From Candidatus Eremiobacteraceae bacterium (GTDB lineage Bacteria > Vulcanimicrobiota > Vulcanimicrobiia > Eremiobacterales > Eremiobacteraceae), in NCBI GenBank assembly GCA_036511855.1, contig DATCBN010000004.1, positions 1 to 64,000 on the forward strand: a stretch of 64,000 nt of DNA, written 5' to 3'. Of this stretch, positions 1-64,000 are shown piece by piece. The notes under the pieces are model-generated. The model was not told the DNA's origin, did no database searches, and saw only the letters and a list, made by a program, of their open reading frames with translations. The number at the start of each line of letters is the position of its first letter. Position 1 is the first letter of the stretch. The position numbers were made by a program, and so were the translations under genes.

Positions 1-255
1 GTAGCCGTCGAGCAGGCCGTCGCCCGCGGGACCGATCACGCATGCGTCGACGGTGAAGTCTGTGTCGAGCGTGACGGCGCCGGTGAGGTGCACGTGACCC
101 GATGCCGAGCCGGTGGTCGTGCTGCCGGAAGAGTCTTGCGATCCCGCGTCACCTTGCGAGGCCGAATCCGTAGCACTACTGTTGTGCGCGCAGCCGGCGG
201 TCACAAGACCAAGGCATATGACAGACGTGAGCAAGAGCGAACGAGCATTATTCAT
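1..255 (-). CDS. lipoprotein of unknown function, 3' part beyond the window
   Basis: Reading leftwards from an ATG at 255, 85 codons stay open to the window edge, so only the N-terminus is seen. The protein starts with a short charged region and a hydrophobic stretch ending in a lipobox (LVTAGC, Cys22), so it should be an outer-envelope lipoprotein. A Ser/Thr/Gly/Asp-rich linker follows (residues about 25-55), then the start of a folded domain with a Cys at residue 72. A clear AAGGAG ribosome site lies just upstream of the ATG. It is divergent from the BTAD regulator gene. The visible part does not identify the family. Confidence 0.75.
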   Translation of the reverse strand, partial: MNNARSLLLTSVICLGLVTAGCAHNSSATDSASQGDAGSQDSSGSTTTGSASGHVHLTGAVTLDTDFTVDACVIGPAGDGLLDGY

Positions 256-407
256 CGTGATCTCCTTGAACGGGTGGGTAGTATCGCGTGTTCTCTTGGG
301 CATCGTACGCTTGGCATCGTCCGAAAAGCATCCGAAAACCGGCAATATCGTCCCGGCGCAATGCCCAAACGTCGGCGTCAATAGCGGATGGCCGACACGA
401 AGACAGA
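256..407. other. divergent intergenic region
   Basis: About 150 bases between the leftward lipoprotein and the rightward BTAD regulator. It must hold promoters for both genes. I see no strong sigma-70 hexamers or repeat. The rightward frame is open from a GTG at 288, but the family-like part of the regulator begins only after 408. Confidence 0.4.
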
Positions 408-3400
408 ATGAGAATGGTTATGGCGATTGCAGGCCCCGAAGCCGGGTCGGACTGCCTGCAGATACAACTTTTCAGCCGACTGCAGCTTTTCTATCGCGGC
501 GAGCCGCTCAAGTTCAACGCACCAGCCAAGACCGCCGCGCTACTGGCCTATCTCCTCATCAATCGCGACCGGCGCGTGACCCGCGAAACGCTCGCGTTTG
601 CCCTGTGGCCTGACGAATCCGAAGAAAAAGCGCGCGCCAATCTGCGCCGCCACATCCAACTGCTGCAGCGCACGCTGCCCGCGGCCGCGCATCAACCGTG
701 GATCTTAAGCGAGCGGGGCGAGGTCCAATGGAATCCGGAGAGCGAGTTCCGGCTTGACGTCCTTGATTTCGAACTTCTGAGCGGCGAGGCGGATAGCACC
801 GCGGCCGCGATCGACTCGTATGTCGGCGATCTGCTCGCCGACAACTTCGACGATTGGCTTTTGCCCGAACGCGAGCGCTTGCGGCGGATGCAGTGCGCCA
901 ACCTCGAGCGGTCGACGGATGCGCACCGGCGCGATCTCGATTTCCGGGGGGCGATCTTGAGCGCGCAGGGGCTGCTCGCGCACGATCCGTGGCGGGAAGA
1001 CACGATTCGCATGCTGATGTCGCTGCGCTACGAGTCGGGCGATCGCGCCGGCGCGCTCCGGGAATACGAAGCGTTCGCAAAGCGCTTGCGGCGCGATATG
1101 GATGTCGAACCGATGCCGGAGACGCAAGCTCGCTACGCATCCATCACGCGCAATGTCGGGTTGCCCGCGGCGAGCGCAGACGGCGAACCGCGGCGTGCGG
1201 CGGCCGGCCAGTTCGCGTTGCCATTCGTTGGGCGCGAACACGAACTAGCGCAGCTCAACGAGTGGTGGACGCGCGCGGCCCACGGTCACGGCCGGTTCGT
1301 GTTGATCGGCGGCGAGGCCGGCATCGGCAAGTCGCGCCTGATCGCGCAACTCAGCGGCATCGCCGAACGTCAGGGTGGGCGCGTCATCGCCGGCGGCACG
1401 ACCTTTCCGGAGACGATGCCGTATCAGGCCGTTGCCGAAGCGTTGCGCGAGGCACTCGCGATGATCGCGGAACGTGAAATCGAGCCGATGTGGCTGGCTG
1501 CGGCGTCCGCACTTCTGCCCGAACTGCGCCAGATCGGGAGCGAGCTCCCGGCATTGCCCGTTCTCGAGGCCCCACGCGAGCAAGCGCGACTTTTCGAGGC
1601 GCTGGCGCGATGCGTCGAAGGAATCTCGCGCGCTCGCCCGCTGCTCATCATCCTCGAAGATCTCCACTGGTCCGGCGGCGCGACCGCCAATCTGCTCGAG
1701 TATCTCACTCGCCGCATTCGCGCCCTGCCGGTCTTGATTGCCGCGACGTACCGCAACGACAGCGCCGATCGCTCCCATCCGCTTCGGACTTTGCGCCGGA
1801 CGCTGCATCGAAGCGGCGCATTCGGCCATCTCTCGCTCGGACGGCTCGCGCAGGACGAAGTCGAACGCTGCCTGGCTTCTATACCCGAGCTGGCGGACAA
1901 ATCGGTCGACTTCGCCGGCAGAGCGCACGCGCTGTGCGACGGGAATCCGTTCTTTCTCGCGGAGATCGTGCGAGACTCCGTCGCGTCGAAATCGCCGGAG
2001 CCGGCACTTCCGCAGAGCATGGATGCGGCGATCGCAAGTCGCATCGGCCGGTTGTCGAACGATGCGAGCCGCATCGCTGAAGTCGCGTCCGTTATTGGAC
2101 TTGCGTTCGATGTCGACGTGATCAGCGCAGCGTCGGGTCAGCGAGAAGAGCAGGTCCTTCGCAGCTTGGACGAGCTGTTGGACAGCTATCTCATCGTCGA
2201 ACGAGGCGGGATCCATCTTGGGTCGCGATACGATTTCAGCTTCGCGCACGAGATCATTCGTGCACAGCTCTACTCGAAAATTCCGCAAGACGTCCTATTG
2301 CGCAGGCATCGACGCATAGCCCGGGTCATGGAAGAGCTCTACGCGCCTGCGGATATTCCGGCGTCAGAGCTTGCGCTGCATTTCGATCGCGGGGCGGAGC
2401 CGTCCAAAGCCGCAGCGTACTACCACATCGTCGCGCGCAACGCGCTCGCGGTCTTCGCGGATGAAGAGGCGAAACGTGCGCTGTGCCGGGCGCTTGACAT
2501 CGGTGCCGACGACGTGCAGCGTAAGGATCTATTGCTCTTGAGAGAGGGCATCTATAGCCGCAGCGGCTCGCGGCCCGAACAGCTCGCCGACATCGTCTCG
2601 CTCAAGGAGTCGGCCATAGAGCTCGGCGACGAAGACGCCGGCCGCGAGGCGCTTCGCCGGCACATCGAATATGCTCGCGTCACGGGCGACGTCGACAGTC
2701 AAAAATCGTTGATGGACGCGTTGGACGAGAGCATCGCCCACGCTGACCTTGGAACGATGAGCGCGCACTGGCGCGCGACAGCCATGGAGCAACGCGCGGC
2801 GATGGGGATCGCCGCCGGCCAGTACGACGACGGAAGGGATCTGGCGCAACGCGCACAGAGCGTGTACGCCGCGCTTGAGGATGCCGGCGGCCAAGCGCGC
2901 GCGTTATGCCTGATCGCGGAATCGTATTCCCACCAGGCGCGAACGAGCGAGGCCCAGTCCGCGGTGGACTTGGCGCTCGCGTTCGCTCGAACCAGCGCCA
3001 ACGAGTCGCTTGCGGCGCACGCGTTATCTGCCGCCTCGCTCGCGGCTCACTTGGCTGCCGACTACGATCGAAGCAGAAGCTTTGCCCTCCAAGCGTTGCA
3101 GATATACCGTGCCATCGGCGATCGCGAAGGAGAAGCAGACTGCCTCTCTCGTCTTGGGAACATCGACAGCCGCTTGTTCCATGTGCACGACGCGAGCAAT
3201 AATTTCGCCAAGGCCGCCGGGATCTACAAAACGCTCGACAAGCGCCGCGGCGAAGCAGTGGTCATGTTCAATACGGGCCTGCTGTTCCTCAAAGTCGGCG
3301 AGTATGAGAGAGCGCTCTCCGGTTTCCGGCAAGCGAATGAGATCTTCGCCGTGCTCAATGATCTGCGCGGCCGTGCGGTCTGCGCCGTCAACGTCGGGAT

Positions 3401-3941
3401 GCTTGCTTATTTTCAGCGCCGGTACGCCGCATCCCGGCGGCTGTCGCAGCAAGCGCTGAACCGGGCCCGACAACTCAGCAGTCCATACTTGGAAAGCGCG
3501 GCGCTGGGGAATCTCGGAGCTGCGGAGCGCGAATTGGACATGCTCCCCGACGCGATTGCACACTGCGAAGAAGCGCTGCGCATCAAGCGCGGCATGACGG
3601 GCAGTGCCGACATCGGCTCGGACCTTGCCGACCTGGGACTTACCTATTTGCGTGCCGGCGATCGTACGTCGGCGATCGCGGCGGCCGACGAGATTCTGAG
3701 TCTCGGCAACGACTCGCTGGAAAGCGTCATGTATCCGCAAAACGTGATCTGGAATGCGGCGCAGATATATGGCGCCCTCGGGCTGCAGCAAGAGCAACAG
3801 GCAGCGGTCCGGCGCGCTTCAGCCGCGCTTGACAAGCGTCGCGCCCTGATCCCGGATGACGCGTGGCGCCGGACCTACGACGAGCTGCCTTTCAACCTTG
3901 CCATCAAAGCGGCCGCTGAGGTGGCTGTCGGCTCGCTCTAA
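408..3941 (+). CDS. BTAD-domain / AAA ATPase / TPR transcriptional regulator
   Basis: A 1177-residue cytoplasmic signalling protein. The N-terminus (about residues 17-95) is a winged-helix DNA-binding domain of the OmpR/SARP kind, followed by a bacterial transcriptional activation (BTAD) helical domain to about 245. A STAND/AAA-type ATPase follows, with Walker A GGEAGIGKS near residue 301 and Walker B LLIILEDLHW near 411. The last 500 residues are Ala-rich helical repeats of TPR type. Family members act as ligand- or partner-gated activators; the target is unknown. No C-terminal LuxR helix-turn-helix is present, so DNA binding must be N-terminal. The start is uncertain: ATGs at 408, 414 and 420 are all possible and none has a strong ribosome site. 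Confidence 0.85.
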   Translation: MRMVMAIAGPEAGSDCLQIQLFSRLQLFYRGEPLKFNAPAKTAALLAYLLINRDRRVTRETLAFALWPDESEEKARANLRRHIQLLQRTLPAAAHQPWILSERGEVQWNPESEFRLDVLDFELLSGEADSTAAAIDSYVGDLLADNFDDWLLPERERLRRMQCANLERSTDAHRRDLDFRGAILSAQGLLAHDPWREDTIRMLMSLRYESGDRAGALREYEAFAKRLRRDMDVEPMPETQARYASITRNVGLPAASADGEPRRAAAGQFALPFVGREHELAQLNEWWTRAAHGHGRFVLIGGEAGIGKSRLIAQLSGIAERQGGRVIAGGTTFPETMPYQAVAEALREALAMIAEREIEPMWLAAASALLPELRQIGSELPALPVLEAPREQARLFEALARCVEGISRARPLLIILEDLHWSGGATANLLEYLTRRIRALPVLIAATYRNDSADRSHPLRTLRRTLHRSGAFGHLSLGRLAQDEVERCLASIPELADKSVDFAGRAHALCDGNPFFLAEIVRDSVASKSPEPALPQSMDAAIASRIGRLSNDASRIAEVASVIGLAFDVDVISAASGQREEQVLRSLDELLDSYLIVERGGIHLGSRYDFSFAHEIIRAQLYSKIPQDVLLRRHRRIARVMEELYAPADIPASELALHFDRGAEPSKAAAYYHIVARNALAVFADEEAKRALCRALDIGADDVQRKDLLLLREGIYSRSGSRPEQLADIVSLKESAIELGDEDAGREALRRHIEYARVTGDVDSQKSLMDALDESIAHADLGTMSAHWRATAMEQRAAMGIAAGQYDDGRDLAQRAQSVYAALEDAGGQARALCLIAESYSHQARTSEAQSAVDLALAFARTSANESLAAHALSAASLAAHLAADYDRSRSFALQALQIYRAIGDREGEADCLSRLGNIDSRLFHVHDASNNFAKAAGIYKTLDKRRGEAVVMFNTGLLFLKVGEYERALSGFRQANEIFAVLNDLRGRAVCAVNVGMLAYFQRRYAASRRLSQQALNRARQLSSPYLESAALGNLGAAERELDMLPDAIAHCEEALRIKRGMTGSADIGSDLADLGLTYLRAGDRTSAIAAADEILSLGNDSLESVMYPQNVIWNAAQIYGALGLQQEQQAAVRRASAALDKRRALIPDDAWRRTYDELPFNLAIKAAAEVAVGSL

Positions 3942-3989
3942 CGTCGAAATCGGACGTATTTCGGACGTGCTCGCGGTTACGATGCGTGG

Positions 3990-4196
3990 GTGGACACTAG
4001 CATAGGCCGCACCAAACACATCTTCGTCGTCGAAATGTGGCGCGAAGGATCTCCCGACGAAACGCTATCGTGGCGAGGCATGGTCAAACATGTCGCCCAC
4101 GGCGAGCAGCGTTACTTCGTGGATTTCGGTGATCTCACGCGCTTTTTGATGCTGCGGCTGCAAGCGGACCATTCACCTGAAGGGGACCAATCATGA
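3990..4196 (+). CDS. small conserved hypothetical protein (68 aa)
   Basis: A GTG-started 68-residue protein with a compact core containing the patterns EMWREG, WRGMVKH and QRYFVDFGDL. Small proteins with this W-R-G ... YF-D-L arrangement occur widely in uncharacterised bacterial genomes, but I cannot name a function. It has no signal peptide or membrane helix. Its TGA overlaps the ATG of the downstream lipoprotein (ATGA), so the two are very probably translationally coupled and may work together, for example as a cytoplasmic partner or regulator of the lipoprotein. Confidence 0.6.
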   Translation: MDTSIGRTKHIFVVEMWREGSPDETLSWRGMVKHVAHGEQRYFVDFGDLTRFLMLRLQADHSPEGDQS

Positions 4197-5095
4197 CGAG
4201 ATTACCGTTGCCACTCGTGTGCGCCATCGTAGCCGCTCTCACGTTGGGCTTCAGCGGATGTGGCCAGAAGAGCGCCGACACATCGAGCAAGCTGGTTGTC
4301 TCGAGCGCGAGCGCCGCGCCGGACGCACAAGCGAGCTCGACGGACGCAAGCGATAGCAGCGGCGTGATCGACTACCGGACCAAGGATCCCGCAACGCTCG
4401 GCATTCCGCTTTACCCGGGTGCGAAGACAACCGAGGGCGGCAGCGTTGGCTCGAGCGACAAGACCGGCAGCGGCCAGGTGGTGAATCTCACGAGCCCTGA
4501 TTCTTTTGACACCGTGTACGGCTGGTATAAATCGCAGCTCCCGGCCGACGCACAGAAGATGAAGACCAGCGTCATGGGTGCGTCAACCGCGACGTTCCAA
4601 GTGGGGCCCGGTGACGAGAAGACCGGCAAGTTCGTGACGGTCAGCAGCACCGGAAAGGGCGACACGTTCATCACGCTGAGCGTCGGAAACTCGACGGGGG
4701 CCGACGCCGGATCGTCGCCTGCGCCTTCGAATGCGAGCGCGGACCAATCAACCGGATTGCAGCATGACGATCTCGGCACATTTGGCGTGCCCACGTATCC
4801 GAACGCCACGGAAAGCGTCATGCTTCCGGCGATGATCGGCGACGAGGGAAAATCAGAGCACGGCCAGCTTACCACCAAAGACTCTTTTAGCACGGTGTAT
4901 GCGTGGTACAAGCCTCGTTTGCGTGCGGGCTCTGAGGACGCAGAAGCGGCTGCGAGCAATCATATCAACAGCGACGGGGACGAAGGCGCGATGTTCGAGA
5001 TCAGCAAGGACCCCGAATTCAACGTCGTGATAAGTCGCTCGAAGGGTGACGACGAGACCACGGTGGTGTTCCTGAGGCTGACGAAGGTCAAGTAG
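4193..5095 (+). CDS. lipoprotein with two copies of a ~100-residue domain
   Basis: A 300-residue exported lipoprotein: a hydrophobic signal with lipobox LGFSGC is followed by a Ser/Ala/Asp-rich linker to about residue 60. Two homologous domains follow, each beginning G(I/V)P-YP-A and containing a DSF(D/S)TVY(G/A)WYK motif (about residues 65-170 and 195-300), so the gene arose by internal duplication. Each domain resembles small periplasmic alpha/beta modules of unknown role. It is coupled to the upstream 68-aa gene. A family A palindrome begins one base after the stop codon and probably ends the transcript. Confidence 0.7.
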   Translation: MTRLPLPLVCAIVAALTLGFSGCGQKSADTSSKLVVSSASAAPDAQASSTDASDSSGVIDYRTKDPATLGIPLYPGAKTTEGGSVGSSDKTGSGQVVNLTSPDSFDTVYGWYKSQLPADAQKMKTSVMGASTATFQVGPGDEKTGKFVTVSSTGKGDTFITLSVGNSTGADAGSSPAPSNASADQSTGLQHDDLGTFGVPTYPNATESVMLPAMIGDEGKSEHGQLTTKDSFSTVYAWYKPRLRAGSEDAEAAASNHINSDGDEGAMFEISKDPEFNVVISRSKGDDETTVVFLRLTKVK

Positions 5096-5096
5096 T

Positions 5097-5244
5097 GTAG
5101 TAGGGCGAGCGTCGCTCGCCCAAAACAGCAGATGTAGTAGGGCAAGCATCGCTTGCCCAAAAAAAAATTAGGGCAAGCGATGCTTGCCCTAGTACATTTG
5201 CCCTCCTAAATTTTCCCGTGGGCAAGCGATGCTTGCCCTAGTAC
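5097..5244. repeat. family A REP-like palindromes, four copies, convergent
   Basis: Two copies point rightward (5097-5121, 5134-5158) and two leftward (5171-5195, 5220-5244). Each is a GTA-type flank plus a 19-nt palindrome of the form GGGCAAGCATCGCTTGCCC; the first copy has the variant stem GGGCGAGC/GCTCGCCC. Rightward copies follow the rightward lipoprotein and leftward copies follow the leftward thioredoxin gene. The leftward copy at 5171 is followed on its strand by a run of T residues, so it looks like an intrinsic terminator. Confidence 0.9.
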
Positions 5245-5270
5245 ATGTGCCGTCCTACATTTTCGTCTAC

Positions 5271-6920
5271 TTACGAGGCGGTGACGGTCACCGCGACACG
5301 GGTGGCTTTTGCGTTCACCTTGACTTGCGCGGTTGAGCCGTTGGTCGTCACGCTCATGTTCCAGTCGCCGCCGGCACCGGCCAACGGCACGACTTGAAGT
5401 TCGACGCGCTGCGACGCACCCGGCGCCAGCGTGATCGCAGTTTTATTCGGCTCGCAAACCTTCGGCGTGCAGAACGACAGCAGCCAGTGCGCGGGCACGC
5501 CGGTCGCGACAAAATGCACCGTGCGCGTTTCCGCGGACGGATTGTGCACCATGACGTAGAGCTTCGCGGGCGTCGTCGTGGTGGACGTCGTCGTGGTGTT
5601 TCCGCTCACCGCGAGATGCCATGGCATCGGGTTGAGCGCGACGTATTGTTCTTCGGCTTGTTGTCCGACGATGGAATCCGGCGTCACCGCCGGAGCGTTC
5701 CTGAGTACGGCGCGCGCAGCGGCGACGTTGCCGGCCATGAGATACGTGCGGCCCGTCTTCAGCCAGACGCGCCCCAATTCGTACGCGGCTTTCTTCTTCG
5801 TCGGATCGGCGGCGTAGGTCGCGGTCGCAAGCGCGAGCGCTTTGCCTTCGGCAGCCAAGGCTGCGGTATAATTCTTGGCGCCGTTGTTCGCCGACGCGAG
5901 GGTGAGCCAGTTTTCCGGATCGTCCGGCGCGATGTTCGCGGCGGATTGCGCGTAGGCGACCGCGGCAGCGTATTCTTTCAGTTCATAGGCGGCGGAGTAT
6001 CCCCCGCCGTACGCATCGACGTCGTCGGGTGTCAACGCGATCGCCATGTCGAACTGCTTTTGCGCGTTGGTGAAATCTTCGGCGTCCTGGAACGACTGAC
6101 CGCGGAGCATCGCGGCTTGAGCGCCGTCCTTCTTCGCCTTGTCGTCGGTAGGCACCGGTGCCGCGGCGGCCCGCGCCGCATAGGCATCCGCCCAAACCAC
6201 ATTCATGGCATCGCGAAGCTGCGTGCTCTTATAGTAGTCGATCGTGGCCGAATCGTCGGCGTTCTGCAGTTTGTCGAGTCTGTCGGACGCAGCTTGGCCC
6301 GCGGCGATCGCGTCGTCGACTTTGCCTGCTTGAATCTGTGCGGCGATGGCGGCGGTTCCCGATGTGGCGGTAGCGTAGAACGCGGTGGCTGTCTTCGAAT
6401 CCGGCACCGGCCGGCCTGCGATTATCGCGCCGAGCGCGAGTGCCATCGTGGGCGCGTCGAGCTGGTCGACTTGCCGGTAGCGGACGATCCCGTTGCGGTC
6501 GAGCACGAACGTGGTTGGTATCGCCCGAATATCGTAATTCTCTTCAACTTTGCCGTCGCCGTCCAGCGCCAGACGGTACTTCACACCTTTTTGCTTCGCC
6601 CACACCGAGACGAGTTGCGCGCTCTCGCGATCGTCGACACCGACGAAGATGACGCCGTTGCTCGAGAACCGGCGCTCGGCCGAGATGAGGTCCGGCGTTT
6701 CCGCGCGGCACGGCGGGCACCACGTCGCGAAGAAATTGACCACGACGACGTGACCGCGCAGCGCCTTCAGATCGATGGATCCTCCGCCGATCTGCGGCAG
6801 GGTGAAGGTGGGGGCGGTCGACCCGTTCGTGGGCGAAGCTGCGGAACTTTTGTCGGCGGACGCGGCCGTGATGGCGGCGACGGCCGCGAATGCGAGGCAC
6901 AAGGATCGTGCGCTGTTCAT
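5271..6920 (-). CDS. TlpA-like thioredoxin/TPR protein, exported
   Basis: A 549-residue protein with an N-terminal signal peptide (cleavage near residue 28), so it acts outside the cytoplasmic membrane. Residues 35-165 form a TlpA/ResA-type thioredoxin fold with the redox motif WCPPC (Cys68, Cys71) and the cis-Pro loop AIPTTF. Such domains reduce or exchange disulfides of envelope proteins or cytochromes. The middle (about 190-430) is an alanine-rich helical region that includes TPR-like repeats, and the C-terminus (about 440-549) is a beta-sandwich like those in secreted proteins, with two Cys in SFCTPKVC. No cytochrome maturation genes are nearby, so the partner is unknown. Confidence 0.8.
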   Translation of the reverse strand: MNSARSLCLAFAAVAAITAASADKSSAASPTNGSTAPTFTLPQIGGGSIDLKALRGHVVVVNFFATWCPPCRAETPDLISAERRFSSNGVIFVGVDDRESAQLVSVWAKQKGVKYRLALDGDGKVEENYDIRAIPTTFVLDRNGIVRYRQVDQLDAPTMALALGAIIAGRPVPDSKTATAFYATATSGTAAIAAQIQAGKVDDAIAAGQAASDRLDKLQNADDSATIDYYKSTQLRDAMNVVWADAYAARAAAAPVPTDDKAKKDGAQAAMLRGQSFQDAEDFTNAQKQFDMAIALTPDDVDAYGGGYSAAYELKEYAAAVAYAQSAANIAPDDPENWLTLASANNGAKNYTAALAAEGKALALATATYAADPTKKKAAYELGRVWLKTGRTYLMAGNVAAARAVLRNAPAVTPDSIVGQQAEEQYVALNPMPWHLAVSGNTTTTSTTTTPAKLYVMVHNPSAETRTVHFVATGVPAHWLLSFCTPKVCEPNKTAITLAPGASQRVELQVVPLAGAGGDWNMSVTTNGSTAQVKVNAKATRVAVTVTAS

Positions 6921-7083
6921 GGATGGTGCTTTCTCAAAGATTTAAGAGCGAGCAAGGTCGGCGGTTGCCAGGTTGATTTTTCAAAGTGGAAGTGTTAGAG
7001 TCTTTCTACGCAAGCTGCCACCCACCATGGCCGCGCGGCTCTTTTCTATTTTCGTTTGGTGAAAACCCCGAGGAATCGAAGAA

Positions 7084-7389
7084 TTGGCCTTCCAGGACCG
7101 GACCCTCACCTGTCGCGACTGCAGCGCGACCTATATCTTCACCGCCGGAGAGCAAGAATTCTACGCGCAGAAGGGCTTCCAGCACGAGCCCACGCGCTGC
7201 GTTTCGTGCCGGCAAACTCGCAAACGCGACCGCAGCAACGGAGGGCCGGCAGGTGAACGCACCATGTACGACGCCGTTTGCTCGCAGTGCGGCGCGGCGA
7301 CGCAGGTGCCGTTTTCGCCGCGGGCCGACAAGCCGGTCTATTGCGCGGAGTGCTACAAAGCGGTAGTCCCGCGCCGGACGCGCGCGTAG
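7084..7389 (+). CDS. zinc-ribbon protein with three Cys-pair knuckles
   Basis: A 101-residue TTG-started protein, preceded by a GAGGA ribosome site at good spacing. It has four CxxC pairs: CRDC and CVSC form a first probable zinc ribbon (about residues 10-45), and CSQC plus CAEC a second (about 62-92). Small proteins with the pattern LTCRDC..YTF...EQEFYAxKGF belong to the probable zinc-binding domain family found across bacteria, usually of unknown function and sometimes linked to stress or cold response. It stands alone and is followed by the structured leader of the transglycosylase gene. Confidence 0.75.
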   Translation: MAFQDRTLTCRDCSATYIFTAGEQEFYAQKGFQHEPTRCVSCRQTRKRDRSNGGPAGERTMYDAVCSQCGAATQVPFSPRADKPVYCAECYKAVVPRRTRA

Positions 7390-7407
7390 CATATGACCTA
7401 GAGCACA

Positions 7408-7564
7408 GGTCCCCAATCGTTAGTCTTGTGTGAGAAGGCGTCCCGGCGGGGTGCCCTAGCGCAGGCCGCAACGGCCGGGGCGAGAATCAATCCGGTAGTC
7501 GACACCTATTCATACGGTAGAAACCGCTGTAGCGCGGGCGACCGATTGTGCTTGCCTGGGGACC
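7408..7564 (+). ncRNA. candidate structured 5' leader RNA of the transglycosylase gene
   Basis: GGTCCCC at 7408-7414 is the exact reverse complement of GGGGACC at 7558-7564, and the adjoining CAATCG (7414-7419) is the exact reverse complement of CGATTG (7543-7548). Together they form a closing stem around some 120 bases. Inside are hairpins GGCCG-CAA-CGGCC (7464-7476) and CGGT-AGAA-ACCG (7515-7526), plus a competing helix CCCGGC (7442-7447) with GCCGGG (7474-7479). The 3' closing strand contains the likely ribosome site (GGGGA, six bases before the ATG at 7569), so folding would hide it. The layout fits a riboswitch or thermosensor. Some blocks resemble the ydaO (c-di-AMP) class, but its conserved GCTAAC block is missing. 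Confidence 0.5.
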
Positions 7565-7568
7565 ATCG

Positions 7569-8099
7569 ATGCACCTTACAGCCCGCGCGCTCCGTCGCGC
7601 GATCGGAGCCGCCTTCATCGTCTGCGCTTCAACCCTTGTGGGCTGCAGCGGCGACGGTTTATTCCCGGATGGCGGCGGCCCTCATTCAATGCCCGCCGCG
7701 CAACTGGACCATCTGGTGCGAGGCGCGGCAAGCGCCCACGGATTGTCTGCGGCTCTCGTTCGCGCCGTCATCGACGTCGAGTCCGGCGGCGATCCGTCTG
7801 CGATCTCGAGTGCGGGTGCGATGGGGCTCATGCAGTTGATGCCCGGCACGGCCAGCTCGTACGGCGTGGCCGACGCGTTCGATCCCAACGAGAACGTCGA
7901 CGGCGGCTGCTCGTATCTGCACGATTTGCTCGGCCGTTACCACGGCAATCTGAAGCTCGCGCTTGCCGCGTACAACGCAGGTCCTGGCGCAGTGGATAAA
8001 TACGGCGGCATTCCGCCTTACGCGGAAACGCAATCGTACGTCCGCAACGTTACGGCGCTATACGCAGCGGCAACCGCGTTGCCCAGGCCCCGCCGGTAA
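7569..8099 (+). CDS. lytic transglycosylase (SLT family), lipoprotein
   Basis: A 176-residue peptidoglycan-cleaving enzyme. A signal with lipobox STLVGC places it on the outer side of the inner membrane or at the outer membrane. The catalytic domain (about residues 45-165) carries the Slt hallmarks: catalytic Glu71 in DVESGGDP, the GAMGLMQLMP motif, and LALAAYNAGPGAV near the C-terminus. It should cut glycan strands to anhydro-muropeptides. I chose ATG 7569 over GTG 7548 because GGGGA stands six bases before it and because the structured leader ends there. It is followed closely by the LptF/G-type permease gene. Confidence 0.9.
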   Translation: MHLTARALRRAIGAAFIVCASTLVGCSGDGLFPDGGGPHSMPAAQLDHLVRGAASAHGLSAALVRAVIDVESGGDPSAISSAGAMGLMQLMPGTASSYGVADAFDPNENVDGGCSYLHDLLGRYHGNLKLALAAYNAGPGAVDKYGGIPPYAETQSYVRNVTALYAAATALPRPRR

Positions 8100-8109
8100 G
8101 CTTTAGAAA

Positions 8110-9366
8110 ATGGCCCGCGTGACCCCCAGCCAAAGCAGCATCGCCGCACGGTCTTCCGTCAGTGCTAGCGCGCTTCATCAGCCGCTCGAACTCGACGCAG
8201 CCGAGCCCGGCGAGCGCCTCGATTGGCTTTCCGCAGGCCAAGGCTATCGCGCGCCGGACTCGCCCAAGCACGGGCTGAATCTGCTCAACCGGATCTCTAT
8301 CCTCGATCGCTATCTGCTCGGGGAGATGCTGTCGCCGTTCGCGCTCGCGCTCGCGATCATCACGCTTCTCCTGATCATCAATCAGCTTTTCCTGGCCGCC
8401 GACTACGTCATCAATAAAGGCGCGCCCGCAGTGCTGGTCCTGCGCTATTTAGTGCTCCAATTGCCGGCGCTGTTCTATCTCGCGTTCCCGTTTGCGAGCT
8501 TGGTGGCGGTCCTTCTCGGGTTCGGACGCCTGGCCGGCGACAACGAAGTCACCGCTATGCGCACGAGCGGCATCAGCGTGCATCGGATCGCCGTGCCGTG
8601 CTACGTGCTCGGCCTACTACTTTCACTGACGTCGTTCGGCATCAACGAATCGCTCGCGCCGTATGCCGATAAACGCGCCGAAGACACGTTCCGGCAGATC
8701 ATGTATCACTCGAGCCAGCCGATCATCGAGCCCGACCAATTCATGCGCACGCCCGATGGCCAGCACATGATCTACGTGGGATCGATCGATCCGACATCGG
8801 GCGCGATGCACAACATCGTGATCGAGACGTTTGGCAATAACCCGAGCCCCGATTCTATGCAAGCCGCTACGGGCCGGCAAATGGACGGCAAGATCGTCCT
8901 CACGGACGGTGTGTATACGAAATATGGCCCCGACGGCCTCGTGACCACGCAGAACAAATTCAAGACCATGGAGTTTCCGCTCGGCGATGCGAGCGTACTC
9001 TACTCTGGAGCGTTCTCGCCGTTCGCCGAGAATTCGAGCCAGTTGAGGACCGAGATCAAGAACCTCAAAGCCAGTGGCGAAGACACCAAGAACCAAGAGA
9101 TGATTCTCGAGCAGAAGTACGCCATGCCCGTCGCGTGCCTGATCAGCATCCTCATCGCCGTGCCGCTTTCGATGATGTTCGGCAAGTACGGCCGTGGGGT
9201 AGGTGCGTTGATCGCCGTCGCAGCGGTGCTCTTGTACTACGCGGCGATGGCCATCGGCGGCGCGCTCGGCAAGAACGGCGCCGTGCCCGTATTCGTCGGC
9301 TCGTGGCTGCCAAATGCGGTGATGGCGGGAGTCGGCGTAGCACTGCTCTTCAACGATAGGCGCTGA
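8110..9366 (+). CDS. LptF/LptG-type permease (YjgP/YjgQ family)
   Basis: A 418-residue inner-membrane protein of the LPS export ABC transporter. After a polar N-terminal extension of about 60 residues come three membrane helices (LLSPF-type start RYLLGEML, then hydrophobic segments to about residue 185). A periplasmic beta-jellyroll-like domain follows to about 330, then three more helices at the C-terminus. This helix-jellyroll-helix plan is specific to LptF/G. Together with LptB (not in this window) it would pull lipopolysaccharide from the inner membrane. Downstream genes encode LptD-, Lnt- and LptC-like proteins. Only one LptF/G paralogue is present here; the N-terminal extension is longer than usual. 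Confidence 0.88.
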   Translation: MARVTPSQSSIAARSSVSASALHQPLELDAAEPGERLDWLSAGQGYRAPDSPKHGLNLLNRISILDRYLLGEMLSPFALALAIITLLLIINQLFLAADYVINKGAPAVLVLRYLVLQLPALFYLAFPFASLVAVLLGFGRLAGDNEVTAMRTSGISVHRIAVPCYVLGLLLSLTSFGINESLAPYADKRAEDTFRQIMYHSSQPIIEPDQFMRTPDGQHMIYVGSIDPTSGAMHNIVIETFGNNPSPDSMQAATGRQMDGKIVLTDGVYTKYGPDGLVTTQNKFKTMEFPLGDASVLYSGAFSPFAENSSQLRTEIKNLKASGEDTKNQEMILEQKYAMPVACLISILIAVPLSMMFGKYGRGVGALIAVAAVLLYYAAMAIGGALGKNGAVPVFVGSWLPNAVMAGVGVALLFNDRR

Positions 9367-9396
9367 TGCGCACTGATCAGAGGTAGGGTCGATCGA

Positions 9397-11913
9397 TTGA
9401 TCGTCCGCCGCACGCTTGGCCAATTCGCGCACGGAGCAAGCAAAGCGTGCGCCGTCGCCTTGTGCGTTGTGCTCGCATTTCCGCCAATGGCGGCGCTTGG
9501 CACCGGGCGCGTTCATTCGGCCACCGCACGGGCGAAGACACACCATAGCTCGGCTGGCCGCGTCAACTCAGCCTTAGCGGAAGCGTTAAGTACGCCGGCA
9601 CCAACGGCCACACCGACAGCGAGCCCGGCGGCGAGCCCGCTCCCGAGCCCCAGCATGAGCCCGATGCCCACGCCGACGGCGCCGCCGGCGGTCTACGCGA
9701 CCGAGCCTCCCGACAACTCCGACTTCCCCAACTCGAACAATTCCGGCGGGCCGCCCGAACCAAACGCGACGTTCGCTCCTGCGCCCGGACCGTCTGCTTC
9801 GGCGCCCGCTGGGGTTCCGGCGGGCGACATTCGGATCACCGCGGACCGCATCGCCGGCAACGCCAAAGGTGACATGACGGCGCAAGGGCACGTCCACCTG
9901 ACGACCGACAGCGTGGACATCTCGGGCGATCAAGCCGTCTACACCGCGGTGGACAAGACGGTGAGGATGACCGGCAACGTCCACTTTGTCGGCGCCGATG
10001 GCGACACGGCAACGGCCAAGTCGCTTGCGTTCAACACCGAGAAAAACACGTTTGCGATGTTCGACGTCGCCGGCCAGACCAACGCGGTAGCGGTTCAGGG
10101 CCAGCCGATCCAGGGCTACATCTACTATCGCGGCCAGGAAGTCGACGTCGCCGCCGACGGCCACTCGATCATCCGTCATGGCTGGATCACGACGTGTTCG
10201 CTCAATCACGTCGCGTATCATATCACCGGCAAAGAGATCGAGATCCGGCCGCACGACCGCATCATCGCGCACAGTTCCGCGCTGTATCTCGGAGGCTTGT
10301 TGGTGGCCGCGCTCGGCATCGTCGTGTTGCCGCTATCGGCGGAGGCGGCGCACCGTTCGTCCGCCATCGCGCCGGACTTCGGCTACAACTCGACCGAAGG
10401 CTACTTCGCGCGCACGTACATCAATTTCTATCGCAGTCCGAACTACTACGGCACCTACCACGTCGACTATTTTCAGAAAGTTGGCGTCGGGCTCGGAATG
10501 GACGTGTTCTTCGCGCGCAAAGACGGCAAAGGCAGCGGCTACGGCTCTTTTTATACATTGCAGAACAACGCGTACGAGCGAAATCTCAGCGGCCAGAAGA
10601 GCTCGTATCAAGCCCAGCTCAGCATGTCGCGGATGCTTGGTCATCACGTGACCGGCTCGCTGCAATTCTCTTACAGTGGCCAGAGCGTGGTGGCGTCCAA
10701 CATTCCATCGTCCACGACAGCGGGTTTGACCTTCACGCACGCCGGCGCGCGCAGCACCACGACGTACATCGGCAATCTGTCGAGCAGCGGACCATCGAAC
10801 AGCATCGGCGCCAGCGTCAACCACACGATCAACTTCACGCCGACGTTCAGTCAAGTTGTGGGCCTGCAGTTTCAGGGCAACACCAATCCGCTGAACTACT
10901 CGCGTCAGATCAACTTCACGAGCGACACGCGCTTTGTGGCCAGCGCATTTGACGGCGACTTAGAAATCTCGACGTCGCACGGAACGCAGATCACGCAGCC
11001 CGGGCCGCTTGTGTCGCCGTTTCCGTCGCCGCTGCCCACGCCGATGATCGCCAACACCAACGGCTTTCAGAAGGTCCCCGAACTCACGCTGCGCGCGGTG
11101 CCGTTTCAAATCTCGTCGTTGCGGCTTCCCGTAGAGGTCACCGTCACGGACGGCATCTATAACGACCAGTTCGACAACGCGCCGAACGGCATCAAGACTT
11201 CGCGGCTCGATCTCACGACGCAGATCGGCAGCGCATTTTTCCCCGTCGGTCAAAGCTCGGACGTCACCGCGACCGCGACGCTGCGACAGGACGCGTATGG
11301 CACGGGGGATCTGCTCGGGACCGTCGGTGAGGACGTCAGCTTGCGCACCCTCTTCGGCACGCATGCCGACAACACGCTGTCGTACACCAGCTTGAGCGTG
11401 CGCGGCTATACGCCGATGCCGTCGTTCGATTCGGCGTTCGGCACGGATGATCTCGGCGAAGATCTCAACATATACAACGGCAACAAGTATCGATTTTCAG
11501 CGACCACCAGCTACGACTTCCACCAGAAGTTCTTGAGCCCGGTCGCGTACCAATTGCTGTGGCAGCCGGCGCCGCTGGCGAGCCTCAGCCTCGGCACGAC
11601 GTACGATCCGCACGGCACTGCGGGCGTCGAGCGGCCCGGCTACTCACCGCTCAACATCGCGCTTGCGACGCCCATCGGCGCGGACGATTATTTTCAGATG
11701 CAGTCCAACTACGACTTCAAGCTGCACGGCTTGCAAAACCAGTCGTATTTCCTAACGCACACGGTGAATAATTGCTATCAGGTCCGCGTCGCGTACCGCC
11801 AGGCGCTGAAAGAAGTGGATTTCTCGGTCAATCTTCTCGCGTTCCCGAACCAAGCGGCGAACTTCGGCATCAACAGCAACGGGCCGATCATCGCCCAGAG
11901 TTTCGGCCAATGA
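9397..11913 (+). CDS. LptD-like outer-membrane LPS assembly protein with OstA domain
   Basis: An 838-residue TTG-started protein. It has a signal-like N-terminus, a long Pro/Thr/Ala-rich linker (about residues 60-145), and an OstA/LptA-type beta-jellyroll (about 145-230; ITADRIAG, MTAQGHVHL, VRMTGNVHF). The long C-terminal part is rich in alternating aromatic strands, as expected for an outer-membrane barrel. In LptD the jellyroll receives LPS from the periplasmic bridge and the barrel inserts it in the outer leaflet. The proline-rich linker is unusual and might span peptidoglycan. It follows the LptF/G gene by 30 bases. It could be a remote LptD relative rather than a strict orthologue. Confidence 0.8.
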   Translation: MIVRRTLGQFAHGASKACAVALCVVLAFPPMAALGTGRVHSATARAKTHHSSAGRVNSALAEALSTPAPTATPTASPAASPLPSPSMSPMPTPTAPPAVYATEPPDNSDFPNSNNSGGPPEPNATFAPAPGPSASAPAGVPAGDIRITADRIAGNAKGDMTAQGHVHLTTDSVDISGDQAVYTAVDKTVRMTGNVHFVGADGDTATAKSLAFNTEKNTFAMFDVAGQTNAVAVQGQPIQGYIYYRGQEVDVAADGHSIIRHGWITTCSLNHVAYHITGKEIEIRPHDRIIAHSSALYLGGLLVAALGIVVLPLSAEAAHRSSAIAPDFGYNSTEGYFARTYINFYRSPNYYGTYHVDYFQKVGVGLGMDVFFARKDGKGSGYGSFYTLQNNAYERNLSGQKSSYQAQLSMSRMLGHHVTGSLQFSYSGQSVVASNIPSSTTAGLTFTHAGARSTTTYIGNLSSSGPSNSIGASVNHTINFTPTFSQVVGLQFQGNTNPLNYSRQINFTSDTRFVASAFDGDLEISTSHGTQITQPGPLVSPFPSPLPTPMIANTNGFQKVPELTLRAVPFQISSLRLPVEVTVTDGIYNDQFDNAPNGIKTSRLDLTTQIGSAFFPVGQSSDVTATATLRQDAYGTGDLLGTVGEDVSLRTLFGTHADNTLSYTSLSVRGYTPMPSFDSAFGTDDLGEDLNIYNGNKYRFSATTSYDFHQKFLSPVAYQLLWQPAPLASLSLGTTYDPHGTAGVERPGYSPLNIALATPIGADDYFQMQSNYDFKLHGLQNQSYFLTHTVNNCYQVRVAYRQALKEVDFSVNLLAFPNQAANFGINSNGPIIAQSFGQ

Positions 11914-11930
11914 CGAGCGTGGCGCTGCGG

Positions 11931-12758
11931 TTACTGATTCGGGATCGGGATGACGTCGATTTCGCCGCCGAGGATGTACGCGTTGGGATCGGACGGACCG
12001 CCGCCGGGTTTGCTCGCGCACGCCTGGAACGTGTAGACGTTTTTCGTCGACAGGCTGATGTTCGGAATGGTATCCTGCGAATTCAACCCGCACGTCATCT
12101 GGTCGAGGGCGTTTCCGTTTTCGTCGGCCGTGAACAACTGGACGAAGAGATTATCGGGCGTGGGCTGCGGATTGGCGGAAGAGGTCGGGCCCGGCGACGG
12201 AGTTGGGCGGACGTCGAGCTCCGAGATCGGGATGGTGATCAACATCGCGTTGTTGGTGCCGCCGGAGAAGCCCGCATTGGTGAAAAACGTGAATTGGTTT
12301 GCGGAAAGAAATATTCTCTGCCAGCGCACGAGCGTTTGGCCGATGCCGATGAACGACTTGTCAGCATAGTAGAAATTGTTCGTCGGAAGGCCGGTGATGC
12401 AGAAAAAATTCTGCGTCTGCGCGGGCGGGCACACGCCGTAGAAGAGCTCCTGATCCCAGTGCCCGTACGTCAGGCCTTGCGCCTCGGCAAGAGTTGGGTA
12501 GCCTGGCTGCTCCGGCGCGCCGTAGACGTTGTTCGCCCCCTGATTGATGTTCAACGCGATGATGTACGAATTGTTGCTCGGGGTGATGCTGCCGTTTTGC
12601 GACACGTAGAATTTGAACGTGATGGTGCCGGCTGCGGCGATCGTGCCGCTGGGCGGGAACACGGGGCCACGGCCGCATGCGGCGATCGCCACCGCGCCGA
12701 GCGCGACGGTCGCAGCGAGAGCGCGCCAGAAGCGGGTCGCGCCGATGGCTAAAGTCAC
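11931..12758 (-). CDS. lipoprotein of unknown function
   Basis: A 275-residue leftward gene inserted between the rightward LPS genes. From a GTG at 12758 the protein has a hydrophobic signal ending in lipobox AIAAC, then a beta-rich domain with many aromatic and Asn residues and a short Pro/Ser/Thr linker (PTPSPGPTSS) near residue 205. Cys pairs in GVCPPAQTQNFFCITG and in the C-terminal part could form disulfides. I recognise no family. Its 5' end overlaps the likely start of the divergent lnt gene by about 14 bases if both starts are right; longer starts would overlap more. Confidence 0.65.
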   Translation of the reverse strand: MTLAIGATRFWRALAATVALGAVAIAACGRGPVFPPSGTIAAAGTITFKFYVSQNGSITPSNNSYIIALNINQGANNVYGAPEQPGYPTLAEAQGLTYGHWDQELFYGVCPPAQTQNFFCITGLPTNNFYYADKSFIGIGQTLVRWQRIFLSANQFTFFTNAGFSGGTNNAMLITIPISELDVRPTPSPGPTSSANPQPTPDNLFVQLFTADENGNALDQMTCGLNSQDTIPNISLSTKNVYTFQACASKPGGGPSDPNAYILGGEIDVIPIPNQ

Positions 12759-14286
12759 ATCCGGATCCTTAACGTATTGGGCGAAGTTTGGCATCGCATT
12801 TCTCGCGCCGGTCGCCCTCGCACTTGCTTTTCCGAAAACGGATTGGTGGCCGCTTTCGTTCATCAGTCTCGCGCCGTTGTTCTGGCTGTGGAGCAACGCG
12901 TCCTGGAAATCGGCCTTCTGGTGGGGCTGGCTCTCGGGCACCGTCTATTTCGGGCTCATGCTCAATTGGGTTCCCAACTCGCTCGGCGATTACATCGGCG
13001 CGTGGACCATCCTCGCGCTCATACTCTTGGCGAGCTGGCAAGGGCTAGCGTTCGCCGCGACCGCTATCGTCGTGTCGTTTATCCGGCGCCGCGGATTCGG
13101 GTTCGGCGCGCTGTGCGTGTTCGCCGCGCCGGCCGCGTGGTTCACGATCGAGTTCGCGCGGACGCGAGGCGGGATGGGTGTGCCATTCGCCAGCCTCGGG
13201 CTCGTCGCGGCGCACGTGCCGTGGCTGCTCCCCATGGCGGCATACGCCGGCGTCTACGGCGTCGGGGCCATCGTCGCATTGATCAACGGTGCGCTGACCG
13301 GCATCGTCTGGGGCACGGCGCGCGGGCGGACAGCCGGCTGCGCCGCCATCGTGGTGATCGCGCTGCTGGTGACGGCGGGCGACATCTCGCGCGCGCACGT
13401 CGTTCAACCGGCGACGCGGTGGAAAGTCGCGATCGCGCAAGGCGATATCTCGCAACGCGTCAAGTGGAGTCCGAGCATCTTCGCGCACACGATCCAAGTG
13501 TACAGCGATCTCACGCATCAGGCTGCGAAGAGCGGCGCGCGCATCGTGGTGTGGCCGGAGACGGTCGTCACGGCGTATCCGCTTCAGGAGCCGTGGCTGC
13601 TGCACGACCTCGAGGCCATCGCGATGTCGTCGCGCGTGTGGCTGGTGGCCGGCACCGTGGACAAATTGTCGCCGCGCGGTTATCGAAACGCGGTGATCGA
13701 TATCACGCCCAAGGGCACGCTCGCCGACGTGTACGAGAAGCATCTGCTCGTGCCGTTCGCAGAGTTTCTCCCGTTTGATGGCGTCCTGCGCAAGCTACCG
13801 CTGTTGAATCAGGCGTCCGATTTTTTCCCCGGCCCGGGCCCTCATCTTCTCCCCGCGGATGCGGTGCCATTCGGCGTCCTCATCTGTTATGAATCCGGAT
13901 TCTCGTCGTACGCGCGGCAGACGGCGAACGCCGGTGCGCAGGCGCTGATCATCGTCACCGACGACGCGTGGTGGGGCGACACGTCCGGCCCATACCAGCA
14001 CTTGGACATGGCCGTCATCGATGCGGTCGAAACGGGCCGCTGGGTCGTGCGCGGCGCGGCCACCGGCGTCTCCGCCGTCATCGATCCGCACGGAAGCATT
14101 GTCTCGTCGCTGCCGCTCGACCGGCAGGGACTCCTGGTCGCAAAGATCGGCGGACCCATCGACACGCCCTACGTCCGCTTCGGCGCTTTGTGGCTCGTGC
14201 TGCTCTCCTTGGTCATGCTGGGCGTCGGATTGGGCCGGGGCCGCGCGCGCACCGTAGGATGGCGTTCGGCACGAGGACCGGCGTGA
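12745..14286 (+). CDS. lnt: apolipoprotein N-acyltransferase
   Basis: A 513-residue inner-membrane enzyme that adds the third acyl chain to the N-terminal Cys of lipoproteins. About six or seven helices in the first 220 residues are followed by a periplasmic nitrilase-like domain with the expected triad: Glu in VVWPETVV, Lys in VYEKHLLVPF and Cys in VLICYES. A last helix lies at the C-terminus. Triacylation fits the many lipobox proteins in this window and a diderm envelope. The start is not certain: ATG 12745 gives a short extra peptide before the family-like TYWAKFG. Its stop overlaps the next start (GTGA). Confidence 0.92.
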   Translation: MAKVTSGSLTYWAKFGIAFLAPVALALAFPKTDWWPLSFISLAPLFWLWSNASWKSAFWWGWLSGTVYFGLMLNWVPNSLGDYIGAWTILALILLASWQGLAFAATAIVVSFIRRRGFGFGALCVFAAPAAWFTIEFARTRGGMGVPFASLGLVAAHVPWLLPMAAYAGVYGVGAIVALINGALTGIVWGTARGRTAGCAAIVVIALLVTAGDISRAHVVQPATRWKVAIAQGDISQRVKWSPSIFAHTIQVYSDLTHQAAKSGARIVVWPETVVTAYPLQEPWLLHDLEAIAMSSRVWLVAGTVDKLSPRGYRNAVIDITPKGTLADVYEKHLLVPFAEFLPFDGVLRKLPLLNQASDFFPGPGPHLLPADAVPFGVLICYESGFSSYARQTANAGAQALIIVTDDAWWGDTSGPYQHLDMAVIDAVETGRWVVRGAATGVSAVIDPHGSIVSSLPLDRQGLLVAKIGGPIDTPYVRFGALWLVLLSLVMLGVGLGRGRARTVGWRSARGPA

Positions 14287-14867
14287 TTGCAAGCGACCGC
14301 AGTGGACGTCCGACGTGGCGCTTCTGGCTGATTGCTGTCGCGGTTCTCTTTCTGGGCGGCTACCTTTATCTGTTCATCAGCGCGATTCTCGCGCCGCCAA
14401 TGCCGCCGTTGGTCGGCTCCAACTCGGTGGTCATGCACACGCTGCACGTGATCGGCCAGCATGGGCCGAAGCTCGGCTGGAGCTTCAGCGCGGATTCGTC
14501 GTCCACGTCGCTCGACGGCGCCTACACGACGTATCAAAATGTCCGCGACGGCACGTACTACGATCACGGTAAACCGGCGTATCACATTTCCGCGCGTCAA
14601 GTCACGCTGGACACGCGCTCGCAGAACTACGCGGCCACCGGCGACGTGCACATCTGGGCGGTCACCGGCGTGCAACCGCGCGACATCAGAGCCGACGGAT
14701 TGACGTGGAATCAGCCGCTGCAGACGCTCACATGCCCGACCAACATGACGGTGCACTATAGCGGCTCCACGTATAGCGGCGCCAACCTCATCGTCAACTT
14801 CCGCGACGGCACCATTCACACGGGCCCGTCCGCAGTGACCTACGGCAAGGACAAGAAAAAGCCGTAG
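14283..14867 (+). CDS. LptC-like LPS export protein
   Basis: A 194-residue protein with one N-terminal membrane anchor (about residues 12-35) and a periplasmic beta-jellyroll with the LptC/OstA pattern: YHISARQVTLD, NYAATGDVHIW, IRADGLTW and a final strand ending in GTIHTG. In the Lpt bridge, LptC docks on LptF/G and passes LPS to LptA. The GTG start overlaps the lnt stop (GTGA) and has GAGGA upstream, so it is translated with lnt; an ATG at 14259 is possible. A family A palindrome starts one base after its stop codon. Sequence identity to characterised LptC is likely low, so the call rests on topology and neighbours. Confidence 0.75.
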   Translation: MIASDRSGRPTWRFWLIAVAVLFLGGYLYLFISAILAPPMPPLVGSNSVVMHTLHVIGQHGPKLGWSFSADSSSTSLDGAYTTYQNVRDGTYYDHGKPAYHISARQVTLDTRSQNYAATGDVHIWAVTGVQPRDIRADGLTWNQPLQTLTCPTNMTVHYSGSTYSGANLIVNFRDGTIHTGPSAVTYGKDKKKP

Positions 14868-14868
14868 T

Positions 14869-14979
14869 GTACTAGGGCAAGCATCGCTTGCCCCATCTTT
14901 TCCTTGTTTTTGTAGGAGGGTGAGCAACGCTCACCCCGTTTTTGTCTTACCCTCGTACTAGGGCAAGCATCGCTTGCCC
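14869..14979 (+). repeat. family A REP-like palindromes, three direct copies left of the RAYT gene
   Basis: Copies at 14869-14893, 14912-14936 and 14955-14979, all rightward. The middle one carries the stem variant GGGTGAGC/GCTCACCC with GTAGGA as its flank; the outer two have GTACTA. The first copy begins one base after the stop of the LptC-like gene and is followed by a T-rich stretch (ATCTTTTCC, GTTTTT), so it probably terminates that transcript. The set forms the left border of the RAYT gene and is inverted relative to the two copies on its right. Confidence 0.9.
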
Positions 14980-15002
14980 CAGCGGCTCCAAGACGTGACG
15001 TT

Positions 15003-15469
15003 GTGATTGTGCCGCGACTGCGAACGCCTCCTCGTCATCCGCTCGTTGACTACTCGGGTCCGCGAGTGTTCTTCATTACGTTTTGCGTCTGGAATCAACG
15101 CCGGATATTCGCCATGCCTGCGGCTGCTGAGTCCATGCGCGATGTCATCTTTCGGTATCGAGAACGCCAGTGGTATTGGCTTCTTTCATACTGCGTGATG
15201 CCCGACCACGTCCACATGTTGCTGAAACTTCGATCTTCCGATCGCACTCTCTCGCGCGTAGTCGCTACGTTGAAAATCGAGCGCATGAAAAGCCTAAACC
15301 GCAGAGGCGAGACGCTTCGATGGAAATATGGCTATTACGACAAGATCCTGGTGGCAATGACGCGGAATTCGGCATCGCTCACTACATAACGCAAAATCCT
15401 GTGAGGGCCAATATAGTCGACGAGTCGGGCGACTATCCGTTTACGGGGATAGTCGATCGATTCTGGTAA
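15003..15469 (+). pseudogene. REP-associated tyrosine transposase (RAYT, Y1/IS200-like), frameshifted
   Basis: A single-domain Y1 transposase of the TnpA_REP kind. The first frame (GTG at 15003) gives FFITFCVWNQRRIF, the HUH-type metal site MPDHVHMLLKL (His69, His71) and the region WKYGYYDKI with candidate catalytic tyrosines. After about 15350 the homologous continuation, AEFGIAHYITQNPVRANIV to a stop at 15469, lies in another frame; a one-base deletion around 15351-15355 explains this. Read as one protein it would be about 155 residues, normal for the family. RAYTs cut and join REP palindromes, and this gene is bracketed by inverted family A copies. The frameshift suggests it is inactive now unless frameshifting occurs. 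Confidence 0.85.
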
Positions 15470-15490
15470 GTTTAGACGCGGTGTTTGGTT

Positions 15491-15570
15491 GGGCAAGCGA
15501 TGCTTGCCCTAGTACGGTTGCCCTTCTACGGCCGATAAAAAAACGGGGCAAGCGATGCTTGCCCTAGTAC
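15491..15570 (-). repeat. family A REP-like palindromes, two leftward copies right of the RAYT gene
   Basis: Copies at 15491-15515 and 15546-15570, both leftward with the CTAGTAC flank on the right. The second copy is followed on the minus strand by a run of seven T residues, and both stand downstream of the leftward isomerase gene, so they can end its transcript. Half-units (a GTACGAGGGCAAC-like stretch) stand between each palindrome and the neighbouring copy or gene. Confidence 0.9.
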
Positions 15571-15599
15571 CGTTGCCCTCGTACGTGACGCTGATCAGA

Positions 15600-16688
15600 T
15601 TATTTCTTGGCGAGTTGCTGTTTGAGCCAGTCGATGGCTTTGACCGGCGTGGGATCTTCGCCGTAGGCGAGCGCGAGGTAGCACGAGGCGTAGTCGCCGG
15701 TGTAAACAAGCGACATGGTGCGCGCAAACGCGCTCGACCCGCTCGCCCACGCCTCGTCGATGCGAACGTGGCGGTCGGCGAGAAGTTCCTTCGTGAGTTC
15801 GACGCGCCGCACGATGTGCGTGGGCTCTGTGTGGTCGCGCAAAATGACGACGCTCAAATTCTTTTCAACGCCCGCTTGGCCATGTGTTCCGCTCCACCCG
15901 ACCGTTTCGTTGTGATTGAGCTCCGGGAACACGTTTGCCGCGGCGAGCGCCTTGGCGTTTTCCGAAATCTGCGTCTTCCAGCGGTAGGCCACGACGCCGC
16001 GCTCGGCTTGCGAACCGTAGACAATCGGGATCTTGCCGACCCACGCGTTCGCAAGCTGCTTCGCGGGATTGGAGGCTGGAGGCACATCGGGACCGAGCAG
16101 GTTGCGGACCTTGAGCAGCACGCCGGCGCCCTCGTCGATGTCGCTCAGGACCGAGTTTGGCAAAAGCCCGAGGCGGACCGCAGCGACGACGAGCGGCACG
16201 AACGCGTAGCCCACTGCTGCGCGCGGCTGCATGCCGGTGACGGGCAATTTGATGACTGGAACGCCATCGGTTTCAGCGAGCTCGTCGAGCTTGCCGCCGG
16301 TCGTGACCGCGAGAATCGGCGCACCCGCGCGGCGCGCTTGCGCGTAGACGCTGAGGGTTTCTTCGGTATTGCCTGAATTGCTCGCCGCGATCACGAGCGT
16401 GTCCGGACCGACGTACGCCGGCAATTGATAGTCGCGCACGACCGTGACCGGACACGTCAACCAAGGCTCGAATGTGGCGCGGAGCAGATCGCCGCCGATG
16501 GCAGATCCGCCCATGCCCGCGATCAAGACCGATGCGAAACGGCGTCCCGCGAGGGCGCCGAGATCGGCGCCGGCCGCGATTTTTTTCGCGTCGCCGCATT
16601 GCTCGGGCAAACCGTGGATGGCTCCGAGCATATCGCCCGGGTCGTTCGCTTTGAGGTGAGCTAGATCGGTCAGCGCGTTCGGCGACAT
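15600..16688 (-). CDS. bifunctional phosphoglucose/phosphomannose isomerase
   Basis: A 362-residue cytoplasmic enzyme of the SIS fold that interconverts glucose-6-P or mannose-6-P with fructose-6-P. The N-terminal SIS domain carries IAGMGGSAIGGDLL (near residue 55) and the sugar-phosphate loop ASNSGNTEETLSVY (near 105). The C-terminal bacterial PGI-type SIS domain contains the conserved VYGSQ, ENAK, ELNHNE and GWSG patterns. The length is typical of the archaeal/bacterial bifunctional type rather than classical Pgi. It stands alone, with the KGG gene upstream in the same direction and family A copies after its stop. Confidence 0.9.
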   Translation of the reverse strand: MSPNALTDLAHLKANDPGDMLGAIHGLPEQCGDAKKIAAGADLGALAGRRFASVLIAGMGGSAIGGDLLRATFEPWLTCPVTVVRDYQLPAYVGPDTLVIAASNSGNTEETLSVYAQARRAGAPILAVTTGGKLDELAETDGVPVIKLPVTGMQPRAAVGYAFVPLVVAAVRLGLLPNSVLSDIDEGAGVLLKVRNLLGPDVPPASNPAKQLANAWVGKIPIVYGSQAERGVVAYRWKTQISENAKALAAANVFPELNHNETVGWSGTHGQAGVEKNLSVVILRDHTEPTHIVRRVELTKELLADRHVRIDEAWASGSSAFARTMSLVYTGDYASCYLALAYGEDPTPVKAIDWLKQQLAKK

Positions 16689-16707
16689 CGATTAACCTCG
16701 GGAGAAG

Positions 16708-17001
16708 TCATTCAGCGGAGCGCTTCGCCTCTTCGATCAAGCGCTTTACTTTTTGTCCGCCTTTGTGACCTATCTCTTCGTAGAATGCTTGCCCGTATTT
16801 GTCCTTGACCGCGTTGCCGCCCTTTTGCCCGATGTTTTCATAGAAGCCCGCGCCATGGCGCTCTTTTGTGGTCTCGCCGCCCTTGCGGCCGATCGCTTCG
16901 TAGAACGATGGTCCGTACTTGTTGCGTACCGCATCGCCGCCTTTTTTGCCGGCTTCTCGGACCGTCATGTCACCGTTACGGTCCTTTTCTTTTGCTGTCA
17001 T
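16708..17001 (-). CDS. KGG-repeat stress-induced hydrophilic protein
   Basis: A 97-residue, very hydrophilic protein with four successive KGG modules (AGKKGGDAV, IGRKGGETT, IGQKGGNAV, IGHKGGQKV), spaced about 20 residues, each followed by a (Y/H)G--FYE-IG segment. This is the GsiB/LEA-like general-stress pattern; such proteins are largely disordered and are linked to desiccation, glucose starvation or salt stress. It has no signal or membrane segment. It lies 19 bases from the isomerase start and may be cotranscribed with it. Its 5' region is shared with the divergent D-aminoacylase gene. Confidence 0.88.
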   Translation of the reverse strand: MTAKEKDRNGDMTVREAGKKGGDAVRNKYGPSFYEAIGRKGGETTKERHGAGFYENIGQKGGNAVKDKYGQAFYEEIGHKGGQKVKRLIEEAKRSAE

Positions 17002-17157
17002 GCTGCTGCATTATCCTCGCGATCAGCCTTCAGTAAATCGAGAGACACGCCGCTTTAGACCAGAGTGCCGTGCGTATCATACCCGGATGCTCTCATACTA
17101 AACAGCCGTCAGGCCCAATCGGGAGGCTCATGTGCGAATTTTTGTGAAGGAGGTTTG

Positions 17158-18747
17158 ATGCTGGACGTCGTGTTGGAACACGCTACAATCGTCGACGGTA
17201 CGGGCGCGCCAAGCTTCCGCACGGATGTCGCGCTACGTGGCGAGCGCATCGTGCGCATCGGCGACTGCGTGGGCCGCGACGCGGCGCAACGCGTGGACTG
17301 CCGCACGCTCGTCGTCGCACCGGGATTCATCGACATGCACGGCCACTCCGACGAGGCGCTGCTCGCACTGCCGACCTCCGACAGCAAGATACTACAAGGC
17401 GTGACGCTCGAAGTCGGCGGCAATTGCGGTGCGTCGCCCGGGCCGTTTTCGCAGAGCACGCTTGCTGAGCGCCGCGCCGAACTGCAATCGCAATACGGCC
17501 TCGATCAGACGTGGGAGGATTTTGGCGGCTTCCTCGACGCGCTCGACGCCTCGCCACCTTCCATGAATTTCTGCTGTCTCGTGGGTTTGGGCGAGACGCG
17601 AAAAGCCGTGGGCGCGGTGACGCCCGGACCGCTCACAAAAGAACTGCTGGAACGGCAGCGCGCGCTCGTGCGCGAGGCATGCGAACGCGGCGCGATCGGC
17701 ATATCGTCGGGGTTGATCTATCAGCCCGGCAGTTTTGCGGACGTCGACGAACTTGAAGACCTCGCTTGCGCCGCGCGCGATGCGGGCAGCCCGCTGTACG
17801 CGTCGCACATCCGCAGCGAAGGCGACCAGCTCGTCGAAGCTGTTGAAGAGGCGCTCAGCGTCGGTCGGCGCGCGGGCGTCGCCGTTCAGCTCTCGCACCA
17901 CAAGGCGTCCGGCCGTAAGAACTGGGGAAAGGTCCACGACACGTTGGCCCTTGTCGAGCGGGCCCGTTTGAGCGGCGTCGACGTCGTGCTCGACCAATAT
18001 CCCTACAAGGCGTCCTCCACCGGCCTCGATGTGATCCTGCCGGTGGACGTCAACGTCGGCACCAGGCGCGAGATCGCGGACCGACTCGGAGACCCTGCCT
18101 ATTTCGCGCTCACCGCAGGCAGGATAGCCCTCGAGTACGGCGGCCGCTGGGACGAGGTGCTCATCGCCTCGGTCGCCAGCGAACGGAACAGGCACTTCGA
18201 GGGGCTGACCGTGGCCGGCATCGCCGAGCAGACAGGCGACGCCCCAGCCGCAGCTGCGCTTGCGTTGCTCCGCGATGAGTCGCTGGACGTCGCCGCCATC
18301 TACTTCACGATGTGCGAGGACGATCTGCGCGCCGTCCTGCAGTATGCGAACACGTGCATCGGCAGCGACGCGACGGTGCGCGCATTGGAGGGCATCACCG
18401 CTCGCGGCAAGCCCCACCCGCGGGCTTTTGGCACCTTTCCGCGGTTGCTCAAGCGCTATGTCCGGGAGTCGCGGCTGCTTTCGCTCGAAGAGGCTGTGCG
18501 ACGCGCCACGGGTCTTGCTGCCGGCCGCCTAGGGCTGCGGGAGCGTGGGCTGATCGCCGAAGGCTACTTCGCCGACCTCGTGCTTTTCGATCCGGCGACG
18601 GTCGCCGATCTGGCCACATATGAGGAGCCTCACCGCTACCCTGCCGGCATTCACTCCGTCTTCGTGAACGGCAGCGCCGTGGTCCGCGACGGGAGGATCA
18701 CAGGCGCCCGGCCCGGCAGGGTGTTGCGGCGCGGACGCGATCTTTAG
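17158..18747 (+). CDS. N-acyl-D-amino-acid deacylase family amidohydrolase
   Basis: A 529-residue cytoplasmic metal-dependent hydrolase. The first beta strands carry the metal motif PGFIDMHGHSD (about residue 60). SSGLIYQPGSF, YASHIRSEGD and VQLSHHKASGRKNWGK are family signatures around the second half of the active site, and the C-terminal small beta domain ends with the usual YFADLVLFDP and VFVNG strands. Relatives deacylate N-acyl-D-amino acids or cyclic ureides; the exact substrate cannot be told. The start is set by a perfect AAGGAGG eight bases or less before ATG 17158; an upstream in-frame ATG at 17065 has no such site. Confidence 0.88.
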   Translation: MLDVVLEHATIVDGTGAPSFRTDVALRGERIVRIGDCVGRDAAQRVDCRTLVVAPGFIDMHGHSDEALLALPTSDSKILQGVTLEVGGNCGASPGPFSQSTLAERRAELQSQYGLDQTWEDFGGFLDALDASPPSMNFCCLVGLGETRKAVGAVTPGPLTKELLERQRALVREACERGAIGISSGLIYQPGSFADVDELEDLACAARDAGSPLYASHIRSEGDQLVEAVEEALSVGRRAGVAVQLSHHKASGRKNWGKVHDTLALVERARLSGVDVVLDQYPYKASSTGLDVILPVDVNVGTRREIADRLGDPAYFALTAGRIALEYGGRWDEVLIASVASERNRHFEGLTVAGIAEQTGDAPAAAALALLRDESLDVAAIYFTMCEDDLRAVLQYANTCIGSDATVRALEGITARGKPHPRAFGTFPRLLKRYVRESRLLSLEEAVRRATGLAAGRLGLRERGLIAEGYFADLVLFDPATVADLATYEEPHRYPAGIHSVFVNGSAVVRDGRITGARPGRVLRRGRDL

Positions 18748-18768
18748 TCGTCGTATGCGCTGCGTAAC

Positions 18769-18796
18769 TTGACCGCGTCGCTGGCCACGGTATAAT
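18769..18796 (+). promoter_or_regulatory. sigma-70-type promoter predicting a leaderless mRNA
   Basis: TTGACC at 18769-18774 and TATAAT at 18791-18796, with a 16-base spacer. Transcription should begin about seven bases after the -10 box, at 18803-18804, which is the A of the ATG of the next gene. No ribosome site exists before that ATG. Confidence 0.7.
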
Positions 18797-18803
18797 CAAG
18801 TAG

Positions 18804-19355
18804 ATGGAGACTCCGCCGATCTCGGTTAGAACCGCGAGATGGTTTTTCATGGCCCTGCTGCTGGCAGCCTGTGCCATGCCGGCGCTCGCGTCGCCGCACG
18901 CCCGTACAACCCAGGCGGACCACACCCGTCCGTGGGTTGAGGGCGTCGATCCGGGTTTGGAAAATTCGCTTTTCGGCGCCACATACCGGGCGTTGCCCGA
19001 GCACAACATCCTCAAGGTCTATGCATTCGCGGCCGGCGGCTACGAATCGGCCGGCATCCGCTTTTCGGCTCGCGTTCCGCACGAGGGGCGCGACCTCACC
19101 GCGGAAGAGATCGCGCACGAAGCTGCGATCCTCATCCGCACGGCGTTCAACGACTATCCCGATGTCGAGGAAGTCGACATCTGGGGTACCATTCCGGTGA
19201 ACCTACACCAGCTCAAGTCGATCGAGAACACCGTGTTTTCGGTATCCGCAACCCGAGACGTTTTCGAGCAGTTGGAGCGGCAGCCCGCGATGGCGGATGA
19301 AGCGTTCGTGGATGCGTTCGGGCGTGTCTGGTTCGCGCCGCAAGTGCCGCGATGA
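18804..19355 (+). CDS. exported protein of unknown function
   Basis: A 183-residue protein with an N-terminal signal peptide (hydrophobic stretch about residues 14-29, cleavage near ALASPHA), thus periplasmic or secreted. The mature part has no recognised motif; it contains a YESAGIRFSARVPH strand region and an acidic helix (TAEEIAHEAAILI), reminiscent of small alpha/beta envelope domains. It is followed with a four-base ATGA overlap by a polysaccharide deacetylase, so the pair is translationally coupled and may act together on the cell envelope. It probably starts at the first base of its mRNA. Confidence 0.65.
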   Translation: METPPISVRTARWFFMALLLAACAMPALASPHARTTQADHTRPWVEGVDPGLENSLFGATYRALPEHNILKVYAFAAGGYESAGIRFSARVPHEGRDLTAEEIAHEAAILIRTAFNDYPDVEEVDIWGTIPVNLHQLKSIENTVFSVSATRDVFEQLERQPAMADEAFVDAFGRVWFAPQVPR

Positions 19356-20101
19356 GCCGGGTGTGGGCAGGCGCCATGGCACTCGCCGCAAGTATGGCTC
19401 TGTTCGCCGGGCCTGCAGAAGCCGCCATTCGACCCGTTGCCCAGCCGTTGCCGTTGGCGGCGCCGGGAGTCCAAACGCTGCATCTCTCCCTCGAGAGAGC
19501 CGATCAGGTTTGGCGCGTCCCCATGCACCGGCGCTTGATCGCGCTCACTTTTGACGACGGTCCGTACCCGTTCTACACGCCATTGCTGCTGCACGTTCTC
19601 GACCGCTCTCACGTGGCCGCCACGTTTTTCTGCGTCGGCCGCTCGGCGCAAGAATTCCCCGAGCTGATCGACCGCATCATCGAAGCCGGCGACGAGATCG
19701 GCAATCACACGTTCAACCACTACGCGCTCAAGGGTCTCAGCGACGAGCAGATCGCCGAGCAGATCATGGAAGGCGGGGCCATCCTCTCCACGTTTGTCGG
19801 CCGGCCCCTCGATCTGTTCCGGCCGCCGCACGGCAGCTACGATCGGCGCGTCCTCGAGATCGCCGCAGCGATGGGCTACCGCACCGTTTTCTGGAGCGAC
19901 AGTCCTGAGGACACGAAGGACATCTCGCCGGCGCTAGAAGTGCAGCGCGTGCTGGCACAAGCGGAGCCCGGCGGCATCGTCTTGCTGCACAGCGGACAAT
20001 ACCGCACGATCGAGTCGCTGCCGGTCATCATCGATAGGCTTCGCGCGCGGGGCTACACGTTCGTGACGGTCGGTCAGCTGCTGGCGTCGGGCAATCTCTA
20101 A
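19352..20101 (+). CDS. polysaccharide deacetylase (NodB homology, CE4)
   Basis: A 249-residue exported enzyme with a signal peptide (to about residue 24) and a NodB fold. Metal and catalytic motifs are in place: motif 1 ALTFDDGP (Asp68, Asp69), motif 2 GNHTFNH (about residue 116), motif 3 RPPHGSYD (about 150), and the late motifs FWSDSPED and IVLLHSG. It should remove N- or O-acetyl groups from peptidoglycan or another envelope glycan. The start overlaps the upstream exported-protein gene; the stop overlaps the convergent coaE stop by four bases. Confidence 0.9.
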   Translation: MSRVWAGAMALAASMALFAGPAEAAIRPVAQPLPLAAPGVQTLHLSLERADQVWRVPMHRRLIALTFDDGPYPFYTPLLLHVLDRSHVAATFFCVGRSAQEFPELIDRIIEAGDEIGNHTFNHYALKGLSDEQIAEQIMEGGAILSTFVGRPLDLFRPPHGSYDRRVLEIAAAMGYRTVFWSDSPEDTKDISPALEVQRVLAQAEPGGIVLLHSGQYRTIESLPVIIDRLRARGYTFVTVGQLLASGNL

Positions 20102-20697
20102 CTGTTGCCGCGTAGCCGCACAAGTTTAGCCCACGCTTCTTTAGCCTCGTGCTGCAGCGCCGCGAGATCGCCGTCGTTGCGGATCACGATATCGGCGCGA
20201 ATTTCGTATTCCTCGTCGCTGAGCTGAGCCGCCATCCGCGCTTCGACTTGTGCGGCAAGTACGCCGTCGCGAAGAACCACACGCTCGACGCGCAACGCCC
20301 GCTTCGCGATCACGCACACGACCCGGTCGCAATACGCGTCGAAACCGGTTTGCAGAAGCAATGGAACTACCAGCACAACCATCGCCGATGCGGGCTGCGC
20401 TTTCATCGCGGCGATCGTCCGCTCGCGGATCGCCGGATGGGTCAACTGATTTAAGCGCGCTTCGCGAAGACGATCGCCAAACGCAGCCGCCGCGAGCGCC
20501 GCGCGGTCGAGCGTGCCGTCGGACTTGAGTATGGCGCCGCCAAACTCTGCGGCGAGCGAGTCGAGCACCGCGCTCGGCGGTTTCACGACTTCGCGCGCGA
20601 TGACGTCGGTGTCGATGATCGTGGCGCCCATGCGCGAAAAAAAATCGGCAACGGCGCTTTTGCCCGCGCCGATGCCGCCTGTGAGGCCGATGATCAT
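20098..20697 (-). CDS. coaE: dephospho-CoA kinase
   Basis: A 199-residue P-loop kinase that phosphorylates dephospho-CoA in the last step of coenzyme A synthesis. The N-terminal GLTGGIGAGKS (residues 4-14) is the ATP loop. IDTDVIAREVV and the LNQLTHPAIR segment are the substrate and lid signatures. Its length is normal for the family. It is the last gene of a leftward polA-mutM-rpsA-coaE group; polA, mutM and coaE adjacent to one another is a common order in bacteria. It ends four bases inside the convergent deacetylase gene. Confidence 0.93.
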   Translation of the reverse strand: MIIGLTGGIGAGKSAVADFFSRMGATIIDTDVIAREVVKPPSAVLDSLAAEFGGAILKSDGTLDRAALAAAAFGDRLREARLNQLTHPAIRERTIAAMKAQPASAMVVLVVPLLLQTGFDAYCDRVVCVIAKRALRVERVVLRDGVLAAQVEARMAAQLSDEEYEIRADIVIRNDGDLAALQHEAKEAWAKLVRLRGNS

Positions 20698-20700
20698 CCG

Positions 20701-21915
20701 TTATTCGATATCCGGGGGCTCGATCACCAACGGTTCTTCGACCGGAGGTTCTTCCGCGGGCGCGACGGCATCGCCGATGGTGTTGCCGGACGAATCTTCC
20801 TGACCCGCGAGATAGTCTTGAACCTCGGAGCCTTCAGTGCTTGATTCGTTGACCTTGGACAAGCTCGCGGTGATCCGTCTCGTGCCGGTGTTGATGGACA
20901 GCAATCTGACCTGCACCGTTTCGCCCTGCGCGGGCGGAGCCGCCGCGTCGAACTCCGACTTCGGCACCATGCCCGTGACGCCGGGCAACAGTTCTACCAA
21001 GAGGTAGTTCTGCGTGGCCTTGATCAACTGCGCCGGAACCACCGTGCCCTCGACGAGCTGATCGGGCACCGTCTTCCACGGATCTTCGAGCGAGTGCTTC
21101 ACGGAGAGGCTGACCTTCTTCGCATCCGCGTCGAATTTCATGACCTCGACCATGACCTTGTCGCCGATCTGCACCACTTCGCTCGGATGCTTGATCCGCG
21201 ACCACGACAACTCGCTGTTGTGGATGAGCCCGTCGATGCCGCCGAGGTCGACGAATGCGCCGAAGTCCGCAAGGCGCACGATCGTGCCTTCGCGGATCTG
21301 ACCGGCTTCCAACGTGGAGAGCAGCTCCATTTTCTTTTGGTTCAGCTCTTCTTCGAGCACGACGCGCTGCGACAGCACGACGCGCCGGCGCTTGTGATCG
21401 AGGTCGATGACTTTGAGGCGCAGCTCTTTGCCGACGAGTTCGTCGAGATTGCCCACAGGATGGCGCCGGATCTGCGATGCCGGCACGAAGCCTCGCATGC
21501 CGAGATCAACGAGCACGCCGCCTTTGACGACTTGCGTCACTGTGGCGTTGATCGCGTCGTTGCGCTCGTGCGCTTCCAGAACTTTCTCCCAGGTCTTGAG
21601 CGCGCGCGCGCGCTTCTCCGAGAGATACATCGTGCCGTCGCCGTCGCCGTCGATGCGATGGACGAGCACCTCGAGCGTGTCGCCGATCTTCAGGTCGGCG
21701 ATGGAGATGCCAGACGAGAGCTCGCGCGACGTGACCACGCCTTCGGACTTGCCGCCGATATCCACGAGAAGTTCGTCATTTGATTTTGCGACGATGAGGC
21801 CATGGAGCACTTGCCCTTCGTCGAGGGTTTTCAGGCTCTCTTCGTAGAGCCGTTGTTCGAGAGCGAATTCATCGTCGGCTTCTTGTGCGGGCTCGACGAC
21901 ATTTGTGTCGGACAT
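20701..21915 (-). CDS. rpsA: 30S ribosomal protein S1-like, four S1 domains
   Basis: A 404-residue RNA-binding protein. After an acidic N-terminus come four S1 (OB-fold) repeats at about residues 35-105, 113-180, 200-272 and 282-350, with typical strands such as VDIGGKSEGVV, VDLGMRGFVPASQI and VDLGGIDGLIHNSELSW. The C-terminal tail is acidic and Pro/Glu-rich. Repeat number and order match the short S1 of many non-proteobacterial lineages, which helps recruit mRNA to the 30S subunit. It starts three bases after coaE in genomic order (upstream in transcription). The leaderless gene in this window makes a limited S1 dependence plausible, but that is inference. Confidence 0.9.
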   Translation of the reverse strand: MSDTNVVEPAQEADDEFALEQRLYEESLKTLDEGQVLHGLIVAKSNDELLVDIGGKSEGVVTSRELSSGISIADLKIGDTLEVLVHRIDGDGDGTMYLSEKRARALKTWEKVLEAHERNDAINATVTQVVKGGVLVDLGMRGFVPASQIRRHPVGNLDELVGKELRLKVIDLDHKRRRVVLSQRVVLEEELNQKKMELLSTLEAGQIREGTIVRLADFGAFVDLGGIDGLIHNSELSWSRIKHPSEVVQIGDKVMVEVMKFDADAKKVSLSVKHSLEDPWKTVPDQLVEGTVVPAQLIKATQNYLLVELLPGVTGMVPKSEFDAAAPPAQGETVQVRLLSINTGTRRITASLSKVNESSTEGSEVQDYLAGQEDSSGNTIGDAVAPAEEPPVEEPLVIEPPDIE

Positions 21916-22001
21916 TATTGGGGGTTCACCTATGCTTTTTCAAATTTCGACCGTTTGGCGGTCGATGATCTTGCTGGCGGACCGGATGTGAATCGGCTGC
22001 A

Positions 22002-22808
22002 TTATCGCTGGCAATCGGAGCAATAGAAGGTGCTACGTTGGGCCAGCAGGATACGCCGTACCGGGGAGCGGCATTGCTTACACGGCAAGCCGACGCGCCC
22101 ATAGACGACAAACTGCTTCTGAAAGCCGCCTTCCTTTCCTTCCGCGTCCACGTAGTCGTTTAGACTTGAACCGCGATGTTTAATGGCTCGTCGCAGCACG
22201 CGCCGTAGACTCTTGAGCAGCCCGATCCGTTCTGCAGCGGTGAGTCGGCCCGCCGGCCGGCGCGGCCTGATGCCCGCGTAGAATAGCGCTTCGCACGCGT
22301 AAATATTACCGACGCCTGCGAGGCGGCGTTGGTCGAGCAGCCACGACTTTATCGGCGTGCGACGTCCCGCGAGCAATTCCGCAAACATCTCCGCGTTGAG
22401 ACGCCGGTCAAACGGATCGACGCCGATCGCGAGGACTTCAGCCGCATCGCCCTGGAGCAATCGTACGCGGCCGAACTTGCGCGGATCGTCGAACTTCATA
22501 GAATCGCCGTCATCGAAATCAATTCTTAGGCGCTCGTGCCGGCGCGCCGGCTCCGATGCCGGTCCGACCAGCAAGCTTCCGGTCATGCGCAAGTGGATCG
22601 TCAGCGTGCGGCCATCTTCAAGAACGATCGCGACGTATTTCCCCACACGTCCGACGTCGACGATTCGCTGACCGTCGAGCGACGCCAGCGGCAAGCTGCG
22701 TTCGTCAACGGTGCGCAACCACGCGACGCCGACGCCGCGGATGCGTTTGCCGCGGATCAGCTCGCGCAGACCGCGCGCGATGGTTTCGACTTCAGGCAGT
22801 TCGGGCAT
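22002..22808 (-). CDS. mutM: formamidopyrimidine-DNA glycosylase
   Basis: A 268-residue base-excision repair enzyme that removes oxidised purines (8-oxoG, Fapy) and nicks the AP site. The mature N-terminus PELPEVETIARGL holds the catalytic Pro2 and Glu3. KYVAIVLEDG supplies the conserved Lys, and HLRMTGSL is the next family motif. The helix-two-turns-helix segment (VGNIYACEALF) and the C-terminal zinc finger with CKQC ... CSDC follow. All key residues are intact. It starts seven bases after the polA stop in the same operon. Confidence 0.95.
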   Translation of the reverse strand: MPELPEVETIARGLRELIRGKRIRGVGVAWLRTVDERSLPLASLDGQRIVDVGRVGKYVAIVLEDGRTLTIHLRMTGSLLVGPASEPARRHERLRIDFDDGDSMKFDDPRKFGRVRLLQGDAAEVLAIGVDPFDRRLNAEMFAELLAGRRTPIKSWLLDQRRLAGVGNIYACEALFYAGIRPRRPAGRLTAAERIGLLKSLRRVLRRAIKHRGSSLNDYVDAEGKEGGFQKQFVVYGRVGLPCKQCRSPVRRILLAQRSTFYCSDCQR

Positions 22809-22814
22809 CGGATG

Positions 22815-25526
22815 CTACGCCATGTCTCCCCAACTGGGGCCGGACTTGAAATCGACCACGAGCGGCACGCGCAAGGTCATCGCGTTTTCCATCGCATTGC
22901 GGACGTCTTCGCGCAGCGCGTCGAGCGCCTGCATATCGACTTCGAAGATCAGCTCGTCGTGCACTTGCAAGAGCAACTGCGCCGGATGGCGTTGTTCTTC
23001 GATGCGCCGCGCGATGCGCACCATCGCCAGCTTGATGAGATCGGCCGCGCTGCCTTGCAGCGGCGCGTTGATGGCCACGCGCTCGGCAGCGGCCCGCATG
23101 GCGTGGTTCGGCGATTTCAGATCGGGCAGAAGGCGGCGTCGGCCGAGCAATGTCGTGACCTGCCCGTCGACGCGCGCTTTGTCGATCGCGCCGGCGATGT
23201 ATTGTTTGATCTGCGGAAAGCGGGCGAAGTACGCGGCGATGAAATCGCGCGCTTCTCCGCGCGAGAAGCCAACGCTTTGCGCGAGGCCGAACGAGCCCAT
23301 GCCGTAGAGGATGCCGAAATTCACGGCTTTCGCGCGTCGGCGCAGTTCTCCAGGCACCGGTTCGCCGGCGGGCACGGCGAAGACGGCGCGCGCGGTGTAG
23401 GCGTGGATATCCTCGCCGCTCTTGAACGCGTCGATCAGCGTCGGATCTTCCGACATGTGCGCGAACAGACGCAGCTCGATCTGCGAGTAGTCCGCCGCAA
23501 GCAGCACGCGCCCTTGCGTGGGCGGGAGAAAGGCGAGGCGGATCTCGCGGCCGAGCTCGCTGCGGACCGGTATGTTCTGGAGATTTGGATTCGTGCTCGA
23601 CAAGCGGCCCGTGGCTGCGCCGAGCTGGTTGAGCGTGGTGTGGAGTATGCCGTCGCGTTTGTCGATCAGAGCCGGAAGCGCGTCAACGTAGGTGGACTTG
23701 AGCTTAGACACCTCGCGATATTCGAGCACGCGCGCTGCGATCTCGTGCTCGCTCGCTAATGGCGCAAGCACTTCTACGCCCGTAGCCCAGGCCGTCTTCT
23801 TCTTCGATCCGCCGGGCATCTGCAGTTTCTCGAACAGAATCGCGCCGAGCGCCTTGGGAGAGTTGATGTTGAACTCTTCGCCCGCGAGCCGGTGCACCGC
23901 GCTTGTGGCTTGTGCGATCGCATCGTCGAGTTTGCGGCGGATCCGGTCGAGCTCTCCGATGTCGAGCCGGAAGCCTGCCTGCTCCATGTGCGCGAGGACC
24001 GCAGCGAGCGGCATCTCGATATCGTTGAACACCCCGGACATGCCGGCGTTGGCGAGATCGTCTTGCAGCGGCTCGGCGACAGTGGCGATCGCAGCGGCGG
24101 CCGAAGCGTGCTCCGCCGAAACGCCGTGCCCGGCTCCGAACAGTTCCATCGGCGCTGCGGTCGCATCGTACGGCATGACCGGAGGCGCGCCGTATGCCGC
24201 TGCGACGCCCGCAAGGTCGGTGTTCGCGCGATCCGGATCGAGCAGCGCGTATGCAAGGGTCAGGTCGAACCTCACGCCGCGCGGCACGATGCCGTTGCGG
24301 CCGCCGAAGCGCGCCAGCTCTTTGGCGCCGAAAACGATCTTCGACGGAACGTCCGCGGTCAGCAGATTCTTGAAATCCGCATGCGCTTTCTCATCGTCCA
24401 ACAGCGCCGGCGCCGGTGCGACGACCGCATCGCTCCCCGGCCACGCAAATGCAAAGGCGACGGGCGGTGCGCCGGGCGCGCCGATCGCGGCGAGCGCGAT
24501 CTCAGGTTGCGCCATCGCACGCGAAAGCAGATCGCGCGCATCTGCGGGCGTCGCGGCGAGGATATGGCGGAATTTTGGTTGTGGCCGTCCTCGGTCCGGC
24601 ATCGCGCGAGCGGTCGCGGTCGCGGATGTGCCAAGGACTTCCTCGGGTTTGGGATCGCCGCGACCTTCATTCCGGCTGAACAAACCGCGGAACTCGAATT
24701 CATTGTACATGGCGGCGAGACGTTCGCGCTCCGGCTCGCGGTAGGCACATTCATCCCACGTCAATGCGATCGGTAGCGTGCGTTTTGCCAACGAGACGTC
24801 GCGGCAGCGGCGGGCGAGGTCGGCGTGTTCGACCAGCAGCGCGCCGATGCGGTCTGGTTTCACCTCGCGCGCGTGCGCGAGAACTTCTTCGAGCGTGCCG
24901 AATTGGGCGATGAGTTTAACGGCCGTTTTCTCGCCGATGCCCGGCACGCCGGAGAGGTTGTCGGACGGATCGCCCTTGAGCCCGCGATAGTCGGCGAGCT
25001 GCGATGGCCGCAGGCCGTAGCGTTCGAAAACCGCGGCCTCGTCGTAGCGCATGAGGTCGCTGAATCCGCGCTTGGGTGTGAGCACCGTGCAATGCTGGTC
25101 CACCAGTTGCAAGAGATCCAGATCGCCGGAGACGATGACCGACGCGAACGCCTGCGACGACGCGCGGGTGGCAAGCGTGGCGATGCAATCGTCCGCTTCT
25201 TCGCTCTCCACTTCCACTGCTGCGACGCCGTACGCCGCGAGCACTTTTCGCACGAGCGGGAACTGCGAGCGAAGCTCGTTGGGCATGTCCGGCCGTTGCG
25301 CTTTGTAGGTCGGCATGGCCGCGAGCCGCTCTGCGGGGATGCCCGCGTCGAAACAGGCGACGGCGTGCGACGGTTTTTCCGAGGCAAGCGCGCGCGCGAG
25401 CATACGCTCGAAGCCGTACACGGCGTTGACTGCCGCGCCCGACGACGTGGTGAGCGGCGGCAACGCGAAGAACGCGCGATAGACCAGCGCGTAGACGTCG
25501 AGAAGGAGCAGCTTGCGTTCGGACAC
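22815..25526 (-). CDS. polA: DNA polymerase I
   Basis: A 903-residue repair and Okazaki-fragment polymerase. The N-terminal 5' nuclease occupies about residues 1-290 (LLLDVYALVYRAFFALPP, and GDLDLLQLVD with YRGLKGDPSDNLSGVPGIG). The middle 3'-5' exonuclease-like domain (about 315-500) lacks the usual DxE metal motif, so proofreading is probably lost, as in Taq-type enzymes. The polymerase domain is complete: motif A DYSQIELRLFAH, motif B RRAKAVNFGILYGMG and motif C LLLQVHDELIFEV. It heads the polA-mutM-rpsA-coaE group. Confidence 0.95.
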   Translation of the reverse strand: MSERKLLLLDVYALVYRAFFALPPLTTSSGAAVNAVYGFERMLARALASEKPSHAVACFDAGIPAERLAAMPTYKAQRPDMPNELRSQFPLVRKVLAAYGVAAVEVESEEADDCIATLATRASSQAFASVIVSGDLDLLQLVDQHCTVLTPKRGFSDLMRYDEAAVFERYGLRPSQLADYRGLKGDPSDNLSGVPGIGEKTAVKLIAQFGTLEEVLAHAREVKPDRIGALLVEHADLARRCRDVSLAKRTLPIALTWDECAYREPERERLAAMYNEFEFRGLFSRNEGRGDPKPEEVLGTSATATARAMPDRGRPQPKFRHILAATPADARDLLSRAMAQPEIALAAIGAPGAPPVAFAFAWPGSDAVVAPAPALLDDEKAHADFKNLLTADVPSKIVFGAKELARFGGRNGIVPRGVRFDLTLAYALLDPDRANTDLAGVAAAYGAPPVMPYDATAAPMELFGAGHGVSAEHASAAAAIATVAEPLQDDLANAGMSGVFNDIEMPLAAVLAHMEQAGFRLDIGELDRIRRKLDDAIAQATSAVHRLAGEEFNINSPKALGAILFEKLQMPGGSKKKTAWATGVEVLAPLASEHEIAARVLEYREVSKLKSTYVDALPALIDKRDGILHTTLNQLGAATGRLSSTNPNLQNIPVRSELGREIRLAFLPPTQGRVLLAADYSQIELRLFAHMSEDPTLIDAFKSGEDIHAYTARAVFAVPAGEPVPGELRRRAKAVNFGILYGMGSFGLAQSVGFSRGEARDFIAAYFARFPQIKQYIAGAIDKARVDGQVTTLLGRRRLLPDLKSPNHAMRAAAERVAINAPLQGSAADLIKLAMVRIARRIEEQRHPAQLLLQVHDELIFEVDMQALDALREDVRNAMENAMTLRVPLVVDFKSGPSWGDMA

Positions 25527-25555
25527 GTGAGTTGCCGATCAGATGCGGGCGGGCA

Positions 25556-26752
25556 TCATGCGGGTTTGGCCATATCCGGGAGCGCGCGCGTTTCCCCGCT
25601 TCGCGCGGAGCGTCCTTCGCTTTCACCCGGCAGCATCGCGGTGGCCAACGTGCCGGCGACCGAGATGCCGACGAGCACCCACAGGACCGTTAGCAATCCC
25701 GACATATCGGCAAGGCGGCCCAATCCCGCCACGGCCAAGCCGCCGACGCCCGACGTGAATCCGATGACGAGCGATGCCGCAAGCGCGAGCCTGCTCGGCA
25801 TGAAGTCCTGCGCCATCACCACGCTGATCGACGTCGTGGATATGATGCAGGCGCCGGCGAGCGCGAGCGCGACCACGCCGGCCGCACCCGGAGAGATGAT
25901 GTAGAACGCGAGGAGCACGGGAACGCATGCGAGGCTCGCGAGCATCGTGCTCTTGTTGCCAACTTTATCGGCGATCGCGCCGCCGAGAATCGTGCTCGCT
26001 GCTCCCGCGCCCAATACCGCGAACAACAGCGGGCCGGTGGACGATGCAGGATGATTCAGCACGTGCACTGCGTAGAGCGGCACGAAGATGAGGATGCCGC
26101 TATAGATGATCGACCGCAACGCGACGACCGTTACCAACATCGTCATGGCTCCGCGGCGCGAACGCGTTCGGCCTTTGGGTGAGGCGGCGAAGTGCGCGGT
26201 CTCCGCGCTTTGGATGGCCGGCGCGATGAATGCCGTGATGATGGTGACGATGATGCCGGGGATGAGGTATATCCATGTGCCCTGCGGGCCGACGGAGACG
26301 ACGATCGCCGTAACGACCAGCGGTCCGAGCGCAACGCCGATGTTGCCGCCGATCGTGAAGAACGACATGCCGGTGGCGCGTTTGGTGCCCGAGACGAAGC
26401 GGGCAGATTTCGTGGCTTCTGGATGGAAGATGGCCGAACCGATGCCGGTGATCGCGACGGCGCCGAGCACCAGTGGGTAGGTCGGCGCAAGCCCGAGCAC
26501 GGCGAAACCGCCCGCCGCGAGCAGCACGCCGAGGGGAATCAGAAAACGCTTCGCCCCGCGATCGGAGATCACGCCGAATATCGGTTGGGTGATGGAAGAC
26601 GTCACCTGGTATATGGTGGAGACCGCCGCGAGCAGCAAGTACGACAACGCGAATTTGCCCTGCAGATATGGAAGCATGGCGACGAGCGCGCCGCCGGTGA
26701 CGTCGACGGTGAGGTGGCCGAGACTCAGGAGCGAGAGCGCACGCCGCTTCAC
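25556..26752 (-). CDS. MFS transporter, fosmidomycin-resistance (Fsr)-like
   Basis: A 398-residue inner-membrane protein with about 12 hydrophobic segments. The N-terminal half holds GHLTVDVTGGALVAMLPYL, the MFS loop FGVISDRGAKR between helices 2 and 3, and RATGMSFFTIGGNIGVALGP, which closely follows the Fsr subfamily pattern. These are proton-driven drug or metabolite exporters; the substrate here is unknown. The GTG start overlaps the stop of the upstream DUF2064 gene (GTGA), so the two are translationally coupled. Confidence 0.85.
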   Translation of the reverse strand: MKRRALSLLSLGHLTVDVTGGALVAMLPYLQGKFALSYLLLAAVSTIYQVTSSITQPIFGVISDRGAKRFLIPLGVLLAAGGFAVLGLAPTYPLVLGAVAITGIGSAIFHPEATKSARFVSGTKRATGMSFFTIGGNIGVALGPLVVTAIVVSVGPQGTWIYLIPGIIVTIITAFIAPAIQSAETAHFAASPKGRTRSRRGAMTMLVTVVALRSIIYSGILIFVPLYAVHVLNHPASSTGPLLFAVLGAGAASTILGGAIADKVGNKSTMLASLACVPVLLAFYIISPGAAGVVALALAGACIISTTSISVVMAQDFMPSRLALAASLVIGFTSGVGGLAVAGLGRLADMSGLLTVLWVLVGISVAGTLATAMLPGESEGRSARSGETRALPDMAKPA

Positions 26753-27525
26753 TTGGGAATATCCGTGTGGGGCCCTTCACTGTGGCTGGTCGACTCTTCA
26801 CTGTGGGGCCGACCTTTATGGTCGGCCAACCCTTCGCTCGTAGCGAGCGTATGGCCGGCGAGTATCTCCCCGACGACAATTTGCGTTCGCGTCGACTCGA
26901 CGACTTTGTGGCGGCCGAAGTACGCCGCGAGCTTTCCTAGATCCGCGGCATCGCGCACGGAGAAATTCCCGACGAGCGGCGCGCACGATAACCCGCGTTT
27001 GCTCGCGGCGACGAGTAGATCGGTGGCTGCGTCGCCACCGGCAAAATCGACTTCAGCAAAAAGATCCGTGGGTGCGTTGATCGCGGCGAGGTAGATCGTG
27101 CCGCGGTCGCCGGCGCCGAACGCAAGACCGTATTGATCCACTTGTCCGAGCGCGGAGTACACGACATCATTCGGCACGTGCGGGGCATCGAGGCCCATCA
27201 ATGCGACGTGCGTGAACCCGCGATCGAACGCGGCTTGCGCGCCGCCGTTCCAGCGCGCGCCGGTGTCGGATCCGGGCACGCCGGCGATCTCGCCTGCGCC
27301 GCCCGCCACTTCGGCGAAATCCGCGGCGTCTTGAGGCGGCACACACCACAGGAGCGAACAGGCTGCTTCGGCTCGTCCAAAACGCTCGGCGATGTCCTCA
27401 ATGATGGCGCGGGCGAGGCGCGCGTCGTCGACCTTTCCGATCCGCGATGAGAGAACAGACGCCGGCCGCCGGTCGGGATGCTCGGCGATCACCGCAAGCA
27501 CCGCCTGCCGTTTTCCGATGCTCAA
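26749..27525 (-). CDS. DUF2064 (TIGR04282-like) nucleotidyl/glycosyl transferase-like protein
   Basis: A protein of about 258 residues with a GT-A-like fold. AALALK-type N-terminal features are weak, but GARWNGGAQAAFDRGFTHVALMGLDAPHVP and the following YGLAFGAGDRGTIYLAAI match the DUF2064 core, where relatives are called cofactor- or glycosyl-transferase-like and unproven. The C-terminal tail (about 25 residues after LATSEGLADH) is encoded by a family B repeat and its neighbours, so the natural end has been replaced. I prefer TTG 27525 because AAGGA lies about ten bases upstream; TTG 27534 is too close to it. The stop overlaps the MFS start. Confidence 0.7.
   Translation of the reverse strand: MSIGKRQAVLAVIAEHPDRRPASVLSSRIGKVDDARLARAIIEDIAERFGRAEAACSLLWCVPPQDAADFAEVAGGAGEIAGVPGSDTGARWNGGAQAAFDRGFTHVALMGLDAPHVPNDVVYSALGQVDQYGLAFGAGDRGTIYLAAINAPTDLFAEVDFAGGDAATDLLVAASKRGLSCAPLVGNFSVRDAADLGKLAAYFGRHKVVESTRTQIVVGEILAGHTLATSEGLADHKGRPHSEESTSHSEGPHTDIPK
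26766..26826 (+). repeat. family B hairpin inside the 3' end of the DUF2064 gene
   Basis: TGTGGGG is followed by the inverted repeat GGCCGACC (26806-26813) and GGTCGGCC (26819-26826) with loop TTTAT. To its left are degenerate copies of TTCACTGTGG-type sequence (from about 26766). The repeat is read as codons by the leftward DUF2064 gene and gives its odd Ser/His/Glu tail. The same hairpin occurs near 57.3 kb and 58.27 kb in intergenic DNA. Confidence 0.75.
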
Positions 27526-27544
27526 AGATGACAATTCCTTTTGT

Positions 27545-27569
27545 GTAGTAGGACGAGCATCGCTCGCCC
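27545..27569 (+). repeat. family A palindrome, single copy in a divergent gap
   Basis: GTAGTA flank plus the palindrome at 27551-27569, with one mismatch in the stem (GGACGAGC against GCTCGCCC). It is the only clear copy that does not follow a stop codon on its own strand: it lies between the starts of the leftward DUF2064 gene and the rightward CPBP gene. Confidence 0.8.
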
Positions 27570-27633
27570 AATAGCCAAACGGTGCGCGCCGGCGTTAGAG
27601 GTTCGCGCGTCCGGGGCGTGGGAATGGGCGCGG

Positions 27634-28359
27634 ATGGTCGGCTTTTCGCCCGCATTTGAGTTGCGGCCTTCGACGCTCGCACTGTTCGCGATGCTCGCTG
27701 TGGTGCTCGTCGCAATCCCGGTGTTCGCGCTCCTGCGTGCGCGGGCGGATGATCCGGACCGGGCACATGAGCGGAGTGCTAAACACGCGCGATACGCACG
27801 CACTCTGCTCGTGCTGTGGGGAATCACCGCGCTGGCTTTATATGCACTTCGACTGTACGGACTTGGTCCAGCCGATGTCGGGCTCCGCACTCCCAACGAA
27901 CCTTGGGAATACTGCGCCGGGCTAATAGTGCCGGCGATGTTCGCGTTCCTGAACATCGGACGCGGAAGTGTCGATCGCGATTATCTGCGCCGGGTGGGCC
28001 GGGTGATTCCGATCGACTCGTCCGATTGGATTTGGTTCGTGCCACTATCCGCGACCGCTGGCATCTGCGAGGAGTTCCTCTATCGCGGGTACGCGCTGAC
28101 CCAGATCGCCGCGTTGACCGGCAGCCTCGGCGCAGGTTTCGTCTTGTCGAGCGCCGCGTTTGGGCTGGCCCACGTGTATCAAGGCAGAATGGGCGTCATC
28201 GGCACAATGATCACGGGCGCGCTCTACGCCGGCGTTTTCTTGCTCACAGGCTCGATCGTGCCGTGCATGATCGGACATTTCGTACAGGACATCGTCGGCG
28301 GGCTCGCGTTGTCGCGGCAAATTCGCGCGGTCTCCTCTGGTCCGACAAACACGCATTAG
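27634..28359 (+). CDS. CPBP-family intramembrane metalloprotease
   Basis: A 241-residue membrane protein with about six or seven hydrophobic segments. The Abi/CAAX-protease (CPBP) motifs are complete: EEFLYRG (motif 1, near residue 150), the AFGLAHVYQG motif and GHFVQDIVGG as the last His motif. Family members are glutamic-type intramembrane proteases that process prenylated or other peptides, or act in bacteriocin immunity; nothing nearby suggests a peptide target. ATG 27634 is the best start by content, because codons upstream of it run into the family A palindrome; no strong ribosome site is seen. Confidence 0.82.
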   Translation: MVGFSPAFELRPSTLALFAMLAVVLVAIPVFALLRARADDPDRAHERSAKHARYARTLLVLWGITALALYALRLYGLGPADVGLRTPNEPWEYCAGLIVPAMFAFLNIGRGSVDRDYLRRVGRVIPIDSSDWIWFVPLSATAGICEEFLYRGYALTQIAALTGSLGAGFVLSSAAFGLAHVYQGRMGVIGTMITGALYAGVFLLTGSIVPCMIGHFVQDIVGGLALSRQIRAVSSGPTNTH

Positions 28360-28365
28360 GCTGGC

Positions 28366-28394
28366 TTGTCCGACCCTTGGGCCGACGATATATT
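28366..28394 (+). promoter_or_regulatory. probable sigma-70-type promoter of the ferredoxin gene
   Basis: TTGTCC at 28366-28371 and TATATT at 28389-28394 with a 17-base spacer. The -10 box lies inside an inverted repeat, GGCCGA (28380-28385) and TCGGCC (28394-28399), a possible operator or a decayed family B half. Transcription would start near 28401, about 90 bases before the gene. Confidence 0.5.
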
Positions 28395-28489
28395 CGGCCG
28401 CGGCGACGAGGTAGACGAAACGCACTGCAAGCGGTAGGGCCGGCTCGCGGGCCGCGCGAAGAGCCACGGGCTCAACCAGGAGGCCCTCC

Positions 28490-28735
28490 GTGACCTACGT
28501 CATCTGCCAGCCGTGCATCACCGTCAAGGACAAGTCGTGCGTCGACGTCTGTCCGGTCGATTGCATCCACGGCGGCGACGAAGACGAGCAGCTCTATATC
28601 GATCCGAGCACCTGTATCGACTGCGGCGCGTGCGTCGCCGCGTGCCCGGTAACCGCCATCTACGCCGAGAGCGAAGTGCCGGCCGAGTGGACGAACTTCA
28701 CGAAGATCAACGCCGACTACTTCGACAAGAAATAA
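28490..28735 (+). CDS. fdxA: seven/eight-iron type ferredoxin
   Basis: An 81-residue soluble electron carrier with an excellent AGGAGG ribosome site before its GTG. It shows the FdxA pattern: an N-terminal cluster with CQPC ... CVDVCPVDCI and a second with CIDCGACVAACPVTAI. The spacing of the first motif, with one extra Cys pair, matches bacterial 7Fe ([3Fe-4S][4Fe-4S]) ferredoxins. It has a C-terminal helix rich in acidic and aromatic residues. The convergent formate dehydrogenase operon is a possible partner, though that enzyme probably uses NAD. Confidence 0.9.
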   Translation: MTYVICQPCITVKDKSCVDVCPVDCIHGGDEDEQLYIDPSTCIDCGACVAACPVTAIYAESEVPAEWTNFTKINADYFDKK

Positions 28736-28745
28736 TCTCCAATTT

Positions 28746-28803
28746 GTATTAGGGCAAGCATCGCTCGCCCAAAAAACGGGGCAAGCGATGCTTGCCCTAG
28801 TAC
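28746..28803. repeat. family A palindromes, convergent pair between fdxA and the fdh operon
   Basis: A rightward copy at 28746-28770 follows the ferredoxin stop; a leftward copy at 28779-28803 follows the last formate dehydrogenase gene. On the minus strand the second is followed by CGTTTTTTG, a terminator-like T-run. The two palindromes are separated by only eight bases. Confidence 0.88.
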
Positions 28804-28819
28804 GGTCGACCTCGTACAA

Positions 28820-29650
28820 CTAGGTTTTGGGTTTGACGAATTGCCAGCCGAAGCGGCCCTTTATGCATAGGTGGCCGTTGGTCACGTCGTGATCGATAGG
28901 TGACGAGACCTTGACGATCTCGCCGTCTTGAGCGTGCACGGTGAGCGTGCACCCCACGCCGCAGTATCCGCAGATCGTGTCGGTCTTCACTTGGCGTGAT
29001 TCGTCCCAAGTGCCGGCCGCGCGCATCTCGTGCTCGGATGTGAACATGAGCGCGCCGGTCGGGCAGACCCCGATGCAATTTCCGCAATAGACACACGCCG
29101 AATCGGGCAGTGGAACTTCATATTCGGTGGCGATGTGCGCGTCGAAACCACGCCCGGCGGTGGCGATCGCAAACGTGTTCTGCGCGTCGGTGCCACAGGC
29201 TTCCACGCACTTGTAGCACAGAATGCATTTCGAATAGTCGCGGACGTACAGCTCGTTGTCGACCTTGACCGGCTGGGCAACCGTTCGCGCCTGCTCGCCG
29301 TAACGCGCCGGCTTTGCATCGTAGCGCTGCATCTGGCGCTGCATATCCGCGGCGAGTGAGACGTCCACCGAGGATGCGAGAAACTCCAACACCATGCGGC
29401 GGCTCAGCCGGACGCGCTCGCTGTCGGTCTTCACCTTCATGCCGTTCTCGCATTTTCGAGAACAGGCGGGCACCAGCGTGCGCGCGCCCTCCAGCTCGAC
29501 CACGCAGACGCGGCACACGTTGACCGGCGTGAGATTTTCGAGGTAGCACAACGTCGGCGTTTCGACGCCTTGCGCGCGGCATGCGTCGAGAATGGTCGCG
29601 CCGTCGGGGACCGTGACGGCAACGCCATCGACCTGCAGTTCCACGCTCAT
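28820..29650 (-). CDS. formate dehydrogenase Fe-S subunit: detached N-terminal half of FdhA
   Basis: A 276-residue protein. Domains in order: plant-type [2Fe-2S] ferredoxin (CYLENLTPVNVCRVC ... C, about residues 36-64), a linker, two [4Fe-4S] sites (CILCYKCVEAC at about 140 and CVYCGNCIGVCPTG at about 185), then an isolated molybdopterin-oxidoreductase Fe4S4 domain (CGYCGVGC ... CIKGRFGWQF) that ends the protein. In NuoG/FdsA-type subunits this is followed by the molybdopterin domain; here that part is a separate gene, 31510-33420. The usual His/Cys motif for a further [4Fe-4S] cluster (HxxxCxxC) is absent from the linker. The start overlaps the fdhB stop (ATGA). Confidence 0.88.
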   Translation of the reverse strand: MSVELQVDGVAVTVPDGATILDACRAQGVETPTLCYLENLTPVNVCRVCVVELEGARTLVPACSRKCENGMKVKTDSERVRLSRRMVLEFLASSVDVSLAADMQRQMQRYDAKPARYGEQARTVAQPVKVDNELYVRDYSKCILCYKCVEACGTDAQNTFAIATAGRGFDAHIATEYEVPLPDSACVYCGNCIGVCPTGALMFTSEHEMRAAGTWDESRQVKTDTICGYCGVGCTLTVHAQDGEIVKVSSPIDHDVTNGHLCIKGRFGWQFVKPKT

Positions 29651-31506
29651 GCCTGATGCCGTCCTGCGAATAGATCGAATTTCGCGATCGCCGATTCGAT
29701 CGCGCTCGAGGCCGTTTGCCCAAGTCCGCAGATCGACGCGTCGCGCATGACCTGACCGATTTCGGCGAGCAGCCGCCGGTCCGCCGAGCCCGCGTCCCCA
29801 TCCCCACCGGCCGCGAGGCGATGCAACAGCTCTTCTTGACGCACCGTCCCCACGCGGCACGGCACGCATTGCCCGCACGATTCGTCTTTGAAGAACGCGG
29901 CGATGCGCCGCACGATGACGCGAAGATCGACCGTCTCGTCGAAGATCATGATCACACCCGAGCCCAACGTGGCCCTGATCGCGCGAACGCCGTCGAACGT
30001 GAGCGGCGTATCGAGCTCATCGGGGGTGACGAACGCGCCGGCGGCTCCGCCCAGCAGCACCGCCTGCAGGCGCTTGCCGCCGCGCACGCCTCCGGCGAGA
30101 TCGAGCAAGGCGCGCAACGTGATGCCGAACGGCACCTCGTATAGTCCTGGGCGCTCTGCGTGACCGGAGATGCAGAAGAGTCTTGTGCCGGTGGCGTCGG
30201 CTGTTCCCGTTGCGGCGAACGCCTTGCCGCCGTCCTGCACGATGTCGAGCACGTTGACCAGCGTCTCCACGTTGTTGATGATGGTTGGTTTTCCGAAGAG
30301 ACCCTTTTGCGCGGGGAATGGCGGCTTGTTGCGCGGTTCTCCGCGATAGCCTTCGATGGAATTGAAGAGCGCCGTCTCTTCGCCGCAGATGTACGCGCCG
30401 GCGCCGCGGCGGATCTCGATGTCGAATCGCAGACCATTGCCCATGATCTCGTCGCCGAGCAGGCCGTGATCGCGCGCCTGGCTGATGGCGCGCTCGAGCG
30501 CGGCCCGCGCGCGGGAATATTCGCCGCGGACGTAGATGAAGCCGCGCTCGCACCCGCCGGCAAACGCGGCGATGGTCATCGACTCGACGATGGCGAATGG
30601 GTCCTCTTCCATCAAGATCCGGTCTTTGAACGTTCCCGGCTCCGATTCGTCGGCGTTGCAGACAAGATAATGCGGTCGTTCAGGTTCACGCGCGACCGAT
30701 TCCCATTTGCGGCCGGTGGGGAATGCCGCACCACCGCGTCCGACCAATTTGGAATCGAGCACCTCGCGAATGACGCCCGCCGGACCAAGTTCCAGCGCGC
30801 GGCGCAACGCGTTGTATCCGCCGGCGGCGCGATAATCATCGAGACTTGCCGGGTCTATGTGACCGATCCGGCGCAGAAGACGCAACCCCGGATCGCCATA
30901 TTGCGGCAGCGAGACCCGCGGCTCGTAATTGATGTCGCGCCGTCCGTCGAGCGCCTTGCCGATGTCGCTCTCAAGCGCAGGTGCTATCGGCTCTTCGTGA
31001 TGGTCGGGCCCGGCGACGGAAAGCATGGCTGCCGGCGCTCGTTCGCACAAACCCAAACACGGACTTCGCAGCCACGTCGCACGGCCCATTCGCGACGCAG
31101 CGCCCAGCGCCCGTTCGGATCGCTCGAGTTCGCCGCAGAGGTCGGCCGTCGCAAGGCACGCGATATCGTCGCAGACGTGCACCACTGTCGGCGGCCGCTG
31201 CTTGGTGGCGAACAGCCCGTAGAAGCTCGCCACGCCGAATGCTTCGGCGGGCGGTATCGTGAGCCGGCGGCTTATGTGATTGAGCGCGCCTTCGCTGATC
31301 CAACCGACCCTGTCGGCCAGCGCGTGCAACGCAGGAAGCAAAAGGTGGCGCTGGTCGCGGGCCGATTTTCCGCCGGCGGCGAAATGGCGATCTGCGGCAG
31401 TGCGCTCTCGTCCACCCGTCCAGCCGGATGCCGCTTCGCCCAACAAAGCATCGACCGCCTCGCGCTCCTCATCGGTTGGCTGAGCGGATGTGAAGTGGAG
31501 GTCCAA
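29647..31506 (-). CDS. fdhB: formate dehydrogenase NADH-binding subunit, NuoE-NuoF fusion
   Basis: A 619-residue diaphorase subunit. Residues about 20-165 are a NuoE-like thioredoxin fold with the [2Fe-2S] ligands CDDIAC and CLGLC. Residues about 200-600 are NuoF-like, with the FMN loop GRGGAAFPTGRKW, the NADH loop GAGAYICGEETAL and the [4Fe-4S] site ESCGQCVPCR ... C. It passes electrons from formate to NAD+, or the reverse. It starts three bases after the catalytic fdhA gene and overlaps the detached Fe-S gene by four bases, giving the transcription order fdhA, fdhB, Fe-S subunit. Confidence 0.92.
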   Translation of the reverse strand: MDLHFTSAQPTDEEREAVDALLGEAASGWTGGRERTAADRHFAAGGKSARDQRHLLLPALHALADRVGWISEGALNHISRRLTIPPAEAFGVASFYGLFATKQRPPTVVHVCDDIACLATADLCGELERSERALGAASRMGRATWLRSPCLGLCERAPAAMLSVAGPDHHEEPIAPALESDIGKALDGRRDINYEPRVSLPQYGDPGLRLLRRIGHIDPASLDDYRAAGGYNALRRALELGPAGVIREVLDSKLVGRGGAAFPTGRKWESVAREPERPHYLVCNADESEPGTFKDRILMEEDPFAIVESMTIAAFAGGCERGFIYVRGEYSRARAALERAISQARDHGLLGDEIMGNGLRFDIEIRRGAGAYICGEETALFNSIEGYRGEPRNKPPFPAQKGLFGKPTIINNVETLVNVLDIVQDGGKAFAATGTADATGTRLFCISGHAERPGLYEVPFGITLRALLDLAGGVRGGKRLQAVLLGGAAGAFVTPDELDTPLTFDGVRAIRATLGSGVIMIFDETVDLRVIVRRIAAFFKDESCGQCVPCRVGTVRQEELLHRLAAGGDGDAGSADRRLLAEIGQVMRDASICGLGQTASSAIESAIAKFDLFAGRHQA

Positions 31507-31509
31507 CGA

Positions 31510-33420
31510 TCAGTCTCCCGCGATCGACGCTACGGGCGTGAGCTTATCGATGTGAACGGCCGTCGCCTTGAATTCGGCCGTACCCGATTTCGGATCGTTC
31601 GCTTCGATCGTCAGAAAATTGGAAGCGACATCGAAATGAAAGGTCATGAAAGCCAGGCCGGGCCGCAGGGTCTCGTCGACACGAACCTTGACCTCGACCG
31701 CACCGCGACGCGATCGCAGACGCACGAGCTCGCCTTCGGCGACGCCGTAGCGGACGCAATCCTCCGGCGAGAGATCGAGACTCTCGCCGCGCCGCAGCGG
31801 TGACGAATACGCCGCCGTCTGCACGCCGCTGTTGAACGAATCGAGCCGGCGGCCGGTGGTCAGCAGCAGCGGATATTCGTCGTCGATGACGTCGACGGGC
31901 GGTTCATGCACGACTGCATGGAACGGGGCGCGCGGCCCGCGGAGCGGCTCTTCCCACAATCGCGCGTGCAGAAAACGCTCGCCCGGATGGTTCTCGTCGT
32001 AGCACGGCCAGCGCAGCCCGTTGTTCGCCTCCAAACGCGCATACGACATGCCCGCGTGCATCGGGCTTAAACTGCGGACTTCGTTCCAGATCGCTTCGGC
32101 GGTAGGCGTGCCCCAATCCATGCCAAGGCGGCCCGCCAATGCGGACACGATATCCAGGTCGTCGCGCGCGCTTCCTGGCGGGTCCACCGCTTTGCGCACG
32201 CGCTGCACGCGCCTTTCGCTGTTGGTGACCGTGCCTTCGGCTTCGCACCAGCCGGCGGCGGCGGGCAGCACCACGTGCGCGAGTTGCGCGGTGCGTGTCA
32301 GCGTGAGATCTTGCACGACGAGGTGATCGAGCGACGACAACAGATGTTCGGTGCGATGACGGTCGGCTTCCGAAACCGCCGGATTCTCGCCGAGCACGTA
32401 GAGCGAATGCAATTCGCCGCGCTCGATCGCGTCGAACATCTCGTTCATGCGCCATCCTCGCTGCGCCTGGAGCTTCACGCCCCATGCGCGCTCAAATTTC
32501 GCACGCGCTTCGTCGTCGGCGAGCGGTTGAAATCCGACGAGGCGATCCGGTATCGCACCCATATCGCCGCCGCCCTGCACGTTGTTCTGGCCGCGCAGCG
32601 GATTCAACCCGCTTCCGTAGCGGCCGACGTGGCCGGTCAAGAGCGCGAGATTGATCAGCGCCAAGACGCTGTCGGTCGCGTTGTGATGTTCGGTGATGCC
32701 AAGCGTCCAACAGATCATGGCGCGATCGGCGCTTGCATACGCGCGAGCCAATCGACGGATCGCGTCGGCGGGCACGCCCGTGATTTCCGCGACGCGGTCC
32801 GGATCGTAACCGTTCAGCGATTCGCGATACGCTTCAAACCCACTGGTCGCGCGTTCGATGAAGGTGCGGTTCTCGAGCCCGAGATGCAAGATCTCATGCG
32901 CGATCGCGTTGGAAAGCGCGATGTCGCTGCCGACGTTCACGCCCAGCCATTCGTCGGCCCACTGGGCCGTGACCGTGCGGCGCGGATCGACCACGTACAA
33001 CGAAGCGCCGCGACGGATGGCCTTGAGAACGCGATGAAAGAAGATCGGATGCGTCTCGCGCGCGTTCGACCCCCAGAGTATGATCAGGTTGGTCTCTTCG
33101 ACCTCCCGATACGAGCTGGTGCCGCCCCCGGCACCGAACACTGCCGCCAGACCGGCGACGCTAGGAGCGTGTCACGTGCGGTTGCAGCTGTCGATGTTGT
33201 TGCAGCCTATGGCGACGCGGACGAACTTCTGCGCCAGGAAATTCAGCTCGTTCGAAGCCTTCGAGCAACTGAACATCCCGACCGCGTTCGGCCCACCCTT
33301 TTTGACCGCTCCGGCGAACCCGGCGGCAGCCCTATCGAGCGCTTCGTCCCATGTGGCAACCCGCAAATGATCGCCGTCGCGAACCAGCGGCTCGGTAAGG
33401 CGCGCGGACTGTCCCTTCAT
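31510..33420 (-). CDS. fdhA: selenocysteine-containing formate dehydrogenase catalytic (molybdopterin) subunit
   Basis: A 636-residue protein read through an in-frame TGA at 33174-33172 (residue 83). The flanks, NNIDSCNRT before and HAPSVAGLAAVFG after, are the exact active-site context of FdhF/FdhA, where Sec binds Mo or W. The residue after it is the catalytic His. Without the TGA the frame is open from ATG 33420 to 31510. The molybdopterin-binding and C-terminal dinucleotide-binding domains are complete (LWGSNARETHPIF, CWTLGITEHHNATDS, LNPLRGQNNVQGGGDMG, LLTTGRRLDSFNSG). The normal N-terminal Fe4S4 domain is missing; an in-frame TAA two codons before the ATG rules out an extension. That domain is encoded downstream, at the end of the operon. 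Confidence 0.93.
33143..33174 (-). promoter_or_regulatory. Sec UGA codon and bacterial SECIS-like hairpin
   Basis: The UGA codon is at 33174-33172. Eighteen bases further in the message comes a hairpin with 5' arm GUCGCC (33159-33154), apical loop GGUCU (33153-33149) and 3' arm GGCGGC (33148-33143): six pairs, one of them G-U. The GGUCU loop and the 18-base distance from UGA are the same as in the Escherichia coli fdhF SECIS that binds SelB. The element overlaps coding sequence, as in other bacteria. Confidence 0.88.
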
Positions 33421-33595
33421 GCGTTACCCCTATGGAGTTATATGATGAAGTCGGCCTTCGCGGGGCCAAATATTCGCCCCTCCGGCAGCGCCTAAGGGGC
33501 TAGCTTGCCCTCGCCGATATTATGTATACAGCAAGTCTAAACGACAAAGCCGGCCGCCTCCCCGATGCGGCCAGACGGGGTTCCGATTTCCTCCA
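33421..33595. other. divergent intergenic region with a hairpin/pseudoknot candidate
   Basis: Between fdhA (leftward) and the EAL gene (rightward). It holds GGCCGC (33552-33557) and GCGGCC (33567-33572) as a perfect stem; the loop contains CCCC (33560-33563), which can pair with GGGG at 33577-33580 to form an H-type pseudoknot just before the EAL start. A TATACATAAT-like stretch near 33525-33535 could serve as a -10 region for fdhA. There is no repeat of families A or B. Confidence 0.35.
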
Positions 33596-35551
33596 GTGGG
33601 CGATAACTTCAAGACACGCATCACTAAACTACTCGGCCTGATGAGCGGCGGCCTAACCGGGCTGCCTGCTGCGCGCGAGGATCAGCGCGGCCTTGCGCCG
33701 CTGCCGTCGGGAGTGCGCACCGCAATAGACGATCCGCCTGCGCCCGCCCCAGTTCCGGGCGGCGACGATGACTTCGACATCCTGCTCAACGAGAGCCGCA
33801 TCAGAACGGTATTCCAACCGATCGTCTCGCTAGCTGACGGCACGGTGTTCGGTTACGAAGCGCTTTCGCGCGGACCGATCGGCACGCACCTCGAAAGCGC
33901 CGACGCGCTTTTCAATGCAGCGAAGGTCCGCAACGTCACCCGCCAACTCGAACGGATCTGCCGGTTCAAAGCGATCGCGAGCGCGTCGAGTCTGCCGCCG
34001 GGATGTTATCTCTTTTTGAACATCAGCCCGGGCGTGCTCGAAGAGCGAAACGCGGGCTTGTCGCGCGACGTCATGGACCAGCATCATCTCGCGCGCGAGC
34101 GCATCGTCCTCGAGATCACCGAAAAAGAAGCCATCAACGATTTCGACCTTTTCAAACGCACGCTGCAGCACTATAGCCGCCAGGGTTTCAAGGTGGCCAT
34201 CGATGACGCGGGCGCCGGCCACAACAGTTTGCGCGCCGTCACCGAAGTCCGTCCGCACTACATCAAGCTCGACATGGCCCTCGTGCGCGACATCGACCGG
34301 GACCGCGCGAAGAACGCGCTCGTCTCCGCGATCATCATGTTCGCCCGGCGGATCGACGCCCGCGTGCTCGCCGAAGGCATCGAAACGATCGAGGAGCTCT
34401 CATCGCTGATCGAGATCGGCGTCGACTACGGACAGGGTTACTTGCTTGCGCGCCCGGCCGCCGGGTTCGTCGAACCCAAGCCGGAGATCGCCGCATTCAT
34501 CCGCGAGCGCTCGGTGGCCAGCCGCACGATGCCTGCGCCGAAGCGGTCGGCGATCGGCACGATCACGCGCCGCGCGCCCGCGCTTCCGCCGAGCGCCTAC
34601 ACGAGCGAAGTCCTGGAGATCTTCGACCGCCATCCGGATTTGGACAGCGTGGTCCTCACCGAATTCGGCGCGCCGGTCGGCTTGGTCAGCCGCACAAAGC
34701 TTTACGAGCGGCTCTCGCACCAGTTCGGCTACTCGATCTATTCCAAGCGGCCGGTCCGGCTCGTCATGGACGATTCGTATCTCTCGGTCGACGCGAAGGA
34801 TTCCATCGACGACGTCGCGCGCAAAGTCGTCCATCGCCGCCGCACCGAGCTCTACGACGAGATCGTCGTGCTCGAGAACGACATCTATGCGGGCGTGGTT
34901 TCGGTCCGCGACCTCTTGCACACGATGACGGAGTTCCAAGCGTCGGTATCGCGCCACACCAACGCGCTCACCGGTCTCCCGGGGCGCGCGCTCGTACAGC
35001 AAGAGATCGAACGGCGTGTCGCGTCCAGCAAGCCGTTCGCGCTTTTGCACGTGGACATCAACCATTTCCGTGCCTACAACGACCGGCATGGATACGGCCG
35101 GGGCGACGAGGTGATCCGCGCGCTTGCCGATTGCCTCGCGCAAGCCGGTCGCGATCTCGACGGCCCGCAAAGCTTTGTCGGTCACATCGGCGGCGTGAAT
35201 TTCGTGATGTTGTGCTCCGAAGAGCACGTCGACGCCATCGGACGAGCGGTGCTCGAACAATTCAACCGCAGGATTGCGGCCTTGCACGTCTCACGTGATC
35301 TTGCGGTGCTCAGCGATGAGCCGTCGACCGGACCATCCGAGGTGACCCTCGCACTCGTCGGCATCACCGCCAACAGCACGACGGCGCCGTCCTATGCCGG
35401 TCTTGCCGGCCGCGCGCAGCGCTACAAGCGGATGGGCCGCGGTGTCGCGCAGGACTCGTTCGTGCTCGACGGCCGCATCGTCATCGGCAACGTCGGCAGC
35501 GTCACGGTGCTCGGTCGTCCGAACGCCGGATTAGGCCCGCAGAGCGCCTAG
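33596..35551 (+). CDS. c-di-GMP phosphodiesterase: EAL, CBS pair, degenerate GGDEF
   Basis: A 651-residue soluble signalling protein. The EAL domain (about residues 60-305) keeps the catalytic set: YEALSRG, NISPG, LEITEKEA, IDDAGAGHNSL, YIKLDMALV, LAEGIETIEEL and GQGYLLARP, so it should hydrolyse c-di-GMP. A CBS-type tandem follows (about 335-445), then a GGDEF-like domain (about 460-640) in which the signature reads HIGGVNF instead of RxGGDEF, so it is probably a sensor and not a cyclase. This order resembles YkuI-like and other EAL-CBS-GGDEF proteins. The start is uncertain: GTG 33596 has no ribosome site; ATG 33641 is an alternative. Its stop overlaps the convergent kinase gene. Confidence 0.88.
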   Translation: MGDNFKTRITKLLGLMSGGLTGLPAAREDQRGLAPLPSGVRTAIDDPPAPAPVPGGDDDFDILLNESRIRTVFQPIVSLADGTVFGYEALSRGPIGTHLESADALFNAAKVRNVTRQLERICRFKAIASASSLPPGCYLFLNISPGVLEERNAGLSRDVMDQHHLARERIVLEITEKEAINDFDLFKRTLQHYSRQGFKVAIDDAGAGHNSLRAVTEVRPHYIKLDMALVRDIDRDRAKNALVSAIIMFARRIDARVLAEGIETIEELSSLIEIGVDYGQGYLLARPAAGFVEPKPEIAAFIRERSVASRTMPAPKRSAIGTITRRAPALPPSAYTSEVLEIFDRHPDLDSVVLTEFGAPVGLVSRTKLYERLSHQFGYSIYSKRPVRLVMDDSYLSVDAKDSIDDVARKVVHRRRTELYDEIVVLENDIYAGVVSVRDLLHTMTEFQASVSRHTNALTGLPGRALVQQEIERRVASSKPFALLHVDINHFRAYNDRHGYGRGDEVIRALADCLAQAGRDLDGPQSFVGHIGGVNFVMLCSEEHVDAIGRAVLEQFNRRIAALHVSRDLAVLSDEPSTGPSEVTLALVGITANSTTAPSYAGLAGRAQRYKRMGRGVAQDSFVLDGRIVIGNVGSVTVLGRPNAGLGPQSA

Positions 35552-37674
35552 GTACGGTCCGCGCCGCGCTTGGCGCATGGCAGCGTGAACGTAAACGTCG
35601 TGCCCTCGCCCTCGGTGCTCGACACAGAGATGCTGCCGCCGTGCGCTTCGATGAGGCCCTTGGAAATCACGAGTCCGAGACCGGTGCCGGGCCTGTTGCG
35701 TCCGCCGCGATCCACTTGTGAGAACTTTTCGAACAATCTCGGCAAGGCCGACGACGGAATTCCGACGCCCGTATCGATGATGTCCACGCGCAAGTACGCG
35801 CCTTCCGAGCGTGCGCGCACGCTCACCGAGTCGCCGCGATGCGAATACTTGATGGCGTTGGACAAAAGGTTCGACATGATCTGTTCCACGCGATCGGGGT
35901 CCACAACGACGGGCGCCAGCCCGCGCGCGAAATCGGTCGTCACCGTCACGCCATACTCTTCGGCGTAGCCGGTCATGCCGTCGACCGCGCGCTCGAGTAG
36001 GCGTTCGGGGTCGCACGGTTGCTTGCGGATGGTGAGTTTGCCGGCTTCGATTTTCGACGCGTCCAACAAGTCGTTGATGAGGCGCAAGAGCCGCTCGGAA
36101 TTGTTTCGCACCATCTGTAGCAGCTCGAATGCATTGCCCGAGTCCGCGGGGACTTGCTCGAAGAGCAGGGCGGTCGCCCCTTTGATCGACGTCAGCGGCG
36201 TGCGCAGCTCGTGGCTCACGGTGCTGATGAAGTCGGCTTTTAATTGTTCGAGCTCGCGCGCGGCCGTGATGTCGCGAAACGCGTGCACCATGGCGGTCAC
36301 CGCTCCCGACGCGTCGCGCAGCGGCGACGCCGACACGGCCACCCAACGTGACGTCTTTGCGAAGAAGACTTCGTAGTTCTGCACGGTCTGCCGCGAGCCT
36401 GAGTCGGTCTTCGCCGCGTCGAACGCGTTGCGGTCCAATTCTTCCAAAGAGCGGCCGCGGCGGTCGGCGCCGCTCAGCGCGCCGTAGCCCTGCGCGAGCA
36501 CTTCGTCCGCCGGTGCGCCCGCGATGCGCGCGGCGGCGACGTTCCAAAGCGAAAACTTTGCATCCGCACCGGTCACGTACACGCCGTCAGCGGTGCCTGC
36601 GAGCACTTGCTCCAGCGTCGACTTTTGGTCGTGGATCTCGCCGAACAAAATCGCGCGGCCGAACGCCAAAGCCAGTTGGCCCCGCACGAGCCTCATGGTT
36701 TCGAGATCGGTCGAAGAGAAAAGCCGCTTGCGGCGTGAGACGAGTTCAAGCGCACCGACGACGCGGCCGCGATCCATGAGCGGCAGCGCGACGAGCTGCG
36801 TCACGCCGAGCAGCTTCCAGATCGCTTTCACGGGCGCGGGAAGATCGCTTGCGACGATGTCGTTGACGATCACGTTCTCGGTGGAACTGACGGCGCGTCC
36901 GACGGCGCTCTGTTTGTCTGCGCCGACGGTGCGGTCGAGCGAGCGTGTATCCGTCGGGGCGATTCCCGCGCGCGTCACGACCGATACTTCGTCGTGCGCT
37001 GCATCGTAACGCCACAGCACCGCACCGTCGGCGTCGAGGATATCGAGAACGGAAACGAGCGTGGCGGGAAGTACGGCGCTCAGATCGGCGGCGCCATTCA
37101 ATGCGGCGCTCACGTCGTTCACGCCCTTCAGTTGATCGTTGAATCGCCGGATCGCTTCGTCGCTGTCCATGCGCAGAAAAACGTCTTTGTTCGCGGATTC
37201 GGTGCCGCGCGCGTGCTGCAGTTCGAAGAGCGCAGCGGCCTGCGCCGCGACGGCTTGCGCGCGTGCAGCAAACGACGCCGTCGCCACCGCTCCCGCGGCC
37301 GGCGCCGCTGCGGTGAGGCACACCGCGCCCACACAGATGCCTGCGACGGTGATCGGTGCGGTGGCAAGACTGCGGGTGGTGGTCGCTTCGCACGTCTTGC
37401 GAGCGAGATCCAATGCACGGGTTTCAGCGGGTATGAAGGGCGATGAATCGTCGACGGAGACACCGCGAACCGCCGCGATGCGTATTATTTGCGAGTCGAG
37501 TTCGATCGACGAAATGAGGGAAACGCGCGCGCAGTTCTCGGTCTGCGATGCGAGCGCGACAAGGCCGCGCAACGAGTCGACGAGACCGTTCTGTGTGTAT
37601 TCGCGGGACGGTGATGTGAGAACGATGGGCGCGGACGCTTGTGCGGCCGGCCTCGCCCGGCGGGGGGCTGCCAT
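35548..37674 (-). CDS. GAF/PAS sensor histidine kinase
   Basis: A 708-residue soluble kinase. An N-terminal GAF-like region (about residues 25-155) precedes a clear GAF domain (about 180-345; VIVNDIVASDLPAPVK, LVALPLMDRGRVVGALELVSR). A PAS domain follows (about 355-465), then HisKA with the phosphoacceptor motif FISTVSHELRTPLTSIKG and a complete HATPase (IMSNLLSNAIKYS, DTGVGIP, FSQVDRGG, GTGLGLVISKGLIEAHGG). It has no membrane helices, so it senses an intracellular ligand or redox signal. No response regulator is adjacent; the convergent EAL and divergent PilZ genes suggest a c-di-GMP link. ATG 37674 or TTG 37692 may be the start. Confidence 0.9.
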   Translation of the reverse strand: MAAPRRARPAAQASAPIVLTSPSREYTQNGLVDSLRGLVALASQTENCARVSLISSIELDSQIIRIAAVRGVSVDDSSPFIPAETRALDLARKTCEATTTRSLATAPITVAGICVGAVCLTAAAPAAGAVATASFAARAQAVAAQAAALFELQHARGTESANKDVFLRMDSDEAIRRFNDQLKGVNDVSAALNGAADLSAVLPATLVSVLDILDADGAVLWRYDAAHDEVSVVTRAGIAPTDTRSLDRTVGADKQSAVGRAVSSTENVIVNDIVASDLPAPVKAIWKLLGVTQLVALPLMDRGRVVGALELVSRRKRLFSSTDLETMRLVRGQLALAFGRAILFGEIHDQKSTLEQVLAGTADGVYVTGADAKFSLWNVAAARIAGAPADEVLAQGYGALSGADRRGRSLEELDRNAFDAAKTDSGSRQTVQNYEVFFAKTSRWVAVSASPLRDASGAVTAMVHAFRDITAARELEQLKADFISTVSHELRTPLTSIKGATALLFEQVPADSGNAFELLQMVRNNSERLLRLINDLLDASKIEAGKLTIRKQPCDPERLLERAVDGMTGYAEEYGVTVTTDFARGLAPVVVDPDRVEQIMSNLLSNAIKYSHRGDSVSVRARSEGAYLRVDIIDTGVGIPSSALPRLFEKFSQVDRGGRNRPGTGLGLVISKGLIEAHGGSISVSSTEGEGTTFTFTLPCAKRGADRT

Positions 37675-37682
37675 TACATATA

Positions 37683-37706
37683 TTATCGGCAACGTTGGGC
37701 CGATAA
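37683..37706. promoter_or_regulatory. perfect 8-bp inverted repeat in the kinase/PilZ gap
   Basis: TTATCGGC at 37683-37690 and GCCGATAA at 37699-37706, with eight bases between. It sits just upstream of the kinase start and about 30 bases upstream of the PilZ promoter, so an operator is the simplest reading. GCCGATAA also matches the sigma-28 -10 consensus, but no matching -35 TAAA box is present. Confidence 0.35.
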
Positions 37707-37738
37707 GGCCGGTTTCGCAGTCAAATGGGCCCGCTAAC

Positions 37739-37768
37739 TTGACAGCCCCTAATGGCCGAAAGTATGAT
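37739..37768 (+). promoter_or_regulatory. sigma-70-type promoter of the PilZ gene
   Basis: Consensus TTGACA at 37739-37744 and TATGAT at 37763-37768, spacer 18 bases. Transcription should start near 37775, which excludes the in-frame start codons at 37752 and 37764 and favours ATG 37812 for the PilZ protein. Confidence 0.7.
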
Positions 37769-37811
37769 TGAGGTCACCTTTGTCTCAAAGTCTACAGACG
37801 GATTCGTGCCC

Positions 37812-38243
37812 ATGTCGCTTTTCGACTCCATACTCAAGGTCTTCGCCAACCGGAGAAGCAGCAAGCGCGGTAACCCGCGCCGGATGCCTCGGCTGATGGT
37901 CAGCCATCCCGTGCGGCTGCGCGCCACGTCCACACTCAACGATCAGCCGGCGCTTCTCGAGGACCTTTCATCGGGCGGCGCATGCGTGCGCACGGCGCTC
38001 CGGATGCGCTCCGGCGATAGCGTCGTCCTCAATGCCCACCTCTCATCCGCGGTCCGATTCGAGCAGCTGGCAAAAGTCGTCTACGTTCAGCGCCAGCAGA
38101 GCGGCTATCAATCGCGTTACGGACTGCGTTTCGTCGACCTGCGTTCAGAAGTCAAGCTCGCCATCGCGCAATACGTCGCCGAAGAACAACACGGTCGCAA
38201 ATTCGGCGTCCAGCCTTTTTCGCACACGGCAGAGCCCGCGTAG
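37812..38243 (+). CDS. PilZ-domain protein
   Basis: A 143-residue protein with a short N-terminal helix (MSLFDSILKVFANR) and one PilZ beta-barrel. Basic residues around PRLMVSHPVRL stand where the RxxxR motif is expected, and EDLSSGGACV gives the D/NxSxxG motif; the last strands end in YGLRFVDL. PilZ domains bind c-di-GMP and act on motility, polysaccharide or secretion machines; the partner is unknown. The EAL phosphodiesterase and the kinase next to it make a local c-di-GMP circuit plausible. The start is chosen from the promoter position. Four tandem family A copies follow the stop. Confidence 0.83.
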   Translation: MSLFDSILKVFANRRSSKRGNPRRMPRLMVSHPVRLRATSTLNDQPALLEDLSSGGACVRTALRMRSGDSVVLNAHLSSAVRFEQLAKVVYVQRQQSGYQSRYGLRFVDLRSEVKLAIAQYVAEEQHGRKFGVQPFSHTAEPA

Positions 38244-38274
38244 CCAAATTTTTGTAGGGGCCGACTTTTCAACC

Positions 38275-38420
38275 GTACTAGGGCAAGCATCGCTTGCCCC
38301 ATCTTTTATCGATCTGTAGGAGGGCAAGCATCGCTTGCCCCATCTTCTTGTCGATCTGTACTAGGGCAAGCATCGCTTGCCCCACCTTTTCAACCGTACT
38401 AGGACAAGCATCGCTTGCCC
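38275..38420 (+). repeat. family A palindromes, four tandem direct copies
   Basis: Copies begin at 38275, 38316, 38358 and 38396 (each 25 bases), a period of about 40, all rightward with flanks GTACTA, GTAGGA, GTACTA, GTACTA. The gaps are similar to each other (CATCTTTTATCGATCT-like, T-rich). They follow the PilZ stop and end 45 bases before the osmoprotectant permease, so several terminator-like hairpins separate the two units. A partial family B-like TGTAGGGGCCGAC stands at about 38253. Confidence 0.9.
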
Positions 38421-38464
38421 ATCCGCCAGGCCGCGCTCGACGCCCCGCAGAACGTGGGCGCGTC

Positions 38465-39100
38465 GTGCATCTGATCGCCCAAGCTTGGGCATTTGCGGTC
38501 ACGCATCAAGGCTCCATCCAAACCGCGATCCGCGAACATCTCGCGCTGAGCGCGACCGCGCTCGGCGCGGCGGCTGCGGTGTGTCTTCCGCTCGGCGTGC
38601 TCGCGTCGCGACATGCATGGGGACGCGCCGCCATTGCAGCCGTGAATGCCGTGCGCGTCATCCCAAGTCTTGCCATCCTTGCGCTCGTGCTGCCGTGGCT
38701 CGGGCTTGGATTCGCAAGCGCGCTGGTGGCGCTCGTGGTGCTCGCGTGTCCCCCGGTGCTTGTGAATACCGACGTCGCGTATCGCAGCGTCGATGCAAGT
38801 GCCGTCGAAGCCGCGCGCGCGATGGGCATGACCCGCGCCCAAGTGCTGTGGCGCGTCGAGACGCCGCTGGCCCTGCCCGTCGTGCTCACCGGCTTGCGGG
38901 TGGCTGCCGTGGAAGTCGTCGCGTCGGCCACGCTGGCAACGCTCATCGGCGCCGGCGGGCTTGGCGACATCATCGTCGCGGGTCTTGAATTGAACGAACC
39001 GGCGGAGCTGCTCGTGGGTTCGCTTGCCGCTGCGGCGCTCGCGCTTGCGGCGGCGGCCGCGTTCGCGGGCGGCGAACGTCTGGCGGCGGCGCGCCGATGA
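38465..39100 (+). CDS. osmoprotectant ABC transporter permease (OpuC/OsmY-type)
   Basis: A 211-residue inner-membrane protein with five or six helices. The cytoplasmic EAA loop reads AVEAARAMGMTRAQVLWRVETPLALPVVLTG, which is characteristic of the betaine/choline/carnitine (OpuBB/OpuBD) permeases. It should import a quaternary-amine osmolyte with the binding protein and ATPase that follow. I start it at GTG 38465 because upstream codons in this frame are the palindrome array. The next gene begins 13 bases downstream. Confidence 0.88.
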   Translation: MHLIAQAWAFAVTHQGSIQTAIREHLALSATALGAAAAVCLPLGVLASRHAWGRAAIAAVNAVRVIPSLAILALVLPWLGLGFASALVALVVLACPPVLVNTDVAYRSVDASAVEAARAMGMTRAQVLWRVETPLALPVVLTGLRVAAVEVVASATLATLIGAGGLGDIIVAGLELNEPAELLVGSLAAAALALAAAAAFAGGERLAAARR

Positions 39101-39113
39101 AAGGATCGACGAT

Positions 39114-40025
39114 ATGGCCTCGCAGATGATGACGCGCTCCGCCGCGCTCCGCGTTCTCGCGGCGGCGGCTCTGATCCCGGCCGGCTGCGGCGGGAAGCCC
39201 GCTTCCGTGATCAAGGTCGGATCGAAGAATTTCACCGAAGAACTGCTGCTCGGCGAGATGTATTCGCTCGCGTTGGAGCGCGCCGGATACAACGTCGAAC
39301 GCAGGCTCAATCTGGGCAGCACGCAGATCGCGATGGAAGCCATGCAGCGCGGCGAGATCGATCTCTACCCGGAATACACCGGCACCGCGTTGGTCGTGCA
39401 ACTAAAATTAGCGCCGATGAGCGACCGGCGCAAGGTGTTCGATTTGGTCAAGGCGGCGTACATCCGGCAATACGACATGACGTGGCTCGATCCAGCGCCG
39501 ATGAACGACATGCAAGCGCTCGCCACCACGCAGGCCGTCGCTGCCAAATATGGACTGCGCACGCTTTCGGAATGCTCCCGTCTGGCGCCGCGCCTGCGGC
39601 TTGGCGCCGGCCATGAATTCATCGAGCGCCCGGACGGCCTGCCGGGCTTGCAGCGCGCTTACGGCGGCTTTCACTTCGCGTCGGTGAAGATCACGGCGCT
39701 CGGACTCAAATACAAAGCACTGCTCGCCGGCGATGTCGATGTCGCGCTCGCGTTCGGCACCGATGGTGAGATCGACGCCGACAAACTCGTCGTCCTCGAC
39801 GATGACCGCCATTTCTTTCCGCCGTATCAAGTGGCGCCGGTCGTCCGCACGAACACGCTCACGCAGTTCCCGAAGATCCCGAGCGCTTTGAACGCCCTCA
39901 GCCCGTTCATCACCGATGCGACGATGCGCCGCCTGAATTGGCGCGTCGACGGCAACAAGGAAGAACCGGCCGATGTCGCGCGCGATTTCGTCACTCAGGT
40001 CCTTGCGAATCCGGCAACGACGTAG
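39114..40025 (+). CDS. osmoprotectant-binding lipoprotein (OsmF/OpuCC-like)
   Basis: A 303-residue substrate-binding protein with a lipobox (LIPAGC), anchored outside the inner membrane. The start of the mature domain, IKVGSKNFTEELLLGEMYSL, and the EIDLYPEYTGTALVV strand are signatures of the glycine betaine/choline-binding OpuAC family. AAGGA stands nine bases before ATG 39114. The region LATTQAVAAKYGLRTLSE and the final PSALNALSPFITD are also family-typical. Substrate candidates are glycine betaine, choline, carnitine or proline betaine. It lies between the first permease and the ATPase. Confidence 0.9.
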   Translation: MASQMMTRSAALRVLAAAALIPAGCGGKPASVIKVGSKNFTEELLLGEMYSLALERAGYNVERRLNLGSTQIAMEAMQRGEIDLYPEYTGTALVVQLKLAPMSDRRKVFDLVKAAYIRQYDMTWLDPAPMNDMQALATTQAVAAKYGLRTLSECSRLAPRLRLGAGHEFIERPDGLPGLQRAYGGFHFASVKITALGLKYKALLAGDVDVALAFGTDGEIDADKLVVLDDDRHFFPPYQVAPVVRTNTLTQFPKIPSALNALSPFITDATMRRLNWRVDGNKEEPADVARDFVTQVLANPATT

Positions 40026-40991
40026 GTGAGCGATTCCGTTCCCGCCGTCCGCTTCGATGGAGTCGTCAAACGATTCGACGGCGCGAGCAGGCCGGCAGTC
40101 GACGGCGTATCGCTCGATGTCAGGCGCGGAGCATTCATCGTCCTGCTCGGTCCGTCTGGCTGTGGAAAGACCACGCTCCTGCGGACGGTCAATCGACTGG
40201 TGACGCCAAGCTCCGGCGCGATATATGTCAACGGCGAGGATGTCGCTTCTTCCGATCCGGTTCGCCTGCGCCGCGGGATCGGCTACGTCATCCAAAACGT
40301 CGGCTTGTTCGCTCACATGACCGTGGCCGAAAACGTTGCGATCGTTCCCGGTCTACTGGGTTGGGATAGCGACCGCATACGGGCTCGCGTCGACGAATTG
40401 CTCGAACTTGTCCACCTTCCGGCGGATGAGTACCGCACGCGGCGGCCACGAGCGTTGTCGGGCGGGCAACAGCAGCGCATCGGCCTTGCGCGGGCGCTCG
40501 CGGCCGATCCCGCAATTCTCTTGATGGACGAGCCATTCGGCGCAGTCGACGCCATCGAGCGGACGCACCTGCAAGACGAGATCGCCGCGTTGCAAGCGAG
40601 ACTGCACAAGACGGTGCTGTTCGTGACCCATGACGTCGACGAAGCATTTCGGCTGGCCGACGTCGTGATCATCATGCGCGACGGGCACGTGGAGCAATGC
40701 GCGACGCCGACGGAAATCCTTGCGCGGCCTGCGACGCCGTTCGTGGCCGAGCTTGTCGGCGCGGGCGATATCGTGCGGCGGCTGCGCGCGTTGCGGGTGA
40801 ACTCGGCCATCGATCATACGTCGTCCGGCAACCAGCTCGGACTTTCCTCGATCGCGGCGCAAGCCACGCTCGGCGAAGCACTTGCTTTGCTTCTCGACGG
40901 CGCGAGTGCGCTCGAAGTGAAAGACGATGCAGGGGCTGCGCTGGGTGTCGTGACCGTTGCGAGCGTGCTCGCTGCGGCGCGGCGCGCGTAA
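40026..40991 (+). CDS. osmoprotectant ABC transporter ATP-binding protein
   Basis: A 321-residue ATPase that directly follows the binding protein's stop. Walker A GPSGCGKTT, the Q-loop in YVIQNVGLFAHMTV, signature LSGGQQQRIG, Walker B ILLMDEPFGAVDA and the H-loop FVTHDVDEA are all intact. The QNVGLFAHMTVAENV pattern is the OpuA/ProV subtype. The C-terminal 60 residues look like one degenerate CBS repeat (LGEALALLLDGASALEV, AALGVVTVASVLAA); relatives have a pair that senses ionic strength, so osmotic gating may be reduced. Confidence 0.92.
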   Translation: MSDSVPAVRFDGVVKRFDGASRPAVDGVSLDVRRGAFIVLLGPSGCGKTTLLRTVNRLVTPSSGAIYVNGEDVASSDPVRLRRGIGYVIQNVGLFAHMTVAENVAIVPGLLGWDSDRIRARVDELLELVHLPADEYRTRRPRALSGGQQQRIGLARALAADPAILLMDEPFGAVDAIERTHLQDEIAALQARLHKTVLFVTHDVDEAFRLADVVIIMRDGHVEQCATPTEILARPATPFVAELVGAGDIVRRLRALRVNSAIDHTSSGNQLGLSSIAAQATLGEALALLLDGASALEVKDDAGAALGVVTVASVLAAARRA

Positions 40992-40995
40992 CGCT

Positions 40996-41607
40996 GTGTC
41001 GTACCTGTTCGGCCATCCGGATGTCGTGTTCGCCGCACTTGGTCAGCACATAGCATTGAGCGGCGCTGCGCTCGCCGCGGCTTTCGCCATCGCATTGCCG
41101 CTGGGCGTGGCGGCGGCGCGCGTGCCCGGACTGCGCTTACCCGTCTTTGGTGTTTTGAACGTGATCTACACCATTCCGAGTCTCGCGCTGTTCGCCATGC
41201 TCGTGCCGTTCCTAGGCCTCGGCTTTGCTCCGGCGGTCTGTGGCCTCGCGCTCTACGCGCTGATGATCATGGTGACGAACGTGACGGCGGGCATCACGTC
41301 GGTCGATGCGGCAGTCGTCGACGCGGCGCGCGGTCTGGGGATGAGCACGGCCCAAGTGTTGTGGCGAGTGGAGCTGCCGCAGGCGCTACCTGTGATCATC
41401 GGCGGGGTGCGCATCGCGTCGGCAGCGGTGATCTCGATCGCGACCGTCGGCGCGCTCGTCGATGCCGGCGGACTAGGGACGCTCATCCTAGCCGGCATTG
41501 ATCAAGATAATCTGCCGAAGGCGATCGCCGGTGCGATCACGTGCGTCGCGCTGGCGCTCATCGTTGACGGCGGCCTGCGCATGGTGGAGCGCCGCGCCGC
41601 ACATTGA
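40996..41607 (+). CDS. osmoprotectant ABC transporter second permease
   Basis: A 203-residue inner-membrane protein homologous to the first permease, with the EAA loop VVDAARGLGMSTAQVLWRVELPQALPVIIGG. The two permeases would form a heterodimer on the dimeric ATPase. GTG 40996 lies four bases after the ATPase stop. The order permease, binding protein, ATPase, permease is compact and has no internal promoter that I can see. Three family A palindromes follow. Confidence 0.88.
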   Translation: MSYLFGHPDVVFAALGQHIALSGAALAAAFAIALPLGVAAARVPGLRLPVFGVLNVIYTIPSLALFAMLVPFLGLGFAPAVCGLALYALMIMVTNVTAGITSVDAAVVDAARGLGMSTAQVLWRVELPQALPVIIGGVRIASAAVISIATVGALVDAGGLGTLILAGIDQDNLPKAIAGAITCVALALIVDGGLRMVERRAAH

Positions 41608-41618
41608 ATTGAAAACCC

Positions 41619-41722
41619 GTAGGAGGGCAAACGTTGATTGCCCCGTTTTTTTGTGTGAGCAACCCGTACTAGGGTGAGCAACGCTCACCCATTTTTTGGG
41701 CAAGCGATGCTTGCCCTAGTAC
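41619..41722. repeat. family A palindromes, two rightward and one leftward
   Basis: Rightward copies at 41619-41643 (stem GGGCAAAC/GATTGCCC with one mismatch) and 41666-41690 (stem GGGTGAGC/GCTCACCC), then a leftward copy at 41698-41722. The rightward ones follow the permease stop; the first is followed by CGTTTTTTT. The leftward one follows egtD. Confidence 0.9.
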
Positions 41723-41743
41723 AGTTGCCTCCTACGATACTTA

Positions 41744-42673
41744 CTAGGCGCGGAGCAGGTTGCTGCTGAACATTCCGGCCGCGTCGGTCCAGGTGTTCGT
41801 CAATTCAAAACCGGTCTGGCTGGCAAGATCGGCAAGCCGTTCTCGATCGTACTTGTACGACGATTCGGTGTGGATGGTCTCGCCGCGATCGAAATGGACT
41901 TCTATCCCAAGGGCCGCGATCGGCACAGTTTGCTCCTCCCGGCTGACGAGATGCATTTCAACCCGGCCGAGACTTTCGTTGTAGTGCGCCCGATGTGCAA
42001 ATTTCCGAAGGTCGAACTTTCCGCCCAACTCGCGGTTGATGCGCGCTAGCACGTTGAGATTAAAGGCCGCCGTGACACCCTCAGAGTCGTCGTAAGCCGC
42101 TTCGAGCACCGCACGATCCTTTTTCAAGTCGGCGCCGAGCAAGAGCGCATCACGGTCTTTGAGCACTTCGTGCACCGCGCGCAAGGTGTTGACCGCGTCG
42201 TGCGGTTCGAAATTGCCGATGTTGGAGCCCAAGAACAGGACCATACTGCGGACGTCGCCGTTGCTCGAGATACTCTTCAGGCCCTCGAGATAGTCGGCGG
42301 CGACGCCGTCGACCATGATATTCGGATATTCGCGCGACAGCGCCTCAGAGCTAGCTTTTAACGCCGACGGCGAGATGTCGATCGGCCGGTAACGAAGTGT
42401 GGGCTGGCGTTCGAGCGCTGCGCTTATGATGCGGCGCGTTTTGATCGCGCTGCCGCTGCCCAATTCGATGAGGTCTATCGGAGAGCCGACCGCGTCGACG
42501 ATTTCGCGCGCGTGACGGTCGAGGATCTCATCTTCGGCTCGCGTGAGATAGTATTCGGGAAGAAGGCAAATCGCGTCGAAGAGCGACGAACCGAGATCAT
42601 CGTAGAAATATTTCGGTAAGAGCCGTTTCGGCGATGCCGACAACCCGGCTTTGACATCCTGAGCAAACGGCAC
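41744..42673 (-). CDS. egtD: EgtD-like SAM-dependent methyltransferase (DUF2260/ergothioneine type)
   Basis: A 309-residue enzyme of the histidine-specific methyltransferase family, which makes trimethyl-histidine (hercynine), the first step of ergothioneine synthesis. PKYFYDDLGSSLFDAICLLPEYYLTR at the N-terminus and the SAM loop LIELGSGSAIKTRRII are diagnostic; VLFLGSNIGNF and the LLLGADLKKD segment follow. No EgtB-like sulfoxide synthase is in the window, so the product is not certain. I choose GTG 42673 because AAGGTG lies five bases upstream and the length fits the family; longer in-frame starts to 42775 would overlap the divergent hydrolase gene. Confidence 0.87.
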   Translation of the reverse strand: MPFAQDVKAGLSASPKRLLPKYFYDDLGSSLFDAICLLPEYYLTRAEDEILDRHAREIVDAVGSPIDLIELGSGSAIKTRRIISAALERQPTLRYRPIDISPSALKASSEALSREYPNIMVDGVAADYLEGLKSISSNGDVRSMVLFLGSNIGNFEPHDAVNTLRAVHEVLKDRDALLLGADLKKDRAVLEAAYDDSEGVTAAFNLNVLARINRELGGKFDLRKFAHRAHYNESLGRVEMHLVSREEQTVPIAALGIEVHFDRGETIHTESSYKYDRERLADLASQTGFELTNTWTDAAGMFSSNLLRA

Positions 42674-42734
42674 GCTGGCACCTTGCGCGCCCGCGCTGGA
42701 GGTCCCTGCGCTTCGCGCGCGAACCGCGCCCGCC

Positions 42735-43532
42735 ATGGAAAAGCTCATCAATTTCGACGACGGCGCGTCGACCACGCTCGAGACGTGGGGCCAAGACGAA
42801 CCCGCGCTGCTGTGCGTGCATGGGATGACAAGTTCTCGAAAAGCGTGGACCCGCTTGGCTGAAACATTCGCCGGCCGTTATCGCATTTGTGCGTACGATC
42901 AACGCGGGCACGGCGATTCGACCGAGTTCAACGGGCCGATGACGCTCGCACGCGGCGTCGCAGATCTACGCGCGGTCGCCGGACACATCGACGGCAATAT
43001 CGCGGCGCTCGTCGGTCATTCGTGGGGCGGCGCGATCGTGATATTGGCAGGATTCGATTCGCTCGCGAAGTCCGTCGTCGCAATCGATCCGGTGCTCAGA
43101 GTCTTGCCCGATACGTGGCGCCGCGAATACTTGGATGACGCCGAGACCGACTTCGCCAAACCGTTCGACGAGTTGGCGCAAGATCTGCGCGGCCGTCTCG
43201 CGGAGTGGCCGGCGATCGATGTCGAAGGGAAGATGCACGCCGTGCGGCACATGACCGCCGAACCCATCGCGCGCCTCGGCAGCGATAACCGGGTCGAAGA
43301 GGGCGGGTGGAATATTCTCAGCGACGTTGCGGCCTACCCTAAACCGCTGCTCGTATTCGCAGCGCAGCCGGGCGAATCGGTCATGTCCGACGACGATGTA
43401 GCCGTGCTGCGTGCCACCGGCGGCGTGAACGTAACGGTGCACGAATATCCCGATCACGGCCACAATCTGCATCGCACCGCGTTCGAACGGTTCGTTGCGG
43501 ATCTGACGGCGTTCCTAGATAGTCAAAGATAG
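42735..43532 (+). CDS. alpha/beta hydrolase
   Basis: A 265-residue soluble hydrolase with the canonical set: oxyanion-loop LLCVHGMTSSRKAW, RGHGDS, nucleophile elbow GHSWGG (Ser near residue 96) and a C-terminal His in DHGHNLHR. The acid is probably the Asp in the region after QPGESVMSDDD. Relatives split esters, lactones or C-C bonds; substrate unknown. It lies 61 bases from egtD, divergently. No ribosome site precedes ATG 42735. Confidence 0.85.
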   Translation: MEKLINFDDGASTTLETWGQDEPALLCVHGMTSSRKAWTRLAETFAGRYRICAYDQRGHGDSTEFNGPMTLARGVADLRAVAGHIDGNIAALVGHSWGGAIVILAGFDSLAKSVVAIDPVLRVLPDTWRREYLDDAETDFAKPFDELAQDLRGRLAEWPAIDVEGKMHAVRHMTAEPIARLGSDNRVEEGGWNILSDVAAYPKPLLVFAAQPGESVMSDDDVAVLRATGGVNVTVHEYPDHGHNLHRTAFERFVADLTAFLDSQR

Positions 43533-43548
43533 TTCTCTTAAAAAGGTG

Positions 43549-43612
43549 GGGTGAGCGATGCTCACCCTAGTACGGGAACAAAAAAATGGGCAAGCGATGC
43601 TTGCCCTAGTAC
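43549..43612 (-). repeat. family A palindromes, two leftward copies
   Basis: Copies at 43549-43573 (stem GGGTGAGC/GCTCACCC) and 43588-43612 (GGGCAAGC/GCTTGCCC), both leftward, after the stop of the leftward DUF5069-like gene. The second is followed on its strand by CATTTTTTTG, a terminator-like T-run. Confidence 0.9.
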
Positions 43613-43641
43613 GATGGCCCTCAGAAACAAAGGGTCGTTCG

Positions 43642-44088
43642 TTACTTCGCGGCCATCACGTGCAGGTCGTGAAGATCCTCGAGGATGTTCAGCGTCACTG
43701 CGTCTTTGACGTCCGAGCCGGTCAAGCCGATGTCGCCTTGGATGCGCTTGACCGTGTCGTCGCCGTGGATATAACCCTTCACAGCGTCGTTGTGTTTCTT
43801 GATCGTGTCTGCATCGGTCTTGCCGTTGGCCTTTACCCAGGCCTCGAATTGGACGTACGTGGGCTTCGTGGTCTTGACGAACTCGATCACTTTCTCGCGT
43901 TCGAGGCCCAAGTCGGAGATCGTCATCTGATCGAAGCCTTTGCCGCAATAGTCATGGCCGTCGGGCAACATGCCCGCGTTGCCGAGTGTGAGCTTCGTCC
44001 ATAGCCGCGGCAGGTGCATGGCGCCGAGCGGTCCGACCGTCGACGAGCTGATGATGGGGATGTATTTGGTGTCGGTTGCGGTAGCCAT
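43642..44088 (-). CDS. DUF5069-like small protein
   Basis: A 148-residue cytoplasmic protein. HLPRLWTKLTLGNAGMLP, then CGKGFDQMTISDLGLEREKVIEFVK and the later WVKANGKTDADTIKKHND resemble the DUF5069 family, whose function is unknown. GGAGGT lies about ten bases before the ATG. It is mostly helical with no export signal. It is separated from the dehydrogenase gene (44137) by about 50 bases and may share its promoter. Confidence 0.65.
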   Translation of the reverse strand: MATATDTKYIPIISSSTVGPLGAMHLPRLWTKLTLGNAGMLPDGHDYCGKGFDQMTISDLGLEREKVIEFVKTTKPTYVQFEAWVKANGKTDADTIKKHNDAVKGYIHGDDTVKRIQGDIGLTGSDVKDAVTLNILEDLHDLHVMAAK

Positions 44089-44136
44089 TTCAGAGAGACC
44101 TCCAATAGTAGAGAGCGAGTGAAGCGAAATGCGTCG

Positions 44137-45042
44137 TCAGTTCTTGGACGCGACGGCGCGCCGCGATTTGAACGTCAGTTCTGCGATGCCCGATTTGTCG
44201 AGTTCTCCCAACCCAGCCGCGCACATCGCGTCGAATTGCTGTTTCGATGCGGCCGCGACGGGAAGATCGAGTTCGGCCTCGCGCCCGAGCTCGAGCGCGA
44301 TCCCCGAATCCTTCGCCGCGTGCGCGGCAGAGAAATAACATGCATGATCGTGGTTTTGCATGTCCTCGCCGTCGGTTTCCAAAACCCGAGAATTGGCGCC
44401 GGTCTGCGCGAATATTTCGCGGAGCATCGTGAGATCCAATCCAAGGGCTTCGCCTAATCCAAGTCCTTCGGCGAGCCCGGCGGTGTTGATGTTCATGACC
44501 ATGTTGACAAGCGCTTTGACTTTTGCGGCCCGGCCTGCCGGTCCCACATAGCGCAGCGACGAGCTCATCTTGTCGAGGATGGGTTTGACGTGATCGAACG
44601 TCAATCGTTCGCCGCCGCACATGAGGTAGAGCGTGCCGTCTCGGGCTTGCGAAATCGAGCTGGCCATGCAGGCTTCAAGCGACTGCGCGCCGCGCGCCTT
44701 TGCGAGCGTCTCGACTTCGACGTGCACATCGGGCGTGATGGTGGCGCAGTTGATGAAAACCTTGCCGGCGGCGCCGTCCAACAGCGAGGCGCCCGATTCC
44801 GCGAAGATGCTCCGCATGGCCGCGTCGTCGGTGACGACCGTGATGATGACGTCGGAAAGTTCGGTGACTCTGGCCAGCGTGCGCGCAGCCTCGGCGCCGA
44901 TCTCCGCCGCGAGCGCGCCGGCCGACTCAGGGCGTGCATCGTACACGGCAGCGACGCTGAAGCCGGTGTCTTTCAAACGGCGCGCGATGTTGGAACCCAT
45001 CCGTCCAACGCCGACAACGCCGATCTTCGGAGAAGACGCCAT
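44137..45042 (-). CDS. beta-hydroxyacid (3-hydroxyisobutyrate-type) dehydrogenase
   Basis: A 301-residue NAD(P)-dependent dehydrogenase. The Rossmann loop GVVGVGRMGSNIARRL opens the protein, the nucleotide-binding half ends near residue 165, and the helical half carries GPAGRAAKVKALVNMVMNINTAGLAEGLGLGEALG with the conserved catalytic Lys. Members oxidise 3-hydroxyisobutyrate, tartronate semialdehyde or similar acids, or reduce succinic semialdehyde; the substrate is open. GGAGGA stands eight bases before the ATG. Glutamate dehydrogenase is the next gene upstream. Confidence 0.88.
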   Translation of the reverse strand: MASSPKIGVVGVGRMGSNIARRLKDTGFSVAAVYDARPESAGALAAEIGAEAARTLARVTELSDVIITVVTDDAAMRSIFAESGASLLDGAAGKVFINCATITPDVHVEVETLAKARGAQSLEACMASSISQARDGTLYLMCGGERLTFDHVKPILDKMSSSLRYVGPAGRAAKVKALVNMVMNINTAGLAEGLGLGEALGLDLTMLREIFAQTGANSRVLETDGEDMQNHDHACYFSAAHAAKDSGIALELGREAELDLPVAAASKQQFDAMCAAGLGELDKSGIAELTFKSRRAVASKN

Positions 45043-45117
45043 GCAGTTATGTCCTCCTCGCCCAAAGTCGGGGCGGCTGTGGTTAGGCGCGCCCCGTTCG
45101 CTTTCCCCTTGTGGCCC

Positions 45118-46395
45118 CTACGGATACACGCCGCGCAGCATGGTGGCTTCCGCAACGCGGCCGACAGCCAACACGTATGCACCGCGACGCATGTTGATCT
45201 TGTGCTGCTTCGCGCGATCGTAGGTGTCGCGGAACGCGCGGACCATCATGCGCTTGAGGCGGTCGTTGACCTCGTTCTCCTCCCAGAAGTTCTCCTGAAG
45301 GTTTTGCACCCACTCGAAATACGAAACCGTCACGCCGCCGGCGTTCGCCAAGATATCGGGCAGCACCATGATGCCGCGATCGAACAAGATGTCGTCTGCT
45401 TCGGGCAGGGTGGGGCCGTTCGCCGCTTCGGCAACCACTTTGGCGCGGATGCGCGGCGCGTTCTCGGCGGTGATGACTTTCTCAAGCGCGGCCGGGATCA
45501 ACACTTCGCACTCGTATTCAAGCACGTCTTTGTTCGATGCCGCAGCGCCGCCGCTAAAGCCAGTCACCGAACCGGTTTCGGCTTTGTATGCGACGAGTTT
45601 CTTGACGTCGAGTCCCTTGTCGTTGGCGATGCCGCCGTGGCTGTCGGACACTGCGACAATCTTGTACCCGGCGTCTTGCATGAGTTCGGCTGCGTGCAAT
45701 CCGGCGTTGCCGAAACCTTGAATGGCCACGCGCGCGCCCGCTTGCTCCATGCCCAATTCTTTCAGCGCTTCGTCGACGACGAACATGCACCCGCGCGCCG
45801 TGGCTTTGTCGCGGCCGAGCGATCCGCCGATCGCGATTGGCTTGCCCGTGACGACGCCGGGAATCGAATAGCCGCGCAGCATGGAGAACGTATCCATGAT
45901 CCACGCCATGATCTGCGGCGTGGTATAGACGTCGGGTGCGGGGATGTCGCGCTCGGGGCCGATGATGATGGAGATCTCGCTCGTATAACGGCGCGTGAGA
46001 TGTTCGAGCTCGCGCATGTCCATATTTTTAGGATCGCAAATGATGCCGCCTTTTGCGCCGCCGAACGGAATGTTTACCAGCGCGCATTTCCAAGACATCC
46101 ACATCGCAAGGGCCTTGACCTCGTCGAGCGTGACGTCGGGATGGAACCGGATGCCGCCCTTCGCAGGTCCGCGCGACATGTTGTGCTGCACGCGATAGCC
46201 TTCGAACACGCGGATCGACCTGTCGCTCATCTCGCACGGCACTGAAACCGTGAGGATTCTCTTGGGGACGCGCAAATACGCGTGAATACCGGAGTCCAGA
46301 CCGATGAGCGTGGCGACATCGTCCAACTGCGCCTGCGCCATCTCCCAGACGTTGCGCGACGCCTGCGCCGCGGATCGATCGAGCGTTGACGACAT
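45118..46395 (-). CDS. gdhA: glutamate dehydrogenase
   Basis: A 425-residue enzyme that interconverts glutamate and 2-oxoglutarate plus ammonia. Substrate-site motifs RVQHNMSRGPAKGGIRFHP and WKCALVNIPFGGAKGGI include the two catalytic-region lysines; the C-terminal Rossmann domain has RVAIQGFGNAG. Length and the PAKGGIRFHP type match the NAD-dependent hexameric GDH found in archaea and many bacteria. An AGGGGAG ribosome site precedes ATG 46395; the in-frame ATG at 46461 would lie in the leader hairpin. A strong hairpin at 46431-46460 stands in its leader. Confidence 0.94.
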   Translation of the reverse strand: MSSTLDRSAAQASRNVWEMAQAQLDDVATLIGLDSGIHAYLRVPKRILTVSVPCEMSDRSIRVFEGYRVQHNMSRGPAKGGIRFHPDVTLDEVKALAMWMSWKCALVNIPFGGAKGGIICDPKNMDMRELEHLTRRYTSEISIIIGPERDIPAPDVYTTPQIMAWIMDTFSMLRGYSIPGVVTGKPIAIGGSLGRDKATARGCMFVVDEALKELGMEQAGARVAIQGFGNAGLHAAELMQDAGYKIVAVSDSHGGIANDKGLDVKKLVAYKAETGSVTGFSGGAAASNKDVLEYECEVLIPAALEKVITAENAPRIRAKVVAEAANGPTLPEADDILFDRGIMVLPDILANAGGVTVSYFEWVQNLQENFWEENEVNDRLKRMMVRAFRDTYDRAKQHKINMRRGAYVLAVGRVAEATMLRGVYP

Positions 46396-46430
46396 GAAGT
46401 CTCCCCTCGCGCTGTGAAGCGCAACAGCAA

Positions 46431-46460
46431 TGCGGCCTCGGCATCCATGCCGGGGCCGCA
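46431..46460 (-). promoter_or_regulatory. 14-bp leader hairpin of gdhA
   Basis: TGCGGCCTCGGCAT and ATGCCGGGGCCGCA (one G-T pair) are separated by only two bases. The hairpin is 36 bases upstream of the gdhA start, in its probable 5' leader; a weaker GCTGT/ACAGC stem lies between. It has no T-run after it on the gene strand, so it is not a simple terminator. Confidence 0.4.
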
Positions 46461-46652
46461 AGGCTTCTGCGCGAGCGGGACCGTTTTCCCGTCAGCCGGA
46501 CGTCACAGTGTGCGACGCCACGACGTATGGGGCCGATTTTCCTAATGCCGATATAGCCGGGCCCAATCAAGCGGCCCAAACTGTCGGTTCATTTTCTTTT
46601 AATAAGGGGACGGCCGATACTACGAGCGATCGACCCAGCATTTGTTAGGAGA

Positions 46653-46739
46653 TGGTGCCGAAGACAGGACTTGAACCTGCACGTCCTTGCGGACACAAAT
46701 ACCTGAAACTTGCGCGTCTGCCAATTTCGCCACTTCGGC
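46653..46739 (-). tRNA. tRNA-Leu (anticodon CAG)
   Basis: An 87-base class II tRNA with encoded CCA (46653-46655). The acceptor stem GCCGAAG/CTTCGGC, the long variable arm (TGTCCGCAAGGACG) and the T-arm AGGTTCAAGTCCT are clear. The anticodon arm CAAGT-TTCAGGT-ATTTG gives anticodon CAG at 46705-46703, reading CUG. A TATG-like leader region is shared with the divergent Rieske oxygenase gene. It is the only tRNA I find; no selC (tRNA-Sec) is present in the window. Confidence 0.95.
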
Positions 46740-46826
46740 GCGAGCATTTATGTTCGGAGAGCCTAGGAGCGCTCCTTCCCCGCCGCGCCGACCAAAGAGG
46801 GCGCACTCCGCTGCGTCCGTAAGCGA

Positions 46827-47957
46827 ATGTGCGTGGATACGCACGTCGGGCCTCATACGGCCAGTCTTGAGCGCACTCTGCCGCGCGCATATTATTTCGA
46901 CGACGCGATCTATAACCGCGAGCGCGAACGGATCTTTTTCCGCGACTGGTTCTTAGCATGCCGAGACGAGCAGATCACCGTGCCGGGTGACTATCGAAGT
47001 GTCGGCGTGGCCGGCGAAAGCGTCATCATCGTGCGAGGCAAGGACGGCGCATTGCGTGCGCACTACAACGTCTGCCGGCATCGCGGCAGCAGGCTCGTCC
47101 CCGAAGAATCGTGCGGCACGTTCGCAGGCGGCATCCGCTGTCCATATCATTCGTGGACGTACGAATTCGACGGCCGCTTGCGCACCGCGCCTTTTCTCGA
47201 AGATGCGGACGGCCTGCACAAAGATGAGCTCGGCTTGCATCGTGTGGGCATCGACGTTTGGGGCGGCTTCGTCTTCGTGAATCTGACACCGGAAGCAGCG
47301 GCTGCCGAGGGACGCACGCTTGCCGTGCAGTTGGAAGGCGTGCCCGAGCGGCTGAAGCGGTATCCACTTTCCGAGCTCCGCATCGGCGCCACCATCACGT
47401 ACGAGATCGCAGCCAACTGGAAAGTGATGCTCGAGAATTACAACGAGTGCTATCACTGCGCCGGCGTGCATCCGGAGTTATCCGCGCTCGTTCCTTCGTT
47501 CAAGAAAAAAGGCGGGGCGGACTTGGATTGGGAGCGCGGCATTCCCCATCGCGAAGGCGCGTACACATTCACCTTTAGCGGCACGACAGACCGCGCGCTG
47601 TTCGCCGGCCTCGACGACGACGAACGCACGAGGCACAAAGGCGAACTGATCTATCCCAATTTCTTACTGAGCCTCTCCGCCGATCACGTCGCAGCTTTCA
47701 CGGTCTTTCCGCGTGGTCCGCTCGAGACCACGATCGTCTGCGACTTCCTCTTCCATCCCGACGAGATACGCAAAGCCAGCTTCGACCCGTCGGACGCAGT
47801 TGAGTTTTGGGATCTCACAAATCGCCAGGATTGGAAGATCTGCGAAAGCGTGCAGCGCGGCATGGGCTCGCGCGTGTGGGAGTATGGATACTACGCGCCG
47901 ATGGAGCGCTGGAGCTTGGATCTCCGGCGCTACGTGAACGAACGGCTCGGCCCTTAG
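46827..47957 (+). CDS. Rieske-type oxygenase alpha subunit (betaine/choline/carnitine group)
   Basis: A 376-residue ring-hydroxylating-type oxygenase. The Rieske [2Fe-2S] site is CRHRG ... RCPYHSW (about residues 84-110). The mononuclear iron site is in ENYNECYHCAGVHPEL (about 195-210), with both His. This spacing and the length match the subgroup that demethylates or hydroxylates quaternary amines (GbcA, CntA, choline monooxygenase). A separate reductase is needed and is not in the window. Its stop overlaps the GTG of the FAD oxidase gene (TAGTG), so products are probably coupled: betaine or a relative to dimethylglycine/sarcosine. Substrate is inference from neighbours. Confidence 0.85.
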   Translation: MCVDTHVGPHTASLERTLPRAYYFDDAIYNRERERIFFRDWFLACRDEQITVPGDYRSVGVAGESVIIVRGKDGALRAHYNVCRHRGSRLVPEESCGTFAGGIRCPYHSWTYEFDGRLRTAPFLEDADGLHKDELGLHRVGIDVWGGFVFVNLTPEAAAAEGRTLAVQLEGVPERLKRYPLSELRIGATITYEIAANWKVMLENYNECYHCAGVHPELSALVPSFKKKGGADLDWERGIPHREGAYTFTFSGTTDRALFAGLDDDERTRHKGELIYPNFLLSLSADHVAAFTVFPRGPLETTIVCDFLFHPDEIRKASFDPSDAVEFWDLTNRQDWKICESVQRGMGSRVWEYGYYAPMERWSLDLRRYVNERLGP

Positions 47958-49123
47958 TGGCGCGCGATTTCGACTACATCGTCCTGGGCTTGGGCGGCAT
48001 CGGCAGCGGCGCCGCGTATTGGTTGGCCAGGCGCGGCTCCGTCACGGTGCTCGGACTCGAACAGTTCGAACTTGGCCACGTGCGCGGCGAGTCGCAAGAC
48101 CACTCGCGCATCATCCGGCTGTCATATCATGCGCCGAACTACGTCCGTTTGGCGAAGCGGGCGTACGAATCGTGGGCCACTCTCGAAGCGGAAAGCGAAT
48201 CGCAACTCGTGCTCAAGACCGGCGGCTTGGATCTCGGCCCGCGCGCGGGGGCGATTCCGCTGCAAGGCTACGCCGACGCGATGACGGCGTGCGACGTGCC
48301 GTTCGAGCGGCTCGATTCGCGCGAGATCATGCGGCGTTGGCCGCAATTCACGCTGACCGACGACATCGAAGGGCTATTCCAAGCCGAGAGCGGCATCGCA
48401 ATGGCGGCGCGAGCGAACGATGCTCATCGCAAGATGGCGCGTGCCCATGGCGCGGTCTTGCGCGACAACGCGCCGGTCGAGCGGATCACCGACCACGGCG
48501 GCGAGATCGAGGTCAGCGCCGGCGGCACGACCTACCGCTGCGGCAAGCTTGTGATCGCCGCAGGTCCGTGGACCAATCGCGCGCTCGCCAATTTCGATAT
48601 CCACATGTCGCTCGAGATCACAAAAGAACAGGTGACGTATTTTGCGGCGCCCGATCCATCGGCGTTCGCGCCCGGCCGGTTTCCGGTGTGGATTTGGATG
48701 GACGATCCGTCGTTCTACGGCTTCCCCGTTTTCGGCGAGGCCGGCCCGAAAGTGGCGCAAGACGCCGGCGGCAAACCCGTGGACGCCGACACGCGAACCT
48801 TCGAACCTGATGCGGAAAACTTCGCGCGCGTCGAAGGGTTCTTGCAGCGTTATCTCCCGTCGGCGCTCGGTCCAGTGATCTATACGAAGACGTGTCTCTA
48901 TACGCTTACGCCGGATCGCGATTTTGTGATCGACACCGTTCCCGGCCACCCCGACATTTCGTTTGCGATCGGCGCCGGACACGCGTTTAAGTTCGCGTCG
49001 GTCATCGGGCGCATTTTGGGCGAGCTAGTCGCAGACGGCAAGACACCAAGCGATATCGCCGCGTTCGGCGCCGGCCGTGAGATCCTGACGATGACCGATC
49101 CGCCGAAGTCGTATATGGTATAA
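47957..49123 (+). CDS. monomeric sarcosine oxidase-like FAD enzyme
   Basis: A 388-residue flavoprotein of the MSOX/N-methyltryptophan oxidase family. The FAD loop is VLGLGGIGSGAAYWLARRG; DHSRIIRLSYH provides the basic active-site residues; KTCLYTLTPDRDF has the Cys that binds FAD covalently, followed by the substrate-site region GAGHAFKF. Length is exactly typical. It should oxidise a secondary N-methyl amine such as sarcosine to glycine, formaldehyde and H2O2. It is translationally coupled to the Rieske oxygenase, which would supply such a product. Confidence 0.9.
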   Translation: MARDFDYIVLGLGGIGSGAAYWLARRGSVTVLGLEQFELGHVRGESQDHSRIIRLSYHAPNYVRLAKRAYESWATLEAESESQLVLKTGGLDLGPRAGAIPLQGYADAMTACDVPFERLDSREIMRRWPQFTLTDDIEGLFQAESGIAMAARANDAHRKMARAHGAVLRDNAPVERITDHGGEIEVSAGGTTYRCGKLVIAAGPWTNRALANFDIHMSLEITKEQVTYFAAPDPSAFAPGRFPVWIWMDDPSFYGFPVFGEAGPKVAQDAGGKPVDADTRTFEPDAENFARVEGFLQRYLPSALGPVIYTKTCLYTLTPDRDFVIDTVPGHPDISFAIGAGHAFKFASVIGRILGELVADGKTPSDIAAFGAGREILTMTDPPKSYMV

Positions 49124-49124
49124 T
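49119..49124 (+). promoter_or_regulatory. TATAAT -10 box before the 49161 gene
   Basis: TATAAT at 49119-49124 overlaps the stop codon of the sarcosine oxidase gene. Transcription would start near 49131, giving a 30-base leader for the exported protein. No good -35 hexamer is seen at the right distance. Confidence 0.4.
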
Positions 49125-49160
49125 CCGAAACGTGAACCCCTCGGCCAGCGTTTCGCAGTC

Positions 49161-49673
49161 ATGAAGAAGCTGATTATCGCCCTCCTGCTCGTGGCGCCCG
49201 CTGCGGCGTCCGCCGCGCCGCTCGTCCCTTATCTGCCGGTGCCCAAGGACTCGGCGGTCATCTTGGACACCGGATCCACCAACACGCTGGGTTATCGCAT
49301 CGTCGTGCAGCAGTCAGGCGACGCAGAGTACATCAACGGATCGCGGCGCGCGAAGGTCGAGTTGCCACCGTCGCTCGCGGCACAGTTCTTCAAAGACGCT
49401 CAAGCCGCCATGCCGCTGACCGCTCGGGGCGCATCGGATTGCATGAAGAGTTCGTCGTTCGGCTCATCGTTGTTCGTGTGGTGGAAGGGTTCGCGTTCGG
49501 GCGATCTCACGTGCGGCGGCGCGAGCGCAGTCGCAAACGATGCGCTGAAGATCGCGCAATCGATCGGCATGTCCACAAGCGTGCGCACGCCGCTCGTTCG
49601 TCCGATACCGATGCTCACCAATGAGCCACGCAAGCCATTGCCTCCGCAGCCCATGCCGAGTCCGTCGCCGTAA
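49161..49673 (+). CDS. exported protein of unknown function
   Basis: A 170-residue protein with a clear signal peptide (KKLIIALLLVAPAAASA, cleavage near residue 19). The mature part begins with strands (SAVILDTGSTN, YRIVVQQSG), includes two cysteines (DCMKS and LTCGGA) that may pair, and ends in a Pro/Met-rich tail. The layout recalls small beta-sandwich inhibitors or envelope proteins, but I recognise no family. It probably has its own weak promoter. Confidence 0.65.
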   Translation: MKKLIIALLLVAPAAASAAPLVPYLPVPKDSAVILDTGSTNTLGYRIVVQQSGDAEYINGSRRAKVELPPSLAAQFFKDAQAAMPLTARGASDCMKSSSFGSSLFVWWKGSRSGDLTCGGASAVANDALKIAQSIGMSTSVRTPLVRPIPMLTNEPRKPLPPQPMPSPSP

Positions 49674-49966
49674 AAAGATTTTCGGCCCAGAACGTTTCGA
49701 CGAGTCAACGAAAGGACGCCAACGGACTTAAAGTTTCGCGATGAGGCCCGCGGATGCTCACTCGCGGGCTTGGGCGCGGTGCTCTTTATTACGTCGCTTG
49801 TCGAGGGAAGCGGCCCGGCATTTGGATGGAGTGGTTGCGTCTACCACTGTGGCTTTAGACTATGTCGCCGTTACTTCGCTCGTGGCCGTCATTCTCGGGA
49901 CCTACCTTGCTTACAGGAAACCGCCAAATATGTGACGCTCTTTGCGGGTCGTACGATAGACCTGAG
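49674..49966. other. mostly non-coding gap with a hairpin and a possible short membrane peptide
   Basis: Contains the perfect stem GCCCGCG/CGCGGGC around 49744-49770. A short rightward frame (49741-49935, 64 codons) ends with a hydrophobic stretch of the form VAVTSLVAVILGTYLAY, which could be a membrane helix, but its N-terminal half is low-quality and has no ribosome site. It may be a remnant. No palindrome of family A or B is present. Confidence 0.2.
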
Positions 49967-50599
49967 TTGAGCAAGAGAATTCGCACGACGCTCGGATTTC
50001 GCGCCCATTCCGGATGGGCGACGGTGGTCGCCCTCAAGGTTCCGGTCCACGCACCGTCGGTGATCGAGCGGAAAAGAATCGCGCTCGCCGATCCCGAGAC
50101 GCCGGGCTCCATGCAGCCTTTTCATGCGGCGGCAGAGCTGAACAAGACGGCCGCCGCAAGGTTTATCGCGCTATGCACCAGCGCCACGAACGCGATGGCA
50201 AAGCGAGAGCTTCGCGCGGTCGTCAAGGATTTGTCCGATCGTGGTCACGTGGTGGTCGCCTGCGGCAACCTGCTCGGTTCCGGACGTTCGCCTGCCACGC
50301 TTGCCGCGGCGCTCGCGTCGCATCCCATGTTGCACACGGCGGAAGGTAAATTTTTCCGCGAGGCGCTCAATGTCGCAAGCCGGCATTTAGGATTGCAGGT
50401 TTCGGGAATCGTGGAAAAGTAGGCGCTCGAGATCGGGTCCGCGGTGTTCGGGATAAGCTCGGAACAATTGCGACGAACGTTGAACGAACTGGGCCGGCCA
50501 CTGGGCTCGCCCTGGCGTCAAGACGAGAAGCTCGCAACGCTGGCGGCTTGGCTCGCCCTCGCGGAGGGACGCACTAAGAAATCGCTTAGATCCCGGTGA
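49967..50599 (+). pseudogene. conserved hypothetical gene interrupted by an in-frame TAG
   Basis: From TTG 49967 the frame encodes TTLGFRAHSGWATVVALKVP and ALADPETPGSMQPFHAAAEL, a pattern seen in conserved hypothetical proteins of several uncultured and acidobacterial genomes. A TAG at 50420-50422 stops it after 151 codons. The same frame then continues with sensible residues (FGISSEQLRRTLNELGRPLG, WRQDEKLATLAAWLALAEG), which resemble the usual C-terminal end of that family, to a TGA at 50599. So the gene is full length but broken by a single codon, or read through. Its end overlaps the convergent S53 peptidase stop by 14 bases. A sequencing error is possible. Confidence 0.6.
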
Positions 50600-52553
50600 C
50601 CACTTTCACGAGCGCGCTCCCGAACGGCACGCCGATCCCCGTTGTGAGATCGTAGCCGGTCAGCGCATTGTAGCCGGGATCGAGCTGATTCGGGTTGGTC
50701 AAGTTGAATACGGCGTTATTGCCGTACGTGACATCATAGACTGTCTGCGCGTAGCTCGGCAAACCATAGAGCTTGTAAAATATCACGTTTGGATTGCCGA
50801 GCCGGTATGGATGCGACGATGGCCCAAACCCGCATTGCGAATTGAGTCTGCACGCCTGCAAGACCAGCGCCCACATCGCCGCTGCATCGGGCGCAGCCGC
50901 GCTCGTGCCGCCCACGGCACCGAGCGCCACAGAGTTCGGATCGAATGCGTCGATCACGACCGCATCGCCGGTGATCAGATCGGCGTTGAGCGCGATATCG
51001 GGAACGCCGCGCGCCGTGCCGACGATTCCGGTGAGCGCGTTCTGATATCCAGGCCGCGCGAACACGACCGACAGACCGCCGCCTGTGGCGCCGCGGCTCC
51101 CGAGCAAGCCGGTCTGCACTCCCCATGCCGTGATCGGCCCACCGAGGCGGCCGTCCGGCAAGATCGGCGTCGTGGTGCCGCCGACTGCGCTCACGTTCGT
51201 ATCGCTGGCCGGATAAGAGACGCACAGCAAGTCTTGCGTCGCGCGGACGCCGTCGCTTTGGCAACCTTCCGCACCGGTATCGCCGGACGCCAAGAACGTC
51301 GCGATTCCTTCAGCGGCGAGCATGGCGAACTCGTCGGGTTCGAGTCCGGTCCCGTCCGGGTGCAAGATCGGATTGTTTGGCGACGCGATGTCCGGCTCTC
51401 CGCCGCCGGCACTGAGGCTGACGACGTCGGCCGCATTGTCCGCGATGGCTTGCTGCAATTCGTCGTCGACCTCGCCGATGCCGAGCGCCGGCGTGGGCGG
51501 ATCGTTCGTGCACCGTCCGGCGGTGTAGCATTCATTCGGATTGTAGGCGAGGTAGAAGAGCACGCTTGCATCGCGCGCCAAACTGGACGACTGCTCGGTG
51601 TCGAGTTGCGCTTCGATGTCTTCCGGATTGCAGACGTTATAATCGGGCGGATCCGTCTGCTGACAAGGCGGCGTCACCGGCGGCGGCGTTTGCAGCCCGG
51701 TGCTGCACACCGGACAGACGGTGGTCACGTTCACCTGTTTCACCGTGCCGGTTCCGGGGACCGCGTACAGCCCGCGATATGCCGGAACGTCCGCCGTCGA
51801 CATCGGCCCGGTGCCGATGATCCCAATCGTGATGCCGCGGCCGGTTATGCCGGTGTTGTACGCACCCGTGTAGTCGAAGGCGCTCGCAAGCTGCCAAGGT
51901 GAGTAGCCTAAAAGCAAGTTGTTGCCTAGGCCGCCCGCGACGTGGATCGGCGGCGTCACGACGATCATCGGGTTGTGCAGTCTGCGGCGCGTGACGATTC
52001 GCGCGACCCCTGCGATGTGCACGCCTGCGTCGACCGTCGGTTTGTACATCGGTGCGAAGAACGTCCGGTTCCCGGTGGTATAGACGCCAAACGACGTATG
52101 AAGCGCCGCCTCTAAGCGAGCTTGGCCGCCGAATATGCGCAGCGCACCGCGTTGCGGCCAGCTCTGCACGGCGAGTCCTGCTTTGGCGAAATAGTTGAAA
52201 GCACCGTTGTAGTCCGATAGCGCGGCGCCGAAGCTATCACCGATCTGTGCCGGCGTGAGGAAGTGCCGGTATACCGGCGACGACGGATCGTTCACGAGCC
52301 TTGCAAAATCGAGCAGCCCTTGTTCATCGCGCAAGGGAACGATCACGTCTATGCCAAGCGTGCCCAGATGCGCGCGGCCGGTGAAGCGCGCGCCGGCAAG
52401 CGCATCTGAATCGTATTGAATGCCCAGCGCCGGCCCGGATATCACCCGGTGCGCAACGGGCAACGTCACTGAGGACGCCGCGGACGCGAGCGTTGAAAAG
52501 GCGCCGAGGCCGATCGCCGCGACCAATGCTGCCGCGATCCGAGGCGTTGTCAT
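50586..52553 (-). CDS. secreted S53 (sedolisin/kumamolisin-like) serine-carboxyl peptidase
   Basis: A 655-residue exported protease with a signal peptide (to about residue 26) and a pro-kumamolisin activation domain (about 55-200). The catalytic domain carries the S53 triad: Glu and Asp four residues apart in EDIEAQLDTEQ, the oxyanion Asp in FLASGDTGAEGC, and Ser in GGTSAAAP. Such enzymes work at acid pH. A CPVC motif in TTVCPVCSTG may form an extra disulfide or bind metal. It overlaps the upstream lipoprotein gene (ATGA) at the end of the tldD-tldE-lipoprotein-S53 operon. Confidence 0.9.
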   Translation of the reverse strand: MTTPRIAAALVAAIGLGAFSTLASAASSVTLPVAHRVISGPALGIQYDSDALAGARFTGRAHLGTLGIDVIVPLRDEQGLLDFARLVNDPSSPVYRHFLTPAQIGDSFGAALSDYNGAFNYFAKAGLAVQSWPQRGALRIFGGQARLEAALHTSFGVYTTGNRTFFAPMYKPTVDAGVHIAGVARIVTRRRLHNPMIVVTPPIHVAGGLGNNLLLGYSPWQLASAFDYTGAYNTGITGRGITIGIIGTGPMSTADVPAYRGLYAVPGTGTVKQVNVTTVCPVCSTGLQTPPPVTPPCQQTDPPDYNVCNPEDIEAQLDTEQSSSLARDASVLFYLAYNPNECYTAGRCTNDPPTPALGIGEVDDELQQAIADNAADVVSLSAGGGEPDIASPNNPILHPDGTGLEPDEFAMLAAEGIATFLASGDTGAEGCQSDGVRATQDLLCVSYPASDTNVSAVGGTTTPILPDGRLGGPITAWGVQTGLLGSRGATGGGLSVVFARPGYQNALTGIVGTARGVPDIALNADLITGDAVVIDAFDPNSVALGAVGGTSAAAPDAAAMWALVLQACRLNSQCGFGPSSHPYRLGNPNVIFYKLYGLPSYAQTVYDVTYGNNAVFNLTNPNQLDPGYNALTGYDLTTGIGVPFGSALVKVVTGI

Positions 52554-53863
52554 GATGGGTGCGTTCTACGGGCGGATGACCGCGCGCTGAATGGACGGGT
52601 ATCGGCCGCGCGTGCGCGCCGCACCGTGGTCTGCATCGTTTTTGCCGAATGCATGCGTACTGCGTCCACCAAACGGGCTGCGCCGCGCGCGACCAGTTGG
52701 GCCGGTCGACGTTCGCCACTCGCGAGCACCGTTTCGCTTTGCAGGCCGATGGTCTCGTCGATGACTGTGAATTGTATCGGCTTACCCTCGAAAAACGCGA
52801 GGCCGTTCTGGCCACTGAAGTCGTAGAACGCGGTCAGCACATCGGCACGCGTGACGCACGCGACGCCGCGGCCCTGCACGACGTACGTGTGCACGACCGT
52901 ATTGTCTACGGTACCGAATATCGGGTCTACCGAAGTGTGGTGCTCGGCGATGTCGCTGCCTTGCGCGCCAAACGTGACGGGCAGCACGCACGCCGCCGGA
53001 ATAGTCACGAGACCATTGTCCAAGTATGCATCGCTTGCCAATCCGCCGGCGGGCAGCCAATCCGGCACGGTGAAGACGATCGGGGAGGGCTGCGGCGACG
53101 CGCCGGGCTCGGTGACCGTGATCGCGATTTGGCCGCCTGCGGGCGCGGCGTAGGTGTAGTCGGTCTCGATCGGCGAGCCTTTCAGAACTTTGTACAATCC
53201 TGAGCCATCCGCGTTCGAAAACGCCGATGAGGATGTGCCATCTGGGAAGCTGTCGGTCTCACTGTACGAGCCGTCGTCGTTTACGAGCCGGTTTGAGGTC
53301 TGGCCATCGGGATCTGTTTCGGCCGTCGTCAGCCGTGCGTTATTGGTCCACGTGCTGCCGCCGGTCTCAGGCAGCATGTCCACCACGCCGTTGCCCGCAC
53401 CGCGCTGCACGTCGTTCAAGACGAAATTGCTGTCGAGCGATTGATAGCCGTTCTCGATGAGTGGCCCGGCGCCGCCGGAGGGAAATTGGAAGTAGTCATC
53501 GGTGAGCGTCGTGATGGTTTGCAAACCCGCATCGACTTCGGTCTCGCCAAAGTCGGTCAGCCCGGTCGTGCCGTGAAATGTCGTGTTCGTCTTGACGGTC
53601 GCGACGTTGTCGACCGTCCAACTCGTCGTGCTCGTCGGCACTGGCGACGGAGCATTGGACGGACCCGGCTGCGCCGGACGCCAAAAAGTTTCGATGAGCG
53701 TGCCGTTATAGTGAAAGGTGTCGCCGTTTTGTGCCGGGCGAGAGGATCCGCCGGGCGACGGTCTCGGATTGGGTCCGGGCGTCGTGGAGCCGGAGCCGCC
53801 GCCGCACGCGGCAAGCGCGAGCAGCAGAGCCGCGCCGAGCATGGCGCCCGGATAGATCCTCAC
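52550..53863 (-). CDS. lipoprotein of unknown function in the TldD/E-sedolisin operon
   Basis: A 437-residue exported protein with lipobox ALAAC and a long Gly/Ser/Pro linker (GSGSTTPGPNPRPSP). The mature part is beta-rich (DTFHYNGTLIETFW, NDVQRGAGNGVVDM, VFTVPDWLPAGG) with two Cys. I see no known motif; the repeated (T/S)-aromatic strands suggest a beta-propeller or sandwich. The GTG start directly follows the tldE stop with no gap, and its own stop overlaps the peptidase ATG, so it is translated as part of a chain. It could be a substrate, a cofactor or an anchor of the peptidase. Confidence 0.7.
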   Translation of the reverse strand: MRIYPGAMLGAALLLALAACGGGSGSTTPGPNPRPSPGGSSRPAQNGDTFHYNGTLIETFWRPAQPGPSNAPSPVPTSTTSWTVDNVATVKTNTTFHGTTGLTDFGETEVDAGLQTITTLTDDYFQFPSGGAGPLIENGYQSLDSNFVLNDVQRGAGNGVVDMLPETGGSTWTNNARLTTAETDPDGQTSNRLVNDDGSYSETDSFPDGTSSSAFSNADGSGLYKVLKGSPIETDYTYAAPAGGQIAITVTEPGASPQPSPIVFTVPDWLPAGGLASDAYLDNGLVTIPAACVLPVTFGAQGSDIAEHHTSVDPIFGTVDNTVVHTYVVQGRGVACVTRADVLTAFYDFSGQNGLAFFEGKPIQFTVIDETIGLQSETVLASGERRPAQLVARGAARLVDAVRMHSAKTMQTTVRRARAADTRPFSARSSARRTHPS

Positions 53864-55207
53864 CTAAAACGTGGTGCCACTCGAAAAGCGGAACCCTTCG
53901 ATCCGGCAGGCGGGCAGCACGTGACTTTCCGACCGGACGAGATCTTTCGCCAGCTCGCAGCGGCCGAGCGCGCCGACGATCGATTCATTGAAGCGCATGT
54001 TTCGCAATCCGCGCACGATCTGACCGTCCTCGATGAGAAAGAATCCGTCGCGCGTCATGCCGGTGATGATGGTTTGAAGCTTGTCGACGAGGCGGATATA
54101 CCACGTGCGGCACACGAGCAGACCGCGTTTGGTCTCACGTATGAGATCGTCAGCGCTCTTCGTGCCAGGCGTCAGCACTATGTTCAGCGGCAATGGGCCA
54201 AAGGTGTTTGGCGCAGGCAGAGCATGGCCGGTGTTCGCGTGCTTCAGCTTGGCCGCGTAGTAGGAATCGTAGACGACGCCGCTTGCGACGCCTTTGTCGA
54301 TGAGGGTGACAGGCTGGCGCGCTACGCCTTCAAAGTCGAACGGCATGCCCGCGCCGGATGGATGCGCGAAATCGTCGCCGATCGTGATGTTGTCGCCCAT
54401 GAGTCGATCGCCGATGCGGCCGGTCATGAATGACGAGCCTTCCGAGAACGGCATCGCGCCGAATCCCGTCCATGAGAGGTAGCCGAGATATTCGCGAAAC
54501 GCCGGCGGCTCCAAGATCACGGTATACTCGCCCGGCTCGACCGATCCGGGATTGCGGCCCGCAGCCGCTCTGCTGGCCGCCGTTTCGCCAAGACGCGCCG
54601 CGTTCAGATCTGAAAAGCGGCGTGAATAGCCTTCGGCATAGCCGCTCGAGTCGTCGCCCATCGCCTTGATGTTGATGGCGGAGTCGGTCGAGCGAAAGAA
54701 TTGCTTGATCCCCTTCGTGTTGGCGATCGCGACGCTGCCGCTGCTCGTGGACACGTAGCCGGCGGCGGTGAGCTTGTGGCCTACCATGACCTTGACGATG
54801 TCGGCGACCGCAGCGGCGCGCGCGGCCGGCGTCAACGCCGCCGTCTGCTCGTCGTATGCCCACTCCATGGCGTGCGTCGCGGGGCCCGAGCTTGGTAAGC
54901 CCGGAAATTCTTCGTCGGCCGGCGAGACGCGCGCGATCTCGATCGCGCGTGCCACCGCGGTCCGTATGCCTTCCCGGTCGAGTTCGTTCGTGGACGCGAC
55001 TCCGACGCGGTTTTGAACGACGACGCGGATGTTGATGCTGCGGTCGCGCTCGATGAGATTCTCGTGGATGACGTTATGCGTGATGCGCGAGAGCGCGAGA
55101 TTTTGGGAAGTGAGGATGACTTCGGTCTCGTCGGCCTTCGATTCTTCGAGCGCGATATCGAGAACGGCGTCGGCCGCGGCGCGGTCGGTGGCAAGATCAG
55201 CGGTCAT
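53864..55207 (-). CDS. pmbA: TldE/PmbA-family protein
   Basis: A 447-residue partner of TldD. It has the shared fold: VRVVVQNRVGVASTNELD at the N-terminus, then NIKAMGDDSSGYAEG and the C-terminal IDKGVASGVVYDSYYA and NIVLTPGTKS. It lacks the HExxxH zinc site, as expected for the non-catalytic half of the TldD/TldE heterodimer, which degrades unfolded peptides and trims leader peptides of some natural products. ATG 55207 lies 11 bases inside the tldD end, so the pair is coupled; a longer frame to 55345 has no family support. Confidence 0.88.
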   Translation of the reverse strand: MTADLATDRAAADAVLDIALEESKADETEVILTSQNLALSRITHNVIHENLIERDRSINIRVVVQNRVGVASTNELDREGIRTAVARAIEIARVSPADEEFPGLPSSGPATHAMEWAYDEQTAALTPAARAAAVADIVKVMVGHKLTAAGYVSTSSGSVAIANTKGIKQFFRSTDSAINIKAMGDDSSGYAEGYSRRFSDLNAARLGETAASRAAAGRNPGSVEPGEYTVILEPPAFREYLGYLSWTGFGAMPFSEGSSFMTGRIGDRLMGDNITIGDDFAHPSGAGMPFDFEGVARQPVTLIDKGVASGVVYDSYYAAKLKHANTGHALPAPNTFGPLPLNIVLTPGTKSADDLIRETKRGLLVCRTWYIRLVDKLQTIITGMTRDGFFLIEDGQIVRGLRNMRFNESIVGALGRCELAKDLVRSESHVLPACRIEGFRFSSGTTF

Positions 55208-56651
55208 AGCCGACCACCCCGACGTCGACGTTGCGGAAGCGCGCCGGCGACGCGGCTTGGCACGAGCGCGCGGTCTGCATGGGTTCACCCTTGCCGCAGT
55301 TCGGCGTGCCCCACGCGACCCATGAATTCTTGTCGCCGATCGCATCGCACGAGCCCCAGAATTTCGGGGTCATGCCTGCGTACGTGGGATTCTTGAGCAT
55401 CTTCCCCTTCTTGCCGTTCTTGATCTCGTAACCAAGCTGACACCCGAACTGAAAGTTCAGGCGCTTGTCATCGATGGACCACGACCGATTGCTCTCCATG
55501 TAGACGCCGTTTTTGATGCCGTCGAAAAGTTCGGCTTCGGGCGTCGTGCCGTGCTGCAGATTCACGTTGCCGATGCGGATCATCGGCAGGCGGCCCCAGT
55601 ACTCTGCGCGCACGCAGCCGCACAGGTCGACGTTGGCCGCCATGGCCGTGTCGCGACCGGCCATGTAGCCGACGAGAATGCCGTCTTTGATGAGATAGAC
55701 AGACGCGGCCGGCGTGCCTTCATCGTCAAACCCGTGCGTGGCGAATGCGAGCGGGCACGTCATGTCGCAGACCACATTCACGATCGGGCTGCCATATTTG
55801 AAGTTGCCTAATTTGTCGAGCGTGGCGAACGAGGTGCCGGAAAAATTCGCTTCCCATCCGAGCACGCGGTCGAGCTCGAGCGCGTGGCCGATGGATTCGT
55901 GGATCTGCAGCGATACTTGATCGCCCGAGAGTATGACGTCCATCGTGCCGCTCGGACACTGCTCGGCTGTGAGCAGCGCGACCGCTTCTTGTCCGATGCG
56001 GCGCGCGTTAGAAGGCAGGTCGGCTTTCTTGACGATCTCGTATCCGCCCGTTTGATACAATCCGCACGTGCCGGGAAAAAGACGGTCTTGGACGTCGCCT
56101 TCGCCCACCGCGAGCGCCTCGCACGCACTGCCGCACTGCAGCAATTCTTGCGAGATGCGGCTGCCTTCCGTGCTCGCGAATTCTTTCGTCGTGCGCCAGG
56201 CGTCCATCCACGCGCGCCCGACTGTGACGCCCTTGGCCGCTCGCACTTCGGCTTCGACGTCGAGAAGGAACTTGATGCGCTCGTCCACCGAAACGTCGTT
56301 TGGATCGATTTCAAACGGCGTCTTGAATGTGCCGACCTGTTTGCCGGCAGGCAGCAATTCGATGCCTTCGGCTTTAACCGTCGCGCTCGCTCGCGCAACC
56401 TCGACGGCCAGCGCGGCGATGCGGTCGACCTCGCGTTTGTCCATCGACGCGCTCGATGCAAACCCCCACGCGCCATCTACCAGCGCGCGAACGGAGAAAC
56501 CGCGGCTCTCCGAATCGCTGAAGCCATTGACAACGCCGTTGCGCACCTCGAGATGCTCGTCGCGCACGATGCCGAACCGCACGTCGGCATAGACTGCGCC
56601 TCGCGCGACGGCAGTGTCCATCGCCGCCTGCGCTTCGGATTCAAAAAGCAC
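55197..56651 (-). CDS. tldD: TldD-family metalloprotease
   Basis: A 484-residue protease subunit. The zinc motif QIHESIGHALELDRVLG (HExxxH, about residue 250) is intact. The N-terminal part has RNGVVNGFSDSESRGFSVRAL, and the C-terminal third contains GYMAGRDTAMAANVDLCGCVRAEYW and MESNRSWSIDDKRLNFQFGCQLG, both family-typical. It starts with a GTG preceded by GGAGGT. With the adjacent PmbA it forms the TldD/TldE tunnel peptidase. It heads the four-gene operon. Confidence 0.9.
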   Translation of the reverse strand: MLFESEAQAAMDTAVARGAVYADVRFGIVRDEHLEVRNGVVNGFSDSESRGFSVRALVDGAWGFASSASMDKREVDRIAALAVEVARASATVKAEGIELLPAGKQVGTFKTPFEIDPNDVSVDERIKFLLDVEAEVRAAKGVTVGRAWMDAWRTTKEFASTEGSRISQELLQCGSACEALAVGEGDVQDRLFPGTCGLYQTGGYEIVKKADLPSNARRIGQEAVALLTAEQCPSGTMDVILSGDQVSLQIHESIGHALELDRVLGWEANFSGTSFATLDKLGNFKYGSPIVNVVCDMTCPLAFATHGFDDEGTPAASVYLIKDGILVGYMAGRDTAMAANVDLCGCVRAEYWGRLPMIRIGNVNLQHGTTPEAELFDGIKNGVYMESNRSWSIDDKRLNFQFGCQLGYEIKNGKKGKMLKNPTYAGMTPKFWGSCDAIGDKNSWVAWGTPNCGKGEPMQTARSCQAASPARFRNVDVGVVGYDR

Positions 56652-56748
56652 GAATACCTCCGGAAACGATTCGCTGTTTGTGGTGGATAGCTTGGATTAT
56701 GCGCGCTTCGGAGGGCGACCTTGCGGCACCCCGCGAATCCCGCGACGG

Positions 56749-57228
56749 ATGAGCGAGCGAACCTCCCGATTCGCGGCCGGACTGGCCGAATTGTTCCGTG
56801 AACAGTCGTTGTCTGTCGAGGCGGCGGCTGCTGCGGCTGGTCTCGAAGTTGCCGATGTGAACGCCATACTCGCGGACGGCAGCGAGGCACCGAAGATCGG
56901 TGACATGGCGCGTCTGTGCTTGGCACTCAAGCTCGATCCGCTTGATTTTCTCCATCGATGCGGCATGTTCACCGACGTCGACTACGCGATGGGCCTCGAT
57001 CCCCTGTTCTTCCTGAATGAAGGTGGCGTGCGGGCGATGATGCGCATCACGTTGCGCGAGCGATTCAACAATCCGAAGCCAATCGAAGGCGAGCACGTGA
57101 TACGTCGCAACACCGTGATACGCGCGCTGCAAGACGACCGCCTCATCGACGATCCCGCGCGCATCGAATTGCAGATGCGCTACCTGCTCCTTGCGGCTAA
57201 AAACGCGGGTTGGATCGAGGACCTGTAG
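56749..57228 (+). CDS. helix-turn-helix regulator (XRE-like)
   Basis: A 159-residue protein. The N-terminal part (RFAAGLAELFREQSLSVEAAAAAAGLEVADVNAIL, about residues 5-45) has the spacing of a five-helix XRE-type DNA-binding domain. The next helix set (GDMARLCLALKLDPLDFLHRCG) is followed by a C-terminal region with KPIEGEHVIRRNTVIRAL that may bind a ligand. It is divergent from the tldD operon and only about 100 bases from its start, so it could control it. ATG 56749 is a cleaner start than 56614, which would run into tldD. Confidence 0.7.
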   Translation: MSERTSRFAAGLAELFREQSLSVEAAAAAAGLEVADVNAILADGSEAPKIGDMARLCLALKLDPLDFLHRCGMFTDVDYAMGLDPLFFLNEGGVRAMMRITLRERFNNPKPIEGEHVIRRNTVIRALQDDRLIDDPARIELQMRYLLLAAKNAGWIEDL

Positions 57229-57237
57229 CCAGACCCT

Positions 57238-57262
57238 GTGGGAGGGCAAGCATCGCTTGCCC
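57238..57262 (+). repeat. family A palindrome after the XRE-like gene
   Basis: Flank GTGGGA, a variant of GTAGGA, then palindrome GGGCAAGCATCGCTTGCCC at 57244-57262. It is rightward and begins ten bases after the stop of the regulator gene. Family B hairpins follow at once. Confidence 0.88.
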
Positions 57263-57265
57263 ATC

Positions 57266-57366
57266 TGTGGGGCCGACCTTCATGGTCGGCCGGCCGATGA
57301 TAAACATCGGCCCCACATTTCATGTCGGCGCCGCTCTCTTTGTGGGGACGACCTTGTTGGTCGGCC
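57266..57366. repeat. family B hairpins, three units in alternating orientation
   Basis: Unit 1 is rightward: TGTGGGG then GGCCGACC (57271-57278) and GGTCGGCC (57284-57291). Unit 2 is inverted: GGCCGATG (57292-57299) and CATCGGCC (57305-57312), followed by CCACA. Unit 3 is rightward: TGTGGGGACGACC (57341-57353) with GGTCGGCC (57359-57366), one mismatch. A partial copy (CATGTCGGCGCCG) stands between units 2 and 3. The array lies between the XRE-like and IclR-type genes. Confidence 0.85.
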
Positions 57367-57431
57367 GAACCGAGCAGGCGCATGTCAATTAGCTCGCCAA
57401 CCCCGCGACGATGTTCACCCAGGAGAACGGC

Positions 57432-58211
57432 ATGCCAGCGGTAGCTCTCGCCGACAAATCGGAGCACGCGCTCGTGCCGGCCGTCGTCAAAGCGTTTCGA
57501 GTTCTTGAGGCGCTGGCCGACTCCGTCGAGCCGCTGGGCGTATCGGAACTGGCCCGACGTCTCGACATCGGCAAGAGCACCGTTCACGGATTGCTGACGA
57601 CCCTAGCTGCTCTCGGCATGATCGAAGCCGGCAACGGCAGTCGGCGCTATCGCATCGGCCGAGGATTGCACTTGTTGGCTTCTCGATCGGCGGGGGGCGT
57701 CGATCTCCGTGCGCTGGCCAGACCGAAGTTGGAAGCGCTCGCCGGCACAACCGGCCAGACGTCGTTTCTCGGCATCCCTCATCGAGACGCGGTGACGATC
57801 GTCGACATGGTTCACGGGCCGCTCGCGATGTCGGTGTCTGCGCGGGTCGGCTCTTCGATTCCGCTCCTCGCCGGCGCGGTTGGAAAAGCGTTGCTTGCGG
57901 CGTGGCCCGAGGTACGCCGCGACGCATTTCTCGCCGGCCGGGAGTTGCCGCGCTTCACCCGCCGCACGCTGACCGACAACCAGCGCTATCGCGCTGCGGT
58001 GCGCCGGGCAGACGAACGCGGATTCGCGATCGATGTGGATGAGTACGTGGATGGCATGCGCGCGGCGGCGGCGGCGATCGTCGGTCCCGATGACGAACCT
58101 GTTGGCGCGCTTTGGGTTGCCGGCTTCGCGCGGCATATCGATGATGCTGCGCTGGACGAGATAGCGAAATCGGTGGCAATTGCGGCGCGCGAGATCGGGG
58201 CGCTTTTATAA
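57432..58211 (+). CDS. IclR-family transcriptional regulator
   Basis: A 259-residue dimeric regulator. The N-terminal winged helix (VVKAFRVLEALADSVEPLGVSELARRLDIGKSTVHGLL, about residues 15-70) recognises DNA, and the C-terminal GAF-like domain (about 85-255) has the IclR pattern (SARVGSSIPLLAGAVGKALLA, RGFAIDVDEYVDGMRAAAAAI). Such proteins sense small metabolites and control adjacent catabolic genes. ATG 57432 has AGGAGA just upstream; the ATG at 57411 does not. The nearest gene cluster is the convergent transsulfuration pair. Confidence 0.9.
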   Translation: MPAVALADKSEHALVPAVVKAFRVLEALADSVEPLGVSELARRLDIGKSTVHGLLTTLAALGMIEAGNGSRRYRIGRGLHLLASRSAGGVDLRALARPKLEALAGTTGQTSFLGIPHRDAVTIVDMVHGPLAMSVSARVGSSIPLLAGAVGKALLAAWPEVRRDAFLAGRELPRFTRRTLTDNQRYRAAVRRADERGFAIDVDEYVDGMRAAAAAIVGPDDEPVGALWVAGFARHIDDAALDEIAKSVAIAAREIGALL

Positions 58212-58215
58212 GCCG

Positions 58216-58379
58216 GGGCAAGCGGTGCTTGCCCTAGTACGAGTGACGCATCGGCTCGGCCGACCATAAAGGTCGGCCCCACAGAGTCGTCGTCAACACC
58301 AATTTGTTGTTTGGGGCAAGCGATGCTTGCCCTCGTACAGATAGATAAAAAAAGGGGCAAGCGATGCTTGCCCTAGTAC
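58216..58379 (-). repeat. family A palindromes, three leftward copies, with one family B hairpin
   Basis: Leftward family A copies at 58216-58240 (loop GGT), 58314-58338 (flank TCGTAC) and 58355-58379; the last is followed on its strand by a T-run of seven. A family B hairpin, GGCCGACC (58258-58265) and GGTCGGCC (58271-58278) then CCACA, lies between the first two. Half-units (GCCCTAGTAC, GCCCTCCTAC) continue to 58408. All stand between the IclR-type stop and the leftward gamma-synthase/lyase gene. Confidence 0.9.
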
Positions 58380-58416
58380 GGTTGCCCTAGTACAGATGCC
58401 CTCCTACAATAAGATT

Positions 58417-59577
58417 TTACCGGTGGACGACGTCGCGCGACAAAGCCAGCGCGTGTTCGATGTCCGCGATGATGTCCGACTCCGCCTCGATGCCGACTGA
58501 GAAGCGCAGCAAGTTCTCGGTGACGCCGCGCATCTCGCGCATCTCCTTGGGGATGGATCCGTGGGTCATCGAAACCGGATGGCACAAGAGCGATTCGACG
58601 CCGCCGAGACTCTCAGCGAGTGAGAAAATGCGCACCGATGAAGCGAACGCGCGCGCGCGCGCAGCGCCGCCTTTGAGTTCGAAGGAAACCATACCGCCAA
58701 AGCCCCGCATCTGCTGCTTCGCAAGATCGTGCTGGGGGTGGTCGGGTAAACCTGGATAAAACACGCGCTCCACGTCCGGATGCCCGTGCAAGAACGCCGC
58801 CACCGCGCGCGCGTGCCGCTCGTGCTCGCGCATGCGGATAGCCAGCGTCTTCACGCCGCGCAACGTGAGGAAGCAATCGAACGGCCCGGGCACACCGCCG
58901 ACCGCGTTTTGGTGGAACTTGATGATCTCGTGCAATTCTTTCTTGTTCGTCGCCGCGAAGCCGCCGACGGTATCCGAATGACCGCCGATATACTTCGTCG
59001 TTGAATGCACGACGATGTCCGCTCCGAAGTCCAGCGGGTTTTGCAAGAACGGTGTGGCAAACGTGTTGTCCACAGCCATCAGCACGCTGCGGGCCCGGCA
59101 CACCCCGGCGATGGCTTTTAGATCGCAAAGTTTCAGAAGTGGATTCGTTGGGGTTTCAAGCCAGACCATTTTCGTGGCCGACTTGATGGCATCGTCGACG
59201 TTGGCCGTCACCGACGCATCCACGTAATCAAACGTCATTCCGTACCGCTTGAGCACTTTGTCGAAGAGACGGAACGTACCGCCGTACAAATCGTCGCCCA
59301 CGACGACGTGATCGCCGGCCGACAAGATGTTCATCACCGCCGCGGTCGCCGCCATGCCCGAGGAGAAGCACGACCCGTACGTCGCGTTTTCGAGCGATGC
59401 GAGACACTGCTCGAGAGCGACGCGCGTCGGGTTCACCGTGCGCGAGTAGTCGAAGCCTTTGTGTTCGCCCGGCGCAGCTTGTGTGTAGGTGGACGTCTGG
59501 AAGATCGGCACGATCGTGGCACCGGTGACCGCTTCCGCGCCCTGACCGACGTGGATGGCTTTCGTCGCAAATTCCAT
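58417..59577 (-). CDS. cystathionine gamma-lyase / gamma-synthase family PLP enzyme
   Basis: A 386-residue cytoplasmic PLP enzyme of the Cys/Met metabolism family. YSRTVNPTR and CFSSGMAA are substrate- and cofactor-loop motifs, and HSTTKYIGGHSD contains the PLP Lys. The length is that of MetB/CGL enzymes. With the adjacent CBS gene it would run the reverse transsulfuration route (homocysteine to cystathionine to cysteine); gamma-synthase activity cannot be excluded. It starts 15 bases after the CBS gene in the same direction. Confidence 0.9.
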   Translation of the reverse strand: MEFATKAIHVGQGAEAVTGATIVPIFQTSTYTQAAPGEHKGFDYSRTVNPTRVALEQCLASLENATYGSCFSSGMAATAAVMNILSAGDHVVVGDDLYGGTFRLFDKVLKRYGMTFDYVDASVTANVDDAIKSATKMVWLETPTNPLLKLCDLKAIAGVCRARSVLMAVDNTFATPFLQNPLDFGADIVVHSTTKYIGGHSDTVGGFAATNKKELHEIIKFHQNAVGGVPGPFDCFLTLRGVKTLAIRMREHERHARAVAAFLHGHPDVERVFYPGLPDHPQHDLAKQQMRGFGGMVSFELKGGAARARAFASSVRIFSLAESLGGVESLLCHPVSMTHGSIPKEMREMRGVTENLLRFSVGIEAESDIIADIEHALALSRDVVHR

Positions 59578-59592
59578 GAGATTAGTTCGCCT

Positions 59593-60993
59593 TTATGCTC
59601 CAGAGAGATAGTTGATGATGTCCATCTTCGTGATCACGCCGATGGGGGCGCCCAGATGGGCAACGATGACGGCCGCGTGTCCGAGCGAGAGCGCCTTGTA
59701 CGCATGCTCCACCGGCTCGCGATCGTCGAGGACGGCAAACGGCCGGCCCATGACGTCGCGCACTTCGCTGTGCACGACATCGGATCTGTCGTAGACCATC
59801 TGCATGACCGAGACTTCGTTGATCGATCCCACGATCTCGCCGTGATCGAAGACCGGGATCTGCGAGATCTGAAATTCGCGCATCAATTCCACCGCGCGCC
59901 GCACCGAATCGGTCGGCGAGAGCGTGATCAACTGCGGGATGAGTCCTTTCGCTCGCAGCACCTCGCCGATGGTCGCTGCGCGCCCCTCCTCGCCGATGAA
60001 GCCGTTGGCGCGCATCCATTCGTCGTTGAATATCTTCGACATATAGCCGCGGCCGCTGTCCGGCAGCAGCACCACCATGACGGCATCGGCTGGCAGTTCG
60101 GAAGCGACTCGCTTCGCCGCGACCGCAGCCGTGCCCGAAGATCCGCCGACAAGCAAGCCTTCCTCGCGGCAAATGCGGCGCGCCATCAGAAACGAGTCTT
60201 TGTCGGAGACGCGCTCCATCCGATCGATGGCTTTCAAGTCGACGGTGGCCGGCAAGAAGTCCTCGCCTATCCCTTCGACCTTATACGACTTGGCGGTGTC
60301 GCCGGAGTAGATCGAGCCTTCCGGGTCCGCGCCGACGATCACGATGGCCGGATTCATTCTTTTGAGGAAATGCGAGATGCCGGAGATCGTGCCGCCTGTG
60401 CCGAGCCCGCCGACGTAGTGCGTGATCTTGCCGGCCGTCTGCTCCCAGATCTCGGGCCCGGTGGTCTGTTCGTGCGCGAGCGGATTCACCGCGTTTGCGA
60501 ATTGATTCGGCTGAAACGCGCCGTTGATCTCGGCAGCGAGTTTGGCCGATACGCCGTAGTACGACTCCGGGCTGCTGGCCGGCGCCTTCGTCGGCGTGAT
60601 CACGACTTCGGCGCCGTATGCTTTGAGCAGCGAGACTTTTTCGTCGCTCACTTTGTCCGGCATCACGAGAATGCAGCGATAACCTTTGATGGCGGCCACC
60701 ATCGCGAGCGCCGATCCGGTGTTGCCTGAGGTCGCTTCCACGATCGTGCCGCCGGGCTTGAGCAATCCGCGTTCTTCGGCGTCGCGGATCATCGCAAGCG
60801 AAGGCCGGTCTTTGACCGACCCGCCGGGATTCACATACTCGACTTTTGCGAGCACCATGCACGGCGCACCGTCCATAACGCGCCGCAGCCGCACGAGCGG
60901 GGTCCGCCCGACGACATCGAGCGCCGAATCGTAGTAGCGCATGCCGTCATCGCGCAATGGACCTAACGCCGATTGCATCGGTTCGGTTTTCAC
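59593..60993 (-). CDS. cbs: cystathionine beta-synthase with C-terminal CBS domains
   Basis: A 466-residue PLP enzyme. The catalytic part (about 1-330) has VVGRTPLVRLRR, NPGGSVKDRPSLAMI with the PLP Lys, EATSGNTGSALAMVAA and VGGLGTGGTISGI. The C-terminal 130 residues form two CBS motifs (LITLSPTDSVRRAVELM, GRPFAVLDDREPVEHAYKALS) that may bind adenosyl ligands. It condenses homocysteine and serine, or O-acetylserine, with the following lyase/synthase. The N-terminal haem-binding region of animal enzymes is absent, as in other bacteria. Confidence 0.93.
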   Translation of the reverse strand: MKTEPMQSALGPLRDDGMRYYDSALDVVGRTPLVRLRRVMDGAPCMVLAKVEYVNPGGSVKDRPSLAMIRDAEERGLLKPGGTIVEATSGNTGSALAMVAAIKGYRCILVMPDKVSDEKVSLLKAYGAEVVITPTKAPASSPESYYGVSAKLAAEINGAFQPNQFANAVNPLAHEQTTGPEIWEQTAGKITHYVGGLGTGGTISGISHFLKRMNPAIVIVGADPEGSIYSGDTAKSYKVEGIGEDFLPATVDLKAIDRMERVSDKDSFLMARRICREEGLLVGGSSGTAAVAAKRVASELPADAVMVVLLPDSGRGYMSKIFNDEWMRANGFIGEEGRAATIGEVLRAKGLIPQLITLSPTDSVRRAVELMREFQISQIPVFDHGEIVGSINEVSVMQMVYDRSDVVHSEVRDVMGRPFAVLDDREPVEHAYKALSLGHAAVIVAHLGAPIGVITKMDIINYLSGA

Positions 60994-61004
60994 GTGAGCG
61001 CTCC

Positions 61005-61784
61005 TTAACTAACGCGGCCGGCGAGAAAATCTTCCGTACGGACATCCGATGGTCGGCTGAACAACGCCGGCGTGTCGCCGATCTCGACGACATCGCCACG
61101 TTCGAGATAACATGTCACATCCGACAAACGCGCCGCCTGCTGCAGATTATTGGTCGCCAAGACAAGCGTGCACTCGCGCCGCAATCGCGATAGCATATCC
61201 TCGAGCGTCTGTGTCGCCACCGGATCCAACGCGGCGCATGGCTCGTCGAGCAACAGCGCTTCGGGTTCCAACGCGATCGCCCGCGCGATGCATAGCCGCT
61301 GGCGAACCTCGGCCGAGAGATCGCCGGGCTGTTTGGCCGGTTGTCTCCCGAGCTGTTCCCACAACATGACGCGTCTCATCGAACGCTCGTAGGCTTCTTC
61401 GAGCGCGTGCTGCTCTCGTACTCCCATCGCTCGCAAACCGAAAACGACATTTTCGAATACCGACATCGGCAAGACGGCCGGCTGCGAAAACACAAGGCCG
61501 AGACGGCGCCGCACCCGGGCGACGTCGATGCCATCGCCGAGAATTTCTTCCCCGTCCACCTTCACACTGCCGGAAACGTGCCACTCCCGGTCGAGGTCGA
61601 GCATTCTGCACATCGCGCGCAAGAGCACGGACTTGCCAGACCCGGCGCCGCCGATTACGGAGAGCGACGTGGCGGCCGGCAGCGTGAACGTGATCCCACG
61701 CAAGGCCTCCATGCCGCCGCGCGTCACCCGGAGATCGGCAAGAGCGAGCTTTGCCTCTTGGCCGGCGGTGCGGACCGGCGTCAT
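61005..61784 (-). CDS. PstB-like ABC ATPase with degenerate signature and H-loop
   Basis: A 259-residue ATPase. Walker A is GGAGSGKS, the Q-loop LVFSQPAVLPMSVFENV is PstB-like, and Walker B LLLDEPCAALDP is intact. Two key sites differ: the signature is LSAEVRQR where LSGGQQQR is expected, and the H-loop reads LVLATNNLQQAARLSD with Asn in place of the conserved His. Walker A and Walker B being intact, it may bind ATP but turn over poorly, or act as a regulatory half. It overlaps the PstA-like permease by four bases. No PstS or PhoU is seen. Confidence 0.75.
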   Translation of the reverse strand: MTPVRTAGQEAKLALADLRVTRGGMEALRGITFTLPAATSLSVIGGAGSGKSVLLRAMCRMLDLDREWHVSGSVKVDGEEILGDGIDVARVRRRLGLVFSQPAVLPMSVFENVVFGLRAMGVREQHALEEAYERSMRRVMLWEQLGRQPAKQPGDLSAEVRQRLCIARAIALEPEALLLDEPCAALDPVATQTLEDMLSRLRRECTLVLATNNLQQAARLSDVTCYLERGDVVEIGDTPALFSRPSDVRTEDFLAGRVS

Positions 61785-62497
61785 CGGACGGACAACGAGC
61801 GGTACGGCTCGCCCTCGAGCCACCGGGCGGCGGCATGGAATACGAGGACGAGCACCACGAGCGTTGCCGCGCGCAACAGCACGACGTGCGATGCCGGCTG
61901 GATTGCAGCCGCGAAGAATTGGCCGGCCGCGAACGGCAAGTATGAGATGTCGGGCGAGGACGGCGCGCTCGCTGCGGCCCGCTCCGCGCTTCCAGCGCCT
62001 GCAAGCGCGACGACGATCACGCTCGTATCGACGCTCATGCGCGCCGCCGTGCGCAATGCGATCGCGACGACGCTCCGAATCGAGGCGCGCAGATGGACGA
62101 CGAGCGCGACGTAGTGCGGCGAAGCGCCGGCTGCGATGGCCGCGTACAACCGTTGCCGGGCCTCCGGCGACGTGAAAGTCTCGACGAGCGCGGTCGTCGC
62201 CGTGGGAAGGCAGACCGCGCACATCGCGGCAGCCGCGACGAGCCCGATGTTGGTCGTGCCCGTGAGCAGCGCGACGACTGCGACGGCACAGCCCGTGACG
62301 ACCGGCGGCACCGCGCGTCCGCTTCTTCCGGCCGAACGGACGAGCGGCCCGGCCGCACCCGATGCTTTAGCAGCCACGGACAGCGCCGCGAGCAGCGCGA
62401 TCAACATGGTGACGGGCAGCGCAAGGCCTACCGCGGCGAACGTCACGCCGATGCCGTCGGAAAGCGACATGGTCGCAAGCTCCACGGTCACGTCCAT
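61781..62497 (-). CDS. PstA-like ABC permease
   Basis: A 238-residue inner-membrane protein with about six helices. The cytoplasmic coupling region ASPHYVALVVHLRASIRSVVAIALRTAARMSVDTSVIV occupies the position of the PstA EAA loop (AxRAAGET-type). Relation to PstA is distant; the Gly and Ala richness and missing conserved loops make the substrate open (phosphate, or another oxyanion). It overlaps the PstC-like permease end by ten bases and the ATPase start by four bases. Confidence 0.65.
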   Translation of the reverse strand: MDVTVELATMSLSDGIGVTFAAVGLALPVTMLIALLAALSVAAKASGAAGPLVRSAGRSGRAVPPVVTGCAVAVVALLTGTTNIGLVAAAAMCAVCLPTATTALVETFTSPEARQRLYAAIAAGASPHYVALVVHLRASIRSVVAIALRTAARMSVDTSVIVVALAGAGSAERAAASAPSSPDISYLPFAAGQFFAAAIQPASHVVLLRAATLVVLVLVFHAAARWLEGEPYRSLSVR

Positions 62498-63315
62498 GCG
62501 ATGTGCCGGTCGAATCTATTCGCGGCGCTGACTGCGGCGAATCCCAACGCGATCAAGACGAGACCTGCGGCCGACGCTTGTCCGAGCAGTACGAGCGTTT
62601 CGTTCGAGCCGGAGGCAGAAACGCCGTGAAGACTGGCGCCGACCAAGACTGCGCCGAGCGGCCGCTGACCAAAGGCAAGCGCAAGAAAGATCAGCGTCAC
62701 GGCCGATGCCTCGCCGGCGGCGCGCGCAAAACCAAGCGACATCGCTGCCCACAACGTGCGGGCGACGAGCGGGAGCAAAACGGCGACCGCGATGAGCGGG
62801 CGCGCAGCACCGGCTGCGGCGGCGCCCTCGCGCGTGACAACCGGGATACGATGAAGCGCGTGCATGGTGGCGCCGAACGCCGGCGCGATAAGCATCAGCG
62901 TCAGCATCATCACGGCCACGGAAACGACTTGCCACTCCGGCGGCGCGGCATGACTGCCGGGCCGGCCGAACGCGGTCGGGATGATGATCGCCCAGCCAAG
63001 ACCGCCCCACACGATGGGCGGAACCGCGCGCAAGCCCGCGATAAAAAGCCGGGCCACACGATTGAGCCACGGCTGCCCGAATTCTTCGCTGACGAACGCG
63101 AGCGCCGCACCGATCGATGCCCCAAGGCCTGCGGCCAGCGCAGCGATCGTGATCGTCATCGCGACCGGCGCCGCGTATGAAATGTCGGCCGGGCGATCGC
63201 GCACTTCCATCGCGGCAAACGCGATCACGCCCACGACGGCAACCGGTACGGCGACGACAAGCCAGGCGCACAGCCTGCCCGCCGTCATGATGACCCGCGT
63301 GCCGAACCCGGTCAT
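62488..63315 (-). CDS. PstC-like ABC permease
   Basis: A 275-residue inner-membrane protein with about six to seven helices. The coupling loop TREGAAAAGAARPLIAVAVLLPLVARTLWAAMSLGFARAAGEASAV closely matches the PstC pattern (GxGRAxGETxAV). Both permease ends overlap the next gene, so the three genes form one transcript. The binding protein (PstS) is not in this window; it may lie further upstream or elsewhere, or the transporter may use another one. Confidence 0.7.
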   Translation of the reverse strand: MTGFGTRVIMTAGRLCAWLVVAVPVAVVGVIAFAAMEVRDRPADISYAAPVAMTITIAALAAGLGASIGAALAFVSEEFGQPWLNRVARLFIAGLRAVPPIVWGGLGWAIIIPTAFGRPGSHAAPPEWQVVSVAVMMLTLMLIAPAFGATMHALHRIPVVTREGAAAAGAARPLIAVAVLLPLVARTLWAAMSLGFARAAGEASAVTLIFLALAFGQRPLGAVLVGASLHGVSASGSNETLVLLGQASAAGLVLIALGFAAVSAANRFDRHIAWT

Positions 63316-63372
63316 ATAAGTCCGCGTTCGGCGGCCTTCACGCGGGGACCCTTTGACTATCGGGCGGCGCGG

Positions 63373-64000
63373 TTACCGGTCGTCATACTGCGCAACAACT
63401 ACCTTGCCGATACGGCGAAGATACTCGCGGTGCGCCACAAGCGACCGCGCGCCGCGAATCGATCGCCATTCTTGTTCGGGTATCGCCGCCGAATCCGGCC
63501 CGTCAAGCAAGAACGACATGCTTGCGGCCTTGCCCGGATTCATTTTCATCGCTATGTTCGATGGCAACGCTGCATATGGTGCGACGGAAGGCTGCGCCGC
63601 AAACGCATCGAGCATCGGCGGTGCTGCGGCGTCGTACATGTTCAACGGATCCAGGCCGTAGAGCACCTCGACCGTGCGCAAGATGCTCGGGATGCTGTAG
63701 TGCGTGTGGTCCACGTAGCCTTGGCGCACGTATGGCCCGATGACAAACGCGGGTTGGCGATGCGAGTCCACGTGGTCACCGCTTCCTTGCGGATCGTCGG
63801 TGGTCACAAAGACGACGGTGTCGCGCCATTCCGGCCGTTTCGATAGCCCTTCGACGATCTGTCCGAGCGCGGCGTCGTTGCTAGCCACATAGGAAGCCGG
63901 CGTGTAAAATCCGGCTTTGGTGCCCGCCGTGTGATCGGTTGGCAGCGTCAGGTACGAATACGAAGCCAGACCGTGGGCGTTCACGTCGTCGAGGAAAAGT
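63373..64000 (-). CDS. secreted phosphoesterase / alkaline-phosphatase-like protein (5' part outside the window)
   Basis: The frame is open from the window edge to a stop at 63373 (about 208 codons seen), so the N-terminus is missing. The visible part has TFVTTDDPQGSGDH-type metal residues (VFVTTDDPQGSGDHVDSHR), then QPAFVIGPYVRQGYVDHTHYSIPSILRTVEVLYGL, which matches the C-terminal half of the PF04185 phosphoesterase family (phospholipase C / acid phosphatase type). Such enzymes release phosphate from esters outside the cell. It is 58 bases from the Pst-like operon and reads in the same direction, so it could supply the transporter. Confidence 0.8.
   Translation of the reverse strand, partial: LFLDDVNAHGLASYSYLTLPTDHTAGTKAGFYTPASYVASNDAALGQIVEGLSKRPEWRDTVVFVTTDDPQGSGDHVDSHRQPAFVIGPYVRQGYVDHTHYSIPSILRTVEVLYGLDPLNMYDAAAPPMLDAFAAQPSVAPYAALPSNIAMKMNPGKAASMSFLLDGPDSAAIPEQEWRSIRGARSLVAHREYLRRIGKVVVAQYDDR

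Follow-up and report, generated by a model that had tools for sequence, protein, structure and literature searches.

Gene Content of the Locus

Examination of the minus strand of the 64-kb window, i.e., the whole stretch of DNA analyzed here, revealed a three-gene operon (33420-28820) encoding, in this order, FdhC, a NuoE-NuoF fusion (NuoEF) and FdhN (Table 1). FdhC and NuoEF are separated by a gap of 3 nt, and the NuoEF and FdhN genes overlap by ATGA. In a preliminary description of this DNA, the first gene had been read as a frame running from an ATG at 33420 to 31510, with a TGA at 33174-33172 as the sole interruption. This reading was confirmed, the frame ending with a TGA at 31512-31510, as were the residues listed around the internal TGA, which lies in the context DSCNRT-U-HAPSVAGLAAVFG. 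The consensus scan that supplied the two weak entries in Table 1 returned two terminator-like stems, as compared to 4.1 expected in shuffles.

Table 1. Features of the formate dehydrogenase (FDH) operon and its flanks, listed in the direction of transcription.
Feature	Position	Strand	Basis
Promoter-like site upstream of FdhC (weak)	33519..33547	-	Consensus scan only, 9/12
FdhC, predicted Mo/W-bisMGD and Sec part of the split FDH alpha subunit, 636 aa with UGA read as Sec	31510..33420	-	TIGR01591 51-672; PF00384, PF01568; AF2 model
UGA codon for Sec (U83; U140 in E. coli FdhH)	33172..33174	-	TGA at 110/110 loci; E. coli fdhF compared
bSECIS stem-loop GUCGCC-GGUCU-GGCGGC, six pairs, 5-nt loop, 18 nt past the UGA	33143..33159	-	Pairing, loop, codon conservation, covariation counts, E. 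coli fdhF match
NuoE-NuoF fusion, predicted diaphorase subunit with [2Fe-2S], FMN/NAD site and [4Fe-4S]	29647..31506	-	PF01257, PF01512, PF10531, PF10589; PDB relatives
FdhN, predicted detached N-terminal part of FDH alpha with one [2Fe-2S] and two [4Fe-4S] sites ahead of the Mo-proximal Fe4S4 domain, which contains Lys264	28820..29650	-	PF13510, Fer4, PF04879; TIGR01591 1-49; FdsA 25-302; invariant cysteines; ATGA overlap
Terminator-like stem with T run just past FdhN (weak)	28779..28797	-	Consensus scan only; well placed

NuoEF combines a NuoF-like FMN/NAD subunit bearing a [4Fe-4S] site (PF01512, PF10589) with a NuoE [2Fe-2S] domain (PF01257), and its PDB relatives include the FDH beta chains 6vw7_B, 6tg9_B and 7e5z_B. 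In FdhN, NuoG/HoxU-like sites for one [2Fe-2S] and two [4Fe-4S] clusters precede a terminal Fe4S4 domain that carries the FDH-type motif CxYCGVGC...CIKGRFG. The cysteines for the one [2Fe-2S] and three [4Fe-4S] clusters are invariant, as is Lys264. The structure model of FdhN was of low confidence.

Two further observations concern the downstream part of the locus. On the plus strand (28490-28735), a gene encoding an FdxA-like ferredoxin faces the end of the operon; it occupies the same place in the host family (four loci) and had no match in the examined f3-family loci. In addition, the FdhN of many relatives contains a variable insert with a GHH motif in the place taken in FdsA by the His/Cys ligands of the dimer-interface cluster (e.g., L066:11764-12648, L094:11841-12731 and L109:11932-12828), an insert that the FdhN of the window does not contain.

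Division of the Predicted Alpha Chain between Two Genes

The 636-residue FdhC product matched the Fdh-alpha model TIGR01591 with an E-value of 4e-196 over model positions 51-672 of 672, scoring 653 bits against a curated cut-off of 666. A Pfam domain search found PF00384 and PF01568 in this chain but not the Fe4S4 domain PF04879. Since the frame has a TAA stop two codons ahead of the ATG at 33420, nothing is hidden in frame upstream of FdhC. The idea of a concealed upstream Fe4S4 domain was thus rejected, the domain being found on the downstream ORF instead. In the AF2 model of FdhC alone (pLDDT 81), the protein has an FDH fold, with a TM of 0.90 to MeFDH1, E. coli FdhH and FdsA.

The two genes tile full-length alpha chains. 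FdhN covers positions 1-49 of TIGR01591, with FdhC covering the remainder from position 51, while in FdsA (6tg9_A) FdhN corresponds to residues 25-302 and FdhC to residues 307-931. As FdhC has no Fe4S4 domain and that very domain ends a separate gene, the FDH alpha chain is, judged from domain content, split at the Fe4S4/Mo-domain boundary, with the two halves swapped in operon order around NuoEF. The preliminary assignment of FdhC as an FdhF/FdhA-type catalytic subunit therefore holds insofar as FdhC is an Fdh-alpha with Sec; the protein is, however, the Mo/Sec part of a split subunit rather than the whole.

The UGA Codon and Its SECIS Element

FdhC homologues at 110 loci, 60-77% identical at the protein level, keep the reading frame and present TGA at codon 83 in every case; a TGT or TGC, sought in these near relatives as the preliminary description had proposed, was found in none. 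This conservation and the strong TIGR01591 match show that the open frame did not arise by chance. The stem-loop directly behind the codon is similarly maintained. All six pairs of the stem are canonical in the 98 distinct sequences (98/98) drawn from the 110 loci, with C-G/U-G/U-A exchanges at one pair, U-A/U-G exchanges at another and one double change from C-G to G-C. The GGUCU loop is present at 108 of the 110 loci, and E. coli fdhF has the identical loop at the identical distance from its UGA. The two exceptions, both Rokubacteria, have GGGCU.

Codon usage agrees with this picture. When 44 conserved, high-degeneracy codons near the UGA were compared, the three least variable were the SECIS codons GTC (99%), GGT (98%) and CTG (100%), even though GGT accounts for merely 14% of the glycine codons in FdhC-type genes. 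The hairpin (-10.4 kcal/mol, 6 bp, 5-nt loop, 18-nt spacing) falls within published bSECIS limits (PMC13188914). Its folding energy was not above chance when compared with shuffles and, as energy alone fails to separate the element from shuffles, conservation was used as evidence. An Rfam search of the SECIS region returned no match. It is via this stem-loop that SelB and tRNA-Sec would read the FdhC UGA as Sec.

Selenocysteine Machinery of the Host

The sel genes are absent from the window, as had been noted earlier; the assembly (3.07 Mb, 96% complete) carries them on contigs other than the one analyzed here. The search for selA, selB, selC and selD that the preliminary description had called for recovered all four genes, bearing out its expectation of a Sec system in the host. 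The tRNA-Sec (anticodon TCA) scored 70 bits, above the Rfam cut-off. SelA (521 bits) is encoded directly upstream of SelB (309.5 bits with its neighbour in the frame) on contig C88, and SelD (370 bits) is encoded on contig C61. Together with conservation of the TGA and the SECIS element, these genes strongly support the view that the in-frame UGA of FdhC is a genuine selenocysteine codon rather than the mark of a broken gene, in agreement with the preliminary description. In the host phylum, selA was detected in 121 of 149 genomes, more than have the split FDH, so that the Sec machinery is probably not maintained for the split FDH gene alone.

Distribution of the Split Form

The FdhC-NuoEF-FdhN order, the UGA and the split are common to all Eremiobacterota relatives whose contigs reach far enough. 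A GTDB-wide scan yielded at least 589 confirmed relatives, of which the best 80 loci were examined, and the same order, UGA and split were seen in these wherever the contig reaches. In both the host phylum and the best 80 GTDB loci, the HoxU/NuoG-like N-terminal cluster domain is, wherever visible, encoded by a separate gene rather than fused to the Mo chain. An alpha chain of the ordinary, fused form is found in some other classes of the host phylum (three genomes). Scrambling during assembly was rejected as the source of the gene order, given that the identical order appears in unrelated assemblies.

According to database record titles, which may be wrong in the case of bins, the best 80 loci span about eleven phyla, including Chloroflexota, Acidobacteriota, Actinomycetota, Gemmatimonadota, Planctomycetota (among them the isolate Aquisphaera insulae), Myxococcota, Rokubacteria, Dormibacterota, Thermomicrobiota, Spirochaetota and Eremiobacterota. 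The host itself is placed in Eremiobacterota by its nearest named relatives. Phyla are partly interleaved in a tree of 81 split-type chains, with 18 label changes for 11 groups, which suggests, yet does not prove, transfer. A search for close relatives on plasmids found none, the best match being 43% identical.

At six Chloroflexota loci, 1-7 kb of unrelated sequence lies between FdhC and NuoEF, breaking up the operon but leaving the split in place. When the intervening DNA of some Chloroflexota was checked for maturation genes, the ORFs tested contained unrelated domains or had no Pfam match. An additional and different FDH-like gene, truncated at the end of the locus, occurs at L029 (minus strand, ~1202 to 1); it has its own Fe4S4 domain and an in-frame TGA in a Sec context (ARV*HGPTVVSLAASFG).

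Proposed Enzyme and Alternative Readings

The UGA, the sel genes, the SECIS element, the split, the domain and ligand content and the conservation of these can be read directly from the DNA. The operon very probably encodes a cytoplasmic, NAD+-dependent, Sec-containing FDH of three chains, the active site of which would be completed in trans. The most likely form, we infer, is a heterotrimer with an MeFDH1-like cofactor chain and an active site drawn from two polypeptides.

In such an enzyme, FdhC would house a bis-MGD-bound Mo or W coordinated by Sec83, FdhN would contribute the Mo-proximal [4Fe-4S] cluster, two more [4Fe-4S] clusters and one [2Fe-2S] cluster, and NuoEF would provide a [4Fe-4S] cluster, FMN and the NAD site. 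Electrons from formate would thus leave the metal for the clusters of FdhN and, by way of the NuoEF cluster, reach FMN and finally NAD+. By ligand content, this direct chain from metal to FMN is complete, and the ligands of an off-path dimer-interface cluster are missing. Complex formation, the electron path, the reaction direction and the metal are predictions drawn from these features. FdhC and FdhN would derive from a single ancestral alpha chain, divided in two where its Fe4S4 and Mo domains meet; as such, a composite active site is expected, with Sec83, His84, Arg276 and Gln278 coming from FdhC and the [4Fe-4S] cluster and Lys264 from FdhN. The E. coli FdhH counterpart of Lys264, Lys44, is essential, most of its replacements leaving <0.23% activity (PMC12176258).

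It is improbable that FdhC is instead part of a Sec molybdoenzyme of the same fold that uses another substrate or acceptor, or that mainly reduces CO2, despite its best PDB sequence match being FdhF of the hydrogen-dependent CO2 reductase. The Sec, His, Arg and Gln of the FDH active site (U83, H84, R276 and Gln278) are invariant in 44 FdhC sequences, and Fdh-alpha is the best curated model for FdhC, some 250 bits ahead of assimilatory nitrate reductase, both of which argue against this reading. The FMN diaphorase partner also argues against it, pointing to NAD.

Still less credence can be given to FdhN and NuoEF together being a diaphorase that also serves another enzyme, with FdhC being paired with a different Fe4S4 protein. 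While FdhN does resemble the N-termini of HoxU and HydA, and neighbouring genes need not be partners, FdhN is found in FdhC genomes, beside FdhC, with no other 69-100% identical FdhN appearing among the matches listed. Moreover, its cluster motif is of the FDH type, the two halves meet at a single boundary, and the genes encoding NuoEF and FdhN overlap. Finally, a nonsense mutation or miscall might have produced the TGA in a Cys enzyme, FdhN then being what is left of a broken alpha gene. The assembly is a draft of 112 contigs, and an in-frame stop and a missing domain are to be expected of a decayed gene. This notion is scarcely credible and already refuted by conservation, the TGA, SECIS element and split being alike at 110 loci from independent assemblies, the catalytic and cluster ligands being invariant and the host having complete Sec machinery.

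Maturation and Significance

The preferred reading of the operon as encoding a three-chain Sec FDH raises the matter of maturation, as known FDHs need FdhD for this process. No match to the FdhD/FdsC sulfurtransferase was found in the host genome, which counts against the preferred reading, nor was FdhD detected in nine other members of the family that have the operon. Most operon-containing f3-family Eremiobacterota have FdhD, often adjoining FdhN. In one member of the host family, FdhD is present and a split FDH match is absent. The host-family FDH neighbourhood offered no candidate for an FdhD substitute, the neighbours encoding DNA polymerase I, MFS, DUF2064, CAAX protease, ferredoxin, EAL/GGDEF and histidine kinase proteins. 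It is possible that the FdhD of the host family is too diverged for detection. Further points against the preferred reading are that the sole MobA match in the host genome scores below the curated cut-off, that the SECIS folding energy does not exceed that of shuffles and that the FdhN model is of low confidence.

Tentatively, and with rather less than even confidence, it can be proposed that the operon represents an undescribed and widely transferred class of Sec FDH, with an active site common to a Sec chain and an Fe4S4/Lys chain, that in the host family would be matured without FdhD, via another sulfurtransferase or none. Sec FDHs as such are known. The split, permuted alpha chain conserved across many phyla is a variant of which we could not find a description in the open-access literature, and no report of a split FDH alpha or of a Sec FDH in these phyla was found there, most subscription papers lying outside the search.

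Among catalysts for turning CO2 into formate, Mo/W FDHs hold a leading place. With its Mo/Sec part and its Fe-S wire on separate proteins, a natural enzyme of the split type would be a ready-made modular system, allowing one to ask how a Mo-proximal cluster is supplied in trans, while the apparent absence of FdhD from one family turns maturation into a testable question. No bacterial selenoprotein is more widespread than FdhA (PMC13188914). The predicted split Sec enzyme is carried by hundreds of genomes, mostly of uncultured organisms, in about eleven phyla; gene callers will truncate its Sec chain at the UGA, and its FdhN half may be annotated as a fragment of NuoG or of a hydrogenase.

Comparison with Known Systems

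The cofactor set predicted for the split FDH is the same as that of MeFDH1, the NAD+-dependent W FDH of Methylorubrum extorquens (7vw6, 7e5z). The alpha subunit of MeFDH1 is, however, one chain of 989 aa (989-995 aa in PDB entries), as opposed to two chains whose genes flank that of beta. The metal ligand also differs, being Cys in MeFDH1 and Sec in the split FDH. MeFDH1 alpha holds three [4Fe-4S] clusters and one [2Fe-2S] cluster, its fused NuoE-NuoF beta holds FMN, one [4Fe-4S] and one [2Fe-2S] cluster, and the enzyme is without an off-path dimer cluster (PMC10869683).

RcFDH (FdsABGD) of Rhodobacter capsulatus (6tg9) has the same direct electron path as predicted for the split FDH. Here too, the alpha subunit, FdsA, is a single chain, and FdsB and FdsG are separate, unlike the NuoE-NuoF fusion. 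FdsA has Cys386 and a His-ligated cluster at the dimer interface (PMC7171172); in a sequence comparison, FdhN was found to be without the His/Cys ligands of this off-path cluster.

Like FdhC, E. coli FdhF (FDH-H; 1fdi, 1aa6) has Sec, His and Arg in its active site, and shares the SECIS loop and spacing, as well as the fold, with FdhC. In contrast, FdhF has its own Fe4S4 domain with Lys44, both of which are found on another polypeptide in the split FDH, and is not NAD-linked, unlike what is predicted for the latter.

A precedent for the division of a catalytic chain of this superfamily into two subunits is offered by FwdB/FwdD of the formylmethanofuran dehydrogenase of Methanothermobacter wolfeii, where the C-terminus is replaced by an additional subunit (PMC7171172). 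Whereas it is the C-terminal domain that is detached in that enzyme, in the split FDH it is the N-terminal Fe4S4 domain.
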